The notes below the pieces were generated by a model. It made no database searches. It worked only from the letters and a program-made list of their open reading frames with translations, and was not told where the DNA came from. Shown here in pieces: positions 1 to 64,000 of a DNA stretch of 64,000 nt. Made by a program: the position numbers and the translations under genes. The number at the start of each line of letters is the position of its first letter. Positions within the stretch are counted from its first letter, which is position 1. The stretch comes from Arcticibacter svalbardensis MN12-7 (lineage in GTDB: Bacteria; Bacteroidota; Bacteroidia; Sphingobacteriales; Sphingobacteriaceae): contig NZ_AQPN01000002.1 in NCBI RefSeq assembly GCF_000403135.1, forward strand, positions 1 through 64,000, read 5' to 3'.

Positions 1-1209
1 TTCACTTGCACTTAAATATTGATGCAGGGACGCAGCATCTTTATCTTCTAATTTGTCCTGTGAGAATGCTTTTAGGTGTGATAGCTTTAATAAGGAGCCA
101 CAACCTGCAGCGATGAAAAGCTTAGTCAGCTTTTCATCTGCGTTTATATTTAAAGAGTTAAAAGTACTGAGATTGTCAATACCCAGAAACTTCTTGTCCA
201 GCAATTGCATATCGGTCATTTCTTCCAGCTTCTTACCTTCCGGAGTACCATCATTAGTCAGAAATAAGAAGGATCGGATAATAATTTTGGCATCATTCAT
301 GGTGACTAAAAAATACCCTGCTTTTTCATCTGAAAGATAGACTGCGATCAACGTATGATTCGGCCTTTTGTAATATTCGATCTCAAACTCATGAAAGGTT
401 AAAAAAGCAATCATGTGCATAATACCCGGGGTTATTCCGAGTCTTTCCTGCAAACGCAGGAAGGCATGATTTTGAATATATACATCCAATGGAATATCAA
501 ATTGCGCCACATCAAAACCAAGCTTTGAGGGTTTGATCTTAGCCCACATAAACTCGAAGTCCTTACCTATCCATCCTACACGAGTTAAATCGCGCTTTTT
601 ACCTTCGATAGTAATCTGTGTTTTTTCAGGTTTAAAATCACGTAAATAAATAACGTTTTGCAGGGTGTTCATATCCTGACAGGCGGTAGCAGCCATGTCG
701 GCAATCAGGAGCCGGTCATTGAGACTGCTATGAAATATTTCAATATCCTGCAGCACAGCTGCTAACATTCTTGGTCCTACCTGGTAACCCTTAGTATTGG
801 TAAAATAAGATTTAAACGCTTCCTTAATGAGAGCGGAACCAGGGAAATGATTTTCAACCAGTGTTTCTGCAAAGTGAATCAGTAACAGGCCATCGGTTAA
901 ATACCAGGAAAGTAATAACTTTTTATCAGTATCGGTATTGATATAAACCTCTTCCATTTCTTTTAGAAAATGTTTGTTGAAGGCTTCTACTTTTTCTTTG
1001 GGAATAGCTGAACCTGGTGCTACTTTAACCTTTAATACCGGATAACGGGTTTCAAAGAGGAAGGTCAGTGCTTGAGAAGGAAGCTTTTCGAAAATACCCG
1101 GACCAGCAAGTACATCACAGATTTCCTTCAGCCGCTCCATAAAGAGTTTACGGTGACGGGCTAACATAATTTTAGGATCAGTATCTGTATTTTGCTTCTT
1201 TTTTTTCAT
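1..1209 (-). CDS. Hypothetical protein, C-terminus beyond window
   Basis: An open frame runs from an ATG at 1209 to the left edge without a stop, giving about 400 residues; the 3' end lies outside the window. The start is Lys-rich (MKKKKQNTD) with no signal peptide or membrane segment, so a soluble cytoplasmic protein is likely. I recognise no family or catalytic motif. The text is charged and alpha-helical in character. It is separated by a terminator-like hairpin from the small membrane protein downstream in coordinate order. Function unknown. Confidence 0.75.
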   Translation of the reverse strand, partial: MKKKKQNTDTDPKIMLARHRKLFMERLKEICDVLAGPGIFEKLPSQALTFLFETRYPVLKVKVAPGSAIPKEKVEAFNKHFLKEMEEVYINTDTDKKLLLSWYLTDGLLLIHFAETLVENHFPGSALIKEAFKSYFTNTKGYQVGPRMLAAVLQDIEIFHSSLNDRLLIADMAATACQDMNTLQNVIYLRDFKPEKTQITIEGKKRDLTRVGWIGKDFEFMWAKIKPSKLGFDVAQFDIPLDVYIQNHAFLRLQERLGITPGIMHMIAFLTFHEFEIEYYKRPNHTLIAVYLSDEKAGYFLVTMNDAKIIIRSFLFLTNDGTPEGKKLEEMTDMQLLDKKFLGIDNLSTFNSLNINADEKLTKLFIAAGCGSLLKLSHLKAFSQDKLEDKDAASLHQYLSASE

Positions 1210-1261
1210 TCCCAGAGGGGTAAAATTAAATCAGGAAGCTAAGATACTTGTAAAGCAGAAC

Positions 1262-1300
1262 AAAAGAGCCGAACACGATAATGTCCGGTTCTTTTGTTTT
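1262..1300. terminator. Hairpin terminator, probably for the 1303-1518 gene
   Basis: An imperfect inverted repeat (AAAAGAGCCGAAC ... GTCCGGTTCTTTT) is flanked by A-rich and T-rich tracts. It sits just 3' of the minus-strand small membrane protein gene and upstream of the 1209 start. Confidence 0.6.
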
Positions 1301-1302
1301 AT

Positions 1303-1518
1303 TTATGCATTCTTTTTAGAAGAGGCAACAATAACAATGCCTCCAATAAGCAATATTCCGCCCAGGTATGGAGGCCAGTTAACCGTTTCTTTTTTATCAG
1401 CAGATACCTGAATAGGTCCGGCATCGATGATTTTGTCCTTTTTCGTATAGCTGAATCCGGTCCAAATCAGCATAATAACTCCGATTACAATTAGTACTAA
1501 TCCTACTGTCCTGTTCAT
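1303..1518 (-). CDS. Small two-helix membrane protein
   Basis: 71 residues. Two hydrophobic segments are evident, at about residues 5-22 and 50-66, with a polar loop between them (TKKDKIIDAGPIQVSADKKE), so a hairpin-type inner-membrane protein is expected. No catalytic motif. Proteins of this size and layout are common in Sphingobacteriaceae, usually annotated as hypothetical. It stands alone between the GH20 gene and a terminator-like hairpin. Function unknown. Confidence 0.6.
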   Translation of the reverse strand: MNRTVGLVLIVIGVIMLIWTGFSYTKKDKIIDAGPIQVSADKKETVNWPPYLGGILLIGGIVIVASSKKNA

Positions 1519-1570
1519 ATCTTTAAGTTTATACTTAGATAAAGCAGAAGAGGGCTCATTGTTTGCAAAT

Positions 1571-3478
1571 TTATTTTTTTGCTCTGCTTTGCAAGTCAGT
1601 TACCAGAATTGTCATTTGTCTTCCAATTGGATTTTTCCCTCTGTAGGAAACAATTTTAAGCAATCCGGCATCCTTGGGTACGATCAGAGGGGCGGTATAC
1701 TTGGGATAAAAACGATCAGGATAACTATTGTCGAAAGAATAATAGAGATCCAACCCTTCCACTTCCGAAGTTAAACTTACAACCAGCTGAGTGTCTTTCC
1801 TACTCACATTTATAATTGGATCATAAGCACTGGGGGCATACTTAATCTCCGCTACATCAAATCGTTCAAATTGCTTTTCTACCCGGCCAAAGAAGTCATT
1901 CCAGTTTCTGTTTTTCGGCTGAGACCATAACGCCTCGGAAACAGCAAATGCTCTTGGCCAGGTCATATACTCGGCCTGACGCATGTTATACACCTGTTCG
2001 GTCCACAAGTTAGCTTGCCCTCCTTTGATTAGTGCAGGGTCCACTCCAGCAGGTAAGGGATCGAACTGGTAAGACTTACTGAGCAGTACAGACGCATAAT
2101 TTTTAGGTTCGATAGATACATCACCCTGCATTAGGTCAATATAGGCAAAGTCACTTGGTGCCATCACTACTTCATGGCCCAGTTGAGCGGCTTTCACTCC
2201 ATTGGAAACACCACGCCAGCTCATCACAGCAGCTTCGACAGGAAGACCACCACCCTCCATGATCTCATCCCATCCAATAAATTTCTTTCCTTTAGATGCG
2301 ACAATCAGTTGTACCCTTTTGGTGAAATAGTTTTGCACCTCTTCCATGGTTTTCAATCCTTCTTTTTGCATTAAATCTTTAATCTGAGGATTCTTACTCC
2401 AAAAATTATGAGCAGCTTCATCGCCACCCATGTGGATATAACCAAATGGAAAAAGTGCGGCTACTTCAGTAACCACCTTATCAATAAACTCGTAAACTTT
2501 TTCGTTAGCAGGACATAACGCATTATCAACCAAGCCAATTGGAGGAGCACCATGTGACCAATCCATAATCTGTTCTCCTGAACGTACTTTATAATTTACA
2601 GCTTCAGGAGTACAGGAAAGTTCGGGGTAGGATGCAATGGCAGCCAGACTATGTCCGGGAACATCAATTTCAGGAAGGATGTTGACAAAACGAACTTTAG
2701 CATATTCGACAATTTCTTTGATGTCATTCTGGGTAAAGAAACCACCGTAATCGCGAATTTCATCCGCTGCAGGAGGACTAAATTTACCAAAATAACCTAC
2801 CTTTTTTACACTCCAGGAACCTACTTCAGTTAACCGTGGAAGGCTTTTAATTTCAATTCGCCATCCTTCATCATCGGCAAGGTGCAGGTGAAGCAGGTTG
2901 TACTTATAACGCACCATGTTATCGATATAAGACTTTACATCCTCTTTGGTAAAGAAATGACGGGCGACATCAAACATTAATCCACGCCATTCAAAACGCG
3001 GATAATCTACTATTTCCAGACAAGGGATTTCCCATTTCACATGATCTGCTTCCACATCACCTTCAATTTCTTTAGGAAAAAGCTGTAATAAAGTTTGTAC
3101 GCCGTAGAACAATCCGGCGGGCTGATTGGCCTTTATGGTAATATTGCGGGTGGTGACTTCGAGGCGGTAACCTTCATCACCTAGAATAGAATCAGTTTTC
3201 CTGTTTAATTGTAAATGGATGGTTGCTGAGGGACTCCGGGGAATGATGAGTACACTGGACCCTGTAGTTGTGGCGATCCGCTCCTTTAAAAGATTAGTCA
3301 TTTGCACTAATTCAGGACTTGGACCTACACTTATCGTGACGTTTTTAGGCAAAATAAATGTTCCCGTATTTTTAATCAGTTCAACAGGGATGGGAATCAA
3401 GGAAATACCGGTGTTTTTCACTTGTCCGGATACCGTGGTATAACATGCAATCAGGGCGATTAATATATACTTTTTCAT
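1571..3478 (-). CDS. Beta-N-acetylhexosaminidase, GH20
   Basis: Exported glycosidase that removes terminal beta-linked GlcNAc/GalNAc from oligosaccharides such as chitooligosaccharides. The start is taken at MKKYILIALIACYTT (3478), which gives a clean signal peptide ending near VSGQ; an ATG 27 bp upstream would spoil it. After an N-terminal GH20b-type domain comes the (beta/alpha)8 domain beginning at FEWRGLMFDVARHFF. The catalytic Asp-Glu pair is in HMGGDEAAHNFW, and WTEQVYN lies further on. The C-terminal 80 residues resemble a chitobiase C-terminal/Fn3-like domain. About 635 residues, usual for the family. It is followed 3' by no cluster gene but preceded on the same strand by nagA, supporting amino-sugar catabolism. 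Confidence 0.93.
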   Translation of the reverse strand: MKKYILIALIACYTTVSGQVKNTGISLIPIPVELIKNTGTFILPKNVTISVGPSPELVQMTNLLKERIATTTGSSVLIIPRSPSATIHLQLNRKTDSILGDEGYRLEVTTRNITIKANQPAGLFYGVQTLLQLFPKEIEGDVEADHVKWEIPCLEIVDYPRFEWRGLMFDVARHFFTKEDVKSYIDNMVRYKYNLLHLHLADDEGWRIEIKSLPRLTEVGSWSVKKVGYFGKFSPPAADEIRDYGGFFTQNDIKEIVEYAKVRFVNILPEIDVPGHSLAAIASYPELSCTPEAVNYKVRSGEQIMDWSHGAPPIGLVDNALCPANEKVYEFIDKVVTEVAALFPFGYIHMGGDEAAHNFWSKNPQIKDLMQKEGLKTMEEVQNYFTKRVQLIVASKGKKFIGWDEIMEGGGLPVEAAVMSWRGVSNGVKAAQLGHEVVMAPSDFAYIDLMQGDVSIEPKNYASVLLSKSYQFDPLPAGVDPALIKGGQANLWTEQVYNMRQAEYMTWPRAFAVSEALWSQPKNRNWNDFFGRVEKQFERFDVAEIKYAPSAYDPIINVSRKDTQLVVSLTSEVEGLDLYYSFDNSYPDRFYPKYTAPLIVPKDAGLLKIVSYRGKNPIGRQMTILVTDLQSRAKK

Positions 3479-3517
3479 TTGTGTATGTTCTTTAATTATT
3501 GGCAATGGGCATTTTAA

Positions 3518-4621
3518 TTAGTAACTACGGCCATTAAGCCAAACCTGTTCAACTTGATATTCAGCATTAAAAACGACGAGATCTGCTTTATACCCAGTTT
3601 TTATTTTACCAATATCTGTTTTATTTAATATTTGAGCAGGGTATGTGGAGGCCATTCTAAGTGCTTCATCAAGTGGGATACCCACGTGTTTAACACAGTT
3701 TTCAACGGCTTTAAGCAGGGTTAAAGCAGATCCTGATAATGTCCCATCAGGCATATTAAAATGATCATGGTCCCTTACATGTTGGTACGGACCTTGGTGA
3801 CATTCTTCCACTGCGTCTGTGATTAGAAACATACGTTCCTGAAGTAACTTTTTACTGATCATCAGCGCTTGATAATCGATATGAATTCCATCGGCAACCA
3901 TACTCGCCATGACCGTTTTGGATTGAAGAGTAGCTCCAGGAAGACCAGTATCGCGATGATGAAAAGGCGACATGGCATTAAAGAGATGCGTGGTGCAGGA
4001 GATCCCCTGCGCAAAACCATACGTAGCTTGTTGGAAAGTGGCCATACTATGTCCGGCTGAAACGATCACGCCGTTATCAATCAACAATTTAATCAGGGCA
4101 GGATCGGTTACTTCAGGCGCAAGAGTCATAATTTTCAGCACACCTGCTGCTGCTTGAAGTAAAGTCTCTATTTCTTTCCTTTGCGGTACTTTGATATACT
4201 TTTCGATATGGGCCCCTTTTTTAGCCGGATTAATATAAGGGCCTTCCAGATGAATCCCTAAAAGAGCAGGATGGGGATTATCTCTAACCAGACGTATTGC
4301 TTTTAAGAACACATCTATGGAGTTTGTAGCAAGGGTTATAACAAACCCGGTTGTTCCTTTACTTACCAGATCATCAGCAATAGCTTTTAATGCTTCGGCA
4401 GTTAAGTTTCCGGAAAACAAATAGCCCCCCGCTCCATAGATCTGAAGGTCAATAAAACCCGGTACGATAAAAGAGCCCTTGCAATCGATCAATTCGGCAT
4501 TGGCAGGAATTTCATATTCAGGTATGATATCAATAATCTGATCTTTTTGTATGACTACTGCGTGATGGGTTAATAGTTCTTCACCCGTATACAGCAGCCC
4601 GTTCGTTATTATTTTTACCAT
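3518..4621 (-). CDS. nagA: N-acetylglucosamine-6-phosphate deacetylase
   Basis: Cytoplasmic amidohydrolase converting GlcNAc-6-phosphate to glucosamine-6-phosphate and acetate. 367 residues, normal length. Visible motifs: GFIDLQIYGAGG (metal-binding N-terminal region), HLEGPYINPAKKGAH, AGHSMATF, HLFNAMSPFHHRD and FLITDAVEE (catalytic Asp region). It begins at 4621 and ends 40 bp before the GH20 start, consistent with one transcript. Upstream, only 1 bp separates it from the NagX-like remnant. No nagB or nagK is in the window. Confidence 0.93.
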   Translation of the reverse strand: MVKIITNGLLYTGEELLTHHAVVIQKDQIIDIIPEYEIPANAELIDCKGSFIVPGFIDLQIYGAGGYLFSGNLTAEALKAIADDLVSKGTTGFVITLATNSIDVFLKAIRLVRDNPHPALLGIHLEGPYINPAKKGAHIEKYIKVPQRKEIETLLQAAAGVLKIMTLAPEVTDPALIKLLIDNGVIVSAGHSMATFQQATYGFAQGISCTTHLFNAMSPFHHRDTGLPGATLQSKTVMASMVADGIHIDYQALMISKKLLQERMFLITDAVEECHQGPYQHVRDHDHFNMPDGTLSGSALTLLKAVENCVKHVGIPLDEALRMASTYPAQILNKTDIGKIKTGYKADLVVFNAEYQVEQVWLNGRSY

Positions 4622-4622
4622 T

Positions 4623-5130
4623 TTAAAGTTTTAGTCGTATTTTCTGTTTTCCAAGAAAACCAACAATTTGAATAATAATAAGCGAAAATAAAAAAGATTT
4701 TGTTAGCCCGATACCTCCGCTGTGTAATTCAAGGGGCAATCTAAATGTAATCATCTGCAACAAAGCAATATGTACATAGGGCAAAAGATAACAGGTGAGG
4801 GTGCTTACACCAGCAGGTTTAATCCAATTGTACCAGCCTTTTATACCTTTTAGATCAACCAGACAAACCATCAGGGAAAAGCTCAGCGCACTTATTCCTA
4901 TGCAGATTGTGGTCCATGAAGGGGTAGCTCTAATTTTGGAGATGCCCCGTAAGGACCTGGTTAAGAGCCCAAAAAGAATCATCGTGATAGATATAGCAGC
5001 GATGTAAATCCAGAATCTTTTATCGGATGGTAATCCTTTAGAGTAGAACAGGGAAGTGATCCAGCATAGTTACTGCCCGGAAAGCGTCTATTGAAATAAG
5101 TCTCGGCGAATTTAGGGGTTGATTTACCAT
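4623..5130 (-). pseudogene. NagX-like transmembrane acyltransferase, internally deleted
   Basis: The N-terminal signature of the COG4299/DUF5009 family (heparan-alpha-glucosaminide N-acetyltransferase-like) starts at an ATG at 5130: RLISIDAFRAVTML. That frame stops after about 31 residues. A second frame resumes at about 5050 with SKGLPSDKRFWIYIAA and continues to 4623, giving the C-terminal three or four membrane helices (GWYNWIKPAGVSTLTCYLLPYVHIALLQ). Intact homologues are about 370 residues; about 200 central residues are absent, so a deletion of roughly 0.6 kb with a frame change has occurred. In related genomes this gene usually accompanies nagA. Not expected to be functional. Confidence 0.85.
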
Positions 5131-5131
5131 T

Positions 5132-5818
5132 TTACTTTAATAGGTCGTTAATGCGTAAAAAACTATAATTTTTATGCTCCAGTTCTTTGAGCAGCTGATC
5201 GAGTTTGTTATAGAATTTATCGGTTCTTCGTGGGTCGGTACCTATATGGATTAATAATATAAATCCATTCAAGCCATGCCCTGCGGTTGCTTCATATTGG
5301 ATAATCGATTGATAGATCTCTTCAGAACTCCTATAACTTTTGCCCATTGCAGGATAGGTATAATCGGCATTGGATTGGGTGCCAGGAGAGAAGTTGAAGG
5401 TTTGCAGTCCCTGCTTTTTTGCCCAAAGCACAGTCGTTTTATTATACCATTCATAGGGTGGAATATAGTAAGGTACATCTTGTTTTTTAATTCCAAATTT
5501 CTTCATTTTATCAAAGTTAGCCAGGAGATCCTTTTTAAATTCTTGACTGTCAACCAGCAGGCTGTCTCTTTTAATCCAGTCGGCATATAAAAGATGTTTA
5601 TCGGAATGTGGTCCTAAATAATGACCATCTTTCTTCAGGTTCTTTATTAACGTTTCAAACTCAGGGTTTGAATAAAAGTTGCCGGTAAAAAAGAAGGATG
5701 CGGGTATATGATGTTTCTTTAAGATCAATCTTATATGCGCTCCACCATCTGCAAATTCATCGCCTGTAAAGACTAAAGCTATATTTTTTGTACTTAAGTC
5801 TCCCCTTATGATAGCACC
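5132..5818 (-). pseudogene. Polysaccharide deacetylase lacking its N-terminus
   Basis: The frame shows a NodB-like carbohydrate esterase 4 fold: TGDEFADGGAHI (metal Asp motif), IPASFFFTGNF, then GPHSDKHLLYADW (metal His motif) and HIGTDPRRTDKF. The NodB domain is nearly complete, but there is no ATG or signal peptide: reading upstream, the frame runs through the last codons of the GH9 gene and meets a stop near 5873. A TTG at 5728 would start inside the domain and lose the catalytic Asp motif. The homologous region begins at about 5818 with TTDPYGAIIRGD. Most likely the 5' end was deleted when it was joined to GH9; a non-secreted product translated by coupling is the alternative. Confidence 0.75.
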
Positions 5819-5832
5819 ATAAGGGTCGGTCG

Positions 5833-7677
5833 TTACTTTTTTGGCGCTACCACCTCCCCGGACTGACTTTCTTTAGCTGCAAGCAGGTAAACCAGAGAAG
5901 CTGTGCCATCCATGGTTGGTTCATTAGTACTAAAGTCTCCTGAATCATCATGATAAACAGCCAGATCAGATTGAAATTCCATGTATTCATCCGCTTCATG
6001 CATCTTGATGCCTAGCAGATTAGCAAAGATACTACCCTTTACGGGACCGTCTACCAGTCCTCCGTCTAGTGGGTAGTGCTGCAAAACCGTTAACGAAGAG
6101 TGAGGGTCAACGGGAGTATCTGCATTTGCCGATCCGGGTAAACCGTAAACCATACTGGTACCCCATGGGTTAAGGCCGAAAAGCCAGTCAAATGTGGCTT
6201 GTTCCAGTTCGATATAGGTGGTATCGCCACTGAGTTTGCGATATAGGACACATTGAATGGCAAATGATGTGGTAAGATTATTGGAGCACCAGATAAAGGG
6301 TATGCCCCTGTAAAAGGCGTTATTTTTAGACTTGTCCCACACTTTCTGGATGCCTTCTTTGTAATAACTGATGAGTTTGGCTTTATTAACAGGATCGCTG
6401 GTTTCAGCTAGTTCATAGTGTCCGAAGTTATGGAAGGGATACCATTGGTAATGTCTTGCTGTATCAGTACCCATCCAGGGGATAACTTTTTCTTGTACAC
6501 TGTATTGCAATGCCTGATCAAAATACTTTTGTTCATGAGTGAGTTGGTAGATAGCCGCGGCACCTAACTCCATATCATCCACCCAGTTGTCTTCTTCGTA
6601 AAAGTAGGGTGCTGTACCTGGTGCGGTTTGAGATACGCCTGGTTTAATCAATCCATATTGATAGGCTGATACCGATTTAAGTTTTAATTTTTCAGCATAT
6701 TGTTGATCGCTTTTTGAAAATAACTGTGAGCCCAATGCAAATGCACTTGCGAATTTACCGGCTGTTGAAGAGGTGCCGGTAGTTCTGTTTTTATATTTTT
6801 TAAACCCTTGAATCTCTCCGGTGATGAAATAAACGGGTCTTCCTGTGCCTTTTCCATAACCATAATCAACGGAATCTTTATTAGGTAAACGGTATCCGGC
6901 ATGATCACGGTCGTCTGCAATTTGGTTAAACATCCAATCGTCGCGCGGATGCATTTTTAACAACCAGTCAAGGCCCCATTTGGCTTCATCCGCTACATCT
7001 GCCATACCGTTGGTTCCTTCCAGTCCATTTGCAAGATGTTTATCGGTAAATACACCCGGGAAATCACGATATGCAGCAAGCAAGTGATAAGTTGCATTGG
7101 CCGATGTGGTTGCATACTGCAGGTAATCTGTGGCATCGTGCCAGCCTCCTGCAACATCAACATGCGTTTTTTCGGGCATAGGACCATATAGCGTATAACC
7201 ATCATGGGTGTGACAGGAATCTTTAAGATATGGGTTAAAGCCTGATCGCTGCTGCCTCATGTAGTTGAGCACAAAGTCTGATGTCCCTGCATAAACATCT
7301 GTGGATATTTGGAACTCAGGTGATTGGGTTGACCCTGACTTTAAATAATAGGTTCCGAGAGTTTTAAATTTAGTAAAATCGAAACGGTAGGATGATGCAA
7401 AGGGACCGTAAGCGCCATAGTTTTTACTGGTTTTGCTTTTGAAGACAATCCTAGAAGTGGAGACTTCAATTAACTGAAATGTTTTAAATTTTTGATTTCC
7501 TTTTGAGCCGAGAACGGCCACCTTTACACTTACAGGGGAATATCCTAACTGGTTTATTCTGATCCAGGCTGATTTATCATTCGCATTTACATTATTGATT
7601 GCCAATAAAGGTAAAATAAATAGAAATAACCGTACAAATGAACGCGTTATTGCAGGAAACAAGAAAGACCTATTCAT
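5833..7677 (-). CDS. Secreted glycoside hydrolase family 9
   Basis: Exported (alpha/alpha)6-barrel glycosidase. The start is taken at MNRSFLFPAIT (7677); residues 1-32 form a signal peptide ending near NVNAN. An Ig-like N-terminal domain (about residues 35-125, AWIRINQLGYSPVSVKVAVL) precedes the GH9 domain. The catalytic base region is VAGGWHDATDYLQY and the catalytic acid lies in FSTNEPTMDGTASLVYLLA near the C-terminus. Family members hydrolyse beta-1,4-glucans or, in some cases, glucosamine-containing oligosaccharides; position beside nagA, GH20 and a deacetylase favours an amino-sugar substrate (inference). The 3' end touches the truncated deacetylase. Confidence 0.9.
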   Translation of the reverse strand: MNRSFLFPAITRSFVRLFLFILPLLAINNVNANDKSAWIRINQLGYSPVSVKVAVLGSKGNQKFKTFQLIEVSTSRIVFKSKTSKNYGAYGPFASSYRFDFTKFKTLGTYYLKSGSTQSPEFQISTDVYAGTSDFVLNYMRQQRSGFNPYLKDSCHTHDGYTLYGPMPEKTHVDVAGGWHDATDYLQYATTSANATYHLLAAYRDFPGVFTDKHLANGLEGTNGMADVADEAKWGLDWLLKMHPRDDWMFNQIADDRDHAGYRLPNKDSVDYGYGKGTGRPVYFITGEIQGFKKYKNRTTGTSSTAGKFASAFALGSQLFSKSDQQYAEKLKLKSVSAYQYGLIKPGVSQTAPGTAPYFYEEDNWVDDMELGAAAIYQLTHEQKYFDQALQYSVQEKVIPWMGTDTARHYQWYPFHNFGHYELAETSDPVNKAKLISYYKEGIQKVWDKSKNNAFYRGIPFIWCSNNLTTSFAIQCVLYRKLSGDTTYIELEQATFDWLFGLNPWGTSMVYGLPGSANADTPVDPHSSLTVLQHYPLDGGLVDGPVKGSIFANLLGIKMHEADEYMEFQSDLAVYHDDSGDFSTNEPTMDGTASLVYLLAAKESQSGEVVAPKK

Positions 7678-7755
7678 ATTTTGCCGTTTTATGCGTGACA
7701 CTTTATCAAATATATAAAATAACGCAACGGATTAAAACAAGAATAGGCCTTTATG

Positions 7756-7953
7756 TTAAACTTTTTCGGCTGTATAACCCACTTCTTTTAAAGCTGCGAC
7801 CATTTCAGGTACATTAGCGTCGGTTTTAACCGTGAGAGTACGTTCGGGAACCAGTAAGTTTACTTCCCAGTTTCCTTCACCTACCGTTTTATTTAATGCA
7901 GGGGTAACTTTGGCTACACATGCGTCACATTTGATATTCGTTTTAAAGTTCAT
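7756..7953 (-). CDS. Small heavy-metal-associated (copper chaperone) protein
   Basis: 65 residues forming a single HMA (ferredoxin-like) domain: FKTNIKCDACVAKVTPALN carries the CxxC metal site near residues 9-12, and the C-terminus has the usual VGYTAEKV. Proteins of this type bind Cu(I) and pass it to P-type ATPases. The copper ATPase gene lies about 440 bp away on the same strand, which supports the role. It has the first Met of the ferredoxin-like strand replaced (NIKCDAC rather than GMTCxxC). Confidence 0.85.
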   Translation of the reverse strand: MNFKTNIKCDACVAKVTPALNKTVGEGNWEVNLLVPERTLTVKTDANVPEMVAALKEVGYTAEKV

Positions 7954-8390
7954 GGTGTTTATATATAATTAAAGATGTTTATACGTTTTGTTTAAAATGG
8001 ATTTGATTCAATTTTCATCTAAGAAGAGATAAATTAAGCTCTTTAAAAGGGGTCTGCTTCATTTTGTTTATATAAACTTTGATTTGGTTCATGATGTCTC
8101 TAAATGAGTAAAAGGATTCTCTTGTTAAAATGAGCTATTGTTGTAAAAACAGCATTCATTGTATAGGTTAAAAAACTTAAATATTAATTGTTGCTCCATG
8201 CGCCTTTTAATTTTTAAGGTTTTTTTTATTTACACCAGGCAAATATCCTTTACTTGAACAGCAGTTAAAGAAGGGAAGTAAGAACGTATTAAAGCCGCCA
8301 CACCCGATACCACAGGAGAAGCCATACTTATTATTGCGGACTACCTAAATAAAGCGAAACACCCTTGCATGACCAGCAATGCGGTAATTT
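7954..8390. other. Intergenic region without recognised gene
   Basis: 437 bp, AT-rich, between the copper chaperone and copA. Every frame is interrupted. A plus-strand stretch at about 8289-8402 is open (ATPDTTGEAILIIADYL) but has no start and matches nothing I know. The chaperone's promoter must lie here; I see no clear TTTG/TAnnTTTG pair. Confidence 0.5.
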
Positions 8391-10631
8391 TTAAAGTTTT
8401 GTAGCTTTTAACCTCAGACTATTACTCACTACAGAAACCGAGCTTAACGCCATTGCCGCACCAGCAATCATAGGATCGAGCAGGAAACCATTGTAAGCAT
8501 ACAACACCCCTGCCGCCAATGGTATTCCAATCAGGTTGTAGATGAATGCCCAGAAAAGATTTTGATGGATAGTTTGAACCGTTTGTTTAGATAGTTTTAA
8601 CGCTTTAGGAATAGATTGCAGGTCAGAGGTAATCAGTGTCATTTTTGCCACATCCATGGCAATATCAGAACCATGACCCATTGCAATACTAATATCAGCC
8701 TGCGCTAATGCATGAGAATCATTGATACCATCACCTACCATAGCTACAACCTTACCCTTTTGCTGTAATTCTTTGATGAAGTCCGCTTTATCAGAAGGCA
8801 ATACTTCTGCTTGATACTGCTTGATCCCTACTTCTTCAGCTACAGCGGCGGCAGTCTGATTATTATCCCCCGTTAGCATGATTACTTCAATGTTCATATC
8901 CAGCAGCTTTTTTATAGCTATTTTAGAACTGGGTTTAACCTGATCGGCAATGGCTATAACAGCAAGTACATTTTGAGTATTTGAGAAGTAGATGACGGTA
9001 TTTGCCTTTTTCTGAAAGGTTGTTGCTTTGGCGTTCAAATCGCTGTCCATCTGAATGGAGTGTTCATCCATCAAACTTTTGTTTCCGGCGTAATAGGCTG
9101 TTCCTTCATATGATCCGGTTACGCCTCTGGCAGTGATACTTTCAAAGGATTCGAGATTGACTCCCTGGATTTTATTTTCTTTTAAATTGCTAATTACAGC
9201 TTCGGCCAAAGGGTGTTCAGATTGTATCTCAAGGCTATAGAGTATTTTTTCAAGCTCCTCTTTGTTCGTTGTATTCGTATTCCATTCCTGAGCGGTAACC
9301 TTGGGTTTACCAGCTGTAATAGTACCGGTTTTATCCAGGATGATCACATTAACCTGATGGGCGAGCTCCAGACTTTCGGCATCTTTAATCAGGATATTAT
9401 TTTCAGCACCTTTCCCCACTCCTACCATGATAGCTGTTGGGGTAGCAAGCCCCAATGCACAAGGACAAGCAATAACCAATACGGTTACGGAAGTAAGCAA
9501 AGCATGTGTGAAGGCATTTTCGCCCCCTAAAAGCATCCAGGTGATAAAGGTGAGTATGGAAATAATGATGACTATCGGTACGAAGATCCCGGCAATTTTA
9601 TCTACCAGCTTCTGCACGGGTGCTTTACTTCCCTGTGCCTGCTGTACCATTTTAATAATATGTGCCAGAAAGGTATCACTTCCTACCTTTTCCGCTTTGA
9701 ACTGAAAGCTTCCTTTCTGATTGATTGTTCCGGCAAAAACCTGGTCATCCTTTTGCTTATGAACGGCAATAGGCTCCCCGGTAATCATGCTTTCATCAAC
9801 ATACGAATCGCCACTTGTAACTCTTCCATCTACGGGAATCTTTTCTCCTGGCCTGATCAGGATCGTATTTCCTTTCTCAACAGCGGAAATGGCTATTTCT
9901 TTTTCCTGTCCATCGATAAGGAGTCTGACGGTTTTCGGTTGCAGTCCCATCAGCTTTTTTATTGCCGATGATGTTTTAGATTTAGCTTTCTCCTCCAGCA
10001 ATTTGCCCAAAGATATAAAGGAAATGACGACTGCAGAGGCTTCAAAATAAACATGAGGCTCCACTCCCCTGCTTAGCCAGAACTCCGGATTCAGGGTATT
10101 AAAGACACTAAAAATGAAAGCTATTCCGGTACTCAGAGCAACTAAAGTATCCATGTTCGCCCTGCCATGTTTAGCTTGTCCCCATGCATTGATAAAGAAA
10201 TTTCGACCAAACCAGAACAACACAGGTGCAGTAAGGATCATAGAGATCCAATTACCATAAGGCAAATGAATGAAGAACATCCCTATGATAAAAACAGGAA
10301 GAGAAAGGATGGAAGCCCAGATGGTCCGTGATTTTATTTCCTGATATTGTTTAAACTGGATCTCCTCCTGCGCTTTAGCAGGATCTTCCACATTTACTAT
10401 TATATCATATCCGATGGAGCGGATGGCTTTTTGTAGTTCAAAGGAATTGGTTTCAGTGGGATTAAATTCTGCCCATGCAGTTTGATTCGCATAGTTAACC
10501 GCGGCATCCTTTACCCCTTTAGAAGATTTAAGCATGGACTCCACGCTACTTGCACATGAAGCACAACTCATTCCTGTAACGGGAAAGGACTGCTTGGTAA
10601 ATGAACCTGAAGTTTTTGTATCTGTAAGCAT
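8391..10631 (-). CDS. copA: Copper-translocating P1B-type ATPase
   Basis: Inner-membrane Cu(I) exporter. ATG at 10631 is used; a TTG seven codons upstream is possible but poor. One N-terminal HMA domain ([15 protein letters not shown]), membrane helices from about residue 100, actuator motif [15 protein letters not shown] metal site in [13 protein letters not shown] (about residue 395), phosphorylation site [11 protein letters not shown] (about 432), SEHPLAEA, and the hinge [20 protein letters not shown]. The C-terminal helix pair ends in the usual [14 protein letters not shown]. Length 746, normal. With the chaperone it forms a copper homeostasis locus. Confidence 0.95.
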
Positions 10632-11328
10632 ACTATTTAATTGATGATACAAAAATAGCTATTCATACAGGCTGCCTCTTTACATAATTACGGGAAAGAG
10701 TTATATTATTTTATGAATTGGTTTAAAAGGTTTTTTTGAGTTTATTATTCATGCTTCTGATTACATTAATGACAGCGCATATTAATGGGATTTTGAATTT
10801 ACGCTGGTAGAGCAAATAGAAACAGAGCAAAGTTGCACAATTAAGAGGTTTTGATCTAATCTGTGCTCTTTAATGGCATTAGCTGGTTTAATTTTACATA
10901 AAAGATATTGTGCTAGTACCCCGATAATTTCCCCTGTATTAGTTGCAATCTCAAGAACCATGCTTATCCAGATGATTATTGAAATTCTTTTCTACATTTT
11001 TATGCTTTTCGTTTTTTGGATGAAGAAGCTGCATAAAATTGAGCCGATCGCTGTTATAATAATAAATGTTATTCGCTTATTTAGATGTTATTTACCACAA
11101 AATAACGTGAACGAGACGACTACCAGGGAGCCGTGTATACTATCCAAAAGATATGAAATTTCATCCGTTAAAAGTATTATTGCCATGTAGTGATCATCCA
11201 ATTATATAACAAGTTCTTTATTAATAAAAAATATCTTTATGAAAAATTAACAGCCAATGAACGGATTACCTTCTTCTAAGAATTTAACTTTTTTTATTCC
11301 ATCTTACAGCATGAATAAATGATTTACG
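10632..11328. other. Long intergenic region, no gene recognised
   Basis: About 700 bp of AT-rich sequence. A 105-codon plus frame (10873-11190) and a shorter minus frame over the same bases are open, but neither has a recognisable domain and their composition looks like random translation. Presumably decayed DNA plus the promoters of copA and of the wrecked gene to the right. Confidence 0.5.
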
Positions 11329-12209
11329 ATGTTATTCGCAATTGGCATTCTTATATTAATCTTCGGAAATGTCAATGCTCAAATTAAGAAAACAGCTAAA
11401 AAGAAATATGATGTAGCGGCTTTTTTATATCTAGCTTACGCAAATGACGATCCACGCTTACGCTCCTTTTAGCCCGCTTGCATTGGGGAATGGGAAACGG
11501 TGATGAACATGCAGGAAAGATTTCCGGGGCATTATTGGGACGGGAAACCGGTATAGGGAACGGTAAACGAAGCTGATCCTGCTGTAATGAATATGGAAAT
11601 TAACGAAGCCACCAAGCATGGTGTAAATGTTTTCATTTTCGACTGGTATTGGTATGACGGGCGCCCTTTTATGGAAACTACATTGAACAACGGCTTCCTA
11701 AAGGCTGATAACAAGGACAAAATGAAATTTTACCTCATGTGGGCTAATCATGATGTCGTGAATACGTGGGATACAAGGTTAAATAAGGTAGAGGATGGAA
11801 ATGTGATCTGGACAGGAAAAATCAGTCGGAATGAATTCGAAAAGATTTGTAAACGCAATATTGACAAGTATTTTAAGCTGCCACAATATTATAAGATTGA
11901 TGGTAAACCGGTATTTATGATTTATGATGTTCCACAACCATAGCAGGACTTATTATCCGCACATTAGTAGGATGGGATAACAGTCCGCGGTTAGGAAAAA
12001 GTGCAGTTATGAGAAACAACACACCTGCTAATTTTGCCAAGGCACTTAAAATGGCTAAAGATTATGTTGATGCCCATCCTCGACAGGTTCCCCTGATTAC
12101 TATCAATAGCTGGAACGAATGGACGGAGACCAGCTATCTTGAACCAGATAATGTTTACGGGTATGGATATCTGGATGCTGTAAAGAGAATATTGGTCGAT
12201 GATAAATAA
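11329..12209 (+). pseudogene. GH99-like (WbsX-type) glycosidase, multiply disrupted
   Basis: From an ATG at 11329 a single frame reads a signal peptide (MLFAIGILILIFGNVNAQ), then a recognisable WbsX/GH99-like sequence: KYDVAAFLYLAYANDD, IGEWETVMNMQ, GVNVFIFDWYWYDGRPF, FYLMWANHD, KPVFMIYD. It is broken by amber codons after PRLRSF (about 11470) and after WDGKPV (about 11555), a stop at 11941 and a frameshift; the part between FMIYD and WDNSPR is mostly missing. The C-terminus resumes at about 11976 and ends normally (INSWNEWTETSYLEPD). Not functional. Confidence 0.88.
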
Positions 12210-12473
12210 ATTTTTTACTGTTTTTTTCGCTTAAAATCGCCTTAAAAGTATTTATTTAGGCATTTTTAAGGAAATAATCTCTTCTTGTAAAATTTATTTT
12301 CAATTGTTTAGGTGATGTAAGCCACACATTATCTTTGAGTTGCTTTTTTAAATTCTTAGGTGTGTATCTTTCTTCTGAAAATAGTTTTGGAAACATCAAA
12401 AAAGGACTTACATTTGCTCCCGCTGAGAGAAAAACAAAGCGTTTTTAAAACAAAAATATTAATTAAAAATATA
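12210..12473. other. Intergenic region 5' of tRNA-Pro
   Basis: AT-rich non-coding stretch; I see no gene in it. The tRNA promoter follows at its right end. Confidence 0.5.
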
Positions 12474-12504
12474 TTTGCAGAAAAGACAAAGTTTAGTATC
12501 TTTG
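12474..12504 (+). promoter_or_regulatory. Bacteroidota-type promoter of tRNA-Pro
   Basis: TTTG at 12474-12477, 19 bp spacer, then TATCTTTG at 12497-12504: an exact match to the phylum's -33/-7 consensus (TTTG, N19-21, TAnnTTTG). The mature tRNA begins 46 bp after the -7 box, leaving a short 5' leader. Confidence 0.85.
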
Positions 12505-12550
12505 CAGACCCTTAACAAAGAGATCATTTATAGATCAAAAAGTTAAAACT

Positions 12551-12627
12551 CGGGGTGTAGCGTAGCCCGGTATCGCGCCACATTTGGGATGTGGAGGTCG
12601 TAGGTTCGAATCCTGCCACCCCGACCA
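12551..12627 (+). tRNA. tRNA-Pro (UGG)
   Basis: 77 nt including encoded CCA. Acceptor CGGGGTG pairs with CACCCCG; the anticodon loop TTTGGGA presents TGG; the T-arm contains GGTTCGAATCC. Discriminator base A at 12624. It has its own promoter and terminator, so it is a single-gene transcript. Confidence 0.96.
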
Positions 12628-12649
12628 CATGGACGTCAAAATCCAGTAA

Positions 12650-12688
12650 AAACCCTCTAAATAGCAATATTTAGAGGGTTTTTTTATG
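12650..12688 (+). terminator. Rho-independent terminator of tRNA-Pro
   Basis: Stem AACCCTCTAAATA / TATTTAGAGGGTT with a five-base loop, followed by a run of seven T's. It begins 22 bp after the tRNA. Confidence 0.9.
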
Positions 12689-12689
12689 A

Positions 12690-13634
12690 ATCATTAAAAA
12701 TTTCATATCAAAATCAGGCATTCAATATCATCTGTTTTATGCCCTATTCTGCACCCTGTCAAATTGTTGATTTATAAATTATATCACTTTCATTAGAACC
12801 CTCTTTATAGTCATTGAGAACTAAGCTTAGTTTGACGTATGGTTAGATAAAAAGAGACTAAAAAATGAATAAAAGGGTTGTGTGTCTGATATTAAAAAAT
12901 CCATATGAATCATAGTCATCTAATTAAATCATTTCCTTTTTCTGAAAAAATATCAAATATCTTCATATGATGAAATAGATCATATATGTTCATCAGCGAG
13001 ACCGCTCCATTTAATGGATACAAAGAAAGCCTAGCTCAACAGGAGGTCAAATATTGGCATGATTTGACCTAGCTAGAAAACGGAATTTATTGACCAGCCT
13101 AGAAAAGTTATTACGGAAATCTAGTTAAATTGCATATGACCCTTAGGCGTTGTCAATGAATAACTTACCCAATAACGTAAAGCTAAAGCCGATAATAATT
13201 GAAACTAATTCGCATATATGCGCTTAATAGGTAACTCACAGACTGAAAAATTATTCAATAATAAGCACTTTTTATTATGTTACATACAAACTAACGCCTC
13301 CTTTAACGTAGCTTGCAATAATGAGTCTCGGATGGCAGTTTGTATAGAAGGTTGCCATGCTGGAAAAGATGATCCCAGAGTTTACGATCAACCTGGGTGG
13401 TGCAACTTCTGTAGAAGTTACCCAACCTGGCATAGATACAGGCCTAGGAAATGCATAAATTGGAAGAAATAATGAAGAAAGTTATAGCGGATATGCTTTT
13501 CGTAGTCGACGCCTTATTTGAAGGTGGAAATGATCATCCGGCTAAAAAAACTGGCGTAGACTGTATTCAGGTACGCGGACCTAAGGAAACTAAAATCATT
13601 ATTCAAACGATCATCATCTGTCAAACGTAAACTT
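12690..13634. other. 945-bp stretch without convincing gene
   Basis: Short open stretches occur on the plus strand, e.g. at 13357-13458 (MIPEFTINLGGATSVEVTQPG) and 13472-13630 (MKKVIADMLFVVDALFEGGN). They have fairly protein-like text and may be remnants of one or two decayed genes, but I cannot assign a family. The rest is AT-rich and closed in all frames. Confidence 0.45.
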
Positions 13635-14714
13635 ATGGGATTATTGAAATTGAAACGATTGGGCACTATTATGGAGCCCGACATGAACAACCCGATGGAA
13701 GCTGGCGGTGTTTTGAACCCGGCTGCAGCAAGAGGAAAAGACGGGAATTTATATTTGTTTCCCCGAATTGCGACAAAAGATAATTATTCGAGGATCGGCA
13801 TAGTTAAAGTACTCTTCAATGATGCAGGGGATCCAACAGGTGTGGAGCGTTTGGGAATCGCCCTTGAGCCAGAAGCAGATTATGAAAAACGTCCCAATGG
13901 TGGCGGCGGTTGTGAAGATGCCCGTGTGACCTATATTGAACCTTTAGAACGCTATATCATGACCTATACGGCCTTTTCACCCGATGGTCCCAGAATTGCT
14001 ATGGCTCAATCCAAAGACCTGTTAACCTGGGAGCGGCTTGGATTAGTAACTTATAATCATTACGAAAATATAGAATTCAATAACATCAATAATAAAGATG
14101 CCTGTGTTTTCCCGATGCAAATACCAAGTCCGCATGGTCACCGTGCGTTGGGTATGCTGCATCGCCCCCTGTTTCCTGGTACCTCGCCTGAAGAAAAAGC
14201 TGCCCACCCCTGGGATAAAGCGATGGATAGACACCACGAAAGCATCTGGTTATCCTATTGCCACATTCACCCGGAAAAACAGGAAAGCGAAAAATGGCAA
14301 CCGGCGAAATTCACTTCTCACCGGCCGCTCGCAGTCCCTGTGTTTGACTGGGAAAAAATAAAAATAGGTTCAGGAACTCCACCGGTATTGACAAGATTCG
14401 GTTGGATGTTCATTTACCATGGCGTGCATGAAAGTGCACAGTCAACACCCACAAAACAACAATTGATATATTCTGCCGGGGTAATGTTTCTTTCAGCCGA
14501 TGATCCTTACGATGTTGTGTTCAGGTCTTTTGAGCCTATATTAGTACCAACCCTTCCTGAAGAAAAAGTTGGAATTATTGCTGATGTTGTTTTTCCAACA
14601 GGAATAGACCAGCGGACCGACATTGGTATGCCCGACCGCTATGATGTATATTATGGCATGGCCGATAACCGTATAGGTGTGGCACGTCTTGATCTTCCCA
14701 AAAATCTAGAATAG
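13635..14714 (+). CDS. Glycoside phosphorylase/hydrolase family GH130
   Basis: 359 residues, normal for GH130, a five-bladed beta-propeller family acting on beta-mannosides (mannosyl phosphorylases or beta-1,2-mannosidases). Typical landmarks: MNNPMEAGGVLNPAAARGKDGNLYLFPR at the N-terminus, GGGGCEDARVTYIE with the substrate/catalytic-loop Glu-Asp, YTAFSPDGPRIAMA, and FIYHGVH near the C-terminus. No signal peptide, so cytoplasmic. It stands alone between tRNA-Pro and the small TerB-like gene, so substrate cannot be inferred from context. Confidence 0.9.
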   Translation: MGLLKLKRLGTIMEPDMNNPMEAGGVLNPAAARGKDGNLYLFPRIATKDNYSRIGIVKVLFNDAGDPTGVERLGIALEPEADYEKRPNGGGGCEDARVTYIEPLERYIMTYTAFSPDGPRIAMAQSKDLLTWERLGLVTYNHYENIEFNNINNKDACVFPMQIPSPHGHRALGMLHRPLFPGTSPEEKAAHPWDKAMDRHHESIWLSYCHIHPEKQESEKWQPAKFTSHRPLAVPVFDWEKIKIGSGTPPVLTRFGWMFIYHGVHESAQSTPTKQQLIYSAGVMFLSADDPYDVVFRSFEPILVPTLPEEKVGIIADVVFPTGIDQRTDIGMPDRYDVYYGMADNRIGVARLDLPKNLE

Positions 14715-14959
14715 ATATAATATAAAGCACAATCAATTGATTCTTAACAATACAGATCTTTTAATATAAATTATTTTGACACAAACAAACCAGCCTATAT
14801 TACTTATTGCTTTGAAATACGCTGGACTTATCAAACAAATCTGCTTATTAAAGGTTGCCTAATTATACTTCTCTATTAAGCTTTTGAACCGACGGTTCAT
14901 CATTATTTTGCTGGTCTATTTTAGGCTTAAACTTAATAAAGATCTAAAATTTAAAAGTT

Positions 14960-15394
14960 ATGGATCCCTACAAAGAACTATCTGAAGAAGATCAAAAGAC
15001 CTTGCTTAAATTTCCAGTTTATATTTCACTTCTGGCAGCTAATGCTAATGGCGAGATGGATAAGGCAGAAAAAAATACTGCTATTCAGTTCGATCATATC
15101 AAACCCTACACAGCAGATCCACTACTGCTCGGATTTTACGCAAAAGCAGACCAGGTTTTTCAATCAAATCTCGAAGAGATAGACAATGAACTTCCAAAAG
15201 GCAAACTCCAACGCGATGTAGCGATAAAGGCAGAATTAAAAAAGATAAAAGAAATATTGAAAAAATTCAGCCCGGCATACGCGAATGCAATGCACAAAAG
15301 TATGAAGTCATTTAAGGAACATATATCAGAGGCACACCATAACGTTCTGGAAGATTTTTTATTCCCTATTCCTATTAAAGGACTAACTGATTAG
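14960..15394 (+). CDS. Small soluble protein, possibly TerB-like
   Basis: 144 residues, no signal peptide or membrane segment, mostly alpha-helical. The start (LSEEDQKTLLKFPVYISLLAANANGEMDKAE) resembles the N-terminal helix and acidic metal-binding turn of TerB/DjlA-type domains; this is a weak pattern match. It faces the end of the N-ATPase operon convergently, with about 250 bp between. Function unknown. Confidence 0.7.
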   Translation: MDPYKELSEEDQKTLLKFPVYISLLAANANGEMDKAEKNTAIQFDHIKPYTADPLLLGFYAKADQVFQSNLEEIDNELPKGKLQRDVAIKAELKKIKEILKKFSPAYANAMHKSMKSFKEHISEAHHNVLEDFLFPIPIKGLTD

Positions 15395-15646
15395 TTCGAT
15401 AAAGATAAGTACTGTTAGAATTGCCCATAATTGCAATTTCTGGCATATATTATCAAGTTAATTCGGCAAGGAGTTTAATCCTATAGTTGAATTAATTGGC
15501 AAAAAAGATTGAATTAAAATTAAGGGAAGCCAGCAAACTTTGATCACCTTCTCTTAGTTGTAGGATAACCTATTTAATTTAGAAGCTGCTCGTCTATAAT
15601 GGGTTTAGCATTTATGATCTTTTTTGCATTTCCCAAATTAGTAATT

Positions 15647-16531
15647 CTATTTTTTCAAAGCTTCGAATCCAGAGACAACATCGAAAAGCTCTTCGTCAAT
15701 CATACTTTGGCGCAAACTCTGAAATTTCTTACCAAGGCTATCTAACATATCACCTATACTCTTTTCTGCACGCTGCATGGCTTCCAGCCGGCTTGCGTTT
15801 TCAGTAGCCAAAGACTCTGCGCAAGCTTTAAACACCGAAACAAACAAATAGGCGTTGATGAGCGCTGTTAATGTAGTTTCAGCATTACCAGCAACTTCAG
15901 GAATATTATTAGTTGGCCATTTCATATTTATGATCTCCTGCATCCATTGCTCATCAAGTGGTAACAAACGCTGCATGACCACCTCGTACCCATAGCCAAC
16001 TTTAGGTTGGTTATGAAACATATAAAACTGTTTTACCCTACCTGTTTCAAGGGTGTTTTCAATGTCAATTAAAATATTTTGAATAAGCGGTGTAACCGCA
16101 TCTATTGAGCCAGGAACAGCATAAGATTTTGTAATATGAAGTCCTGCGTCTGCCAAAAGTGCCTGAACTCGTTCGCCAATTACCCAGATCTCTTTTTTAC
16201 CGGGGACAGACTGTAATGATTGCTGCACATCTTTGCAGATCAGGTCATTAAACTGCCCAACCAGACCCAGGTCAGAACCGAAAACAATAGCGCAAACAAC
16301 TTCATCATTAGACTTTTTGATTCCCGGTTTTTTAATCACCGTTTGAATTTTCTCTGCCGTTAAATAGGCTTTAATTCCCAGTGTAACGGTATGGTTGTAG
16401 TCTCCAAGCGACTTTACTGCAGCCTCATATTGCGTTATTCTGGAAGCTGCCATAGCCTTCATCGCTTTCACAACCGATTTAATATCTTTTGCGCCCTCTA
16501 GTTTCCGGTTTAAATCTTCTAAAGTATCCAT
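15647..16531 (-). CDS. atpG: N-ATPase gamma subunit
   Basis: 294 residues. Central stalk subunit of the alternative (N-type) F1Fo ATPase. The N-terminal helix (LNRKLEGAKDIKSVVKAMKAMAASRI) and the C-terminal helix (ENASRLEAMQRAEKSIGDMLDSLGKKFQSLRQ) form the gamma coiled coil. The first is the family's TKAMKMVAAxK equivalent. It is the last gene of the operon, 5 bp after atpA, as in other N-ATPase loci. Confidence 0.9.
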   Translation of the reverse strand: MDTLEDLNRKLEGAKDIKSVVKAMKAMAASRITQYEAAVKSLGDYNHTVTLGIKAYLTAEKIQTVIKKPGIKKSNDEVVCAIVFGSDLGLVGQFNDLICKDVQQSLQSVPGKKEIWVIGERVQALLADAGLHITKSYAVPGSIDAVTPLIQNILIDIENTLETGRVKQFYMFHNQPKVGYGYEVVMQRLLPLDEQWMQEIINMKWPTNNIPEVAGNAETTLTALINAYLFVSVFKACAESLATENASRLEAMQRAEKSIGDMLDSLGKKFQSLRQSMIDEELFDVVSGFEALKK

Positions 16532-16536
16532 TATTT

Positions 16537-18084
16537 TTACTTTGGCGTTTGATCGGATTCAACCTTTTCCTTAAAAGAAGCAAGCAGATCTCCTGCGGTC
16601 TTCAAGATCAGATCATGATCCGCACTGTCTAACTGCTGGTCTGCAAATAGGCGTTTAAGTAATTCACTGGGAAACTGATCCATACTTTTCAAAATACCAG
16701 CTTCTGCTTCCCGTACTTTGTCAATAGCAACGTCGTCAAAAAGTCCGTTTGTTAATGCAAGCAATACTACTATTTGCTGTGACACCGTTAATGGATGAAG
16801 TTCGTTTTGCTTAAGGCAACTCCGAATACGTTCTCCGTGATCAATAATTTTTTTAGTGTTTTCATCTAAACGGGTGCCAAACCGCGAAAAGCTTTCCAGT
16901 TCCTCAAATTGAGCATATTGCAGTTTAAGTTTTACAATAGATTTGTAGGCAGGCAATTGCGCATTCGATCCGACACGCGAAACAGATTTCCCTACATCAA
17001 CAGCAGGTAAAATACCGGCTTCAAATAATTTAGGAGAAAGATAAATCTGCCCGTCTGTAATGGAGATCAGGTTGGTTGGAATATAAGCGGAGATATTTTG
17101 AGCTTCCGTTTCAATGATCGGCAACGCCGTAAGCGAGCCTCCCTTTAAATTATCGCTAAGGTGCGTGGCCCTTTCCAATAATCTGGAATGAATATAGAAA
17201 ATATCCCCTGGGAAAGCTTCCCGTCCAGGTGGTCTTCGTAACAACAACGAAAGCTCCCGGTATGCGCGCGCATGATGCGTCAGGTCATCATACACAATAA
17301 GTACATTTCGCCCCTCTTCCATAAAATGTTCGGCAATGCTGGTTGCCGCATAGGGTGCAATATATTTCAATCCGGCCGTACTATTACCTTCAGCAACCAT
17401 GATCACGGTATACTCCATCGCACCTTTTTCCTCTAGGTTGGCAATTACCTTAGCAACCGCCGAAGCACGCTGTCCAATAGCACAATATACACACAGCACG
17501 TCTTTCCCTCGCTGATTAAGTATGGTATCAATAGCAATTTGTGTTTTCCCGGTTTGCCGGTCACCAACTATCAATTCGCGCTGACCTCTGCCAATCGGGA
17601 TCAGTGCGTCAACAACCTTAATCCCTGTTTGTAACGCTGCATTTACCGCCATCCTGTCCATAATTGCTGGTGCAGGCCTTTCAATAGGGAGTCTTTTACT
17701 GATTGGTATAGCACCTTTGCCATCAATAGGCATGCCCATTGGGTCTATAACTCTGCCGATCAGGTGATCCCCTACCGGGATATCCATTACTCTACCGGTA
17801 CGTTGCACTTCGTCACCAGCGTTCAATAAGGTATCTTCTCCAAGCAGTATTACGCCGATTTCTTCTTCATCCAGGTTGTAGGCTATGCCGTAAAGGTCTT
17901 CAGAGAATTTCAATAACTCTTCAAAACCAACGCCCCCTAGACCCGAAACTTTGACTATACCCGTAGCTACACTTGTTACATGACCCACCTCCTGGGGAGC
18001 AAATGCGAATACATGATCCGCTATACCTTTATCAAGTTGTTCGAACCTGTGTGCTATGTTATTTTTCATGGAAGTTGTTGGCAT
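16537..18084 (-). CDS. atpA: N-ATPase alpha subunit
   Basis: 515 residues. Non-catalytic nucleotide-binding subunit of F1. Walker A is GDRQTGKT (about residue 174), followed by the alpha-type [58 protein letters not shown] and SISDGQIYL equivalents (SITDGQIYL). Lies between atpF and atpG with a 4-bp gap upstream. Confidence 0.95.
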
Positions 18085-18088
18085 ATCG

Positions 18089-18865
18089 TTATTCCTTATC
18101 TGCTTTTAGGGATTCTTTTGCACTTGAAGCAATGCTTTTTTCGAGTGAACTTATATACGCAGCAAAGCTCCAGGAGAGTTTATAACCCTTTGTAATTAAT
18201 TCGATGCCACCTATTATTTTGGGATCCGTTTCAAATATATACTTCACATCGGGGCCAATCAGATCTTCTATGGCTGTTTTGATACTTTGTTGTTCTTTTG
18301 AAGGGAGGTCAAAAGCACTTTTTATGGATAATGGTGCTGAGCCTGAATCAAAAGCATCGATAAATTGTTTTTTGTCCTTTTCTGTTATTGCTTTTATGTT
18401 CCTGATAAAAACATGAACTGTTTGTTCCTCCAAATTAGTGGAGGCAAGTTCGGAAAGAACCTTTTGGGTAATTGATAAGACTTCGTCCTGTGTCTTTTGC
18501 ATCAACTGTTTATTTAAACTTTCCTGTAATTCTTTTGAGGCTTCTTCTAGTTTAAGCTTTAAAACTGCTGCATCAGCTTTTGTGGTATCCATTAACTTTT
18601 GACGCTCAGTTTCAACATCGCCAGTTAACGCGTCCATCATTTTCTTTTTATGTCGATCAAAATCATCATTTTTCTTTTTGAATTCAGCCTGTTCACTTTT
18701 GGCCTCAGCTTCTTTGCTATTTGCATCAGTAAGCTTAGAAGCTATTTTTTTTTCACGCTCATCAACAGCCTGCAGAATTGGCTTATAAAGATATTTTTTC
18801 ATCAGCCACACCAAAATCAGGAAATTGATGATCTGGGCTATTACCGTGAACCAGTTAATTTGCAT
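18089..18865 (-). CDS. atpF: N-ATPase b subunit with delta-like C-terminus
   Basis: 258 residues, much longer than an ordinary b subunit. Residues 1-25 are a membrane anchor ([28 protein letters not shown]), then a long charged coiled coil to about residue 145. The C-terminal third (from about LASTNLEEQ) resembles the OSCP/delta domain, including [24 protein letters not shown]. Fusion of stator b and delta functions is characteristic of N-ATPases and explains the missing atpH. Confidence 0.92.
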
Positions 18866-18872
18866 GATGTTA

Positions 18873-19142
18873 CTATTTAGTGATGATGAACGTCCAGAAC
18901 GGATTTGCGAATATTAAGATCATTGACACCACGAAACAATAAATTGCCGTTGATTCGATCATCGCCAGCCCGACAAATAAGGTTCTGGTTATAGTTGGTG
19001 CAGCATCTGGCTGCTGGGCAATCGAACCCAAAGCGGTAGCTACTGCTTTTCCTTCGCTCAAAGCGGGAAACATACACCCGATACTCGTTGTAAAACCTGC
19101 AGTTATAATTGAAGCTATTGCTATTGATGATACATTATCCAT
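18873..19142 (-). CDS. atpE: N-ATPase c subunit (rotor ring)
   Basis: 89 residues, two-helix hairpin. Helix 1 contains CMFPALSEGKAVATAL and helix 2 FVGLAMIESTAIYCFVV; the loop has IAQQPDAA. The ion-binding carboxylate is in MIEST; a second Glu lies in SEGKA of helix 1, the two-carboxylate pattern of N-type rings. Such rings were first predicted to be Na+-specific from the EST motif, but a characterised N-type ring of this pattern was proton-specific. 20 bp after atpB. Confidence 0.94.
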   Translation of the reverse strand: MDNVSSIAIASIITAGFTTSIGCMFPALSEGKAVATALGSIAQQPDAAPTITRTLFVGLAMIESTAIYCFVVSMILIFANPFWTFIITK

Positions 19143-19161
19143 CTTTTAATCCTCCTTTAAT

Positions 19162-19863
19162 TTAATTAGTGTTTTTATTTATTAATTTTTTCTTCTTAAT
19201 GCTTTCCTGTACTGCTGCAGCAATATAAACTGTAGCCAGGATACTGAATATATAGGCCTGTACCATACCTGTAAGCAGTCCGAGCGCTTTCATAACGATC
19301 GGTATAAATATTGGTGATATGCTTAGTAAAATGGCGATGATCATCCCACCACTCATGATATTACCAAACAGCCTGATGGCCAATGCCAAGGTCCGCGATG
19401 CCTCACTGATGATATTAAAGGGCAGCATAATAAAAGTTGGCTCGATATAGGTCTTCAGATACCCAAGAAGGCCGCTTTTTTGAATACCAAAAAAGGGAAC
19501 TGCCAGAAATACCGAAATAGCCAAAGCAGCCGTAGTGGAGAGCGATCCGGTTGGGGGCTCATACCAGGGCAGGATTATCCAAAAATTGCACATGGCTATA
19601 AACAAAAACAAAGTACCTATAAAGCCGATATACTGTTTAGGGTTTCCCAGGCCGACTTCCTGTATCTGATCTTTTATCCCGGTTACAATCATTTCCAGTA
19701 TACATTGCCAGCGAGAAATTTTATGCGTAGTTTTCAGTTTACGTGTCACCAGTTTTGCCCCGATAACCATAAATAACATAATGCCCCAGGTAGTAACTAT
19801 GGTGAGGTTAATGGTGATAAACCCATGACTCCAAAAGACAGTCTGATCAGGAGTTAAATTCAT
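19162..19863 (-). CDS. atpB: N-ATPase a subunit
   Basis: 233 residues, five or six membrane helices. The essential arginine is in SRTLALAIRLFGNIMSGGM (about residue 172), and the C-terminal helix shows MVQAYIFSILATVYIAAAVQ. It forms the ion half-channels against the c ring. Its ATG overlaps the atpR stop by 4 bp (ATGA), so the two are translationally coupled. Confidence 0.95.
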   Translation of the reverse strand: MNLTPDQTVFWSHGFITINLTIVTTWGIMLFMVIGAKLVTRKLKTTHKISRWQCILEMIVTGIKDQIQEVGLGNPKQYIGFIGTLFLFIAMCNFWIILPWYEPPTGSLSTTAALAISVFLAVPFFGIQKSGLLGYLKTYIEPTFIMLPFNIISEASRTLALAIRLFGNIMSGGMIIAILLSISPIFIPIVMKALGLLTGMVQAYIFSILATVYIAAAVQESIKKKKLINKNTN

Positions 19864-20150
19864 AGCTGACTTGTTTTTGCTGATACGGTTTGTTTTTGAT
19901 CAAGCCTACCGGTGATCCGCATAACCAAAAATCGCGCTATTATAAATCCGGATACAGCTATAACCAATTTTTGCCAGTTTCCTTGTGCAACAAAATAAAA
20001 CCCTGTTAAAACAATAACGGTTCGGGTAAGGGAACTGAGGAGTATCCACATTGCAGGATAACGAGTTCCCATTGTCTTTTTTACAGTGAACCAAAGCCCG
20101 CCAAAGAATATCATTCCTAAAACTATACCACTTATCAATGCTATGATCAT
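19860..20150 (-). CDS. atpR: N-ATPase-specific subunit AtpR
   Basis: 96 residues with three hydrophobic helices (about 2-20, 32-50, 62-80). Helices 2-3 contain the arginines SLTRTVIVLTGFYF and IIARFLVMRI. Small integral membrane proteins at this point between atpQ and atpB are the hallmark AtpR of N-ATPase operons, where they are thought to assist assembly of the c ring. Assignment rests mainly on operon position and topology. Confidence 0.85.
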   Translation of the reverse strand: MIIALISGIVLGMIFFGGLWFTVKKTMGTRYPAMWILLSSLTRTVIVLTGFYFVAQGNWQKLVIAVSGFIIARFLVMRITGRLDQKQTVSAKTSQL

Positions 20151-20164
20151 AACTTATAGATTTT

Positions 20165-20455
20165 TTAATCTTGTTTAATTACCCAATTCCACGCGATCAA
20201 ACAGCCGGCTAACAAACCTGAGATTAAACAGGTTAACGTCCATGAAAAGGATTGGGGATAATTTTTATCAAGCCATATTCCACCGATCGTACCTAAAAAC
20301 GTCGGTACCGCTACCGACCAGCCAATCATTCCGAACATGCCCAGGCCAAACCATTCTGCTCTTTTATTCTCAGCAAGTGCCTTTAGTTTTCGGTTTTCCT
20401 TTTCCGAGATTAGCCGCTTAAAACTATCGGCATCATCCTTTCTTAATTTATCCAT
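20165..20455 (-). CDS. atpQ: N-ATPase-specific subunit AtpQ (AtpZ/AtpI-like)
   Basis: 96 residues. A charged N-terminal helix (RKDDADSFKRLISEKENRKLKAL) is followed by two membrane helices; GMFGMIGWSVAVPTFLGTIGGIWLDKNYP matches the AtpZ/AtpI-like GxxxGxWLD pattern. Position between atpC and atpR fits AtpQ. Starts 2 bp after the atpC reading frame ends. Confidence 0.87.
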   Translation of the reverse strand: MDKLRKDDADSFKRLISEKENRKLKALAENKRAEWFGLGMFGMIGWSVAVPTFLGTIGGIWLDKNYPQSFSWTLTCLISGLLAGCLIAWNWVIKQD

Positions 20456-20456
20456 T

Positions 20457-20840
20457 TTATACCTGTTGAAATTTCTTTAGCCTGGATAGGAAGCCAGTTT
20501 CTAAACTTGATGCCATATACCTGACTTTTTCCTGATCGGCACTTATGTTTTTGAACTCGTTTTGGATGGTATCAGCAAGTTTGCCCAACTCAACGCCACC
20601 TACGGCATTTCTTACGGAAACCATTATCTGGTCACCTGCTTTTACCAGCAATCCTTCGTCCACCGCTATATAATGTACCTTATCAGTTTTATAAGCTAAT
20701 ATACCCGGAACCAGAACCACAATGCAGTCCAGCCTTTGCGGCAAGAAACCGAAAGAGCCTTCGCTTGTTTCCGCCACAACGCTACTTACGTTTTTTATTT
20801 CGGCAAAAACTTTATATGGCAACAAGATCTTTATATCCAT
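20457..20840 (-). CDS. atpC: N-ATPase epsilon subunit
   Basis: 127 residues. The N-terminal beta-sandwich is recognisable (DIKILLPYKVFAEIKNVSSVVAETSEGSFGFLPQRLD, where GSFGFLP matches the GxxGxLP motif; AVDEGLLVKAGDQI). The C-terminal helices are shorter than in standard epsilon. In N-ATPase loci atpC follows atpD directly, as here. Confidence 0.92.
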   Translation of the reverse strand: MDIKILLPYKVFAEIKNVSSVVAETSEGSFGFLPQRLDCIVVLVPGILAYKTDKVHYIAVDEGLLVKAGDQIMVSVRNAVGGVELGKLADTIQNEFKNISADQEKVRYMASSLETGFLSRLKKFQQV

Positions 20841-20855
20841 GCTATTTTCTATTGC

Positions 20856-22322
<1,467 letters not shown>

Positions 22323-23066
22323 TTAGAAAAGCTTTTCTTTTATATTTTCAGGTGTAGCAGGATAAATCAAGTCGCTGGTGTCCGCTAATGCCTTTTCATC
22401 CTTGTGATGATATTCGCAATGCTGCAGCAAATGACTGATCAAACTGATACGAGTTTCATGTTTCTCGTCCGCCTTAACAATATACCAGGGTGCATGGTCA
22501 AAACTGGTTTTCAAGAGCATTTCGTCCCTGGCGTCAGAATAATCCTTCCAATGTTTACTTGCAACTTCATCAATAGGGCTTATTTTCCATTGTTTTAGGG
22601 GGTCTTTACGCCGATCTTCCAGTCTTTTTTCCTGTTCATCTTTACTGATATCCAGATAATATTTGAAGATAATAAAACCTGCATTAACAAGTGTTTCCTC
22701 AAACAATTCAACTTCCTTAAAAAACGACTTGTATTGTTTAGTTGTGCAAAACTTCATTACTTTTTCAACCCCAGCCCTGTTATACCAGCTTCGGTTGAAA
22801 AGAACAAATTCTCCGGAAACAGGTAGATGAGCCGTATACCGCTGAAAATACCATTCATCTTCCTGCCTGTTGGATGGTTTACCTAAGGCCACAACAATAG
22901 CTTCACGAGGACTCAGGTGTTTAACTATCCTTTTAATGGTGCCGTCTTTACCCGCTGCATCCCTGCCTTCAAGTATCACGACAAGCTTGAGTCCGGATGC
23001 GATAATCTCTTTCTGCAGTTTGACCAGCTCAATGTAAAGTCCATGCAATATTTCTTTATTTTTCAT
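22323..23066 (-). CDS. ppk2: Polyphosphate kinase 2 family protein
   Basis: 247 residues. Cytoplasmic P-loop kinase moving phosphate between polyphosphate and nucleoside (di)phosphates. Walker A is GRDAAGKDG (residues 34-42), then HLSPREAIVVALGKPS, FNRSWYNRAGVEKVM (Walker B-like region) and EDRRKDPLKQWKISPID (lid). Length fits the single-domain PPK2 group. The ATG overlaps the stop of the upstream PRC-like gene (TAATG) and atpD starts 15 bp downstream, so it is very probably co-transcribed with the N-ATPase, linking ATPase and polyphosphate metabolism (inference). Confidence 0.93.
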   Translation of the reverse strand: MKNKEILHGLYIELVKLQKEIIASGLKLVVILEGRDAAGKDGTIKRIVKHLSPREAIVVALGKPSNRQEDEWYFQRYTAHLPVSGEFVLFNRSWYNRAGVEKVMKFCTTKQYKSFFKEVELFEETLVNAGFIIFKYYLDISKDEQEKRLEDRRKDPLKQWKISPIDEVASKHWKDYSDARDEMLLKTSFDHAPWYIVKADEKHETRISLISHLLQHCEYHHKDEKALADTSDLIYPATPENIKEKLF

Positions 23067-23266
23067 TATTTTAACATCGGTAAATGGCGATAACTATCTT
23101 CTTCGAAAAGTTGACTTTGATCTATGTCGGCTTTATTGATGTCCAAGAACACCAAACTGTCGCTCCACTCTATTTTCCTGATATGAACAATCGGTATGTT
23201 TACTTTTTTGCCACCGAACCAGTTATGAGTATCTACCACAATACCCACAACTTGCCAGGTTTCCAT
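23066..23266 (-). CDS. Small PRC-barrel-like protein
   Basis: 66 residues, beta-rich: TWQVVGIVVDTHNWFGGKKVNIPIVHIRKIEWSDSLVFLDI resembles a PRC-barrel domain, where a cofactor- or RNA-binding beta barrel links to partner proteins. First gene of the N-ATPase operon, overlapping PPK2 by a TAATG stop/start. An exact 18-bp repeat shared with the cupin gene lies 73 bp upstream. The family call is from pattern only. Confidence 0.7.
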   Translation of the reverse strand: METWQVVGIVVDTHNWFGGKKVNIPIVHIRKIEWSDSLVFLDINKADIDQSQLFEEDSYRHLPMLK

Positions 23267-23338
23267 CTTTACATGCTAAACTCTTTCACCATAAATGTCG
23301 GGTTTTAACACAGGTGGATATTACATAAATCCAACCAA

Positions 23339-23356
23339 AAGTTACATTATTCACAC
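23339..23356 (-). promoter_or_regulatory. Shared 18-bp element, copy 1 (N-ATPase operon)
   Basis: AAGTTACATTATTCACAC (plus strand), reading GTGTGAATAATGTAACTT toward the operon. It starts 73 bp upstream of the first ATG (23266). An identical copy precedes the cupin gene in the same orientation. Likely operator or promoter core. Confidence 0.65.
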
Positions 23357-23439
23357 CCTAAAAATAAAAAAGACAAACATTAAAATAAAATGCATTGAAC
23401 CCTGATAAAAGCTGATGACCACTATTTTAGATCTTAACA

Positions 23440-23799
23440 TTATTCATAACCACTTTTGATAATGGTTTGAATCATTTTGAACCGACCGTTGGGCCTGATA
23501 AAACTAGAAAGATGAGCCGGAATAACGATACCCTGCCCGGATTTAAGTTGATTAGAAACCCGGTCGATAACAATTTCCGCGTTCCCTTCAATGATCTGCA
23601 CAAACGAATCAAAAGGAACCGTCTTTTCAGTCAATCCTTCCCCGCTGTCAAAGGACATGATGCTAATATTTCCGGTCGGCTTTTTAATAATATTTTTCAT
23701 AACTATGGCATTGGGTACATATTCGATGATCTCAACGATCATGTGCGGCTTTGCTTTTTCAATACTATCAGGCTCAGCCTGTTTGTATTTTTGATCCAT
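23440..23799 (-). CDS. Cupin-domain protein
   Basis: 119 residues, single small cupin barrel. Motif 1 is degenerate (TVPFDSFVQIIEGNAEIVIDRV, no double His), motif 2 is LKSGQGIVIPAHLSSFIRPNGRFKMIQTI with one His, so metal binding is doubtful. Cytoplasmic, no signal peptide. Transcribed in the same direction as the N-ATPase operon and preceded by the same 18-bp element, suggesting shared control. Substrate unknown. Confidence 0.85.
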   Translation of the reverse strand: MDQKYKQAEPDSIEKAKPHMIVEIIEYVPNAIVMKNIIKKPTGNISIMSFDSGEGLTEKTVPFDSFVQIIEGNAEIVIDRVSNQLKSGQGIVIPAHLSSFIRPNGRFKMIQTIIKSGYE

Positions 23800-24182
23800 A
23801 ATCCGTTTTGTTAATTAAATAAATTTGTATGCATCATGCGTTACCGGTTAAAATATTTAATCACAGTAAAAAATACCGATAACAGTATAAAGGTGAGGTT
23901 CTATTTCTAGGGAGAGTTACATAACTTAAGTAATAAGTTACATTATTCACACTTGTTAAACCGACATGTACCTTATTGTAGGTTACTGGAATATTTATGT
24001 TTTTTTTTAAATAAAACATTTTCCATGGTTTCTCGCTTAAACTAATGTATTCAATACAATAACTTGAAAACCAAAACTCTATTCTCTCCTCATTATCATA
24101 ATAAGATCTATACTAATAGAAGGCGGGATTTGAAATCTTTTTCAACTACAGCACTATGCTAATTTAATCAACAGATAATATC
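23800..24182. promoter_or_regulatory. Divergent intergenic region, cupin / AraC-type regulator
   Basis: 383 bp with no gene. It holds the second copy of the 18-bp element and, beside it, the related GAGTTACATAACTT-like string (about 23934 leftward), so several half-sites of GTTACAT type are clustered within 35 bp. It must contain promoters for the cupin (minus) and the AraC-like gene (plus). Confidence 0.55.
23935..23952 (-). promoter_or_regulatory. Shared 18-bp element, copy 2 (cupin gene)
   Basis: Identical to the copy at 23339-23356 and in the same orientation; it lies 136 bp upstream of the cupin ATG at 23799 and about 230 bp upstream of the divergent AraC-type regulator. Confidence 0.65.
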
Positions 24183-24746
24183 ATGAAACTTTACGTCAGA
24201 AATATGGTGTGTATCCGTTGCAAAATGATTGTCAAACAAGAATTAAAAAAGCTTTCCTTGAATTATGTAAACGTAGAATTAGGTGAAATTGAGATTATGG
24301 AGAAAGTTTCTCCTGCCCAATTGGAAGAACTTAGTGTTGCACTTTTGAAGTATGGTTTAGAGTTAATGGATGACAGAAAAAGTATCCTGATTGAAAAAAT
24401 TAAAAAGGTCATTGTGGAGCTAATCCATTATTCTGATGAGCCGGAAAAAATTAATTTTTCTGACTATCTCAGTGAAAAATTAAATCATAATTATACCTAT
24501 TTAGCCAATTTATTTTCTGAAACAGTAGGAATAAATATAGAGCATTATATCATCATGCACAAAATAGAGCGAGTCAAAGAATTGTTGGTTTATGATGAGT
24601 TATCACTCACCGAGATATCTTATAAATTACACTATAGCAGCGTCGCTCATTTATCAAATCAGTTTAAAAAGATAACTGGCTTAACACCCTCCCATTTTAA
24701 GAAGTTAAAAGAATCCAGATGTAATGGAATTGTGAATCCCCAATAA
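24183..24746 (+). CDS. AraC-family regulator with HMA-like N-terminal domain
   Basis: 187 residues. Residues 1-70 resemble an HMA ferredoxin-like domain (LYVRNMVCIRCKMIVKQEL with Cys10 and Cys13; then LGEIEIMEKVS... LLKYGLELMDD). Residues 85-180 are an AraC-type double helix-turn-helix: YTYLANLFSETVGINIEHYIIMHKIERVKELLVYDELSLTEISYKLHYSSVAHLSNQFKKITGLTPSHFKKL. Metal or redox sensing through the Cys pair is plausible but unproven. Divergent from the cupin gene, whose promoter region it shares. Confidence 0.88.
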   Translation: MKLYVRNMVCIRCKMIVKQELKKLSLNYVNVELGEIEIMEKVSPAQLEELSVALLKYGLELMDDRKSILIEKIKKVIVELIHYSDEPEKINFSDYLSEKLNHNYTYLANLFSETVGINIEHYIIMHKIERVKELLVYDELSLTEISYKLHYSSVAHLSNQFKKITGLTPSHFKKLKESRCNGIVNPQ

Positions 24747-24763
24747 TCACGTCAAATACGGTT

Positions 24764-25366
24764 TTATTTTCTCCAAAGTCGGGCTCCTATCCGAATAACT
24801 GGTGCTAAATCTGCTCTGGGGATCTTGTAGGTTGTTCCATTAAAATCTGCACTATGTTCACCCCTTAAATAAAGATGCAATCCAGGTTGTAAATACACAT
24901 AGCGACCAAAAAAGAACTGATAACTTATACCGCCACCAAAATCATTGGTACGAATATTATGTTTAATACCGGAGCTTTTTTGCTCAATACCAAATGTGTG
25001 CATTTCCATAAAAGTATAGAGCTCAAGATTTTTCCAAACATTATATCCCAGAAAAAAACCTGGTGATGTTTTATAGAACCTTTTAAAGTCCCCTTTTTTA
25101 TTCTTCAATCCTGCAGGTTCGGCATCATAATCGCCTCCGTTTATAACACTTGCTCTAAATCTGAATTTTTCATACCGGTATCCCAATGCAAAATGGTAAC
25201 CACCTGTTAAAAACATAGGAAAAAGACTTTCTACTTCAAAAGCTTGTTTAACAATATAATTGCGTGGATTAGGTTTTAAAAAGGTGCTTTTTAATAAATC
25301 ACTCTGTGCCTTTAACTGGAGGGTCATAGTAGCGATAATAATAATAAATGCGATGCATTTTTTCAT
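24764..25366 (-). CDS. Outer-membrane beta-barrel-like secreted protein
   Basis: 200 residues. Signal peptide MKKCIAFIIIIATMTLQLKAQ; the rest alternates aromatic/polar strands (GGYHFALGYRYEKFRFRASVI, SPGFFLGYNVWKNLELYTFMEMHTFGI, FGGGISYQFFFGRYVYLQPGLHLYL) and ends with a charged-aromatic strand, typical of small outer-membrane barrels. No known family. Ends 17 bp from the convergent AraC gene; lies 90 bp downstream of the Crp-like gene and may be its target or co-transcribed. Confidence 0.75.
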   Translation of the reverse strand: MKKCIAFIIIIATMTLQLKAQSDLLKSTFLKPNPRNYIVKQAFEVESLFPMFLTGGYHFALGYRYEKFRFRASVINGGDYDAEPAGLKNKKGDFKRFYKTSPGFFLGYNVWKNLELYTFMEMHTFGIEQKSSGIKHNIRTNDFGGGISYQFFFGRYVYLQPGLHLYLRGEHSADFNGTTYKIPRADLAPVIRIGARLWRK

Positions 25367-25455
25367 GACAATTATGTTTTGATAATATTATGTCACAAAA
25401 ATGAGGATCTTGTACTTTTAAATACGCCGCATTTGTTACCAAATTCACCTATTGA

Positions 25456-26031
25456 TCAAATTTCGTTTCGGATTCTACTTAATGATTTAGGATTGATGCC
25501 CAGGTAATTGGCAATATGATAAAGTGGAATTCTCTGAAATACTTCAGGTTGCTGCTCAAGTAACTTCACATAGTGCTCTTTTGCTGAAAGCACCTGTAAA
25601 TCAATGCTTTGTTGCGTGACTTTAATGAATGCCTGCTCAATCAAAATTCTGCCTAATCGCTCTATTTTAGGAATATCATCATACAACTTATTCAAATCCT
25701 TACTAGTAATTATCAAGAGCTCAGTATCTTCAATTGCTTTTACATTTAGTAAAGATGGCGAATTATTTAGACGACTATGGTTATCAGTAACCCAATCGCC
25801 TTCAAAGGCAAAGTCAGTAGTCATCTCATCGCCATTGTCTAAAGATTTAAAATAGATTAACATCCCAGAGTTAATAAAGGCGATAGATCTACATACCTGC
25901 CCTTCAGTTAAAAAACAGCTATTCCTTTTTAGCGTCTCCATTTTAAAAGAACTAAAAATATGCTGCCACTCTTCCTCTGAGAGAGAGATAAATAAACCAA
26001 CAGACTTTTTCAGTTTTTCTACATTCATCAT
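25456..26031 (-). CDS. Crp/Fnr-family transcriptional regulator
   Basis: 191 residues. Cyclic-nucleotide-binding-like domain at residues 10-125 (LKRNSCFLTEGQVCRSIAFINSGMLIYFKSLDNGDEMTTDFAFEGDW), then a dimer helix and a C-terminal HTH (IPLYHIANYLGINPKSLSRIRNEI) of the short Bacteroidota type. No Fnr-type Cys cluster. It begins with two ATGs 3 bp apart. A perfect 16-bp inverted repeat lies upstream. Confidence 0.9.
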   Translation of the reverse strand: MMNVEKLKKSVGLFISLSEEEWQHIFSSFKMETLKRNSCFLTEGQVCRSIAFINSGMLIYFKSLDNGDEMTTDFAFEGDWVTDNHSRLNNSPSLLNVKAIEDTELLIITSKDLNKLYDDIPKIERLGRILIEQAFIKVTQQSIDLQVLSAKEHYVKLLEQQPEVFQRIPLYHIANYLGINPKSLSRIRNEI

Positions 26032-26197
26032 GCCTTTTGTACTATTAGCGCCTAAACCACTACAGATCGCTCCTATTACAAGTTTAACCTATAACCGCTA
26101 AATATTAGCATATAAGAACCCAAATTCATAAAAACTAATAAATCGCTCTTTAAAACTTAACAATTCCTGATCTCTATTAAGCTGTCATTCTAATTTA

Positions 26198-26250
26198 GAT
26201 ACAGGTTAAGCAAATTTTCTAAAATTTATAGTGGTTGCTTAACCTGTATC
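26198..26250. repeat. Perfect 16-bp inverted repeat
   Basis: GATACAGGTTAAGCAA (26198-26213) and its exact complement TTGCTTAACCTGTATC (26235-26250), separated by 21 bases of AT-rich loop. No T-run follows on either strand, so it is not a simple terminator. Lies about 170 bp upstream of the crp-like gene and downstream of a decayed TPR gene. Confidence 0.85.
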
Positions 26251-26299
26251 TGCAACGAATCGGTATTCCGATTCCTAACCTTCCTCCTGGTTAAATAAA

Positions 26300-26711
26300 T
26301 TCAGTAAAACTATCTACTGCTTTATTTTCAATTCTTTACCGGCAATGTCTTCCCAGCAAATGGCCAATATTGCCAAATATCTCCGCTTGTCCCTTTAGGT
26401 TACTTGTTTGTTTGTATAGCGATAAGGCTCTGTTGTATAATGTCTTTGATTGATGAAGCTGCTTATTATAGTAATATAAAATTCCCATCTCGCCCATGTT
26501 GGCAGCCATAAGATCTTTATTTTTTATAGCACTAATAGCGTATCCGCACGTAGGTAAAAATCAAGTGCCTGCGAATAATAAGTGCCGAATCGGGGTGTTT
26601 TTGACTAATCGAACGTAGCGTTAAAAGCTGCGAATCCTGAGCATATGCATTAAAATATAATATGCTAATACCAATAAACAATACTAAAAAAAAATGAATC
26701 CTTTTAATCAT
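26300..26711 (-). pseudogene. Decayed TPR-containing signalling protein, N-terminal part
   Basis: From an ATG at 26711 a signal peptide is readable (MIKRIHFFLVLFIGISILYFNAYAQ), then SQLLTLRSISQKHPDSAL, and after frameshifts TPR-like text: YLRADTLLVL, KNKDLMAANMGEMGILYYYN, LHQSKTLYNRALSLYKQTSN, GQAEIFGNIGHLLG. Such N-termini belong to Bacteroidota TPR-coupled kinases or LuxR-type regulators. At least two frame changes and stops are present and the C-terminal signalling domain is missing. Confidence 0.7.
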
Positions 26712-26743
26712 TGGATTTTACCTTTCTAAATAGCGAACTAAAG

Positions 26744-26902
26744 CTACAAAGCCTCATCGTCATGTTTATCAGGCCTCAGTTCGGATCGATTCAGATCTTT
26801 TTCAAACTTCTTTTCATCCTTTTGGTTTCTGCGGATCAAATAGACGATCAGGGCAACTACTGCTATAAGCACCAGGCCAGCAAAGAAATAACCTATTTCC
26901 AT
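26744..26902 (-). CDS. 52-residue single-helix membrane protein
   Basis: ATG at 26902, stop at 26744. One membrane helix at the N-terminus (EIGYFFAGLVLIAVVALIVYLI) followed by a charged tail (RRNQKDEKKFEKDLNRSELRPDKHDDEAL). This helix-plus-charged-tail layout is coding-like. Lies between the TPR remnant and a tRNA-like remnant. Function unknown. Confidence 0.6.
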   Translation of the reverse strand: MEIGYFFAGLVLIAVVALIVYLIRRNQKDEKKFEKDLNRSELRPDKHDDEAL

Positions 26903-26920
26903 AATCCTTTATTATTAGAT

Positions 26921-26993
26921 GCAGAGGAAGGATTCGAACCTTCACATGCTGCCAACCAGCACCCTGCTTGTGGTAATTATCATTTACCGCTGC
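26921..26993 (-). other. tRNA-like remnant
   Basis: Read on the minus strand, the 3' half is tRNA-like: T-arm GAAGGTTCGAATCCTTC (perfect 5-bp stem, 7-base loop) followed by an acceptor strand CCTCTGC that pairs with GCAGCGG at the 5' end except for one mismatch. The D-arm lacks the GG and the anticodon region does not fold with a T at position 33. Most likely a decayed tRNA. Confidence 0.45.
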
Positions 26994-27062
26994 GAATATA
27001 CAAGCAGAAACTGAACTCAAACATTACAAAAGATGATTTAACATAAGGTTAATGATGTGTTG

Positions 27063-27824
27063 TTAACCAAAATGCCCTTTTACATAATTTGCTGTCAAAT
27101 CATTTTTAGGATCGCTAAACAGTGTTTTTGTATCCCCTTCTTCAATAATCTCCCCCAGATACATAAAAACAGTCTTATCAGCTACACGCTGTGCTTGTTG
27201 CATATTATGCGTAACAATGATAATAGTATAATCCTTTTTCAGTTTTACTATTAACTCCTCAATTTTTAAAGTACTCAAAGGATCAAGAGCGGAGCACGGT
27301 TCATCCATCAATATCACTTCAGGTCGCAATGAAACAGCCCGGGCAATACACAAACGTTGCTGCTGACCACCTGATAATCGTGTAGCAGGCTTTTGCATCT
27401 CGTCCTTCACTTCCTCCCAAATATAACTTTCTTTCAGCGCATTTTCAATAATCGATTGCCGTTTTTCTTTAGGTACATCATTGATTTTTAAGCCGTAATT
27501 AATGTTCTCATAGATACTTTTAGGAAAAGGATTCGCTTTTTGAAATACCATCCCTATCCTACTCCGTACCTGTGTCACGGAAAGATCATTTTCATACAAG
27601 TCCTGCTGCTCCAACAAAAACTTACCTTCAATCCTGGCATCAGGTGAAAGGTCGTGCATCCGGTTAAAACATCTTAACAGCGTGCTTTTACCACAGCCTG
27701 AAGGGCCGATCAAGGCAGTAATCTGATTCTTTGGAAAGGAAACATTAATATTTTTAAGCACCTGCTTATTGCCAAACCACAGATTCACTGAAGATGCGGA
27801 AAGTTTGATATCATCTTTATTCAT
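27063..27824 (-). CDS. pstB: Phosphate ABC transporter ATP-binding protein
   Basis: 253 residues. ABC ATPase energising phosphate import. Walker A GPSGCGKST (residues 40-48), Q-loop GMVFQKANPFPKSIYENINYG, signature LSGGQQQRLCIARA, Walker B VILMDEPCSALDP, H-loop IIVTHNMQQA. NPFPKSIYEN is typical of PstB. The start overlaps the pstA end by 8 bp. phoU does not follow within this window. Confidence 0.97.
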   Translation of the reverse strand: MNKDDIKLSASSVNLWFGNKQVLKNINVSFPKNQITALIGPSGCGKSTLLRCFNRMHDLSPDARIEGKFLLEQQDLYENDLSVTQVRSRIGMVFQKANPFPKSIYENINYGLKINDVPKEKRQSIIENALKESYIWEEVKDEMQKPATRLSGGQQQRLCIARAVSLRPEVILMDEPCSALDPLSTLKIEELIVKLKKDYTIIIVTHNMQQAQRVADKTVFMYLGEIIEEGDTKTLFSDPKNDLTANYVKGHFG

Positions 27825-28662
27825 TTTTGCTGTGTTTGTACCTGATGTAAAATGCAGTTAAATTTAATAAGAACACTACGATAATCAGCACAAGAGCAGT
27901 GCCGTAGGCAAGTGGTCTGACTTCCTCAATCGCCTGATGCTGCGTAGACAGCATATACAAATGATAAGGAAGCGACATAAATTCCTGATTTATAAAACCG
28001 GAAGGATTATTTATATAAAAGGCAACTCCTGTAAACAGGATCGGAGCAGTCTCACCAGCCGCTCTGGATAATGTCAATACCACTCCCGTTAATATGCCCG
28101 GTAAGGCAGATGGTAAAACCACATCGACAATGGATTCAAACTGAGTCGCACCAACCGCCAATGCCGCCTCTCGCGTACTGGCAGGGATCCGTCGTAATGC
28201 CTCTTCCGTAGTAATGATAATATAAGGCAACGAGAGCAGACCTAATGTAAAACCAGCAGATAGTAAAGATGTGCCCATTTGCAGACCCTGGACAAATAAC
28301 GCTAAGCCAAATAATCCATATATAATAGAAGGCACACCAGCTAGGTTCCGGATTGAAGCACGAATCAGTCTGGTTACCCAATTGTCACTAGCATATTCGT
28401 TCAGATATATGGCACAGCTAATTCCAAAAGGAACAGCAACCAAGGCAGTGATCATCGTTAACAGCACTGTACCTATTATTGCTGGCAGAATGCCACCCTT
28501 TGTCATACCTTCCCTGGGCAGTGTACTAACAAATTCCCATGACAATGAAGGAGCACCCTTACTGATCAGATCCCAAAGAATGATGATCAAAAATAAACAA
28601 ACAATACCTGTGCTCAAGAGTAAGGTTGACCATTCAATAACTGATGTAAGTTTCTTTATCAT
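27817..28662 (-). CDS. pstA: Phosphate ABC transporter permease PstA
   Basis: 281 residues, six membrane helices. Permease EAA-type loop region EEALRRIPASTREAALAVGATQFESIVDVVLPSALPGILTGVVLTLSRAAGETAPILFTG. Overlaps pstC by 4 bp and pstB by 8 bp, so the four genes are tightly coupled. Confidence 0.96.
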   Translation of the reverse strand: MIKKLTSVIEWSTLLLSTGIVCLFLIIILWDLISKGAPSLSWEFVSTLPREGMTKGGILPAIIGTVLLTMITALVAVPFGISCAIYLNEYASDNWVTRLIRASIRNLAGVPSIIYGLFGLALFVQGLQMGTSLLSAGFTLGLLSLPYIIITTEEALRRIPASTREAALAVGATQFESIVDVVLPSALPGILTGVVLTLSRAAGETAPILFTGVAFYINNPSGFINQEFMSLPYHLYMLSTQHQAIEEVRPLAYGTALVLIIVVFLLNLTAFYIRYKHSKNE

Positions 28663-29549
28663 GCGGAATGGTATTTTCTAAATTTGTTTACATAATGCTC
28701 ACCCAGCAGATTTACAGCCAAAGTAATTAAAAACAATACGGCAGCAATGGCAAAAAGGGAATAGTAATGGGTCGTTTGGTAAGGTACTTCACCCATTTCA
28801 ATAGCAATTGTAGCGGTTATAGTTCGCACTGAATTAAAAAACCCTTTCGGAAAAGCAGAAGCATTTCCTGTAGCCATCAGCACAGTCATCGTTTCCCCAA
28901 TAGCTCGACCAACTCCAAGCATTACCGCGGCTAGGATCCCTGGAGCAGCAGCCGGAATAGTCACATAGATCAATGTTTTCCATTTACTTGCCCCCACTGC
29001 ATAACTCGCCTCTTTATACATATGAGGCACACCATGTAAGGCATCTTCTGCTACTGTTATAATGGTTGGCAGAGCCATTACAGCAAGTAAAATAGCACCG
29101 TTTAAAGCATTTAATCCATTTGGTTGTCCGGTTAATTGCGCAATACCAGGACCTAAAATCACAATTCCTAAAAAGCCGATAGCAACAGAAGGAACCGCTG
29201 CCAGCATTTCAATAATAGGTTTTAAAATATTTTTAAGCCTTTTACCTGCATATTCAGAAAGGAATGAAGCAGTTCCTATACCCAAAGGAATAGCAATTAC
29301 CATGGCACCAAGAGTAACCAGGCAGGTGCTGACTAATAAAGGTAATATTCCATAAGTAGCAGGATTACCTGAAGGATTCCATTGGGTGCCTGTTATAAAA
29401 TCCATTGGTTTAATCTTCAAAAAGAAAGCTGCAGTATTCCATAGTAGCATGAAAAATATACCGCCAAGAATAGCGATAACCAAAAACCCGGTTGTTTTTA
29501 CAAGCAATTTTACTGAATGGTCAATACGTTCTCTGGCACGTAACTGCAT
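28659..29549 (-). CDS. pstC: Phosphate ABC transporter permease PstC
   Basis: 296 residues, six membrane helices. Typical PstC motifs: GTASFLSEYAGKRLKNILKPIIEMLAAVPSVAIGFLG and DALHGVPHMYKEASYAVGASKWKTL followed by GRAIGETMTVLMATGNA. Lies between pstS (14-bp gap) and pstA (4-bp overlap). Confidence 0.96.
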   Translation of the reverse strand: MQLRARERIDHSVKLLVKTTGFLVIAILGGIFFMLLWNTAAFFLKIKPMDFITGTQWNPSGNPATYGILPLLVSTCLVTLGAMVIAIPLGIGTASFLSEYAGKRLKNILKPIIEMLAAVPSVAIGFLGIVILGPGIAQLTGQPNGLNALNGAILLAVMALPTIITVAEDALHGVPHMYKEASYAVGASKWKTLIYVTIPAAAPGILAAVMLGVGRAIGETMTVLMATGNASAFPKGFFNSVRTITATIAIEMGEVPYQTTHYYSLFAIAAVLFLITLAVNLLGEHYVNKFRKYHSA

Positions 29550-29562
29550 ATGCTTCTTTTTA

Positions 29563-30393
29563 TTAATTTATGATGTAATAACCTGAATCCCGAATGATCT
29601 TTTGTCCTAAGGCCCCTTTTTCAAATGCAATAAAAGCCTCTACTTTTCCCCATGATGTTGTAGGAATAAACTGATATAATGGTCTTTGAAAGTAATAAAG
29701 GCCAGCATTAATGGCTTCCTTATCCAATGGAGAGATAGCAGGAAGACCCATTTTCTCTGTAATTTTGAGCACTTTTACCGGCTGCTCTGTTCCATCCTGA
29801 AGAATATATCCCGCTCCAACATATCCAATACCCGAAACATCCATCTTAACGCCTTCCATGATCTGGGCATTCCCGTTCATTTCTTTTGCATCGCGACTAA
29901 ACTCGATAGCTAACTTTTTCTTCACAAAGGAGTGTGTACCCGAATTGCTCTGCCTTCCGTAAATATTCACCGGAACATCTTGTCCCGTAACCTTCTTCCA
30001 GGTTTTATATTTGCCGCTAAGAATATTACGCAAGCCTTTAACATCAATACTATCCAGAGGGAAATTTTTTTGTACGATAAAGGCAGTTGCATCTTCAGCA
30101 AATACAATGGTGCGAAGCTCTATTTTACGAGTTTTAAACAGATTAATTTCTTCTTCATTTAGCGGTCTGGAGGAATTGGCTACATCAGCCTGCCCGTTTA
30201 GCAACGAAGCAATACCCAAACCTGATCCTCCACCAGAAATAGCAATGCTGAAATCTGAATTTACCTTATAGAAATTCTCTGCGAGCTGAACAGCTAAATT
30301 TACCTCGGTATCAGATCCTTTTACTTTAATAGATTTATTGTTACTACTGCATCCTAAAAGCAATATGACCCACAAGCACCCGAAGTATTTCAT
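29563..30393 (-). CDS. pstS: Phosphate-binding lipoprotein PstS
   Basis: 276 residues. N-terminal signal with lipobox LLLGC (Cys15). Phosphate-binding fold: IKVKGSDTEVNLAVQLAENF, ISGGGSGLGIASLLNGQADVANSSRPL, and VNIYGRQSNSGTHSFVKKKL, the loops that contact phosphate. First gene of pstSCAB. Its promoter carries heptamer repeats resembling a Pho box. Confidence 0.95.
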   Translation of the reverse strand: MKYFGCLWVILLLGCSSNNKSIKVKGSDTEVNLAVQLAENFYKVNSDFSIAISGGGSGLGIASLLNGQADVANSSRPLNEEEINLFKTRKIELRTIVFAEDATAFIVQKNFPLDSIDVKGLRNILSGKYKTWKKVTGQDVPVNIYGRQSNSGTHSFVKKKLAIEFSRDAKEMNGNAQIMEGVKMDVSGIGYVGAGYILQDGTEQPVKVLKITEKMGLPAISPLDKEAINAGLYYFQRPLYQFIPTTSWGKVEAFIAFEKGALGQKIIRDSGYYIIN

Positions 30394-30413
30394 AAGGAAG
30401 ACATTGATTTTTC

Positions 30414-30459
30414 CAAATGTAATGCGCCATGATTAAGTTTAGATTAAGCTAATGTTAGG
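30414..30459 (-). promoter_or_regulatory. pstS promoter with Pho-box-like repeats
   Basis: On the coding (minus) strand: CTAACAT, TTAATCT, TTAATCA, each 11 bp apart with 4-bp spacers, then 8 bp, then TACATTTG (30414-30421), which matches the -7 consensus TAnnTTTG. The ATG is 20 bp further on. The heptamer order, period and 8-bp gap match the susC promoter. Confidence 0.8.
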
Positions 30460-30514
30460 GAAAAATTAGCTCATCAAATCGTATACTTGTTTATCAATTA
30501 AGCCACATTTATCC

Positions 30515-31327
30515 TTACAATTTTGAAGGTTTGTTGTACACCAATTTTCTTACATTAAATTTGGCATAACTATGATCACCATCTGTGAGTTTCCATATCG
30601 CTTCAGCAGAAGTTGGTACTAGTATCCCATCAAATTCCTTATAGTTATTTAATTTTATCAACCAGGTTTCCAGACCTCCCTCACCTAGATATCTTTTAGT
30701 TTCAAGTTGTGTAATCTCTCCAATAGCATTAAAACTTGCAATTAAAAACAGGGAAATATCATTATAATCGAAGGTTAATCGGGCCGTTTGAGCATCTATA
30801 GAACTCCAATCTAACCTATCACCTGGTAAAAGATTGGTAGGAAACCAAATGTTCTCGCTAAGCCACCTCAATAACTCGCCCTGATTAAACTTTTCGCCTT
30901 TCCCATTGACAATCGTAAAGAGTGATAAAAGAGAGACTTTTAACCCTCCTTTGTCGCTGATATATAGATCACGCGCAGTAAACATGGACGAAACACCTTT
31001 CCAAATAAAACCAGGTTTTGCAGTTGTAAAATATTGTTCACCCTTTATGTTGATCCAGTCCTTGTCTAAACCTGTTTTAAACTGCCCATCATGTCTAAGA
31101 CTAGCGTAACCGATATAAGGTTGTCCCTCTTTAAGAATATGTTTAAAATAACGTTGTACTGGCTCTGGCAAATCAACAACTTGTTGCGATCGAAATACCT
31201 GACCAGAAATGTCACCGGACTGAGCAAAAAGTTCTTTTACTTGTTTACTAAATTGAATGGACAAGTTTATCCTACTAACAATCAAAAGAAGAAGGATAAG
31301 TCCACATAAAGAAAGTGTGATGATCAT
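30515..31327 (-). CDS. DUF6544-family membrane-anchored protein
   Basis: 270 residues from the ATG at 31327 (another ATG at 31360 overlaps the upstream stop). N-terminal membrane anchor (IITLSLCGLILLLLIVSRI), then a mostly beta domain with LPEPVQRYFKHIL, IKGEQYFTTAKPGFIWKG and RLTFDYNDISLFLIASFN, features of the DUF6544 (earlier DUF6920) family, function unknown. 11 bp after the nitroreductase gene, so probably one operon. Confidence 0.8.
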   Translation of the reverse strand: MIITLSLCGLILLLLIVSRINLSIQFSKQVKELFAQSGDISGQVFRSQQVVDLPEPVQRYFKHILKEGQPYIGYASLRHDGQFKTGLDKDWINIKGEQYFTTAKPGFIWKGVSSMFTARDLYISDKGGLKVSLLSLFTIVNGKGEKFNQGELLRWLSENIWFPTNLLPGDRLDWSSIDAQTARLTFDYNDISLFLIASFNAIGEITQLETKRYLGEGGLETWLIKLNNYKEFDGILVPTSAEAIWKLTDGDHSYAKFNVRKLVYNKPSKL

Positions 31328-31338
31328 AAAATAAAGTT

Positions 31339-32457
31339 TTAAACTGTACGCATAAACCATTCCACAGGTCTCCTGAGAGATACTGGCTGCGGATAATTTT
31401 TAACATACCCTGTACGCAATATAAATTGCACAGGATCACTGACCCCGATGGAAGAATTCAAGCTTTTATCTATTGCCGCTTCTTCTATTATTTGTGTCAT
31501 TGGATGAATGGCGATACCTCTTTCCCGTATTTTCAACAGCATACGTTGCAATCGCATACCCGTTTCAATTAATGTTACCGGAGAACTGTCATTACTCGTA
31601 ATAAGCAGCCAGCCAGCAGACTGAGCCACTTGTTCCTTAACAGCATCAATACTTTGCTCCCTGAAACTACTTTTCATCACATCTTCTTTTCCATAAAAGT
31701 TTCGCAATACCCAGGCAGGTATACCTTTTATTTCCATGCTGGCTAAAGTAAGTCCGTCGTTATTTTTTTGAGCATCATTACTTGAAAACCTGATCCAGTT
31801 TGCCAATTCTTTTTGTGCCGCATTACGGTATGCCTGAATCCTGTTGGCTTCAATGGTCTGCTCATTCAACCATTTACATTCCTTTGCCCTATTCGATATA
31901 AAGTACATGAACCCTAATTCCTGTCTAATAAGATAATTCACATCAGCAGTTTTCAATACATCGTTCAAATAGTTAGACCTTACTGTTCTACGGAGTAAAA
32001 TTTGCGTGGTATCGTATTTAATAACATTGGAAGATTTAACCAATTTTACCACTGCAATAGTTTCATCCTGGTTGCTCTTTGCCAAGATCTCACATTGATA
32101 TGAATACCCCAAATTACCAGCTGCGTATTCCAGATTCTGGAGAAAAGCACCTATCGATAACAGCGTTTCCCTTTGAGTAGGATCCACACCCGGAAGCCAT
32201 TTACTTTTATCGTTCCCTATAATCCAGTGATACGGCTCTATGTATTTAACAAACCAAGGTTGTGTATTATGTCCGCTTGGTGCTAATGAAGCTAAATAAA
32301 GAATTTCACGTTCATCTTTTTGAAAAGAAATATCCCCTGAAGCGTTTGTTAAACTATTTTCTCTAACAAAATTACTTTTGTCAGTTGACCAATAATAGCC
32401 ACCGGCTGCTATTACAGTAGTTACTCCTGCAATACTTATAAACTTTCTTCTGTTCAT
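31339..32457 (-). CDS. Acg-like nitroreductase family protein
   Basis: 372 residues from MNRRKFISIAG (32457), a start chosen because MNRRKF plus the following hydrophobic stretch is a Tat-like/anchor signal. Body: LASLAPSGHNTQPWFVKY (FMN-binding N-terminal motif of nitroreductases), LLRRTVRSNYLND, and C-terminal RMLLKIRERGIAIHPMTQIIEE. This is the long Acg family. A membrane- or periplasm-bound flavoprotein is likely; substrate unknown. Divergent from susC across about 290 bp. Confidence 0.82.
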   Translation of the reverse strand: MNRRKFISIAGVTTVIAAGGYYWSTDKSNFVRENSLTNASGDISFQKDEREILYLASLAPSGHNTQPWFVKYIEPYHWIIGNDKSKWLPGVDPTQRETLLSIGAFLQNLEYAAGNLGYSYQCEILAKSNQDETIAVVKLVKSSNVIKYDTTQILLRRTVRSNYLNDVLKTADVNYLIRQELGFMYFISNRAKECKWLNEQTIEANRIQAYRNAAQKELANWIRFSSNDAQKNNDGLTLASMEIKGIPAWVLRNFYGKEDVMKSSFREQSIDAVKEQVAQSAGWLLITSNDSSPVTLIETGMRLQRMLLKIRERGIAIHPMTQIIEEAAIDKSLNSSIGVSDPVQFILRTGYVKNYPQPVSLRRPVEWFMRTV

Positions 32458-32690
32458 AATTATTAACTGTAGCAATATAATTACTACGGGGTAAAGGTCG
32501 AATAATATAATCGTAAAGCGTTGAAATATAAATAAAGGTTCTTATAAAACCGAAAAACGCTTCAGTTTTATGCAATTGTTTATCTAAAACAGCACAGATC
32601 TGCCAATTAGCATCCGTGAACACAACAAATACAAATGGCAAATATTGCCATTATATCAACATTAAAAATGGAAGGTTTTTGTCTTGAAGT

Positions 32691-32746
32691 TTAATCTTGA
32701 GTTAACATAATCATTAAATTGTTTTAACATTCCCGCAATATCTTTG
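32691..32746 (+). promoter_or_regulatory. susC promoter with four Pho-box-like repeats
   Basis: TTAATCT (32691), TTAACAT (32702), ATTAAAT (32713), TTAACAT (32724): four heptamers at exact 11-bp steps. Eight bases later is TATCTTTG (32739-32746), an exact -7 box. A weak -33 element (TTG at 32719) overlaps the third and fourth repeats. The first ATG is only 12-19 bp downstream. Confidence 0.8.
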
Positions 32747-32764
32747 CGTGCAAATACAATGCAT

Positions 32765-35700
32765 ATGAAAAATAAAACATTTACAAGACTAACAAAATTG
32801 CTGTTGTCTGCGGTTCTGCTAATTGCCTCTATAGGCGCCTATGCGCAGACACAGACAATCAGTGGTACCGTCAATGATCGGGACAATCTATCCATTCCCG
32901 GTGTAAACGTAACCTTAAAAGGATCGAAACTGCAAACCAGAACAGATGCAAATGGAAAATACGCCATTCAGGGTCTTAACAATAAATCAGTCCTTGTTTT
33001 TTCCTTTATCGGTTTCGCAACTCAGGAAGTCGCTGTCGGTAACAAGACAACAATCAATGTCAGACTCGAAGCAGATTCAAAGACCTTAAATGAGATCGTT
33101 GTAGTTGGTTATGGGGTACAAAAGAAGGCTAACCTTACGGGTGCAGTTGACCAGGTAACCAGTGAAACCTTGCAAAACAGGCCGATACCAAACCTTTCAC
33201 AGGGTCTTCAGGGAGTAATGCCCAACTTAAATATCCGGATGATGGATGGAAAGCCAACGCAGTCGCCCAGTTATAATATCCGAGGTACCACATCCGTTGG
33301 ACAAGGTGGAAGCGCCCTGGTATTGATAGACGGGTTTGAGGGAGATCCAAGTCTGCTTAACCCAAACGATATTGAAACCGTATCGATGCTTAAAGATGCC
33401 GCCTCAGCCGCAATATACGGAGCAAGAGGTGTATTTGGAGTAATTCTGATTACCACTAAAAAGGCAGCAAAAGGCCGTACTAATGTTGCTTTCTCTTCCA
33501 ATTACGCCATAAAAAGCCCCCTTCAAACGCCTGACTTTGTCACTGACGGCTATACCTGGGCAAAAATGTTCTCTGAAGCGTTTGTAAACGGAGATGGCGC
33601 TTTTCCTCAAAACGCAAACAAAACGCAGAAGTTTTCTCAGGCTTACCTGGATGAATTTAAAAGAAGGTCAGAATCCGGACAACCTTATAATGAAGTAGAA
33701 GTCGATCCTGTAACAGGCGAATACACCTACTATGGCAATACCGATTGGTATGGCCAGCTTTACAAAAAGAATACCGCAGCCAGCGAAAATAACATCACAA
33801 TAAGTGGAGGTGGTGATAAAACAACCTTCCTTGTATCCGGTCGTTTTTTACAACAGGACGGACTCTTCCGCTACAACTCGGATGATTATGATACGAAAAA
33901 CATTCGTGCAAAAGGCTCTATACAGGTCTTTCCATGGATGAGCATAGAAAACAATGCAGATTTCTCTGTGATGAACTACCATAACCCAATTAACGTAGGA
34001 GAAGGAGGAGGAATCTGGAGAAACATTGCAGATGAAGGCCATCCAACTGTTCCCATGTTAAACCCCGACGGCTCACTGACCTTTACAGCAGCCTATACCG
34101 TTGGTGATCTTTATTATGGAAAGAATGGAATAGATACTAAAAAACAAGTTTTCAGGGATATAACCGGGTTGAGAACAAACTTTTTTAACAATAAATTCAG
34201 AGTGAACGCTGATTTTACCTTCCGTAACACTGACAACAATATAGATCAAAAAAGAGTTCAGGTTCCCTACAGTACCTCACTAGGTAAAATTGCCTATGTA
34301 GGAACAGCGACCAATGATCTGTTATTCGATAGAAGAGAAACACAATACCTGGCCACTAACATATACGGTGAATTTGAAAATACGTTCAACAATGACCACT
34401 ATGTCAAGTTTATGGCCGGTTATAACTATGAACAATCCACCTATACTAAGCAATCCACACAAAGAAATGGAATCATCTTTGAAGATGCCACAAATCTGAA
34501 CCTGGTTCTTGGACAAGCCATTACCACCGGTGGAGATTATGAAAAATGGGCAATACTTGGTGGATTCTCCCGCTTAAACTATGTTTTCAAGGATAGATAC
34601 CTGGTAGAAGTCAATGCCCGATACGATGGTTCTTCTAAATTTCCATCCAATCAGCGTTATGGATTCTTCCCTTCCGTGTCGGCAGGATGGAGAATCAACC
34701 AGGAGCCCTTCTGGAAAATCTCCCCGAAGTATATTTCTGATTTGAAATTAAGAGCTTCTTACGGATCGCTCGGCAATGGAAACATAAATTCCTATGCGTT
34801 TCAAGAACTTTTCAAAATCACGCAATCTGATATCTTACTGAATGGCGTCAGACCACAAACTACCAGTCAGCCTGCCGTTCTTCCAGAAGAATTAACATGG
34901 GAAACGTCCACAACGACAAACGTAGGATTGGATCTTTCCATGTTCTCCAACCGTTTAACATTTGCTGGTGATGCTTATGTACGTAAAACAACAAATATGT
35001 TTGTTTCAGGTTTAACCCCTCCAGCTATTTTTGGGAATGATGCACCTAAAGGAAACTATGCTGATTTAGAAACCAAAGGCTGGGAATTATCCTTAGGCTG
35101 GAATGATAAAATAGGCAATAGTAAACCATTAAAATATAATATCCGCCTTACTCTTGCAGATAATAAATCGAAAATCACCAAGTACACTAACCCAACCAAA
35201 ATACTGACCAATGTGAATGGAAACGGTGACGGTACTGGTTATTATGAAGGAATGGTATTAGGGGAGATCTGGGGGTATGAAACAGAAGGTTTCTTCATTG
35301 ATCAGGCCGACATAGATGCGCATGCCAAACAAAATCCGCAAATGAGAGCATCTCCGACCAATATCTGGTATCCCGGAGATATCAAATTAAAAGACCTGAA
35401 TGGCGATAGCTTGATTAATGTAGGCTCAAACACAGTTGCCGATCCAGGTGACCGGAGAATCATCGGAAATAATGCTCCAAGATATCTGTATGGTATAAAC
35501 CTGGGTGCTGATTATAATAACTTCTTCTTCTCCACCTTTTTCCAGGGGGTTGGTAAGCAGCAATGGTACCCAAGTACAGAAACTGAGATGTTCTGGGGTC
35601 AATACAACAGGCCTTACAACAACATCCCTACCTTCCAGGTTGGCAATATGTGGACACCCGAAAACACAAACGCTTATTTTCCAAGAACGATGTCACGTGC

Positions 35701-36025
35701 TGCATCCAGCAATACCAACAGAGAACTTGGTGTAGCTCAGACCAAATACCTGCAAAACGTAGCTTATCTCCGGATGAAGAATATTCAGGTAGGATACAAT
35801 TTACCAGTCCGGTTGATCTCCAGAATCGGTGCCCGCAACGCTAGAGTATATTTCTCCGGAGAGAACCTGTTCACTTACTCTCCGCTCTACAAAATTGTCA
35901 AAACCATAGATGTAGAAAACGCGGTACCTTCAGATCAGGACCTGAACGCAAACAGCAGAAACGGCGATGGTAATAACTACCCTTTGCTAAAAAGTGTTTC
36001 ATTAGGCTTAAACGTCGGGTTTTAA
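32765..36025 (+). CDS. SusC/RagA-family TonB-dependent outer-membrane transporter
   Basis: About 1086 residues. The ATG at 32765 (or 32759) is used because the -7 box overlaps any earlier start. Signal peptide ends at GAYAQ; then a carboxypeptidase-like CNA-B domain (ISGTVNDRDNLSIPGVNVTLKGS), the SusC motif NEIVVVGYGVQKKANLTGAV, plug domain (IRGTTSVGQGGSALVLIDGFEG) and 22-strand barrel ending SVSLGLNVGF. Imports a ligand captured by SusD. The Pho-box-like promoter and the phosphatase-type partner suggest a phosphorus-containing ligand, not a plain glycan (inference). Confidence 0.95.
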   Translation: MKNKTFTRLTKLLLSAVLLIASIGAYAQTQTISGTVNDRDNLSIPGVNVTLKGSKLQTRTDANGKYAIQGLNNKSVLVFSFIGFATQEVAVGNKTTINVRLEADSKTLNEIVVVGYGVQKKANLTGAVDQVTSETLQNRPIPNLSQGLQGVMPNLNIRMMDGKPTQSPSYNIRGTTSVGQGGSALVLIDGFEGDPSLLNPNDIETVSMLKDAASAAIYGARGVFGVILITTKKAAKGRTNVAFSSNYAIKSPLQTPDFVTDGYTWAKMFSEAFVNGDGAFPQNANKTQKFSQAYLDEFKRRSESGQPYNEVEVDPVTGEYTYYGNTDWYGQLYKKNTAASENNITISGGGDKTTFLVSGRFLQQDGLFRYNSDDYDTKNIRAKGSIQVFPWMSIENNADFSVMNYHNPINVGEGGGIWRNIADEGHPTVPMLNPDGSLTFTAAYTVGDLYYGKNGIDTKKQVFRDITGLRTNFFNNKFRVNADFTFRNTDNNIDQKRVQVPYSTSLGKIAYVGTATNDLLFDRRETQYLATNIYGEFENTFNNDHYVKFMAGYNYEQSTYTKQSTQRNGIIFEDATNLNLVLGQAITTGGDYEKWAILGGFSRLNYVFKDRYLVEVNARYDGSSKFPSNQRYGFFPSVSAGWRINQEPFWKISPKYISDLKLRASYGSLGNGNINSYAFQELFKITQSDILLNGVRPQTTSQPAVLPEELTWETSTTTNVGLDLSMFSNRLTFAGDAYVRKTTNMFVSGLTPPAIFGNDAPKGNYADLETKGWELSLGWNDKIGNSKPLKYNIRLTLADNKSKITKYTNPTKILTNVNGNGDGTGYYEGMVLGEIWGYETEGFFIDQADIDAHAKQNPQMRASPTNIWYPGDIKLKDLNGDSLINVGSNTVADPGDRRIIGNNAPRYLYGINLGADYNNFFFSTFFQGVGKQQWYPSTETEMFWGQYNRPYNNIPTFQVGNMWTPENTNAYFPRTMSRAASSNTNRELGVAQTKYLQNVAYLRMKNIQVGYNLPVRLISRIGARNARVYFSGENLFTYSPLYKIVKTIDVENAVPSDQDLNANSRNGDGNNYPLLKSVSLGLNVGF

Positions 36026-36055
36026 GCAGGTCTATCACATTATAAAAACACAATC

Positions 36056-37834
36056 ATGAAAAAATACTATATATGGATTCTGCTAGGCTGTTTAGGTTTC
36101 ACAGCATGTAAGAACCTCGATCAGGAGCCTGAGGCTACGGCTACCAAATCTGCAGTTTTCGGCAATGAAAGCGGACTAAAATTGTATACAAATTCTTTTT
36201 ACAACTTGTCTTTCCTGCCCAGGAATTCCCCAAGTCAGGATGCTATGTCAGATTACCTGGCTGTTCGTTCAGTAGACCCCTTTTTGCAGCCTGGATACGC
36301 ACCTGTTTCAAGCTCAGGGTGGGACTGGAAAGATTTAAGAAATATCAATTATTTTATCGCCAACTGTAATGACCCTAAGGTTCCAGTAGAAGTGAGGAAT
36401 AATTACCTGGGTATTGCCCGGTATTACAGAGCCTACTTCTATATGGAAAAGGTAAAACGATTCGGAGATGTGCCATGGATGGGAAAGCCTATTGAGATAG
36501 ACGATGCTGCATTATATGGGCCACGTGACAAACGCGAAGTGGTCATGGATTCTGTATTAGCGGACATTAATTTTGCGTGTGCAAACATTATGGCTACCGA
36601 TGATGCTTCTAGAAGTACCGTTACAAAATATGTGGCTTATGCCTATAAGTCGAGACTATGCCTTTTCGAAGGTACATTCAGAAAATACCATACCGAGTTA
36701 AATCTTACATCTACAGCCAATACCTGGCTTACCAATGCTGCAGAGGCCGCCAAGTACGTCATGGATAATGGCAAATACACCATCAATACTGCCGGTGGAG
36801 CGGGCGTTTCATATCGCCAGTTATTCATCAGCACGCTGCCTGTTACCACAGAAGTATTGCAAGCTACAGTTAGTGACCTGGCTTTGAATGTTTTACACGA
36901 TGCCAATTGGTGGTGGACAAGTGGAACGTATGGTGCTAAAGCAAGTTTTACCCGAACGTTTATCAATACCTTCTTAAAACTGGATGGAACACCCTACACA
37001 AATGATCCTGCTTATACAACCATGTTGTTCAAAGACGAGGTCAAAAACAGAGACCTGAGGTTAAAACAAACCATTCGCTCAGGCGATTACAAAAGGATCA
37101 GTAATGGTGCTCAGGTACCTGCACCTCCTTTATTCTCTTATACCTTTACCGGATATCAGCCCATTAAGTTGACAGTGGATGATATTTATTATGACGCTGG
37201 AAAATTAAATATCAACGCTATCCCCTTATTCAGGTATGCAGAAGTACTATTAAACTATGCTGAGGCAAAAGCCGAACTGGGTACACTTACAGATGCAGAA
37301 TGGGCACAAACTATAGGCGTACTTCGAGCAAGAGCAGGAATATCAGGAGGATTAGCAGCGAAGCCAACAGTGGTTGATCCTTACCTGGTAGCTAACTATT
37401 TCCCTGGTATCTCTGACCCTGTTATTTTGGAAGTACGACGTGAAAGAGGTATTGAACTGAGTCTGGAAGGGTTTCGTTACGCTGATATTTTAAGATGGAA
37501 AAGAGGAAAACTGATGGAACAGCAATGGAATGGTTTTTATGTCCCTTCACTAGTAACACCTATGGATCTAAACGAAGACGGGATTCTGGATGTCGCTTTC
37601 TATCAGGGTACAGCACCGACACCAGCAGTTGCCGGAGTAACTTATGTAAACGTCTCTCCTAAATTGGGCACTAACACCAATTCACAGTTATTGAAAAATG
37701 GAACATCAGGAGAACTGATCTGGATGAACGAGATCACGCGTAAATGGGATGATAATGACAAGCAGTACTACTACCCTATTCCGCAAGTTGACTTACAAAC
37801 AAATCCAGCACTTGGACAAAATCCAGGTTGGTAA
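36056..37834 (+). CDS. SusD/RagB-family ligand-binding lipoprotein
   Basis: 592 residues. Lipobox GFTAC (Cys near residue 18). N-terminal TPR-like region (NNYLGIARYYRAYFYMEKVKRFGDVPWMGKPI) and C-terminal SusD signature (IPLFRYAEVLLNYAEAKAEL; EVRRERGIELSLEGFRYADILRWKRGKLMEQ; YYYPIPQVDLQTNPALGQNPGW). Caps the SusC barrel and binds ligand on the cell surface. 30 bp after susC. Confidence 0.95.
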   Translation: MKKYYIWILLGCLGFTACKNLDQEPEATATKSAVFGNESGLKLYTNSFYNLSFLPRNSPSQDAMSDYLAVRSVDPFLQPGYAPVSSSGWDWKDLRNINYFIANCNDPKVPVEVRNNYLGIARYYRAYFYMEKVKRFGDVPWMGKPIEIDDAALYGPRDKREVVMDSVLADINFACANIMATDDASRSTVTKYVAYAYKSRLCLFEGTFRKYHTELNLTSTANTWLTNAAEAAKYVMDNGKYTINTAGGAGVSYRQLFISTLPVTTEVLQATVSDLALNVLHDANWWWTSGTYGAKASFTRTFINTFLKLDGTPYTNDPAYTTMLFKDEVKNRDLRLKQTIRSGDYKRISNGAQVPAPPLFSYTFTGYQPIKLTVDDIYYDAGKLNINAIPLFRYAEVLLNYAEAKAELGTLTDAEWAQTIGVLRARAGISGGLAAKPTVVDPYLVANYFPGISDPVILEVRRERGIELSLEGFRYADILRWKRGKLMEQQWNGFYVPSLVTPMDLNEDGILDVAFYQGTAPTPAVAGVTYVNVSPKLGTNTNSQLLKNGTSGELIWMNEITRKWDDNDKQYYYPIPQVDLQTNPALGQNPGW

Positions 37835-37881
37835 TAATCGTTTAAAAACGAATTACTTAAAGAATTATATATATAAATTGT

Positions 37882-38718
37882 ATGAAATTTAGATCATTAA
37901 TATTAACCGCAATACTTTTCATGATCACCATGGCTAGCAACGCGCAATCACTCACTGTAGGAACCTTCAATATCCGCTATGACAATGCAGGCGACACAGG
38001 CAACTTATGGGTAAACCGTGCCCCTGTAGTGGCCAACTTAATCCGCTTTCACGACTTTGATGTACTGGGAATCCAGGAAGGATTAATAAACCAGATTGAC
38101 GACATCAGTGCTGCCCTGCCTGAATATGCACGATATGGCCTTGGTCGCGATGACGGTAAAGATGCAGGAGAGCATTCCGCTATTTATTATAAGAAAGATA
38201 AATTCAAACTGCTAAAAAAAGGGGACTTCTGGTTGTCTGAAACACCTGATGTACCCGGAAAAGGTTGGGATGCTACTTGCTGCAACCGCATCTGTACCTG
38301 GGTTTACCTGCAGGACATCCAAAGTAAAAAGTCGTTCTACATGTTCAATGTACACTTTGATCATCAGGGTGTGATAGCCCGTAAGGAAAGCGCAAAACTG
38401 ATCCTGAAAAAGATTAAAGAAATAGCGAAGAATGAACCGGTCTTGTTTACAGGTGACCTGAACGGCGACCGTAGCAGCGATTGGTATCTAACTCTGGCCA
38501 ACTCTGGTATTTTGCAGGATGTACATGGCAAAGTAAAGTATCCTTATGAAAACAACTCATCAATGAATGCATTCAGAACTCCGCGTGGAATGGCTGTTAT
38601 TGATCATATATTCATGACTAAACAGTTTACTGCAAAGAAATGGGGCATTCTTACGGATACCTATTATGGTAAATTCCCATCAGACCATTTTCCTATAAAG
38701 GCAGTAGTGGAGTTATAG
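37882..38718 (+). CDS. Secreted endonuclease/exonuclease/phosphatase family enzyme
   Basis: 278 residues. Signal peptide MKFRSLILTAILFMITMASNAQ. EEP fold motifs: VGTFNIRYDN, DVLGIQEGL (metal Glu), FNVHFDHQG, FTGDLNGDRSSDWY (catalytic Asp/Asn), VIDHIFM and SDHFPIKA (catalytic His). The family cleaves phosphodiester or phosphomonoester bonds (nucleic acids, sphingomyelin, inositol phosphates). Placed 47 bp after susD, in an operon with a Pho-like promoter. The presumed role is to release phosphate from the SusCD ligand; the actual substrate is unknown. Confidence 0.92.
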   Translation: MKFRSLILTAILFMITMASNAQSLTVGTFNIRYDNAGDTGNLWVNRAPVVANLIRFHDFDVLGIQEGLINQIDDISAALPEYARYGLGRDDGKDAGEHSAIYYKKDKFKLLKKGDFWLSETPDVPGKGWDATCCNRICTWVYLQDIQSKKSFYMFNVHFDHQGVIARKESAKLILKKIKEIAKNEPVLFTGDLNGDRSSDWYLTLANSGILQDVHGKVKYPYENNSSMNAFRTPRGMAVIDHIFMTKQFTAKKWGILTDTYYGKFPSDHFPIKAVVEL

Positions 38719-38740
38719 GAGGTTTTACGGCATATGATAA

Positions 38741-38779
38741 AAAACAAGTCTGATTCATTTATATCAGGCTTGTTTTAAT
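38741..38779 (+). terminator. Terminator of the SusCD operon
   Basis: Stem AAAACAAGTCTGAT / ATCAGGCTTGTTTT with one G.T pair and a short loop, followed by TTTTAA. It starts about 22 bp after the last stop. Confidence 0.85.
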
Positions 38780-38876
38780 AGAAGTAATTATTTTTAAATA
38801 CTCCTTGTCAAGTTGTCAAGATTAAATTATCTTTATATAGGATAATTTAAAACTAATCACAAATAGTTCAATACCC

Positions 38877-39110
38877 ATGAAAACAATGACAGTTGGGGAA
38901 TTTAAAGCACGTTTCGCTGAGGTACTTGAGGAAGTAAAAGCAGGGGTAGGCTTTGCTGTTACATATGGAAGGAAAAAAGAAGTTGTTGGCTATTTTGTTC
39001 CAGAAATACACATTAATAAACCAAAGCGTAAATTAGGTATTATGGAGGGCAAAGCGAAAGTAGTCTTCAAGAAAGATTTCAAAATGACGGAGGAGGAACT
39101 TTTGGGATGA
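38877..39110 (+). CDS. Antitoxin, Phd/YefM family
   Basis: 77 residues. N-terminal DNA-binding Phd fold: MTVGEFKARFAEVLEEVKAGVGFAVTYGRKKEVVGYFVP. The C-terminal tail (KVVFKKDFKMTEEELLG) would neutralise the toxin. Its stop overlaps the toxin ATG by 4 bp (ATGA), the usual antitoxin-toxin coupling. Confidence 0.88.
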   Translation: MKTMTVGEFKARFAEVLEEVKAGVGFAVTYGRKKEVVGYFVPEIHINKPKRKLGIMEGKAKVVFKKDFKMTEEELLG

Positions 39111-39505
39111 GTTTTCTTCTCGACTCGCACACTTTATTATGGGCAATTTTAGACCAGAAAAAACTGTCACCAAAAGTTATTAAAATACTTGAAGATTCAA
39201 ATAATGAAATTTTTGTTAGTGCTGTCTCATTCTGCGAAATTTCTTTAAAGTATTCTTTGGGAAAACTGGATTTGAGCGATATATTGCCGGAGCAACTTCC
39301 AAAGTTTTCTGAAGATACTGGGTTTAGTTTTTTACCGCTCCTACCGATTGAATCTGCAAGCTATCACAATCTTCATGCAACTTGGCATCGTGACCCCTTT
39401 GATAGAATGCTTATTTGGCAAGCCATTAAAAACAATCTAACTCTACTAAGTAAAGACAAAAACATTGCTCTGTATAAATCAATAGGCTTAAAATTGATTT
39501 GGTAG
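39107..39505 (+). CDS. PIN-domain toxin, VapC-like
   Basis: 132 residues. PIN ribonuclease: FLLDSHTLLWAI (Asp1), SAVSFCEISLKYSLGKL (acidic motif 2), HRDPFDRMLIWQAI (Asp motif 3) and LLSKDKNIALYKSIGLKLIW. The DxHxxLW pattern belongs to the PIN group that usually pairs with Phd-type antitoxins. The acidic residues are intact, so the toxin is probably active. Confidence 0.9.
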   Translation: MSFLLDSHTLLWAILDQKKLSPKVIKILEDSNNEIFVSAVSFCEISLKYSLGKLDLSDILPEQLPKFSEDTGFSFLPLLPIESASYHNLHATWHRDPFDRMLIWQAIKNNLTLLSKDKNIALYKSIGLKLIW

Positions 39506-39628
39506 ATTAACCTCCATTAACTTAACCAACTAAATATATTGGATATGCTCTTCAAAACTTGGACGCTATAATATAAAACGTACCAGAGAAAAGCAATGAA
39601 CCCAATTGATTAACCGGGTTCATGGGTA

Positions 39629-40030
39629 CTATTTTTTTGGTAAAACCTGAGCAGATGATTCTTGCTTAGTCAACTTTAACTCATAAGATTTAAGATCATA
39701 TTTCATCATTGATCCTGTTGCTGCATCAATGATAAAACCTGGCCAGAAAAATACATTAATAACACTTACTGCATCAAATGCTGTTTCAGGTCTGAAAGAT
39801 CGGGTATCAAATCCATCCTTTTTAAGCACGACGGTCTGACCGGAAAATCCCTTTTTTAAACTGAGATCCAAAGGAGTAATTCCTCTTTAGATTCCGTCAA
39901 CTTCTACGGTTGCTCCTGGGGGATTACTTACTACTCGTATAGATTCTCTGGATCCTTTAAAAACAGTACAACAGCTTGATGTTGAAAATGCGACACCTGC
40001 TATTACTGCGAATTGTAAAATTTTATTCAT
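39629..40030 (-). pseudogene. PEGA-domain lipoprotein with in-frame stop
   Basis: From the ATG at 40030: signal peptide with lipobox FSTSSC, then VSNPPGATVEVDGI, a TAA stop, and in the same frame RGITPLDLSLKKGFSGQTVVLKKDGFDTRSF: a PEGA domain (VxSxPxGAxVxVDGxxxGxTP). The remainder (NVFFWPGFIIDAATGSMMKYD) ends normally at 39629. The single internal stop at about 39885 is the only defect, so recent decay, a sequencing error, or a live variant are all possible. Confidence 0.8.
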
Positions 40031-40521
40031 GATAAGGTATTAATATTTGGCGCAAAATAGCTATAATTCATTTAATCTTAAATTAATAAATTTATTATTT
40101 ATTAACAACATGCTCCTTTGCTAGTAAAGGCTACTTTCGATAGTATAATTTATATGGTTGTCAGCAACGCATGTTTAGACCTTCATTCGAAAAATCTAAA
40201 TCTGAATTAGAAATACTTCAAAATTGCTTGCGGACAATCAATTAATAATTCCATATAGAATGGAATATGAGTCCCCTATAAGTCCAGGTTTAACTAAATA
40301 AAGTCGGACTTACATCTGTTTTATATAGGTATATTTTTGCTTTTAATTATTTGAATATATCCATTTACCCTAAATTTTCCTGATTTACAATTTTGGTTAA
40401 AGGAGATTAAAATGCAAATTATAGAAGATTAATACCATATTCTAGAAGATTTGAGAAGATTTCGTATCACTTTCGTTCTTAAAAATCTTTAGCGGTTACT
40501 TTACTGAAAATCATAAACAAT
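40031..40521. other. AT-rich intergenic region with small inverted repeats
   Basis: 490 bp, closed in all frames. Two short inverted repeats are visible: ATTCCAT/ATGGAAT around 40248-40266 and TAAGTCC/GGACTTA around 40279-40312. It contains the promoter of the 321-residue gene. Confidence 0.5.
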
Positions 40522-41487
40522 ATGGCAACTATAGATAATAAAGGAATGGTACACGGAACCGCAGGTTCAGTCATTTACCGTGCGTACCGGGGAAAGAACA
40601 TCATTCAGGGCAAATCAAAGGCATTTAAGCAAACCGAAAAAACTAAAAGAAGTGCTACAGAGTTTGGACTTTCGAGTTCTGCAGCAGCAGTTATCCGTGC
40701 AGCATTTGAACCGGCTTATTTTTTCAAAGATGGAACAGCAGCATATAGAAGCACTCAACTGGTGTACCGGTCGATCTTGAACAATGTAAGCGGAGAAAAA
40801 GGAAAACGGGATTTGCATGATGGAGACCTTTCCTTTTTAAAAGGATTTGACTTCAATGCCAACAGTAAATTGCATGAAGTACTGCAGATAAACCATGAAG
40901 TTAGTAAAAGCGCAGAAGGTGTGGTGAGTGTTACATTAGGCTCCTTGAACACCAAAACAGAAATTAAAAGACCTAAAAATGCAAGCGGAGCCTATATGAA
41001 ACACCGCATAAGGCTAATGTTAGTTGCTTTTAACTTCAGGGAGGAGTACTATGAAAATCTGGGCGTAAAAGATATCGACATGGAAGGGTATCAAAACATA
41101 GAGGGACAAGTGATCACCTTTACAGAAGCAGTTCCAGAAGATTGCCTGGCTATAGTAAGCATGTCGCTAATACTCTACTCTCCTATCTGTCAAACCAATG
41201 AAAGCATTTTATTGAATAGCACAACGTTCAGTCCCTGTGCCATTATCGGAACATTTCAATCCGAAAAGCCATCTGATTATCCTACAAAAGAAGTTGACAC
41301 ACAACTATCCGACTATCCCGGCAGAGAAGAAAAGATCAAGGTCATGTTTTATAAAGGCAACATCATGATGTTAGGCCTACATAGTAATATAAATAAGCAG
41401 GCCATTTCAGCAATCAAAAAGACTGAAGCAAAAGATGTAACACAGTATACAATTCAAAAAGGGCGGGTTCCATTTAATAAGAAATAA
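40522..41487 (+). CDS. Hypothetical protein of unknown family, 321 residues
   Basis: No signal peptide or membrane segment. The N-terminus (GMVHGTAGSVIYRAYRGKNIIQGKSKAFKQTEKTKRSATEFGLSSSAAAVIR) has the small-residue and basic pattern seen in the Bacteroidota DUF6266-like group, whose members start with a conserved Gly-rich, Arg/Lys-rich region. The central part is beta-rich and the last 80 residues contain SDYP-type repeats (PSDYPTKEVDTQLSDYPGREE). I cannot assign function; it is flanked by a broken lipoprotein and tmk. Confidence 0.75.
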   Translation: MATIDNKGMVHGTAGSVIYRAYRGKNIIQGKSKAFKQTEKTKRSATEFGLSSSAAAVIRAAFEPAYFFKDGTAAYRSTQLVYRSILNNVSGEKGKRDLHDGDLSFLKGFDFNANSKLHEVLQINHEVSKSAEGVVSVTLGSLNTKTEIKRPKNASGAYMKHRIRLMLVAFNFREEYYENLGVKDIDMEGYQNIEGQVITFTEAVPEDCLAIVSMSLILYSPICQTNESILLNSTTFSPCAIIGTFQSEKPSDYPTKEVDTQLSDYPGREEKIKVMFYKGNIMMLGLHSNINKQAISAIKKTEAKDVTQYTIQKGRVPFNKK

Positions 41488-41670
41488 AATTAATTCCTTA
41501 CAGTTGGTATGAGCGAATCAATATTATTGTCACTATTCATTGAAAAAGAATACGCTTATTAAAAACTTATATTCCATTGATGGGAACCCTAAGCTATTTT
41601 AATCCTATTTTTGCTCCGCCTGTTTCTTACAAAAATTGGCTTGATCATTAATTGTACAATTATTTATCGA

Positions 41671-42291
41671 ATGAAAAAGAACTTATTTATCGCCTTCGAG
41701 GGCATTGATGGAAGTGGCAAAAGCACCCAGGTAAAACTGTTGACAGATCGCCTGATAAAGGAAGGTACAAAAGTTTATAACACATTTGAACCTACAAAAA
41801 GCCCTATTGGTTCCATCATTAGAGATATTTTCACACACAAAATCGAAGCAGATCACCGTACCATTGCAGGTTTATTTGTTGCGGACCGGTTAGATCATTT
41901 ACTCAACAAAACGGACGGAATTTTAAAAAAGCTGGATGAAGGTTATACCGTCATAACAGACAGGTACTACTTTTCTTCTTATGCATATCATAGCGTCCAC
42001 ATGGATCTGAATTGGGTGATAGAAGCGAATGCATTAAGTGCCGGTCTTTTAAGGCCTGATCTGAACATTTACATAGATATTGACCCGGAACTGAGCATGG
42101 ACAGGCTTAATAAAGGCCGAAGTATTATTGAACTTTATGAAACCACTGATAATCTTCAGCAGGTTAGAAATAAATACCTGGAAGTAATTGCGGTATTAAA
42201 GGAAGAAGAGAAGGTTTTAGTAATAGATGGAAATGCTTCACAGGAGGCAGTTGCTGCTAAGATTTGGGAAGGTATTTCTGCGCAATTTTAG
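41671..42291 (+). CDS. tmk: Thymidylate kinase
   Basis: 206 residues from MKKNLFIAFEG (41671). Phosphorylates dTMP to dTDP. P-loop FEGIDGSGKSTQ, then VADRLDHL, and TDRYYFSSYAYHS (DRY/H motif), DLNIYIDIDPELSMDRLNKGR (lid). Usual length. An upstream ATG at 41611 would add 20 residues that do not belong to the family. It is the only nucleotide-metabolism gene nearby. Confidence 0.93.
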   Translation: MKKNLFIAFEGIDGSGKSTQVKLLTDRLIKEGTKVYNTFEPTKSPIGSIIRDIFTHKIEADHRTIAGLFVADRLDHLLNKTDGILKKLDEGYTVITDRYYFSSYAYHSVHMDLNWVIEANALSAGLLRPDLNIYIDIDPELSMDRLNKGRSIIELYETTDNLQQVRNKYLEVIAVLKEEEKVLVIDGNASQEAVAAKIWEGISAQF

Positions 42292-42309
42292 CTCCATCAA
42301 TCTTTTTAT

Positions 42310-43170
42310 TTATTGGTGTCCCTGTTCTTGATCCGTATCAGTCACATATTTACCGTATTTAGGTTTGGCTAATTTATCGAATCCATAGGCTAAAATTTCC
42401 AGTCCTGCTCTTAACTCTTCTCCTTCCATAAACTGCCCATGGCCAGATATGACGAGTTCAGGTTGAAGGGAGGCCAGCTCTTTAACTGTTTCCGCTGCTG
42501 CTTGCCAGTCAGTGGTCAAATATCTGGGGGGACCGTTTACTTCCTCTTTTTGTATCAGCACTTTATAAAGCGAATCCTGCCTAACGGTGATAAATGCATC
42601 AGCAGAAAGAAGGATCTTGTCCCGCTCACGAAAGAATGCGACTTGTCCGGGTGAATGACCTGGTGCTGCAATCCATCTCCATTCGGGTAATCCGGGAACA
42701 CTTCCATTGTGAGGTAAGGGAAGCAACACCTCTCCAATATCGACTGGTTCGTGTGGATAGATAGACGAGATCTTAGCCAATAAACCTCCTTCAACAGAAG
42801 GATCAGGATCTGGATAGCTTTTTTTACCAGTTAGATAAGGAAATTCAAGTAAATGAGCATAAACCGGTACATCCCATGCTTCTAACAAATCAACGATGCC
42901 TCCCACATGATCGAAATGTCCATGAGTTAGAAAAATCGCTTTCGGTTTGCTGCCTTTTCCGAAGCGTTCCTCTGTTATAAACATAATTTCCTTGCCACTG
43001 TATGGCATTCCTGTATCTACTAAAAACCAGTCTTCACCTTCCGGATCGCCAATCATAACAATATTGACAATCTGATTGGTATAATAGTAGATATCATCCC
43101 TTACTTCCTTACCTGAACCACTTGATACAGAGGTCATAGGAATAAATTTAATATCGTCACTCAGTTTCAT
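42310..43170 (-). CDS. MBL-fold metallo-hydrolase
   Basis: 286 residues. Zinc-binding motif THGHFDHVGG (HxHxDH variant with HxHFDH), GHSPGQVAF, LLSADAFI and VISGHGQFM. This is the canonical order of metallo-beta-lactamase fold hydrolases. No signal peptide. No substrate can be inferred; it converges with tmk and is preceded by a long AT-rich gap. Confidence 0.9.
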   Translation of the reverse strand: MKLSDDIKFIPMTSVSSGSGKEVRDDIYYYTNQIVNIVMIGDPEGEDWFLVDTGMPYSGKEIMFITEERFGKGSKPKAIFLTHGHFDHVGGIVDLLEAWDVPVYAHLLEFPYLTGKKSYPDPDPSVEGGLLAKISSIYPHEPVDIGEVLLPLPHNGSVPGLPEWRWIAAPGHSPGQVAFFRERDKILLSADAFITVRQDSLYKVLIQKEEVNGPPRYLTTDWQAAAETVKELASLQPELVISGHGQFMEGEELRAGLEILAYGFDKLAKPKYGKYVTDTDQEQGHQ

Positions 43171-43469
43171 AACTTGTATCTAGATAATAGCACAACACAA
43201 GATAGTTACCTTTGATGACAACCAAATACACGTATTTGAATTATCAGTACTTATACTTCCATCTGGGTAAAAACACTTCCTTTTTGGATTTTATACTCAA
43301 CTCTAATCGTATAAATAAAACATCAGTTTATTTAAACTCTGCTTGCATACCGTAATTTTGATACGAATTAGAAATTTGGCAGCAAATTTGTAACAAATAA
43401 CTAATATATATATTATCAGCAAGATATTTCGACACCGGTATTGGTCAGATAAATTAAAACCTCCCGATT
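43171..43469. other. AT-rich intergenic region
   Basis: No gene seen. Presumably holds the promoter of the MBL hydrolase and of any transcript to the right. Confidence 0.4.
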
Positions 43470-43595
43470 ATGGAACAATTATTATGTAAATTAATTCACT
43501 TTCACCATTTCTTGAAGATTAAAGAGAAAGAAAAATCATTTTATAATGTATTATTCCAGATTAACAAATCCAAGAACAAGGTATATAAATCCTGA
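43470..43595 (+). CDS. Possible 41-residue ORF
   Basis: ATG at 43470, TGA at 43593. Basic, Lys-rich (LLCKLIHFHHFLKIKEKEKSFYNVLF). No family recognised. It is short and AT-rich, so could be a chance ORF. Confidence 0.25.
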   Translation: MEQLLCKLIHFHHFLKIKEKEKSFYNVLFQINKSKNKVYKS

Positions 43596-43603
43596 TTCGC
43601 TGA

Positions 43604-44449
43604 TTAACAACATCCGGTTCCAGGTTTACAGCAAGACTCTTGTGATGGTTTTTCTGCAAAAACACTGATACTGAAGATTCCCGTTTCACCGGACCTAAAG
43701 GATTTAATTTCAACAGGACTTAAATAATGAGCAAGAATATCATCAGGGATAATTACCGGTTTTTGTTTTTGAATCTGGATATTGACAAATCCGTTTGACT
43801 GGATAAGCTCCATATAGCTACCTTTTTGAATAGCTCCGGAAACACAGCCAGCATACATTTCGGCGGCATCTTTTAGCTTGTCGGGTAAATTACCTACTAA
43901 TACGACATCAGAAATACTGAAATGCCCTCCAGGTTTTAATACCCGATAGATCTCCTTAAATACGTTATTTTTATTGGGTACCAGGTTCAATACACAATTG
44001 CTGACAATGACATCTGCAGCATTGGCGGTAACAGGCATGTTTTCAATATCCCCTTGTCTGAATTCAACGTTATTAAAACCAAGCTTTTCAGCATTAATCC
44101 GGGCTTTACTGATCATAGCTTCTGTAAAATCTATACCGATCACTTTGCCTTTTTCACCAACCTCTGCTCTTGCAATAAAACAATCGTTTCCGGCACCTGA
44201 TCCCAGATCAATAACGGTATCTCCGGTTTTAAACAGGGCGAATTGGGTAGGAAGACCACACCCAAGACCTAAATCTGCATCTGCATTGTAACCTTCCAGA
44301 TTAGTGTAATCATCATTCATAATATTATACACTTCAGTACTGCATCCACCTGATCCACAACATGAAGTTTCATTTATTGATTTGTCCTGCAAAGCTATTT
44401 CGCTGTACTTTTGCCTTACCAATTCTTTTATTTCTTCGTCAGTTTTCAT
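43604..44449 (-). CDS. arsM: Arsenite S-adenosylmethionine methyltransferase
   Basis: 281 residues. SAM site VIDLGSGAGNDCFIAR, then the ArsM-specific SNCVLNLVPNK and EMYAGCVSGA, which carry two of the conserved arsenic-binding cysteines; GYNADADLGLGCGLPT supplies another. The N-terminus has SCCGSGGC and the C-terminus SCCKPGTGCC, extra Cys clusters. Methylates As(III) for detoxification. Not linked here to other ars genes. An AT-rich inverted repeat upstream could be an ArsR-type operator. Confidence 0.93.
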   Translation of the reverse strand: MKTDEEIKELVRQKYSEIALQDKSINETSCCGSGGCSTEVYNIMNDDYTNLEGYNADADLGLGCGLPTQFALFKTGDTVIDLGSGAGNDCFIARAEVGEKGKVIGIDFTEAMISKARINAEKLGFNNVEFRQGDIENMPVTANAADVIVSNCVLNLVPNKNNVFKEIYRVLKPGGHFSISDVVLVGNLPDKLKDAAEMYAGCVSGAIQKGSYMELIQSNGFVNIQIQKQKPVIIPDDILAHYLSPVEIKSFRSGETGIFSISVFAEKPSQESCCKPGTGCC

Positions 44450-44490
44450 GATTATTTTTATAAAAATTCAATTGCCTTTATATGTTTAAT

Positions 44491-44510
44491 ATATAAATCA
44501 ATATTTATAT
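44491..44510. promoter_or_regulatory. AT-rich inverted repeat upstream of arsM
   Basis: ATATAAAT (44491-44498), four bases, ATTTATAT (44503-44510): 8-bp arms, 42 bp upstream of the arsM ATG. Size and place fit an ArsR-family operator, but composition makes chance plausible. Confidence 0.35.
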
Positions 44511-44611
44511 TGTAATATTACGATTAATTTAAACAAGCCACAAATTATTTATTTAAAATCTTAATGTCTCCAGGTTAGAAATAGTTATTGAATAGCGTCG
44601 CTCTTATGTTT

Positions 44612-46492
44612 TCAGGAAGTACTATAATGGTACCATTTCTGTAATTTTTCCTTGAGTTCAACCAAATTGATTGGCTTTCCTATCAAATCATTCATTCCAG
44701 AACTTACGTATTCTTTTTGATCTCCAGCCGAGATATTGGCGGTTAATGCGATGATGACGGGTTGTTTTTCGCTCGAATCCCTGATTACTTTGGTTGCTTC
44801 CAGTCCGTCCATAACGGGCATCTGGATATCCATAAAGATCAAGTCGTATTGTTTTTTATTTATTGATACTAATGCTTCTTTACCGTTATCAGCAAGGTCT
44901 GGCAGGTAACCTAAGTTTCTTAAAATATGGGATATCACATATTGATTCACCTTGTTATCTTCAACAATAAGAATTTGTAAAGGATATTCATCTACAAAGC
45001 TTAGATTTAACTTTTTCTCTTTATTCCGGATCTCCAGGTCTGGCTCGATCTTTTTACTCCTGCTGGTTTCAATTATGAAGGAAAACGTAGATCCCTTTCC
45101 CACCTCACTTTCAACCATCATTTGTCCATTCATTAAAAGAACCAGCTTTTCTGAAATGGCCAGTCCCAGCCCTGTACCACCATATTTCCGGGTAGTGGAA
45201 GAATCAAGTTGGTTAAAAGGCTTAAACAATCCATCAAGCATCTCCTTTCTGATCCCTATACCCGTATCATTTATATCAAAACGAAGTTTAATTTTATCCT
45301 TAGGATGATGATCTAACAAGGTCACTTGTAATGAAATATCGCCTTTAGGGGTAAACTTAATCGCATTGTTAATCAGATTTGTTAAGATCTGCTGTAGACG
45401 GAATTTATCTCCACAGATATCATCAGGAACACGCTCTGCTATATGACAAGAAATATTCAGTCTGGATTTTATTTCAGGTGTCCCGAAAATAGCGATCACA
45501 TCATTTATGGAAGTACTAAGGTTAAAATCAGCCTCTTCTAATACCATATTGCCCGATTCTATCTTGGAAAAATCAAGAATATCATTAATTACATGAAGTA
45601 GGCTTTCCCCACAACTGCTTATAACTTTGGTATATTCTCTTTGCTGATTGGTTAAATCAGTTTCTTTTAGTAAATCAGACATGCCGATTACTCCATTCAT
45701 TGGGGTGCGGATTTCATGACTCATGGTTGCCAAAAATATTCGCTTTGCCTGGTTGGCAGCTTCTGCTTCATGGCGTGCAAGATCTGCTTGTTGCCGCGCC
45801 TTTTCCAAGTCCTGATTAGCTTGCTGAAGTTGTTTATAGGATTGGTTGAGCTTTATTTCATTTTGTTTCCTTTGCTCAAAAATCGCAGACTCTTGGTTGA
45901 AATTATTTATTAAAACGGATTGGTTGACCTGCTTTTTTAAAGCAATCTGGAATTGGAAGGCCCATAATCCACAAATAAAAAAAATAACTGTAGTTAGAAT
46001 AATATGAAAGATGAACGTTTGCTGATCAAAATAATCAAGTTGAGTGAAATAGATCTGACTGAAACCAATGTCCTGAAGATAACTAAAAACACTATGATGC
46101 AGGAACACAAGAACAAACATAGGGATTTGCAACTTCCATTTTTGGTAAACGACAAGCAATGCACTTCCAATAAATGCAAAAAAGTGCATTTCAAACAAAC
46201 CATGCATCTGGTAAATAAATTGCGCCATGAAAACAGCAAGAATAACACTCAGTACATACTGGTATAAATTAGAATTTGGTAATATGATTTTTACAGAATA
46301 GTAAGCGGTAATACACAATGAACTGATGCCAATAGCAATGATCCAGGTATCGAAGTACGTGGCAAAAATCAATCCTCCTAGTACATAACCTATTAAAAAA
46401 TAATCGATCAACCGGTCTGCGCGTTTCCTTATTGCATTATTAAGCTCTTTTACGTAGGACTTAATTTCTTCATCCGTTAGCGTAGTTTCCAT
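44612..46492 (-). CDS. Hybrid sensor histidine kinase/response regulator
   Basis: 626 residues from METTLTDEE (46492), chosen because this ATG overlaps the upstream stop as TAATG. N-terminal region of about six membrane helices (residues 25-175), coiled coil to about 245, HisKA with phospho-His in [15 protein letters not shown] (about residue 259), HATPase (N box [17 protein letters not shown]1 [12 protein letters not shown]2 GTGLGLAIS), then REC with Asp in [14 protein letters not shown] (about 555). The input domain has no known sensor motif. Confidence 0.93.
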
Positions 46493-47088
46493 TATTGAGT
46501 ACAATTTGGTAAGCGGCAGCCATATGCTGTTAATGCAAACTGATTAAATACCAAATGTTTGTTATTTTGCAATAAACCCATTAGCGCTATTTTTGCATAC
46601 TCTGTTTTCTCATTTGTACAATAACGGCTCTGGTTATAATTGCCTCGATAATATAATTTATGGTTCTTATCTATAATTGCTGCTTGTGGCGTAGAGTAAA
46701 CTCCACATTGAAGAGCCATATCGGGATCAACGACAACCGGAACCTTTAAATCAAACTTCTTTTGTACTTCTTCAGGTGTATAGTATTTATCGGTTAATAA
46801 CACCACTACGAAATTTACTTTCCCTTCATACTGGCTGACCAGTGATTTAAAGTGCTTGATATTAAAACGGGAGCATGGGCAATCGGGATTGAAAAAATGA
46901 AGAAATAATGGTTTATTATTCTTGAAGGAAAGATTTTTATCGGGCATGATTTGTTTCCCGAAGGCTACATCACTGTAATTTTTAGGGACAGGGGTTGGTA
47001 ATGTGTATTGCCATTCATTGTACCAAAACAGGGCAAACACTCCAGATCCTAATAGAATCAGCCATATAAAAACGATTAATTTTCTCAT
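46492..47088 (-). CDS. Membrane-anchored thioredoxin-like protein (DUF6436-type)
   Basis: 198 residues from [22 protein letters not shown] (47088), an N-terminal anchor. Thioredoxin-like body: [31 protein letters not shown] with a CPC pair in the active-site position (DCPCS), [23 protein letters not shown] (cis-Pro region TPQA) and a C-terminal CRLPNC pair. Translation runs into the histidine kinase by TAATG overlap, which suggests functional linkage. The upstream ATG at 47118 is unlikely. Confidence 0.85.
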
Positions 47089-47280
47089 AAGTTCGAAGGG
47101 TATACGAAATTCAGACAACTAGGTTATACTAAATTAATCCGCCTCTTGATTAAAGAAGGGGGGATTATTTAATACATGAAGAGATTCTGACTCAGCGCTT
47201 TGCTCTAAAAACTCCTTACCCTTGTATAAATATAAAGAAATCTTATTTAATAACAGTTTTCTTTATAGCGTAGTGAATAG

Positions 47281-47829
47281 TTAGGCTGGATTTGAAAGAA
47301 CTTGTGCATTATAAAACTGTTCCAGTTCTTTCAATCTGGCGATTTGAGATCGGCGGGGGTTGATAAATGGTCTCACTTTTTTCACTAAACCAAGAGCATC
47401 ATCAAAGGTTAATCCTGATTTCAACAAATAAGCGATTGCCATGGTGGGTCCTCTGCCTAGTCCTTGTCTGCAATGCACATAAACCTTTCCATTTTTTTTA
47501 ATCTGCTCATCGATAAATTGCGCTCCTTTTATGAGTACTTCCAAAGGCGGTGCGGTGTTATCAATTGTAGGGAAATGGCGGTATTCAAACCCTTTGTACT
47601 GTGCCTTTTTATAAATTGAATGGATGCGCATATTGACAATAGCGGTGATGCCTAATGCTTTTAGTTTGCGCAGTCCTACTTTATTATACTGACTTCCCAG
47701 GAATAAGTCCGCAGTAATCTGACTTCTCTTAATAGTAGGAATACCCTTAATCAAGCGGTAAAAATGATCGTATACTTTTTGGAAGAAAATAATTACGAGT
47801 GTAATAAGGCTTTTAACTTTTTTAAGCAT
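47281..47829 (-). CDS. Dual-specificity/protein tyrosine phosphatase family protein
   Basis: 182 residues from MLKKVKSLITLVIIFF (47829), with a short N-terminal hydrophobic helix (signal anchor). Catalytic CX5R signature HCRQGLGRGPT near residue 125, preceded by the ILKKGAQFIDEQIKKNGKVYVHC-type helix and strand, and the general-acid Asp in FPTIDNTAPP. Substrate unknown: phosphoprotein, lipid, or RNA caps have all been seen in the superfamily. Confidence 0.9.
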   Translation of the reverse strand: MLKKVKSLITLVIIFFQKVYDHFYRLIKGIPTIKRSQITADLFLGSQYNKVGLRKLKALGITAIVNMRIHSIYKKAQYKGFEYRHFPTIDNTAPPLEVLIKGAQFIDEQIKKNGKVYVHCRQGLGRGPTMAIAYLLKSGLTFDDALGLVKKVRPFINPRRSQIARLKELEQFYNAQVLSNPA

Positions 47830-48020
47830 ATGGCGCAAAGTTAGCACCACATCCTGCAATAAAGCAGTTTAGTTAAAATAAAAATAGGTTTGTATGGCTT
47901 ATGTGACACAACACCCCTGTTGGGATCTGCTTGATGGGTTCATGTCGTTTGTTTAAAATTTACATAATAGTTTGTAACCAAAGGACTTGAATGAGCGTCT
48001 TAATTAAAAAAATAAACGCT

Positions 48021-48749
48021 ATGAAATCACTCTTCACTATTTTGCTGGCCACTACGTTGATAACAGGGGCCTATACTTGTTATTCGAAACCTCTTTCCGC
48101 TTTAGGAATAAGTAGGAATGATAAGCAAAACAGGAATTTATCCGGTTTCACGGGTGTAGAAGTAATTGGTTCTTATGATGTGTTTATTAAACAAGGAAAT
48201 ACTGAATCGGTGATTGTAGAGGCAGATGATGATGTGATAGACCGTATAATAACAGCTGTAGAAGGGGGAACGCTTAAGATCTACACCAAAAAAACTAACT
48301 TTAATTTCAATTGGGACAATAAAAAAACTGCTGTTTATGTGACCGTTAAATTCATTAATCGCATTAGCGTCATTGGTTCGGGAGATGTTTCTTTTGCGGA
48401 AGGTATTACCACCAATAAATTAAGGTTAAATTTAACAGGCTCTGGAGATGTATCTGGTAAGGTTAATGTAAAAACGTTGGAAAGTTCGCTTACTGGTTCC
48501 GGAGATATGAAGCTTACCGGTCAGGCTCAGACTTCGAGTGTGACGGTTACGGGATCGGGCGATTTTTCAGGTAGAGACCTGGTTACAATCAAAAGTATTG
48601 TTCAGGTAAGAGGGTCAGGTGATGCAGGGGTAAATGTATCAGAACAACTTGATGCATCAGTTGCGGGATCAGGGGATATTCGTTATACAGGTGCAGCAAA
48701 GCAGATTTCTTCTTCCAAATCTGGAAGTGGTGATATCGGTAGGTTTTAA
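48021..48749 (+). CDS. Head GIN domain (DUF2807) secreted protein
   Basis: 242 residues from MKSLFTILLATTLITGAYTC (48021), a signal peptide. Right-handed beta-helix-like repeats with seven GSGD units: VIGSGDV, LTGSGDV, LTGSGDM, VTGSGDF, VRGSGDA, VAGSGDI, KSGSGDI. Preceded by FTGVEVIGSYDVFIKQG, the family's opening motif. Exported, surface or periplasmic; function in Bacteroidota is not established. Confidence 0.88.
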   Translation: MKSLFTILLATTLITGAYTCYSKPLSALGISRNDKQNRNLSGFTGVEVIGSYDVFIKQGNTESVIVEADDDVIDRIITAVEGGTLKIYTKKTNFNFNWDNKKTAVYVTVKFINRISVIGSGDVSFAEGITTNKLRLNLTGSGDVSGKVNVKTLESSLTGSGDMKLTGQAQTSSVTVTGSGDFSGRDLVTIKSIVQVRGSGDAGVNVSEQLDASVAGSGDIRYTGAAKQISSSKSGSGDIGRF

Positions 48750-48768
48750 GACTGGGTACAACTATTTT

Positions 48769-48822
48769 ATGCGATTAGCTACCTTTTTTTTGTGTGTGCA
48801 GGTAGTTAATCGCATAAAAAAT
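48769..48822. terminator. Bidirectional terminator
   Basis: Long stem TATGCGATTAGCTACC / GGTAGTTAATCGCATA with an internal T-rich loop, ending in AAAAAA. Serves the convergent GIN-domain gene and permease gene. Confidence 0.8.
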
Positions 48823-48851
48823 ATCAATCGAATTTTGATTAAGTCGATACA

Positions 48852-50270
48852 TTAATCACTTAAGAGTGCCTTTTTATCCAGCTTTTTAATCAGGTAATAT
48901 ACTGGGATCCCCATAAGGGTAATAATTAATCCGGGCCATGTATAATTGGGCTTATAGATAATCAGCAAAGTACAGAATGTCAATCCCATTATAATATACA
49001 AAATTGGGAGTACAGGATACCCAATCGCCTTATAAGGACGTTCAGCTAAAGGTCTTTTTGCACGAAGCACGAAAATACCCGATATAGTAAGCATATAAAA
49101 CACGACAACCACAAAAGAGATCATATCGAGCAGATCGCCATACTTACCGCTCAGGCACCACAGGCAAGCCACAATACATTGAATCCATAAGCCAAAACCA
49201 GGTACTGAATTCTTGTTCAGCTTACCTACCCGACGAATAAACAAACCGTCGTGTGCCATAGAATAATAGACCCTGGCTCCTGCCATAATCAATCCATTAT
49301 TACAGCCAAAAGTAGATACCATAATCATCAGGGCGATAATGACTGTACCTGCACCAGCAAAAATCTGTTGAGATGCTGCAACTGCTACCCGATCTTTGCT
49401 AGCCGCTGCTATCTCATGAAGCGACAATACACCGGTGTACATGATGTTGGTACTGATATAAATTACCGTAACAATTAGCGTTCCCAGAGCCAGACTCAGA
49501 CCAATATTACGTTTTGGGTTCTTGATTTCACCGGCAATGAAAGTGACATTATTCCATGCGTCACTACTAAAAATAGAGCCTACCATGGATGCTGCTATTG
49601 CACCGAAAGCAGCCATAGTAGTATATTGAGCGGTAGAACCATCCAGATTTATCTTGTGCATGTCCCACATATTTGACCAGTTGAGGTTCCAGGTATCTGG
49701 TTTTATAGCAAATAGTCCAAAGATGATCAGTCCCAATAAACTAAGCAATTTTGTTAATGTGAATACCGTTTGGATAATTTTACCACTGTTTATGCCCTGG
49801 GTATTGATGTAAGTCAGGAAAACGATGATGATTATAGAGAGTAACTGGGCTGGCGAAATAGTCAGAAATCCGAGATCAAGAGCAACCAGGTCTTCACTGA
49901 ATTGCGGAATCAGGTAGGCGGTAAACTTGGCAAAGGCGACACCTACAGCCGCAATTGTAGCCGTTTGGATAACAAGAAAGAAACTCCAGCCGTACATAAA
50001 ACTAATCAGTGGGTTAAAAGCTTCTTTGAGATAAACATACTGACCGCCAGCTTTGGGAAACATGGCGCTGAGTTCGCCATAGCTCAGGGCAGCAGTAAGG
50101 GTCATAAAGCCGGTTATGAGCCAGACAAATATGAGCCAACCCGAACTCCCTACATTCCGGCTGATATCAGCACTGACTATAAATATACCGGATCCTATCA
50201 TGCTTCCAGCGACAAGCATAGTAGCATCCATTAACTTTAAGGATGGCTTGAAAGATGTGTTTTCAGTCAT
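48852..50270 (-). CDS. APC-family amino acid permease
   Basis: 472 residues, 12 membrane helices. GSMIGSGIFIVSADISRNVGSSGW is the conserved first helix, with ALSYGELSAMFPKAGGQYVYLKEAFNPLISFMYGWSFFL following. Later: IAGEIKNPKRNIGLSLALGT. Inner-membrane transporter for amino acids or a related amine, most like the Lat/BasC-type APC branch; substrate not predictable from sequence. Confidence 0.93.
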   Translation of the reverse strand: MTENTSFKPSLKLMDATMLVAGSMIGSGIFIVSADISRNVGSSGWLIFVWLITGFMTLTAALSYGELSAMFPKAGGQYVYLKEAFNPLISFMYGWSFFLVIQTATIAAVGVAFAKFTAYLIPQFSEDLVALDLGFLTISPAQLLSIIIIVFLTYINTQGINSGKIIQTVFTLTKLLSLLGLIIFGLFAIKPDTWNLNWSNMWDMHKINLDGSTAQYTTMAAFGAIAASMVGSIFSSDAWNNVTFIAGEIKNPKRNIGLSLALGTLIVTVIYISTNIMYTGVLSLHEIAAASKDRVAVAASQQIFAGAGTVIIALMIMVSTFGCNNGLIMAGARVYYSMAHDGLFIRRVGKLNKNSVPGFGLWIQCIVACLWCLSGKYGDLLDMISFVVVVFYMLTISGIFVLRAKRPLAERPYKAIGYPVLPILYIIMGLTFCTLLIIYKPNYTWPGLIITLMGIPVYYLIKKLDKKALLSD

Positions 50271-50440
50271 TATTAGATTAATAGATGTATTTTCTAAGGA
50301 AAGATACTTTTTATTAGTTTAATAAACAGGATTTAGCTTATAATTTGTTATTTATTGCACTAAACTTGTTATTATTCTGAAAACAGAAAAATAAATTTGC
50401 AGAGTGATATTCAAAATGAGATTTTTTAATCAAATCCTTT

Positions 50441-50728
50441 GTGTTGCTTACTAAGGGAAGCAAAGGTGCTTTGCACTATAACCTGGAGGCACAGCATATT
50501 TTTCCATCCATACCGGTTACCGTAAATGATACAGTAGGCAGTGGCGATTCCTTTCTTGCAGGCTACCTGGCACAACTTATTAAAGGGTCCACCTTAGAAA
50601 AATCTATGCTTAATGCAACTGCATTGGGTGCGTTTATTACATCAAAGATTGGTGCTTGTCCGGCTTATGATCTCTCTGAATTTGAGAAGTTTAAGCTGGA
50701 TAAAGGAGTGTTTACAGCTGATTACTAA
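50441..50728 (+). pseudogene. PfkB-family sugar kinase, C-terminal fragment
   Basis: About 95 residues remain: TKGSKGALHYNLEAQHIFPSIPVTVNDTVGSGDSFLAGYLAQLIKG with the PfkB signature 2 (DTVGSGDSF; catalytic Asp) and the C-terminal helices. Intact proteins are about 300 residues, so two thirds are missing at the 5' end. The region upstream is promoter-like DNA of the divergent permease. No proper start codon; not functional. Confidence 0.85.
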
Positions 50729-50733
50729 ATTTA

Positions 50734-51147
50734 TTAATGAGGAAGTTTATCTTTTATAACACCATATAGGTAGGTTCCAAGTAATGAGCCAAATATGACG
50801 ATGAGCATAGACCAATACCCGTAGCCAATATTTACAAACATGGGACCTGGACATGCACCTGTTAATGCCCACCCAAGTCCAAATATAGATCCTCCAATAA
50901 TATATCTGGGCCAGCTTTTCTGTTTATCCTGAAAAACAATCTGATTACCTTCAGTATCTTTAATCTTGAATTTTTTAATCAGAAATACAGCTACAGTTCC
51001 AATAATTACCGCGGTGCCGATAATGCCATACATGTGGAATGATTGAAAACGGAACATTTCCTGGATGCGATACCAGGAAATCGCTTCAGACTTAGACATA
51101 ATTACACCAAATAGAATACCTGCAATTATAAATTTTAAACCTTTCAT
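50734..51147 (-). CDS. YeeE/YedE-family membrane protein (short half)
   Basis: 137 residues, four hydrophobic segments. Conserved YedE motifs: AGILFGVIMSKSEAISWYRIQEMFRFQSFHMYGIIG and GGSIFGLGWALTGACPGPMFVNIGYG (Cys of the GACPG motif). These proteins are thought to move sulfur compounds such as thiosulfate. It follows the other half by 4 bp, the usual two-gene arrangement in Bacteroidota. Confidence 0.88.
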   Translation of the reverse strand: MKGLKFIIAGILFGVIMSKSEAISWYRIQEMFRFQSFHMYGIIGTAVIIGTVAVFLIKKFKIKDTEGNQIVFQDKQKSWPRYIIGGSIFGLGWALTGACPGPMFVNIGYGYWSMLIVIFGSLLGTYLYGVIKDKLPH

Positions 51148-51151
51148 GTAA

Positions 51152-51714
51152 TTAGAATATATAGGGTAATAAAAGATGCGTCATTATTAATCCTCCTGCA
51201 AAAAAGCCAATAACGGCTAACAAAGAGGGCATTTGCAGGTTAGAAAGTCCACTTATGGCATGTCCGGATGTACAACCACCTGCATAACGTGAACCAAAGC
51301 CTACAAGGAGACCTCCTACGAGTAGTATAAGTACGCCTTTAGGCGATGTAGCAAAGTCGACACCAAAGATCGCTGAGGGGTTTATCTGCCCATCAAAATC
51401 AACACCTAGTTTTTTAATATCGCTAATGGTGGCAGTTGAAAGATGCATTGGTTCCTCATTTTTCAAAACAGTAGACGAAAGCCATCCTCCCAATATTGAA
51501 CCAATAAGAAATAACAGATTCCATTTTGGGTTTTCCAATCAAAATCAAAGAATTTAACTTTTTTCCCTGCACCTGCTATTGTGCAAAGTGTCCGTAAATT
51601 TGAAGAAAAGCCAAAGGATTTACCGTATAAAAACAGTAAAATCATAATGAAAGCGATGGAAATACCTGATGTATACCATGGCCAGGGTTGTTTAAGTAGT
51701 TCAATCATAGTCAT
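51152..51714 (-). pseudogene. YeeE/YedE-family membrane protein, frameshifted
   Basis: The N-terminal part starts at 51714 (MTMIELLKQPWPWYTSGISIAFIMILLFLYGKSFGFSSNLRTLCTIAGAG). At FDFDWK (about 51540) the frame changes; the second frame gives WNLLFLIGSILGGWLSS and then GGLLVGFGSRYAGGCTSGHAISGLSNLQMPSL with the conserved Cys. One missing A in the run GGAAAACCC would restore a 187-residue protein. Either a real frameshift or a base-call error in a short A run. Confidence 0.8.
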
Positions 51715-51747
51715 ATGCTATGCAAAGATAACAGCTTTACCTATTTG

Positions 51748-51763
51748 TTTTAAAGCTTTAAAA
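51748..51763. promoter_or_regulatory. 16-bp perfect palindrome in divergent promoter region
   Basis: TTTTAAAGCTTTAAAA lies 34 bp upstream of the YeeE/YedE start (51714) and 82 bp upstream of the LpxH-like gene (51845). Good candidate for a dimeric regulator's operator, though AT-rich. Confidence 0.4.
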
Positions 51764-51844
51764 TTATGACATTTAAGTGATAAGCTAATATAAATTTAAC
51801 TTGCAATTCATATTAAAATTTAAATTTTACCATAAAATGAATCT

Positions 51845-52696
51845 ATGCCAAAAAGGGAAATAGACCTGCTTGTGATATCTGATGTACATCTTGGAACTTA
51901 TGGCTGTCATGCCCGGGAACTTCTTATATATCTGAAAGGCATAAAGCCTAAAAAGATTATTCTTAATGGTGACATTATTGACATCTGGCAATTCAGTAAA
52001 TCATACTGGCCGGAGTCGCACATGAAAGTGGTGAGAAGATTAATGAAGTTTGTATCAGAGGGAGTACCTGTGTATTATTTAACAGGAAATCATGATGAGA
52101 TGCTTCGAAAGTTTAGTGATCTTCAAATTGGCAGTTTTAGTTTGATAGATAAACTCGTACTTGATTTAGATGGGACGCATAAAGCCTGGTTTTTTCATGG
52201 AGATGTATTCGATATTACGATGCAACACTCCAAATGGCTTGCCAAATTAGGAGCAGTAGGTTACGATACCTTAATCATAATGAATCAAATGGTAAACTGG
52301 GGCCTTACTTTAATGCATCAGGAAAAGATGAGCTTTTCTAAGCGGATTAAGGCTAAGTTCAAAGATGCCGTTAAGTTTATCAATGACTTTGAACAGACTG
52401 CAGCGGAATTAGCGGGAGAAAAAGGTTATGATTATGTAGTTTGCGGACATATTCATCAACCTGAATTACGGTCGATACCTACCAGCAATGGGGAGGTACT
52501 TTACCTAAATTCCGGTGATTGGGTGGAGAACTTAACTGCTTTGGAGTATCATAAGGGGAAATGGAGTATTTATAAATATTTGCCTGCGTTAGATTCGGAG
52601 AATAGTGTGGATGAGACTGACGTACTTGATTTGGAAGATCTTCAATCTAAATTAGACATTAAAAGCATGTTTGAAAAGTTTAAGATTGAATACTAA
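51845..52696 (+). CDS. LpxH-like metallophosphoesterase
   Basis: 283 residues. Calcineurin-like motifs in order: DVHLGTYGCHARELL, LNGDIIDIWQF, GNHDEML, HGDVFDITM, VCGHIHQPEL. The family includes UDP-2,3-diacylglucosamine pyrophosphatase, which makes lipid X in lipid A synthesis. The sequence is longer than E. coli LpxH and resembles the LpxH2-type branch, so the exact substrate is uncertain. Confidence 0.85.
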   Translation: MPKREIDLLVISDVHLGTYGCHARELLIYLKGIKPKKIILNGDIIDIWQFSKSYWPESHMKVVRRLMKFVSEGVPVYYLTGNHDEMLRKFSDLQIGSFSLIDKLVLDLDGTHKAWFFHGDVFDITMQHSKWLAKLGAVGYDTLIIMNQMVNWGLTLMHQEKMSFSKRIKAKFKDAVKFINDFEQTAAELAGEKGYDYVVCGHIHQPELRSIPTSNGEVLYLNSGDWVENLTALEYHKGKWSIYKYLPALDSENSVDETDVLDLEDLQSKLDIKSMFEKFKIEY

Positions 52697-52799
52697 TATA
52701 AATTGGTTACCAGACAGGATTCATTGCCTTACAAAAAGGAATATTTTTCCATTATTGACGGGGCGCAATGACAAATTTTCACTTGTGATGCCGTTTATT

Positions 52800-52991
52800 T
52801 CGTAGCAATTATAATCGCTTGAGTCTTTTACATTCGCTAATCTCAAGTAACTGTTCGTATGCCCCCATATTTGCCGCCTGCTTCCTTCGGATTCGCAGTC
52901 AACTGCGACACCCTTGCTCTTGGCTAACCCTTCCTACTGCAAAATGGGTTTGTGACTTACACCCTATAGCTGATTGCCGTGCCCGGCACAC
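52800..52991 (-). mobile_element. Group IIC intron, 5' fragment
   Basis: Reading the minus strand from 52991: GTGTGCCGGGCACGG, then CTATAGGGTGTAAGTC, GTTAGCC, GCAAGGGTGTC and GAATCCGAAGGAAGC, the consensus of group IIC intron domain I, in correct order and spacing. It begins directly after a terminator hairpin, the known target of group IIC introns. The reverse transcriptase and domains V/VI are absent, so it is a dead remnant. The right boundary is clear, the left one is approximate. Confidence 0.75.
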
Positions 52992-52993
52992 TA

Positions 52994-53029
52994 AAAGAGG
53001 CTATCTCAGTATGATGAGACAGCCTCTTT
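52994..53029 (-). terminator. Terminator hairpin at intron insertion site
   Basis: AAAGAGGCTATCTCA / TGAGACAGCCTCTTT, 15-bp stem with one mismatch and a six-base loop, followed on the minus strand by TTTTA and then the intron's GTGTG. It would have ended transcription from the TonB-receptor remnant. Confidence 0.8.
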
Positions 53030-53039
53030 ATCGATGTAT

Positions 53040-53940
53040 GTTTGATTAAGTTCCGTAAGCCAGCTTAATATTTGCTTGAAGCAAGATAAAAGTAGGCTTT
53101 TCAGCAGGATTCGCTTTTTTAGTTCTTTCGGCTTTTTATCCAGGAACTGCACCCTGAGCCTGGTGTAACAAATTTTATACTTGCCTGTCACCAACCCGTC
53201 TGTTCGTCGCCGGGTCAACATAGCCTTCTTCAAATTTCTCATAGAAACCACATTTATACGCGTATTTATCATTTCATTCCAGATTTAATTTGTCCTCGTT
53301 GCCGGATTTTAATTCATAGGTTGTTGGGTCATTGATGAAATAACGGAAAGTGGCATCCAGCAGGTTGCTTACATTCAAGTTGGTTTCTATCTTTCCTTTC
53401 AAAAATTTATAGCTGATCTGCGCATCCATTTGTGAATGCGGTCTTTCATATTCAACATAAGCAGGCTCTACCCCAGTAATGAATGTTTTGTACCCGGCAT
53501 GATTATAGGTAAGGTTCAAACCCAGTTTTTTCCCAGCGTATTGTATTCCGGCATTATATAATAATGGAACCTGTCCATACAGGGCACGGGGGTATTTCAA
53601 GTATTTATAGTACATTGTATCGGTGCTGGCGGATGTCGTTTCATACTGTACCTCGCGTGCCGTTACTTCCGATTTTTGAAGGGTAAGGTTACCACTAACA
53701 TATACATCCTGTAGAAAAGGAAGTCCGTCATACACAAAACCTAAACTTTTTCGAAGCTCAAATTCCCATCCCCTTACTTTTGTCCAGTCAGAGTTTGCGA
53801 TGGTGATGTAACCCCTGCCCGTATTTTCATTGTCTATCCTTTAATATTCTGCCGGTTTATCAAAGTATTTATAGAAATAGGCTACCGAGAACAGTTGGCC
53901 CGCGCCCGGAAACAGCTCTATCTTGGCCATTTATTACCAT
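53040..53940 (-). pseudogene. TonB-dependent receptor, C-terminal remnant
   Basis: Recognisable barrel strands: KIELFPGAGQLFSVAYFYKYFDKPAEY, a stop, then in other frames RIDNENTGRGYITIANSDWTKVRGWEFELRKSLGF, VYVSGNLTLQKSEV, and LYGQVPLLYNAGIQYAGKKLGLNLTYNHAGYKTFITGVEP, DAQISYKFLKGKIETNLNVSNLLDATFRYFINDPTTYEL. The C-terminal 60 residues are scrambled by frameshifts. The plug and N-terminus are missing. Most similar to FecA/CirA-type receptors with SusC-unrelated termini. Confidence 0.75.
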
Positions 53941-54090
53941 TATTACTAATTACCTCAATTTCATCTGATGCAAGCGCTGTTTCCAGCAAGATAAAGTAGA
54001 AGATTGAGAATTTCGGCGCCTATGACCAACCGATTCCATGGCGAGTTGGCCAGTCAACAAAACACACACACCCAGTTACAAAGTTACAGC

Positions 54091-54175
54091 TGTCAATAAT
54101 TTGAGCTGGTCAATTTCACCGAAATACACTGACTCTCAATAGCGGAATGCTATGGTCACCCTTACCGAAATCTCC
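54091..54175 (+). mobile_element. IS21-type terminal repeats, remnant
   Basis: Three related units at exact 23-bp steps: TGGTCAATTTCACCGAAAT (54107), TGACTCTCAATAGCGGAAT (54130), TGGTCACCCTTACCGAAAT (54153), preceded by TGTCAATAATTTGAGC at 54091. Arrays of this kind form the transposase-binding ends of IS21-family elements, which start with TG. No istA/istB genes are left. Confidence 0.6.
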
Positions 54176-54273
54176 ACACTATTGATTTAACATATTAATA
54201 ACATAGATATATTATATTTTCAGAAAATTTGGTATAGTGTTTGAACATTCATTAAAACAATAATCTACTATTG

Positions 54274-54948
54274 ATGAAGATAAAATTACTCTTATTAGCT
54301 TTAGTTTCTTTGACGTTCGAGGCTTGCGGCCAGGAAAGAGCGGACGAATATTTCAACATGGAATTCCTAGGCCACAAATTCATCAATGTAGCAAGTTCCA
54401 ATTTTAATGATAAGAAACTTGAATATATGCTATGGAATAATATCCCAAGAGATTGGCATAACACGAGTACTACTCAGTTCCTGATTGCAAAAACTGCAAG
54501 TAATGACACCTTGTTAATTACAGTTCATATAGAATTCTCTAACACTCTAGGAGGCGTATCTTCCGCTAAACTTCAAAAAGGTTCCTTTCCCATGGGCAAA
54601 AACGCTATAGAAGTTAATAGCAATAGTAAATGTCCTTTTCCGGAAGGCCGAGTGGGCCCGTATATCGAAGTCCGTATATCGCCGGTAAATCAGGAAACGT
54701 CGAAAGTTTATACCTCAGGTTTTTATCGTTTTCACCATGATGATGGCAACATTGTTATAGAAGATATGCAAACCCATAGTAATGGAATAGGTCTTATTTC
54801 TGGCTATTTTGATGGTACGGTGAGCCAGGAAACTACTAATATAGATACACATTTGGATGGAGATGCTGCTTGTAAAAAAGAGAACTATAAATACGAAACC
54901 CATCCTATAAAAGGAAAATTCAGGCTGCATTTGAAACTTTCCAACTAG
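54274..54948 (+). CDS. Hypothetical lipoprotein
   Basis: 224 residues. ATG at 54274 (a TTG lies one codon before). Signal peptide with lipobox LTFEAC (Cys about residue 18). The rest is a beta-rich domain without known motifs; it resembles no family I can name. Lies in the mobile-element-rich segment, 80 bp before the next lipoprotein gene, with which it may be co-transcribed. Confidence 0.7.
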   Translation: MKIKLLLLALVSLTFEACGQERADEYFNMEFLGHKFINVASSNFNDKKLEYMLWNNIPRDWHNTSTTQFLIAKTASNDTLLITVHIEFSNTLGGVSSAKLQKGSFPMGKNAIEVNSNSKCPFPEGRVGPYIEVRISPVNQETSKVYTSGFYRFHHDDGNIVIEDMQTHSNGIGLISGYFDGTVSQETTNIDTHLDGDAACKKENYKYETHPIKGKFRLHLKLSN

Positions 54949-55028
54949 TTAGCTATCAATACAATCGTAACAAGTTCTATCAGATATAAAATATAAGATC
55001 ACTAAATAACTGTTATAAAAACAAACTC

Positions 55029-55694
55029 ATGAAACGAACATTACTTTATTTATACATTTCTTTATCCATTTTTTCTTGTAAACAGAAAGTAACAGCAGAA
55101 AATACAACATCTCCGGCAATGGGAACTGATGATGCACTTAATATAGCTTCAGTTGATACTAGTAAAGTATTCGATATTAATAAAATCCCTATTTCCGATA
55201 AAGATCTGGGCGTATTTCCTTATTTAAGTGCTCCAGAAAAATATGGATATGGCGATTATGCGGGTGGTATCAAAAAATCGCACTTTTCTGATTTTGATAA
55301 AGAATATTTTGCTGTAAACGGGAAATTAATCCCGCAGGAAGGAAGGACCTGTAAAGTTGGCATTGATGTACTTAACCCTGAAACTACAGAATTCAACAGT
55401 TTGATTGTTGAGAAGAGTTTCGAAAAAGCGATTTTAGCTTTAGGCGGAGTTCAGCTGAACAATATTCCAGTACCTAAGTCAGAAATCGACCGTGTTGGGA
55501 ATACTGAACTCATCAATAAACATTATGGTTACTCCATCGGGTTAAATTCTTTGGACGATATTAAGACTTACGTAATTAGGACAAAAGATAAAGAGGTATG
55601 GATTCAATTTTGTTTATTAAACAAGGAATCTGGAAATATTACTTTTTTAGAAAAGCAGAAGCTCCAAACTTTAACTATTGAAAAATCACATTAG
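55029..55694 (+). CDS. Hypothetical lipoprotein
   Basis: 221 residues. Signal peptide with lipobox SIFSC (Cys17). Contains DYAGGIKKSHFSDFDKEYFAVNGKLIPQEGRTCKVGIDV and a closing segment VWIQFCLLNKESGNITFLEKQKLQTLTI. This type is sometimes found as the N-terminal part of OmpA-like proteins in Bacteroidota; here no OmpA domain follows. Function unknown. Confidence 0.65.
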   Translation: MKRTLLYLYISLSIFSCKQKVTAENTTSPAMGTDDALNIASVDTSKVFDINKIPISDKDLGVFPYLSAPEKYGYGDYAGGIKKSHFSDFDKEYFAVNGKLIPQEGRTCKVGIDVLNPETTEFNSLIVEKSFEKAILALGGVQLNNIPVPKSEIDRVGNTELINKHYGYSIGLNSLDDIKTYVIRTKDKEVWIQFCLLNKESGNITFLEKQKLQTLTIEKSH

Positions 55695-55914
55695 GACAGA
55701 TGAAAGCTGATATAGATGCTAATAGCAAGGCAATCCTCCGTATCAATTTTATACTAACAAATCTTCGTTGCAACCTGATGGACAAACCTTAGTTAACGAA
55801 ATAGGTATTTCTAAAATTCTAATCCTGAACTAAGACTATCCATGGAGGGACATAGTAGGGAATAATGATCAAAACAAACAATTATCCATAGATAGGGCAA
55901 ATACTGTAGTGGAA
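55695..55914. other. Non-coding gap before IS3 remnant
   Basis: 220 bp, closed in all frames; nothing recognised. Confidence 0.4.
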
Positions 55915-56322
55915 TTGTAACACTTTTCTATCGACTTGAAGAAACTCTCGGCCACAGCATTGTCGCAGCGATTGCCTTTACTGCTCATGCTTTGAGAAAC
56001 AGGAAAACCTTTCAATTGATTTCTGAATTCTTCATAGAGCTTATTGTATCCCTCTATCCGAATGAAAAATTCGTGTATTCGTAACAGTCCTGTTTTTTAT
56101 GGCCATCTGCCATGCAGCCCACGCTGGTTTGTCCTGCGTTTATCGTTTCGCTTGTAGCCTATCCAATTACCTTTCTGTCGGCCAGATCAATAACAGTGGT
56201 CAGGTAAAGCCAGGCCTCATCCGTTTGGATATAAGTCAGCTCCGATAACCATTTTTGCCCTATCCTGTCCGCAGAAAAATATCTATTGAGGAGATTTTCT
56301 GCTACTCCATAAGTATGCGCAG
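55915..56322 (-). mobile_element. IS3-family transposase, remnant
   Basis: Minus-strand fragments of an OrfB: VAENLLNRYFSADRIGQKWLSELTYIQTDEAWLYLTTVIDLADRKVIG (first catalytic Asp), stop, then QLKGFPVSQSMSSKGNRCDNAVAESFFKSIEK with the catalytic Glu in DNAVAESFFKS. The part with the second Asp is deleted. Joined directly to the integrase remnant at about 56320. Confidence 0.8.
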
Positions 56323-56703
56323 AGTTTTCCAACCATCTTCTTTAAGTCTTTGTTATGCCCTTCAAACAATGAAAGTAACATCCATTACCGTTCGTCAACC
56401 CCGGATAGCAATTCTACGCCGGCCAAAGCCGTAACTACTTTCCCTCTGTCGATCAAATGTTTCCGGGCATCGTATGCTTTATTTTGTAGTATGTCAAGAT
56501 ACTCATTAAGTGCTTTAGCATCTTCTTTATTGCCACTGGCACGGTTTGCTTTTGAATTCCACCTTGATGGAAGCCACGAGCGTTTAACAGAAAGATCTTT
56601 GGGAACACCGTCTACGGTAATTTTTAGATAGATATACATTGGTCCACCATCGTAATTTCGCTGCAGTTTAAAAAAACATTAAGCCTAAACTTTTCTCTAA
56701 CAT
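56320..56703 (-). pseudogene. Tyrosine integrase, N-terminal remnant
   Basis: From an ATG at 56703: MLEKSLGLMFF, then a frameshift in a run of seven T's and KLQRNYDGGPMYIYLKITVDGVPKDLSVKRSWLPSRWNSKANRASGNKEDAKALNEYL, the arm-type DNA-binding domain of Bacteroidota phage-like integrases. A TAA follows GVDER, after which WMLLSLFEGHNKDLKKMVGK continues the family. The catalytic domain is gone. It sits beside tRNA-Ser, a common integration target. Confidence 0.8.
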
Positions 56704-56894
56704 AACGAAAGATTTTTTAAGTGAATAAATATAGAAATGCAGTGGTAAAAAGTTAAGATGTTCAGTACTCGAACATGTTTAAAATCAGATAATTACACCA
56801 TCTGCGTGGCGTCTTTATTTTGCACTAAAAAGACGCCATGAATGTCGCTCATTTTATTTGCGAATTCGTGTATATTTGACTATCTCAGGGCAAC
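56704..56894. other. Gap between integrase remnant and tRNA-Ser terminator
   Basis: About 190 bp, AT-rich, no gene seen. Confidence 0.4.
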
Positions 56895-56930
56895 AAAAAA
56901 GCCTGTAAATATTTAATTTACAGGCTTTTG
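56895..56930 (-). terminator. Terminator downstream of tRNA-Ser
   Basis: AAAAAGCCTGTAAAT / ATTTACAGGCTTTT hairpin with a five-base loop. T-rich on both strands. Lies 24 bp beyond the tRNA 3' end. Confidence 0.75.
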
Positions 56931-56953
56931 GTATTATTTGATTAATCAATCAG

Positions 56954-57040
56954 CGGTGAGGGAGGGATTCGAACCCTCGGTACCGTTGCCAGTACGACAG
57001 TTTAGCAAACTGTTCCTTTCGGCCACTCAGGCACCTCACC
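56954..57040 (-). tRNA. tRNA-Ser (GCU)
   Basis: Type II tRNA of 87 nt with long variable arm. Acceptor GGTGAGG pairs with CCTCACC; anticodon loop TTGCTAA gives GCT; T-arm GAGGGTTCGAATCCCTC. The CCA is not encoded. A promoter with TATATTTG lies upstream. Confidence 0.95.
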
Positions 57041-57056
57041 CCTCTTTTCAGGACTG

Positions 57057-57086
57057 CAAATATAGTAATTCAACCTACTCTTCAAA
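57057..57086 (-). promoter_or_regulatory. Promoter of tRNA-Ser
   Basis: On the minus strand TTTG (57083-57086), 18-bp spacer, TATATTTG (57057-57064), a near-perfect Bacteroidota promoter 16 bp from the tRNA 5' end. Confidence 0.8.
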
Positions 57087-57190
57087 AATAATTTAGCATT
57101 TAAACCTTCTTTAAAGGCCTTTTTTTATTACTAACTTAAAAGTATACTGAAAACTAGACTGTTAGTATCATGCTAAATGAAATTAAATAT

Positions 57191-59299
57191 TTAAACTTGA
57201 TAATCAATCCGCACATGATAGATGCTCATCAGCATATTCTTAAAAATTGACCTAATAGTTGCGATGTCTTTAAGCGTGATATTGCAATTATTTAGCTGCC
57301 CTTGTTCCAATTTATAGTCAATAATGCGATCAACTAATGCACTGATCGTATCTTTATTGGGTTCTTTTAAGCTCCTTGATGCCGCTTCGGTTGAATCTGC
57401 AAGCATTAAGACACCTGTTTCTTTTGAGAAGGGTATAGGGCCTGGATAACGGAATATATTCTCATCCACAAATTGCTCAGGAAAGTTTTTCAAGAAAGAC
57501 TGGTAGAAATAATCCATACGCGTGTTACCATGATGCGTTTTGATGAAGTCGATCACTATTTCAGGTAAATGATTCTTACGAGCTAATTCAACTCCTTTAT
57601 TTACGTGCCTGATAATAATTTGGGCACTTGCTTCGTAAGACAATTTATCATGGGGATTAACTGCACCATTCTGATTTTCTATAAAATACTGCGGATTCTC
57701 CATTTTGCCTATATCATGATATAGGGCTCCTGCCCGAACAAGGAGTGCATTTCCGCCTACATTAAAAATTGCCGCTTCTGCTAAATTAGCTACCTGAAGG
57801 GAATGCTGAAATGTACCAGGCGCTTTAAAAGACAGTTCACGAAGTAAGCGGGAATTGGTATTGGTAATCTCCATCAGCGTAACTTCAGATGTAAGTCCAA
57901 ACACCTTTTCAAATGCATATATCAGTGGATAAGCCAACAGCGAAAGTAAAACACTAAACACAAAAGGTAAAAAGCTAACCAATTCGATGTTTGTTAATGT
58001 GCCATTATTTCTGATCAGTGAAATGCCTAAGTAGGCAACTATATAATTACACAGAATCAAAAGAGCAGAAATAAGTAGCTGCTCCCGCTTAATCAAATTC
58101 TTAATACTGTATATGGCTACCATTCCAGCAGTGACTTGTAGAAAGGCAAATTCAAAGCTATTGGGCACAAAAAAACCAGCAACTAAGACGACCAGTAGAT
58201 GAATATTAAGGGCAAGACGTGTGTCAAAAAGTATGCGTATTATAATTGGAACAATACAATAGGGTATGTAATAAAGATTCTGAATCTTCAGGTTGATTGC
58301 CCATGAAAGACATACTAACATCATGGTGATAACAACTAAAATAAGGGACATCTTCCGGTTGTCATCATAGATATCCTTTCGAAACAGCCTAAGAAAAATC
58401 ATAAGCAGCGCAACTATCAATCCACCTAACAAAAGCTGCCCTATAAAAATAGCTCTTCTATTACCACTAAAATGACGCTCTTCTTCAAATGTATTTTTTA
58501 AAGATTCCAGTTTTTGATAGATTTCCTGACTAATTACAGAACCATTTGCAATAATAAGTTCACCTTGCTGAACCATACCTCTTGTTGGAGAAAGGTTTTT
58601 AAGTGCTTCCGACTCCACTTTCTCGCTAAGATGCTCGTCGTAAATATAGGTTTGCTGGATATGATCTTTAATTAATTTACTCAACCAAATCTTATTTTTA
58701 ATGGCATTTGCTTCATGAACCTGACTATCAATATAATCCTCAGCGGTTTCGAGAGTAAACACACCAATCGTATTCAATTCATTTGCGTCATTATCAGTGA
58801 GTAAAGTAAAATTATAATTCTGACTTGCGCGCTGAAATTTCTTTATATGGGTCATGATACCCTTCTGATATACCGCAGCTAAGATTCGAACACCTACATC
58901 CTGATAGGTATTTTTGAGTTTTTCCTCTTCTTGTGAGTTATCCCATTTAACATCAAAGTCGCCTATAAATGCTTGAAATTCGTTCTTAAAGATATCAGGG
59001 CGATTATGATAAACAGGGAGTACAGATTTATAAACCTCCTCTTTGTCCTGCTCTATTTCATCAAAGGTTTTTTCGACTGCAAAGCTATAAGGAGACACTA
59101 AGTCCTTGTTCATCCACACTTTACCCTTTTCGTATTCGTATTTAAACCGAGCGTGTTTAGGCAAAACCAGTGTAACAACCAATACACAAAGCACCATCAT
59201 GATATATTTCAGATTGGAGCCGTATTTTCTATATAATAAGAGATGGTATTTTTTTTTAATTTCGCCACTAGGTTCTTTTATCTGTTCAAAAATAAGCAA
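57191..59299 (-). CDS. pgpH: 7TM-HD cyclic-di-AMP phosphodiesterase
   Basis: 702 residues. Starts at TTG 59299: the frame is closed just upstream and no earlier ATG exists. Extracellular 7TMR-HDED domain (residues 55-270, EKTFDEIEQDKEEVYKSVLPVYHNRP), seven membrane helices (about 285-475), and cytosolic HD domain with LYHDIGKMENPQYF (metal HD, about 527) and KTHHGNTRMDYFY. Hydrolyses c-di-AMP. Length and order match YqfF/PgpH. Confidence 0.93.
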   Translation of the reverse strand: MLIFEQIKEPSGEIKKKYHLLLYRKYGSNLKYIMMVLCVLVVTLVLPKHARFKYEYEKGKVWMNKDLVSPYSFAVEKTFDEIEQDKEEVYKSVLPVYHNRPDIFKNEFQAFIGDFDVKWDNSQEEEKLKNTYQDVGVRILAAVYQKGIMTHIKKFQRASQNYNFTLLTDNDANELNTIGVFTLETAEDYIDSQVHEANAIKNKIWLSKLIKDHIQQTYIYDEHLSEKVESEALKNLSPTRGMVQQGELIIANGSVISQEIYQKLESLKNTFEEERHFSGNRRAIFIGQLLLGGLIVALLMIFLRLFRKDIYDDNRKMSLILVVITMMLVCLSWAINLKIQNLYYIPYCIVPIIIRILFDTRLALNIHLLVVLVAGFFVPNSFEFAFLQVTAGMVAIYSIKNLIKREQLLISALLILCNYIVAYLGISLIRNNGTLTNIELVSFLPFVFSVLLSLLAYPLIYAFEKVFGLTSEVTLMEITNTNSRLLRELSFKAPGTFQHSLQVANLAEAAIFNVGGNALLVRAGALYHDIGKMENPQYFIENQNGAVNPHDKLSYEASAQIIIRHVNKGVELARKNHLPEIVIDFIKTHHGNTRMDYFYQSFLKNFPEQFVDENIFRYPGPIPFSKETGVLMLADSTEAASRSLKEPNKDTISALVDRIIDYKLEQGQLNNCNITLKDIATIRSIFKNMLMSIYHVRIDYQV

Positions 59300-59346
59300 G
59301 TTTTATTAATTCTGGGTGTATATGAATGGATTGGCTCTAGAGAGAT

Positions 59347-60264
59347 ATGATTAAAAAAGTTTTTTTGTTATTATATATAATTGGTTCAAGTCATGTAGGT
59401 ATGGCCCAGAGGACGAATATTGAACCACAAGATGTAAAGATCAGTGAATACCAGGATACAATTAAAGCACTTGCATTTACCGTTATAAACGATCCGGATG
59501 AGGCAGAACGTTATAATGCTAACTTTAAAATGGTGAGAACTATTGTCAAAGCCTTAAAAATACCAAATTCATTTCAATTTGATTTTGACTCGCTAAAGTC
59601 AATAACGATACAAAGATCACCGGATAATAATTTCCGACTGTTTACCTGGCATGTATTAAACAATAATGGCACTTATCGTTATTATGGCGCTATACAAATA
59701 AACACTACTAATTCGCTTAAGCTATTGCCTCTTTTAGACTTTACCTCGGGGATAAAATCACCTCAGGATACAGTTTTAAACAATGAAAAATGGTTTGGCG
59801 CACAATATTATAAAATCATTCCTGTTATTAAAGATGGAAAAACGCCTTATTACATTCTGTTAGGATGGAAAGGCAACACAGCAAAATCAACACAAAAAGT
59901 TATTGAAGTACTTTATTTTAGAGATGGAAAAGCATTTTTTGGAATGCCTCTTTTCGATGGAAATAAAACATATCAAGACAAGAATCGGATAATTTTCGAA
60001 TACAACAGATCTGCTTCGATGCTACTTAATTATGAATTGAAGGAAAACAGAATTGTATTTGACCACCTGGCTCCACCGGATATTGAAATGAAAGGTGACT
60101 TTGCTTTATATGGCCCTGACTTATCCTACGATGGATTTAAGCTAATTAAAGGTAGATTGAGCTTTTTGAATGATATTCGATTAACAAATCCAGACTCTGA
60201 AATAGATAAATTATACATTGACCCTAAAAATCCACAAAAGGAAATCATAAATAAAGTCAGATAA
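59347..60264 (+). CDS. Hypothetical secreted protein
   Basis: 305 residues. Signal peptide MIKKVFLLLYIIGSSHVGMAQ. The mature part is beta-rich and aromatic (FRLFTWHVLNNNGTYRYYGAIQINT, AQYYKIIPVIKDGKTPYYILLGWKGN, GPDLSYDGFKLIKGRLSFLNDIRL). No domain I recognise. It is divergent from pgpH across 47 bp, so they share a promoter region. Function unknown. Confidence 0.75.
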   Translation: MIKKVFLLLYIIGSSHVGMAQRTNIEPQDVKISEYQDTIKALAFTVINDPDEAERYNANFKMVRTIVKALKIPNSFQFDFDSLKSITIQRSPDNNFRLFTWHVLNNNGTYRYYGAIQINTTNSLKLLPLLDFTSGIKSPQDTVLNNEKWFGAQYYKIIPVIKDGKTPYYILLGWKGNTAKSTQKVIEVLYFRDGKAFFGMPLFDGNKTYQDKNRIIFEYNRSASMLLNYELKENRIVFDHLAPPDIEMKGDFALYGPDLSYDGFKLIKGRLSFLNDIRLTNPDSEIDKLYIDPKNPQKEIINKVR

Positions 60265-60366
60265 ACACAGTTTTGTAATTATTTAAAAAAAATACTGATA
60301 TTTGAGGCCTTTCCCCCTATTCAATGACAACAAAACATCTCATTTGTTCAATCTTCTTATAACTTC

Positions 60367-60534
60367 ATGAAGAGATTACATATTTTATTATTCCCTTTTA
60401 GGCTATTTGAAGTTTTAAAACAGGCAAACAAGCCTTTTGAACAAGCCTATATCCTACCAAAAGCCTTTTATGATGGATCAACACTTGAAGATATGTTGAG
60501 CAGGCAAGCAGATTTAACACACATGAACTTATAA
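60367..60534 (+). CDS. Possible 55-residue ORF upstream of peptide transporter
   Basis: ATG at 60367, TAA at 60532. MKRLHILLFPFRLFEVLKQANKPFEQAYILPKAFYD...; hydrophobic start but no clear signal. 8 bp before the POT gene. Could be a leader ORF or the end of a decayed gene; unsupported by homology. Confidence 0.3.
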   Translation: MKRLHILLFPFRLFEVLKQANKPFEQAYILPKAFYDGSTLEDMLSRQADLTHMNL

Positions 60535-60542
60535 TCATACGA

Positions 60543-62231
60543 ATGGATACCATCAATATCGCAGAAAATCCAAATCTGCCAGCAAAGGGACACCCAAAAG
60601 GTCTCTATTTACTTTTTACTACCGAAATGTGGGAGCGCTTCAACTTTTATGGGATGCGGGCCCTATTAACTCTTTTTTTAGTAAATTCTCTTGCATTTCG
60701 CGAATCTGAAGCTTCCGTTATTTATGGTGGCTTTTTAGGTTTATGTTACCTGACACCAATGTTGGGAGGATTCGTATCTGACCGTTTCCTGGGAAATCGT
60801 AATTGTATTCTCCTTGGGGGTGTCGTCATGGGTATTGGGCAGCTATTCCTGTTTTTTAGTGCAAGCACATTTGAGACTAATTTTGACATGTCCAAAACAG
60901 CTATGTATATCGCACTGGGAACTATCATTTTAGGTAATGGCTTTTTTAAGCCTAACATATCTTCCATGGTAGGTCAGTTATATCCGAAAGGAGATTCACG
61001 TCTGGACTCTGCTTTTACTATATTTTACATGGGTATAAATATGGGTGCATTTCTAGGAATGTACATTTGCCCATTATTAGGAGATGTAGTTTTGGATGAT
61101 GGTACACGTATCGTAACTGCATTTAAATGGGGATTTTTTGCAGCATCAATGGCCATGTTCTTTGGATCAGCCCTGTTCTATTTCTTAAAAGAAAAATACG
61201 TTGTAGGACCCACAGGTAATGCAATTGGAGCTAAACCTTCTTTAAATATCACCAAAGGGTCAGAAGAAGTTTTAAAAGCTCAATTTTCTAATACAGCAAT
61301 TTACTGTTCAATAGCTGCCTTTTTCATCTTAGTATTTTTCTTTCGCTTTGCAGTAGATCAAAACTGGATCTATTCATTTATCTACGGAAGTGGAATTACC
61401 CTTGCGGGATTTATAATATCTGATAACTCTCTTTCAAAAATGGAAAGAGATCGAATTATGGCCTTATATATACTTGCTTTTTTCGTTATGTTTTTCTGGG
61501 CATGCTTTGAACAAGCAGGATCATCACTAACTTTTATAGCTGATTATCAAACAGACAGACGTCTATTCGGATGGAATATGCCCCCTTCATTTGTACAAAA
61601 TGCAAACTCTATCTTTATTATTGTATTTGCTTTGCCTTTCAGCTGGTTATGGTTGTATCTTCAAAAAAGAAATCTGGAGCCAATCTCTCCTGTAAAGCAG
61701 TCTTTTGGCCTTTTGCTGTTAGCGGTAGGATTTTTAATCATGGCATTTCAGGTTAAGGGTCTGGGAACAACAGAAAAAATCGGTGTATCCTGGTTAATAT
61801 TGATGTACTTATTCCACACATTGGGAGAACTTTGTTTGTCTCCAATAGGATTATCATTAGTATCTAAACTAGCACCTCTACGTTTTTCATCCCTTTTAAT
61901 GGGAGTCTGGTTTATTGCTAATGCAGCCGGTTATGCCTTAGCAGGTACACTGGGAGCAGCACTTCCACCTACAGGAGATAAATATACCCTGGCTCAAGGT
62001 ATAGGGGTTAATCTTCAGGCGGTGCTTGATAAAACAATTATCCCAACAGCGGCTCAATTATCCAAACTAAATGAACTTCGTATTCCAATAGAATATCCTA
62101 TGTTTGCAGGGTTTGTTATTCATAATTTATTCGAATTCTTTATGCTTTTTGTTATTTTACCAGGTGTGGCAGCAGTACTTCTGTTTCTGTTATCCGGGGT
62201 ATTGAAAAAGCTGATGCATGAAGTTCGTTAA
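60543..62231 (+). CDS. POT/PTR-family di/tripeptide transporter
   Basis: 562 residues, 14 membrane segments. Proton-coupled oligopeptide symporter. FTTEMWERFNFYGMRALLTLFLV contains the ExxERFxYYG-type proton/peptide motif (here EMWERFNFYG), GGFVSDRFLGNRNC the second, and FKPNISSMVGQLYP the NGFxKPN-type motif; FSxxYMGINMGAFLG follows. All key motifs intact. Confidence 0.93.
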   Translation: MDTINIAENPNLPAKGHPKGLYLLFTTEMWERFNFYGMRALLTLFLVNSLAFRESEASVIYGGFLGLCYLTPMLGGFVSDRFLGNRNCILLGGVVMGIGQLFLFFSASTFETNFDMSKTAMYIALGTIILGNGFFKPNISSMVGQLYPKGDSRLDSAFTIFYMGINMGAFLGMYICPLLGDVVLDDGTRIVTAFKWGFFAASMAMFFGSALFYFLKEKYVVGPTGNAIGAKPSLNITKGSEEVLKAQFSNTAIYCSIAAFFILVFFFRFAVDQNWIYSFIYGSGITLAGFIISDNSLSKMERDRIMALYILAFFVMFFWACFEQAGSSLTFIADYQTDRRLFGWNMPPSFVQNANSIFIIVFALPFSWLWLYLQKRNLEPISPVKQSFGLLLLAVGFLIMAFQVKGLGTTEKIGVSWLILMYLFHTLGELCLSPIGLSLVSKLAPLRFSSLLMGVWFIANAAGYALAGTLGAALPPTGDKYTLAQGIGVNLQAVLDKTIIPTAAQLSKLNELRIPIEYPMFAGFVIHNLFEFFMLFVILPGVAAVLLFLLSGVLKKLMHEVR

Positions 62232-62246
62232 TTAAATACTATATCT

Positions 62247-62975
62247 GTGTTAGCTGATAGCTTAGTTATAATTCCAACATACAATGAGAAGGAAAATATC
62301 GAGAAGATTATTCGTGCGGTATTTTCCTTATCCATTCCATTTAATATCCTGATCGTAGATGACAGTTCGCCTGATGGTACAGGTGATATTGTAAAACATC
62401 TTCAAGGTGAATATTCCGGAAAGCTTTATATTGAAGAGCGAAATGGAAAACAAGGATTGGGTTCTGCTTATATACACGGCTTTAAGTGGGCTTTAAACCA
62501 TCAGTTTGAGTATATATTTGAGATGGATGCCGATTTTTCACACAACCCTCTTGATTTGATTCGTTTGCGCACCGCTTGTTTACAGGGAGCTGATGTAGCG
62601 ATTGGATCACGTTATGTAACTGGCGTGAACGTAGTAAACTGGCCAATGAGCAGAGTGCTTATGTCTTACTTTGCATCGGTTTATGTTCGTTTTATTACAG
62701 GTATAAACATCCATGACGCCACAGCGGGTTTTAAATGCTACCGCCGAAAAGTATTGGAAAGGATTAACATGAACAAAATTAAATTTGTAGGTTATGCATT
62801 TCAAATTGAAATGAAATTTACAGCTATTAATCATGGCTTTAAGGTCGTTGAAGTACCCATTATTTTTACAGATCGTACGGAGGGTACATCAAAAATGAGC
62901 ACAAGAATATTCAGAGAAGCCTTTCTAGGCGTAATTCAAATGAAGATGATCAGTTGGTTTAGAAAATACAATTAA
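62247..62975 (+). CDS. Polyprenol monophosphomannose synthase-like GT2
   Basis: 242 residues, started at GTG 62247. GT-A glycosyltransferase of the Dpm1 type: VIIPTYNEKENIEKIIRAV, ILIVDDSSPDGTGDIV, EMDADFSHNPLDL (DxD metal site), VIFTDRTEGTSKMS. Transfers mannose from GDP-mannose to polyprenyl phosphate. Lacks the membrane anchor helices of some homologues. 15 bp after the POT gene, likely co-transcribed. Confidence 0.9.
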   Translation: MLADSLVIIPTYNEKENIEKIIRAVFSLSIPFNILIVDDSSPDGTGDIVKHLQGEYSGKLYIEERNGKQGLGSAYIHGFKWALNHQFEYIFEMDADFSHNPLDLIRLRTACLQGADVAIGSRYVTGVNVVNWPMSRVLMSYFASVYVRFITGINIHDATAGFKCYRRKVLERINMNKIKFVGYAFQIEMKFTAINHGFKVVEVPIIFTDRTEGTSKMSTRIFREAFLGVIQMKMISWFRKYN

Positions 62976-63048
62976 TAACTGTTACACTCTCATTCAGGAG
63001 ACAGCTTATTATATCATTTGCATTAAGTTAAAAAAATTATTAAGGTAA

Positions 63049-63090
63049 AAATGAATCTTAAACATTACGAAAGGTTAAGATTCGTTACTT
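63049..63090. terminator. Bidirectional terminator
   Basis: GAATCTTAAAC / GTTAAGATTC (63053-63063 and 63074-63083), stem with one bulge and a ten-base loop, with flanking A and T tracts. Lies between two convergent genes. Confidence 0.7.
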
Positions 63091-64000
63091 TTATCTAACG
63101 ATATTGTGGCTATTGTGTTTAATCACATAAGGTTCGACGTGTATAATTGCCCCTTTAATATGGGTATTACTCTTCATCAGTTTATCTTTAACCATGTGGG
63201 CAATTGTATGGCCATCCGAGACAGTTAAGTCCGCATTCACAAGAATATGAAGATCTATAAAATAATCAAACCCCATCTTACGCACATAACACTTCTCTAT
63301 TGCTGATACATCTTTCACATTTTGGGCAATATTCCTAACCTGATTAACAATTTCATTTGAAGGTGCACTGTCCATGATTTCATCAAACGCCGGTTTAAGA
63401 ATATTATAAGCATTATATACAATTAGAAAAGAGGCTATTAATGCCGCCCAATCATCAGCCACTTCAAATCCTTTACCACCAAATATTGCAATCACAATTC
63501 CAATAAAAGCGGCGACTGAAGTAATTGCATCACTCCTATGATGGAATGCATCTGCTTTTACGGCTTGACTATTAAGCTCCTTACCTACCTTCAATACATA
63601 TTTATACAATGCTTCTTTAATCCCAATAACTAATATAAGAATCCATAGTGTAAATACTCTCGGACCTTCATGGGGTGTATTTATAAAATGAATAGCATTA
63701 AATCCAATCCATACGGCTGCAACGACCAGAAACAAAGATATGAGTATAGCAGCCAAAGGTTCAGCCTTCCCATGACCATAAGGATGTCTTTCGTCAGCAG
63801 GCTTGAGTGAGTATCTTAATCCAACCCATAATAGCAATGAACTCACTATATCAGCTCCAGTTTCAGTGGCATCAGCAATCAGTGCATAGGAATGTCCAAA
63901 GTGACCACCCGCTGCTTTAACGAAAACTAAAATAATACTGACCACTATTCCTAGTTGTGTGGTTCGTATTGCTTTTATAGAGGGATCTAATTTAATATCC
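63091..64000 (-). CDS. Cation diffusion facilitator (CDF) transporter, partial
   Basis: The frame is open to the right edge of the window, so the start lies outside; residues visible include DIKLDPSIKAIRTTQLGIVVSIILVFVKAAGG. Metal-site helices: DATETGADIVSSLLLW (HxxxD-type half) and KADAFHHRSDAITSVAAFIG (HxxxD, Zn site). PADERHPYGHGKAEPL is the CDF loop; the cytoplasmic C-terminal domain ends in IIHVEPY. Exports Zn/Cd/Co or Fe; about 300 residues are present. Confidence 0.93.
   Translation of the reverse strand, partial: DIKLDPSIKAIRTTQLGIVVSIILVFVKAAGGHFGHSYALIADATETGADIVSSLLLWVGLRYSLKPADERHPYGHGKAEPLAAILISLFLVVAAVWIGFNAIHFINTPHEGPRVFTLWILILVIGIKEALYKYVLKVGKELNSQAVKADAFHHRSDAITSVAAFIGIVIAIFGGKGFEVADDWAALIASFLIVYNAYNILKPAFDEIMDSAPSNEIVNQVRNIAQNVKDVSAIEKCYVRKMGFDYFIDLHILVNADLTVSDGHTIAHMVKDKLMKSNTHIKGAIIHVEPYVIKHNSHNIVR

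Follow-up and report, generated by a model that had tools for sequence, protein, structure and literature searches.

Heptamer arrays at the pst and susC promoters

The window, i.e., the complete stretch of 64,000 nucleotides of Arcticibacter svalbardensis MN12-7 that was analyzed, contains a minus-strand operon composed of pstS, two permease genes and pstB, and a plus-strand operon in which a susC-like and a susD-like gene are followed by a gene of the endonuclease/exonuclease/phosphatase family. Each operon is preceded by an array of directly repeated heptamers and by an octamer of the form TAnnTTTG, which we take to be the −7 box from established knowledge of Bacteroidota promoters. These features are the following:

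27063 to 27824, minus strand: pstB ATPase (TIGR00972 above cut-off)
27817 to 28662, minus strand: pst permease (PF00528)
28659 to 29549, minus strand: pst permease (PF00528)
29563 to 30393, minus strand: pstS, phosphate-binding protein (PF12849; TIGR02136 below cut-off)
30414 to 30421, minus strand: presumed −7 box TACATTTG of the pstS promoter, 8 bp past the last heptamer (direct read; TAnnTTTG site scoring)
30430 to 30436, minus strand: putative Pho-box heptamer TTAATCA, proximal, pstS promoter (direct read; own-genome pattern search; orthologues)
30441 to 30447, minus strand: putative Pho-box heptamer TTAATCT, pstS promoter (direct read; own-genome pattern search; orthologues)
30452 to 30458, minus strand: putative Pho-box heptamer CTAACAT, distal, pstS promoter (direct read; kept in the relative L108)
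32691 to 32697, plus strand: putative Pho-box heptamer TTAATCT, distal, susC promoter (direct read)
32702 to 32708, plus strand: putative Pho-box heptamer TTAACAT, susC promoter (direct read; orthologue comparison)
32713 to 32719, plus strand: degenerate unit ATTAAAT, susC promoter (direct read)
32724 to 32730, plus strand: putative Pho-box heptamer TTAACAT, proximal, susC promoter (direct read; orthologue comparison)
32739 to 32746, plus strand: presumed −7 box TATCTTTG of the susC promoter, 8 bp past the last heptamer (direct read; TAnnTTTG site scoring)
32759 to 36025, plus strand, ATG at 32759 or 32765: susC-like (PusC-like) TonB-dependent transporter (PF13715, PF07715, PF00593)
36056 to 37834, plus strand: susD-like (PusD-like) lipoprotein (PF07980)
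37882 to 38718, plus strand: endonuclease/exonuclease/phosphatase-family enzyme, same operon as susC-susD (PF03372)

Read directly on the minus strand from 30458 to 30414, the pstS promoter is CTAACAT-tagc-TTAATCT-aaac-TTAATCA-tggcgcat-TACATTTG, and the susC promoter, read on the plus strand from 32691 to 32746, is TTAATCT-tgag-TTAACAT-aatc-ATTAAAT-tgtt-TTAACAT-tcccgcaa-TATCTTTG. The heptamer consensus of both arrays is TTAACAT and the units are in phase, with a period of 11 bp. The original prediction had described heptamers recurring every 11 bp with 4-bp spacers, the last one followed by exactly 8 bp and then TAnnTTTG: the recurrence is exact to the base in both promoters and the 8-bp distance is also correct. 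One 11-bp step upstream of the distal pstS heptamer, which is conserved before an orthologue that is 93% identical (L108), an additional degenerate unit, CTAATTT, constitutes a fourth unit. The third susC unit, ATTAAAT, fits the consensus weakly; GTTAAAT occupies its position in the relative L147, and many orthologues present GTTAAAG or ATTAAAG one slot upstream.

The enzyme encoded at the end of the susC operon is a frequent neighbor of susD. Among the 80 loci fetched by SusD, whose nearest named relative is found in Arcticibacter eurypsychrophilus (90%), 49 possess a PF03372 homologue, nearly always immediately 3′ of susD, and about 31 of these homologues share 65–94% identity with the enzyme. 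The SusC–SusD pair of the window adjoins a phosphatase-superfamily gene, as defines PusCD systems. Because the susC operon ends with such a gene, the pst and susC operons are plausibly both phosphorus operons that share a nutrient. Two minus-strand genes, one encoding a DUF6544/DUF6920 protein and the other a protein of the nitroreductase family, are located between the two promoters (30515–32475) and show no obvious connection to phosphate. Within a few kb of the pst operon, a gene for polyphosphate kinase 2 (PF03976; 22323–23066) adjoins a gene of the ATP-synthase alpha/beta family.

We scored each of the 78 exact TAnnTTTG sites that the two strands of the window contain, together with its four upstream in-phase slots. 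The susC and pstS sites scored 25.0 and 24.7, respectively, and the third-best site 16.2. The best score across 300 dinucleotide shuffles was 20.6, which is below both arrays, but this test is partly circular since the scoring weights were derived from the two arrays themselves. The independent evidence is therefore the conservation of the arrays in related species.

Conservation of the arrays in related genomes

Before susC orthologues, promoters resembling TTAA(C/T)AT-N4-TT(T/C)A(C/T)AT-N8-TAG(T/C)TTTG were found in Pedobacter, Mucilaginibacter and Sphingobacterium. A score of at least 17.5 was reached on the coding strand in 27 of 68 testable susC loci and on the opposite strand in none. 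Among the orthologue loci tested, those of Runella, Emticicia and Bacteroidales mostly lack the array, as do most distant SusC paralogues. In L147, whose susC orthologue is the closest to that of the window (93% identical), the array is kept but the −7 box stands at 19 bp instead of 8. Between the L146 and L147 susC promoters, the array-to-box gap thus grows by a single step of 11 bp (8 vs 19), and this pair represents a natural helical-phasing experiment.

Conservation before pstS orthologues had been proposed as a check of the pattern, and arrays were indeed found upstream of both close and distant PstS orthologues. Before DUF47 genes, the array was present in all 30 sampled genomes of the family, about 30 bp before the ATG in 29 of them, with PiT located 3′ of DUF47 in 29. 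These arrays are mostly letter-perfect, with TTAACAT twice, N8 and TAnnTTTG. Across these 30 promoters, the information content reaches 1.8 and 2.0 bits per position in the two heptamers and 2.0 in the box but is 0.4 in the flanks, and a −33 TTG was found in just two. Outside the family, the DUF47 array was present in just four of the 20 genomes searched; all four belong to a single family (f4) and their spacing to the box is 8, 18 or 19 bp.

When upstream sequences were pooled, good heptamers paired at 11, 22 and 33 bp, and the distance from 11-bp pairs to an exact TAnnTTTG was 8, 19 or 30 bp, i.e., 8 + 11n. The DUF47 upstreams presented 29 pairs at 8 bp, four at 19 and three elsewhere, and the distant PstS upstreams six at 19, nine at 30 and none elsewhere; these counts are not independent events because the upstream sequences are related. 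The opposite strand of the DUF47 and PstS upstreams yielded no array match.

The likeness of the two window arrays could in principle be due to chance, since the window offers only two examples, one of which, the susC array, has an imperfect third unit. But none of the 300 shuffles came near the array scores and the arrays are independently conserved in tens of genomes; on these grounds we reject chance, whose probability we regard as practically nil. The original prediction was therefore right that chance was unlikely, but the description of the two operons as unrelated is not entirely accurate, given the PF03372 gene that ends the susC operon.

Distribution across the genome, the family and the phylum

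The A. svalbardensis genome was searched for the pattern TTAAYMT-N4-TTAAYMT-N8-TAnnTTTG and for a control pattern. Five places matched with at most one mismatch: the perfect match lies upstream of DUF47 and PiT (PF01865, PF01384), and the four others precede pstS, a PI-PLC gene (PF16670), an ECF sigma gene (recognized by eye) and a TonB receptor gene that is followed by a lipoprotein-like gene. Specificity fades from two mismatches onward, as the counts with the box come near those of the control (10 vs 7 at two mismatches, then 40 vs 34 at three). Allowing one mismatch without the −7 box was too unspecific (150 matches vs 107), and the N19 form, with 7 matches vs 4, is weak by itself. A box-less pair, TTAACAT-N4-TTAATCT, was found upstream of a phosphate-selective-porin-family gene (PF07396).

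Two loci of this genome are worth describing further. The TonB receptor gene just mentioned (C137) possesses a second heptamer pair farther upstream, in the same 11-bp register, and the lipoprotein-like gene that follows it has no Pfam match (L063:3590-5020); this arrangement recalls the receptor–lipoprotein pairs of Flavobacterium in low phosphate (PMC8115612). The genome also harbors a second, canonical pstSCAB-phoU operon (C106; L062:8495-12789). The search for an in-phase array upstream of this operon yielded none, only an inverted heptamer pair well upstream, in contrast to the distant PstS orthologues of other genera, which do carry arrays.

Across 101 genomes of the same family, the exact pattern was found 87 times against 0 for the reversed pattern, a lenient control because it lacks a natural promoter box. 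DUF47-PiT phosphate-transporter genes lie downstream of 61 of these 87 matches. The 26 others include six TonB receptors homologous to the C137 receptor (34–45% identity), three alkaline phosphatase genes (PF00245 checked for one), a calcineurin-like phosphoesterase, a phosphoesterase-like gene, two SusC-like genes and seven ECF sigma genes (two checked with Pfam). In 395 genomes of the phylum, the strict TTAACAT form matched ten times (control: 0), before six DUF47 genes, two TonB receptors, one TetR-like gene and one phosphoesterase-like gene, the last called by eye since Pfam gave propeller domains only. As predicted, the pattern was enriched upstream of phosphate transporter and phosphatase genes, and not of unrelated genes, in the genome itself, in the family and in the phylum.

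ECF sigma genes with promoters resembling this lattice were observed in the genome itself (C9:4711, C43:82616 and C103:56298) and in relatives (L341, L349, L351, L352, L354, L359 and L365). Several of them are followed by FecR and TonB-receptor genes, and the last gene of the C103 operon has, by eye, the look of a type I phosphodiesterase/nucleotide pyrophosphatase (L370:5360-6700). These promoters may belong to the Pho regulon or may be ECF promoters of similar appearance, and this subset of matches is not fully explained by reading the arrays as Pho boxes.

It could be argued that the repeats represent AT-rich promoter DNA of a generic kind, similar to UP elements, rather than the site of a regulator. 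The repeats are AT-rich, and the loose pattern, when searched with no −7 box, exceeds its control only modestly. However, their conservation at the level of single letters next to unconserved flanks, the strict 11-bp phasing, the lack of matches on the opposite strand, the lack of arrays at most SusC paralogues and the 87 vs 0 matches of the family all disfavor this explanation, which we consider highly improbable.

A candidate regulator and comparison with known Pho boxes

The genome encodes eight OmpR-type regulators, seven of which were scanned with PhoB models. The top PhoB score belongs to an orphan regulator (C24; L071:1036-1719), which remains under both curated PhoB cut-offs (TIGR02154, 225 bits vs 296.2; NF053854, 221 vs 270). 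Most of its 30 orthologues present arrays of the type TTAACAA-N4-TTAATAT-N4-TTAAC upstream, often set back by one step, at 19 bp from a TAnnTTTA/G-like box; the array before the gene in A. svalbardensis has irregular spacing. This distribution is consistent with autoregulation of the C24 regulator through its own promoter. A PhoR-like kinase (HisKA + HATPase_c) is encoded just upstream of the DUF47 site in all 30 family genomes. No response regulator gene is adjacent to this kinase (L061:7414-9161; relatives L077–L106), and the PhoB-like regulator is an orphan located elsewhere. The presence of a PhoB-type regulator with repeats upstream and of a PhoR-like kinase beside the strongest site supports the attribution of the arrays to the PhoB family.

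The direct repeats might nevertheless be bound by a different regulator of the OmpR/PhoB family, for instance one responding to redox or envelope stress, with phosphate genes as only part of its regulon. Direct-repeat binding is common to OmpR-family regulators, of which this genome has eight, and ECF sigma genes are found among the matches. The DAP-seq motif of PhoP from Riemerella anatipestifer, a regulator of the OmpR/PhoB family in the same phylum, also has a core, TTTAACA, that overlaps TTAACA; in the passages found of that study, this core is likened to ArcA and the targets number in the hundreds, many of them non-phosphate and without a phosphate focus, and the spacing to a −7 box is not described (PMC9603813). 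However, phosphate genes dominate the targets of the arrays, the PhoB-like regulator has an array before its own gene and the PhoR-like kinase stands beside the commonest target. We therefore consider another regulator unlikely.

Overall, the arrays are very probably Pho boxes, i.e., tandem head-to-tail sites for the phosphorylated PhoB of this Sphingobacteriaceae genome. They consist of 7+4 direct repeats at a fixed helical position, with phosphate-acquisition genes downstream across species. The sequence, period, phasing and conservation of the arrays and the kinds of downstream gene were read directly; beyond this, we infer that the PhoB in question is the C24 protein, which would bind the arrays, activate rather than repress and respond to phosphate. 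When phosphate is scarce, the PhoR-like kinase would phosphorylate PhoB, whose dimers would line up along the 11-bp direct repeats on a single face of the DNA, 8, 19 or 30 bp upstream of TAnnTTTG. With 8 bp between the proximal unit and the −7 box, PhoB would cover the −33 contact region and supply this contact, and steps of 11 bp would keep PhoB on the same face, hence the distances of 8, 19 and 30. Phosphorylated PhoB would then substitute for the absent −33 element and attract RNA polymerase carrying the housekeeping sigma factor of Bacteroidota. This would switch on phosphate uptake by pst together with the SusC-SusD-phosphatase operon, which would scavenge organic phosphorus.

More broadly, and with slightly less than even confidence, we propose that the family uses a distinct, quantized Pho code, with TTAACAT repeats locked at 8 + 11n bp from TAnnTTTG, in which PhoB can activate at one, two or three steps of the helix upstream. 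This code would also control nutrient import across the outer membrane by PusCD-like pairs and a conserved family of TonB receptors and, via ECF sigma–FecR loci, a second tier of regulation for the scavenging of organic phosphorus. A defined and scannable code would allow Pho regulons to be predicted from the sequences of many Bacteroidota of soil and water, and SusCD and TonB-receptor loci that are otherwise anonymous would gain a probable function. The geometry of activator and polymerase at Bacteroidota −33/−7 promoters would also become directly testable.

The TTAACAT box is most likely a Pho box of distinct form, set apart by its consensus and by how it is phased relative to the −7 box. 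The PhoP box of Bacillus subtilis consists of TT(A/T)ACA-type direct repeats with an 11-bp period: its core letters are very similar and the period is identical, but it belongs to another phylum with another core promoter. The E. coli Pho box is composed of two 11-nt direct repeats (7+4 bp) with a CTGTCAT core, and its consensus is species-dependent, so the missing CTGTCAT is not disqualifying (PMC4415409). As in E. coli, the 7+4-bp repeats are head-to-tail, precede pst and phosphatase genes and apparently replace the upstream core promoter element; unlike in E. coli, the heptamer is TTAACAT and is coupled to TAnnTTTG at 8 + 11n bp.

Earlier reports on Bacteroidota describe SusCD systems that are induced by phosphate depletion as well as binding by PhoB, but the operator sequence was not found in the papers searched; likewise, neither a Bacteroidota Pho box, nor the TTAACAT consensus, nor its phasing to the −7 box was found in the searched literature, which covered few subscription journals. 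According to the text found for Bacteroides fragilis, PhoB binds a 512-bp pstC promoter fragment in EMSA and both pst and a PiT-like phosphate/sulphate permease gene depend on it, with binding described at the level of the fragment and no box sequence given (PMC3547664). In Flavobacterium, PusCD systems are SusCD pairs located beside phosphatases or phosphodiesterases and induced by phosphate depletion; the terms "Pho box", "motif" and "promoter" are absent from the main text of that study (PMC8115612). The partner enzyme of the window susCD differs from those described in being of the PF03372 type. The low-phosphate genes of Flavobacterium include a PF16670 enzyme, TonB receptor–lipoprotein pairs, PhoB and a FecR-like regulator (PMC8115612), and these kinds of genes match the kinds of array targets identified in our analysis.
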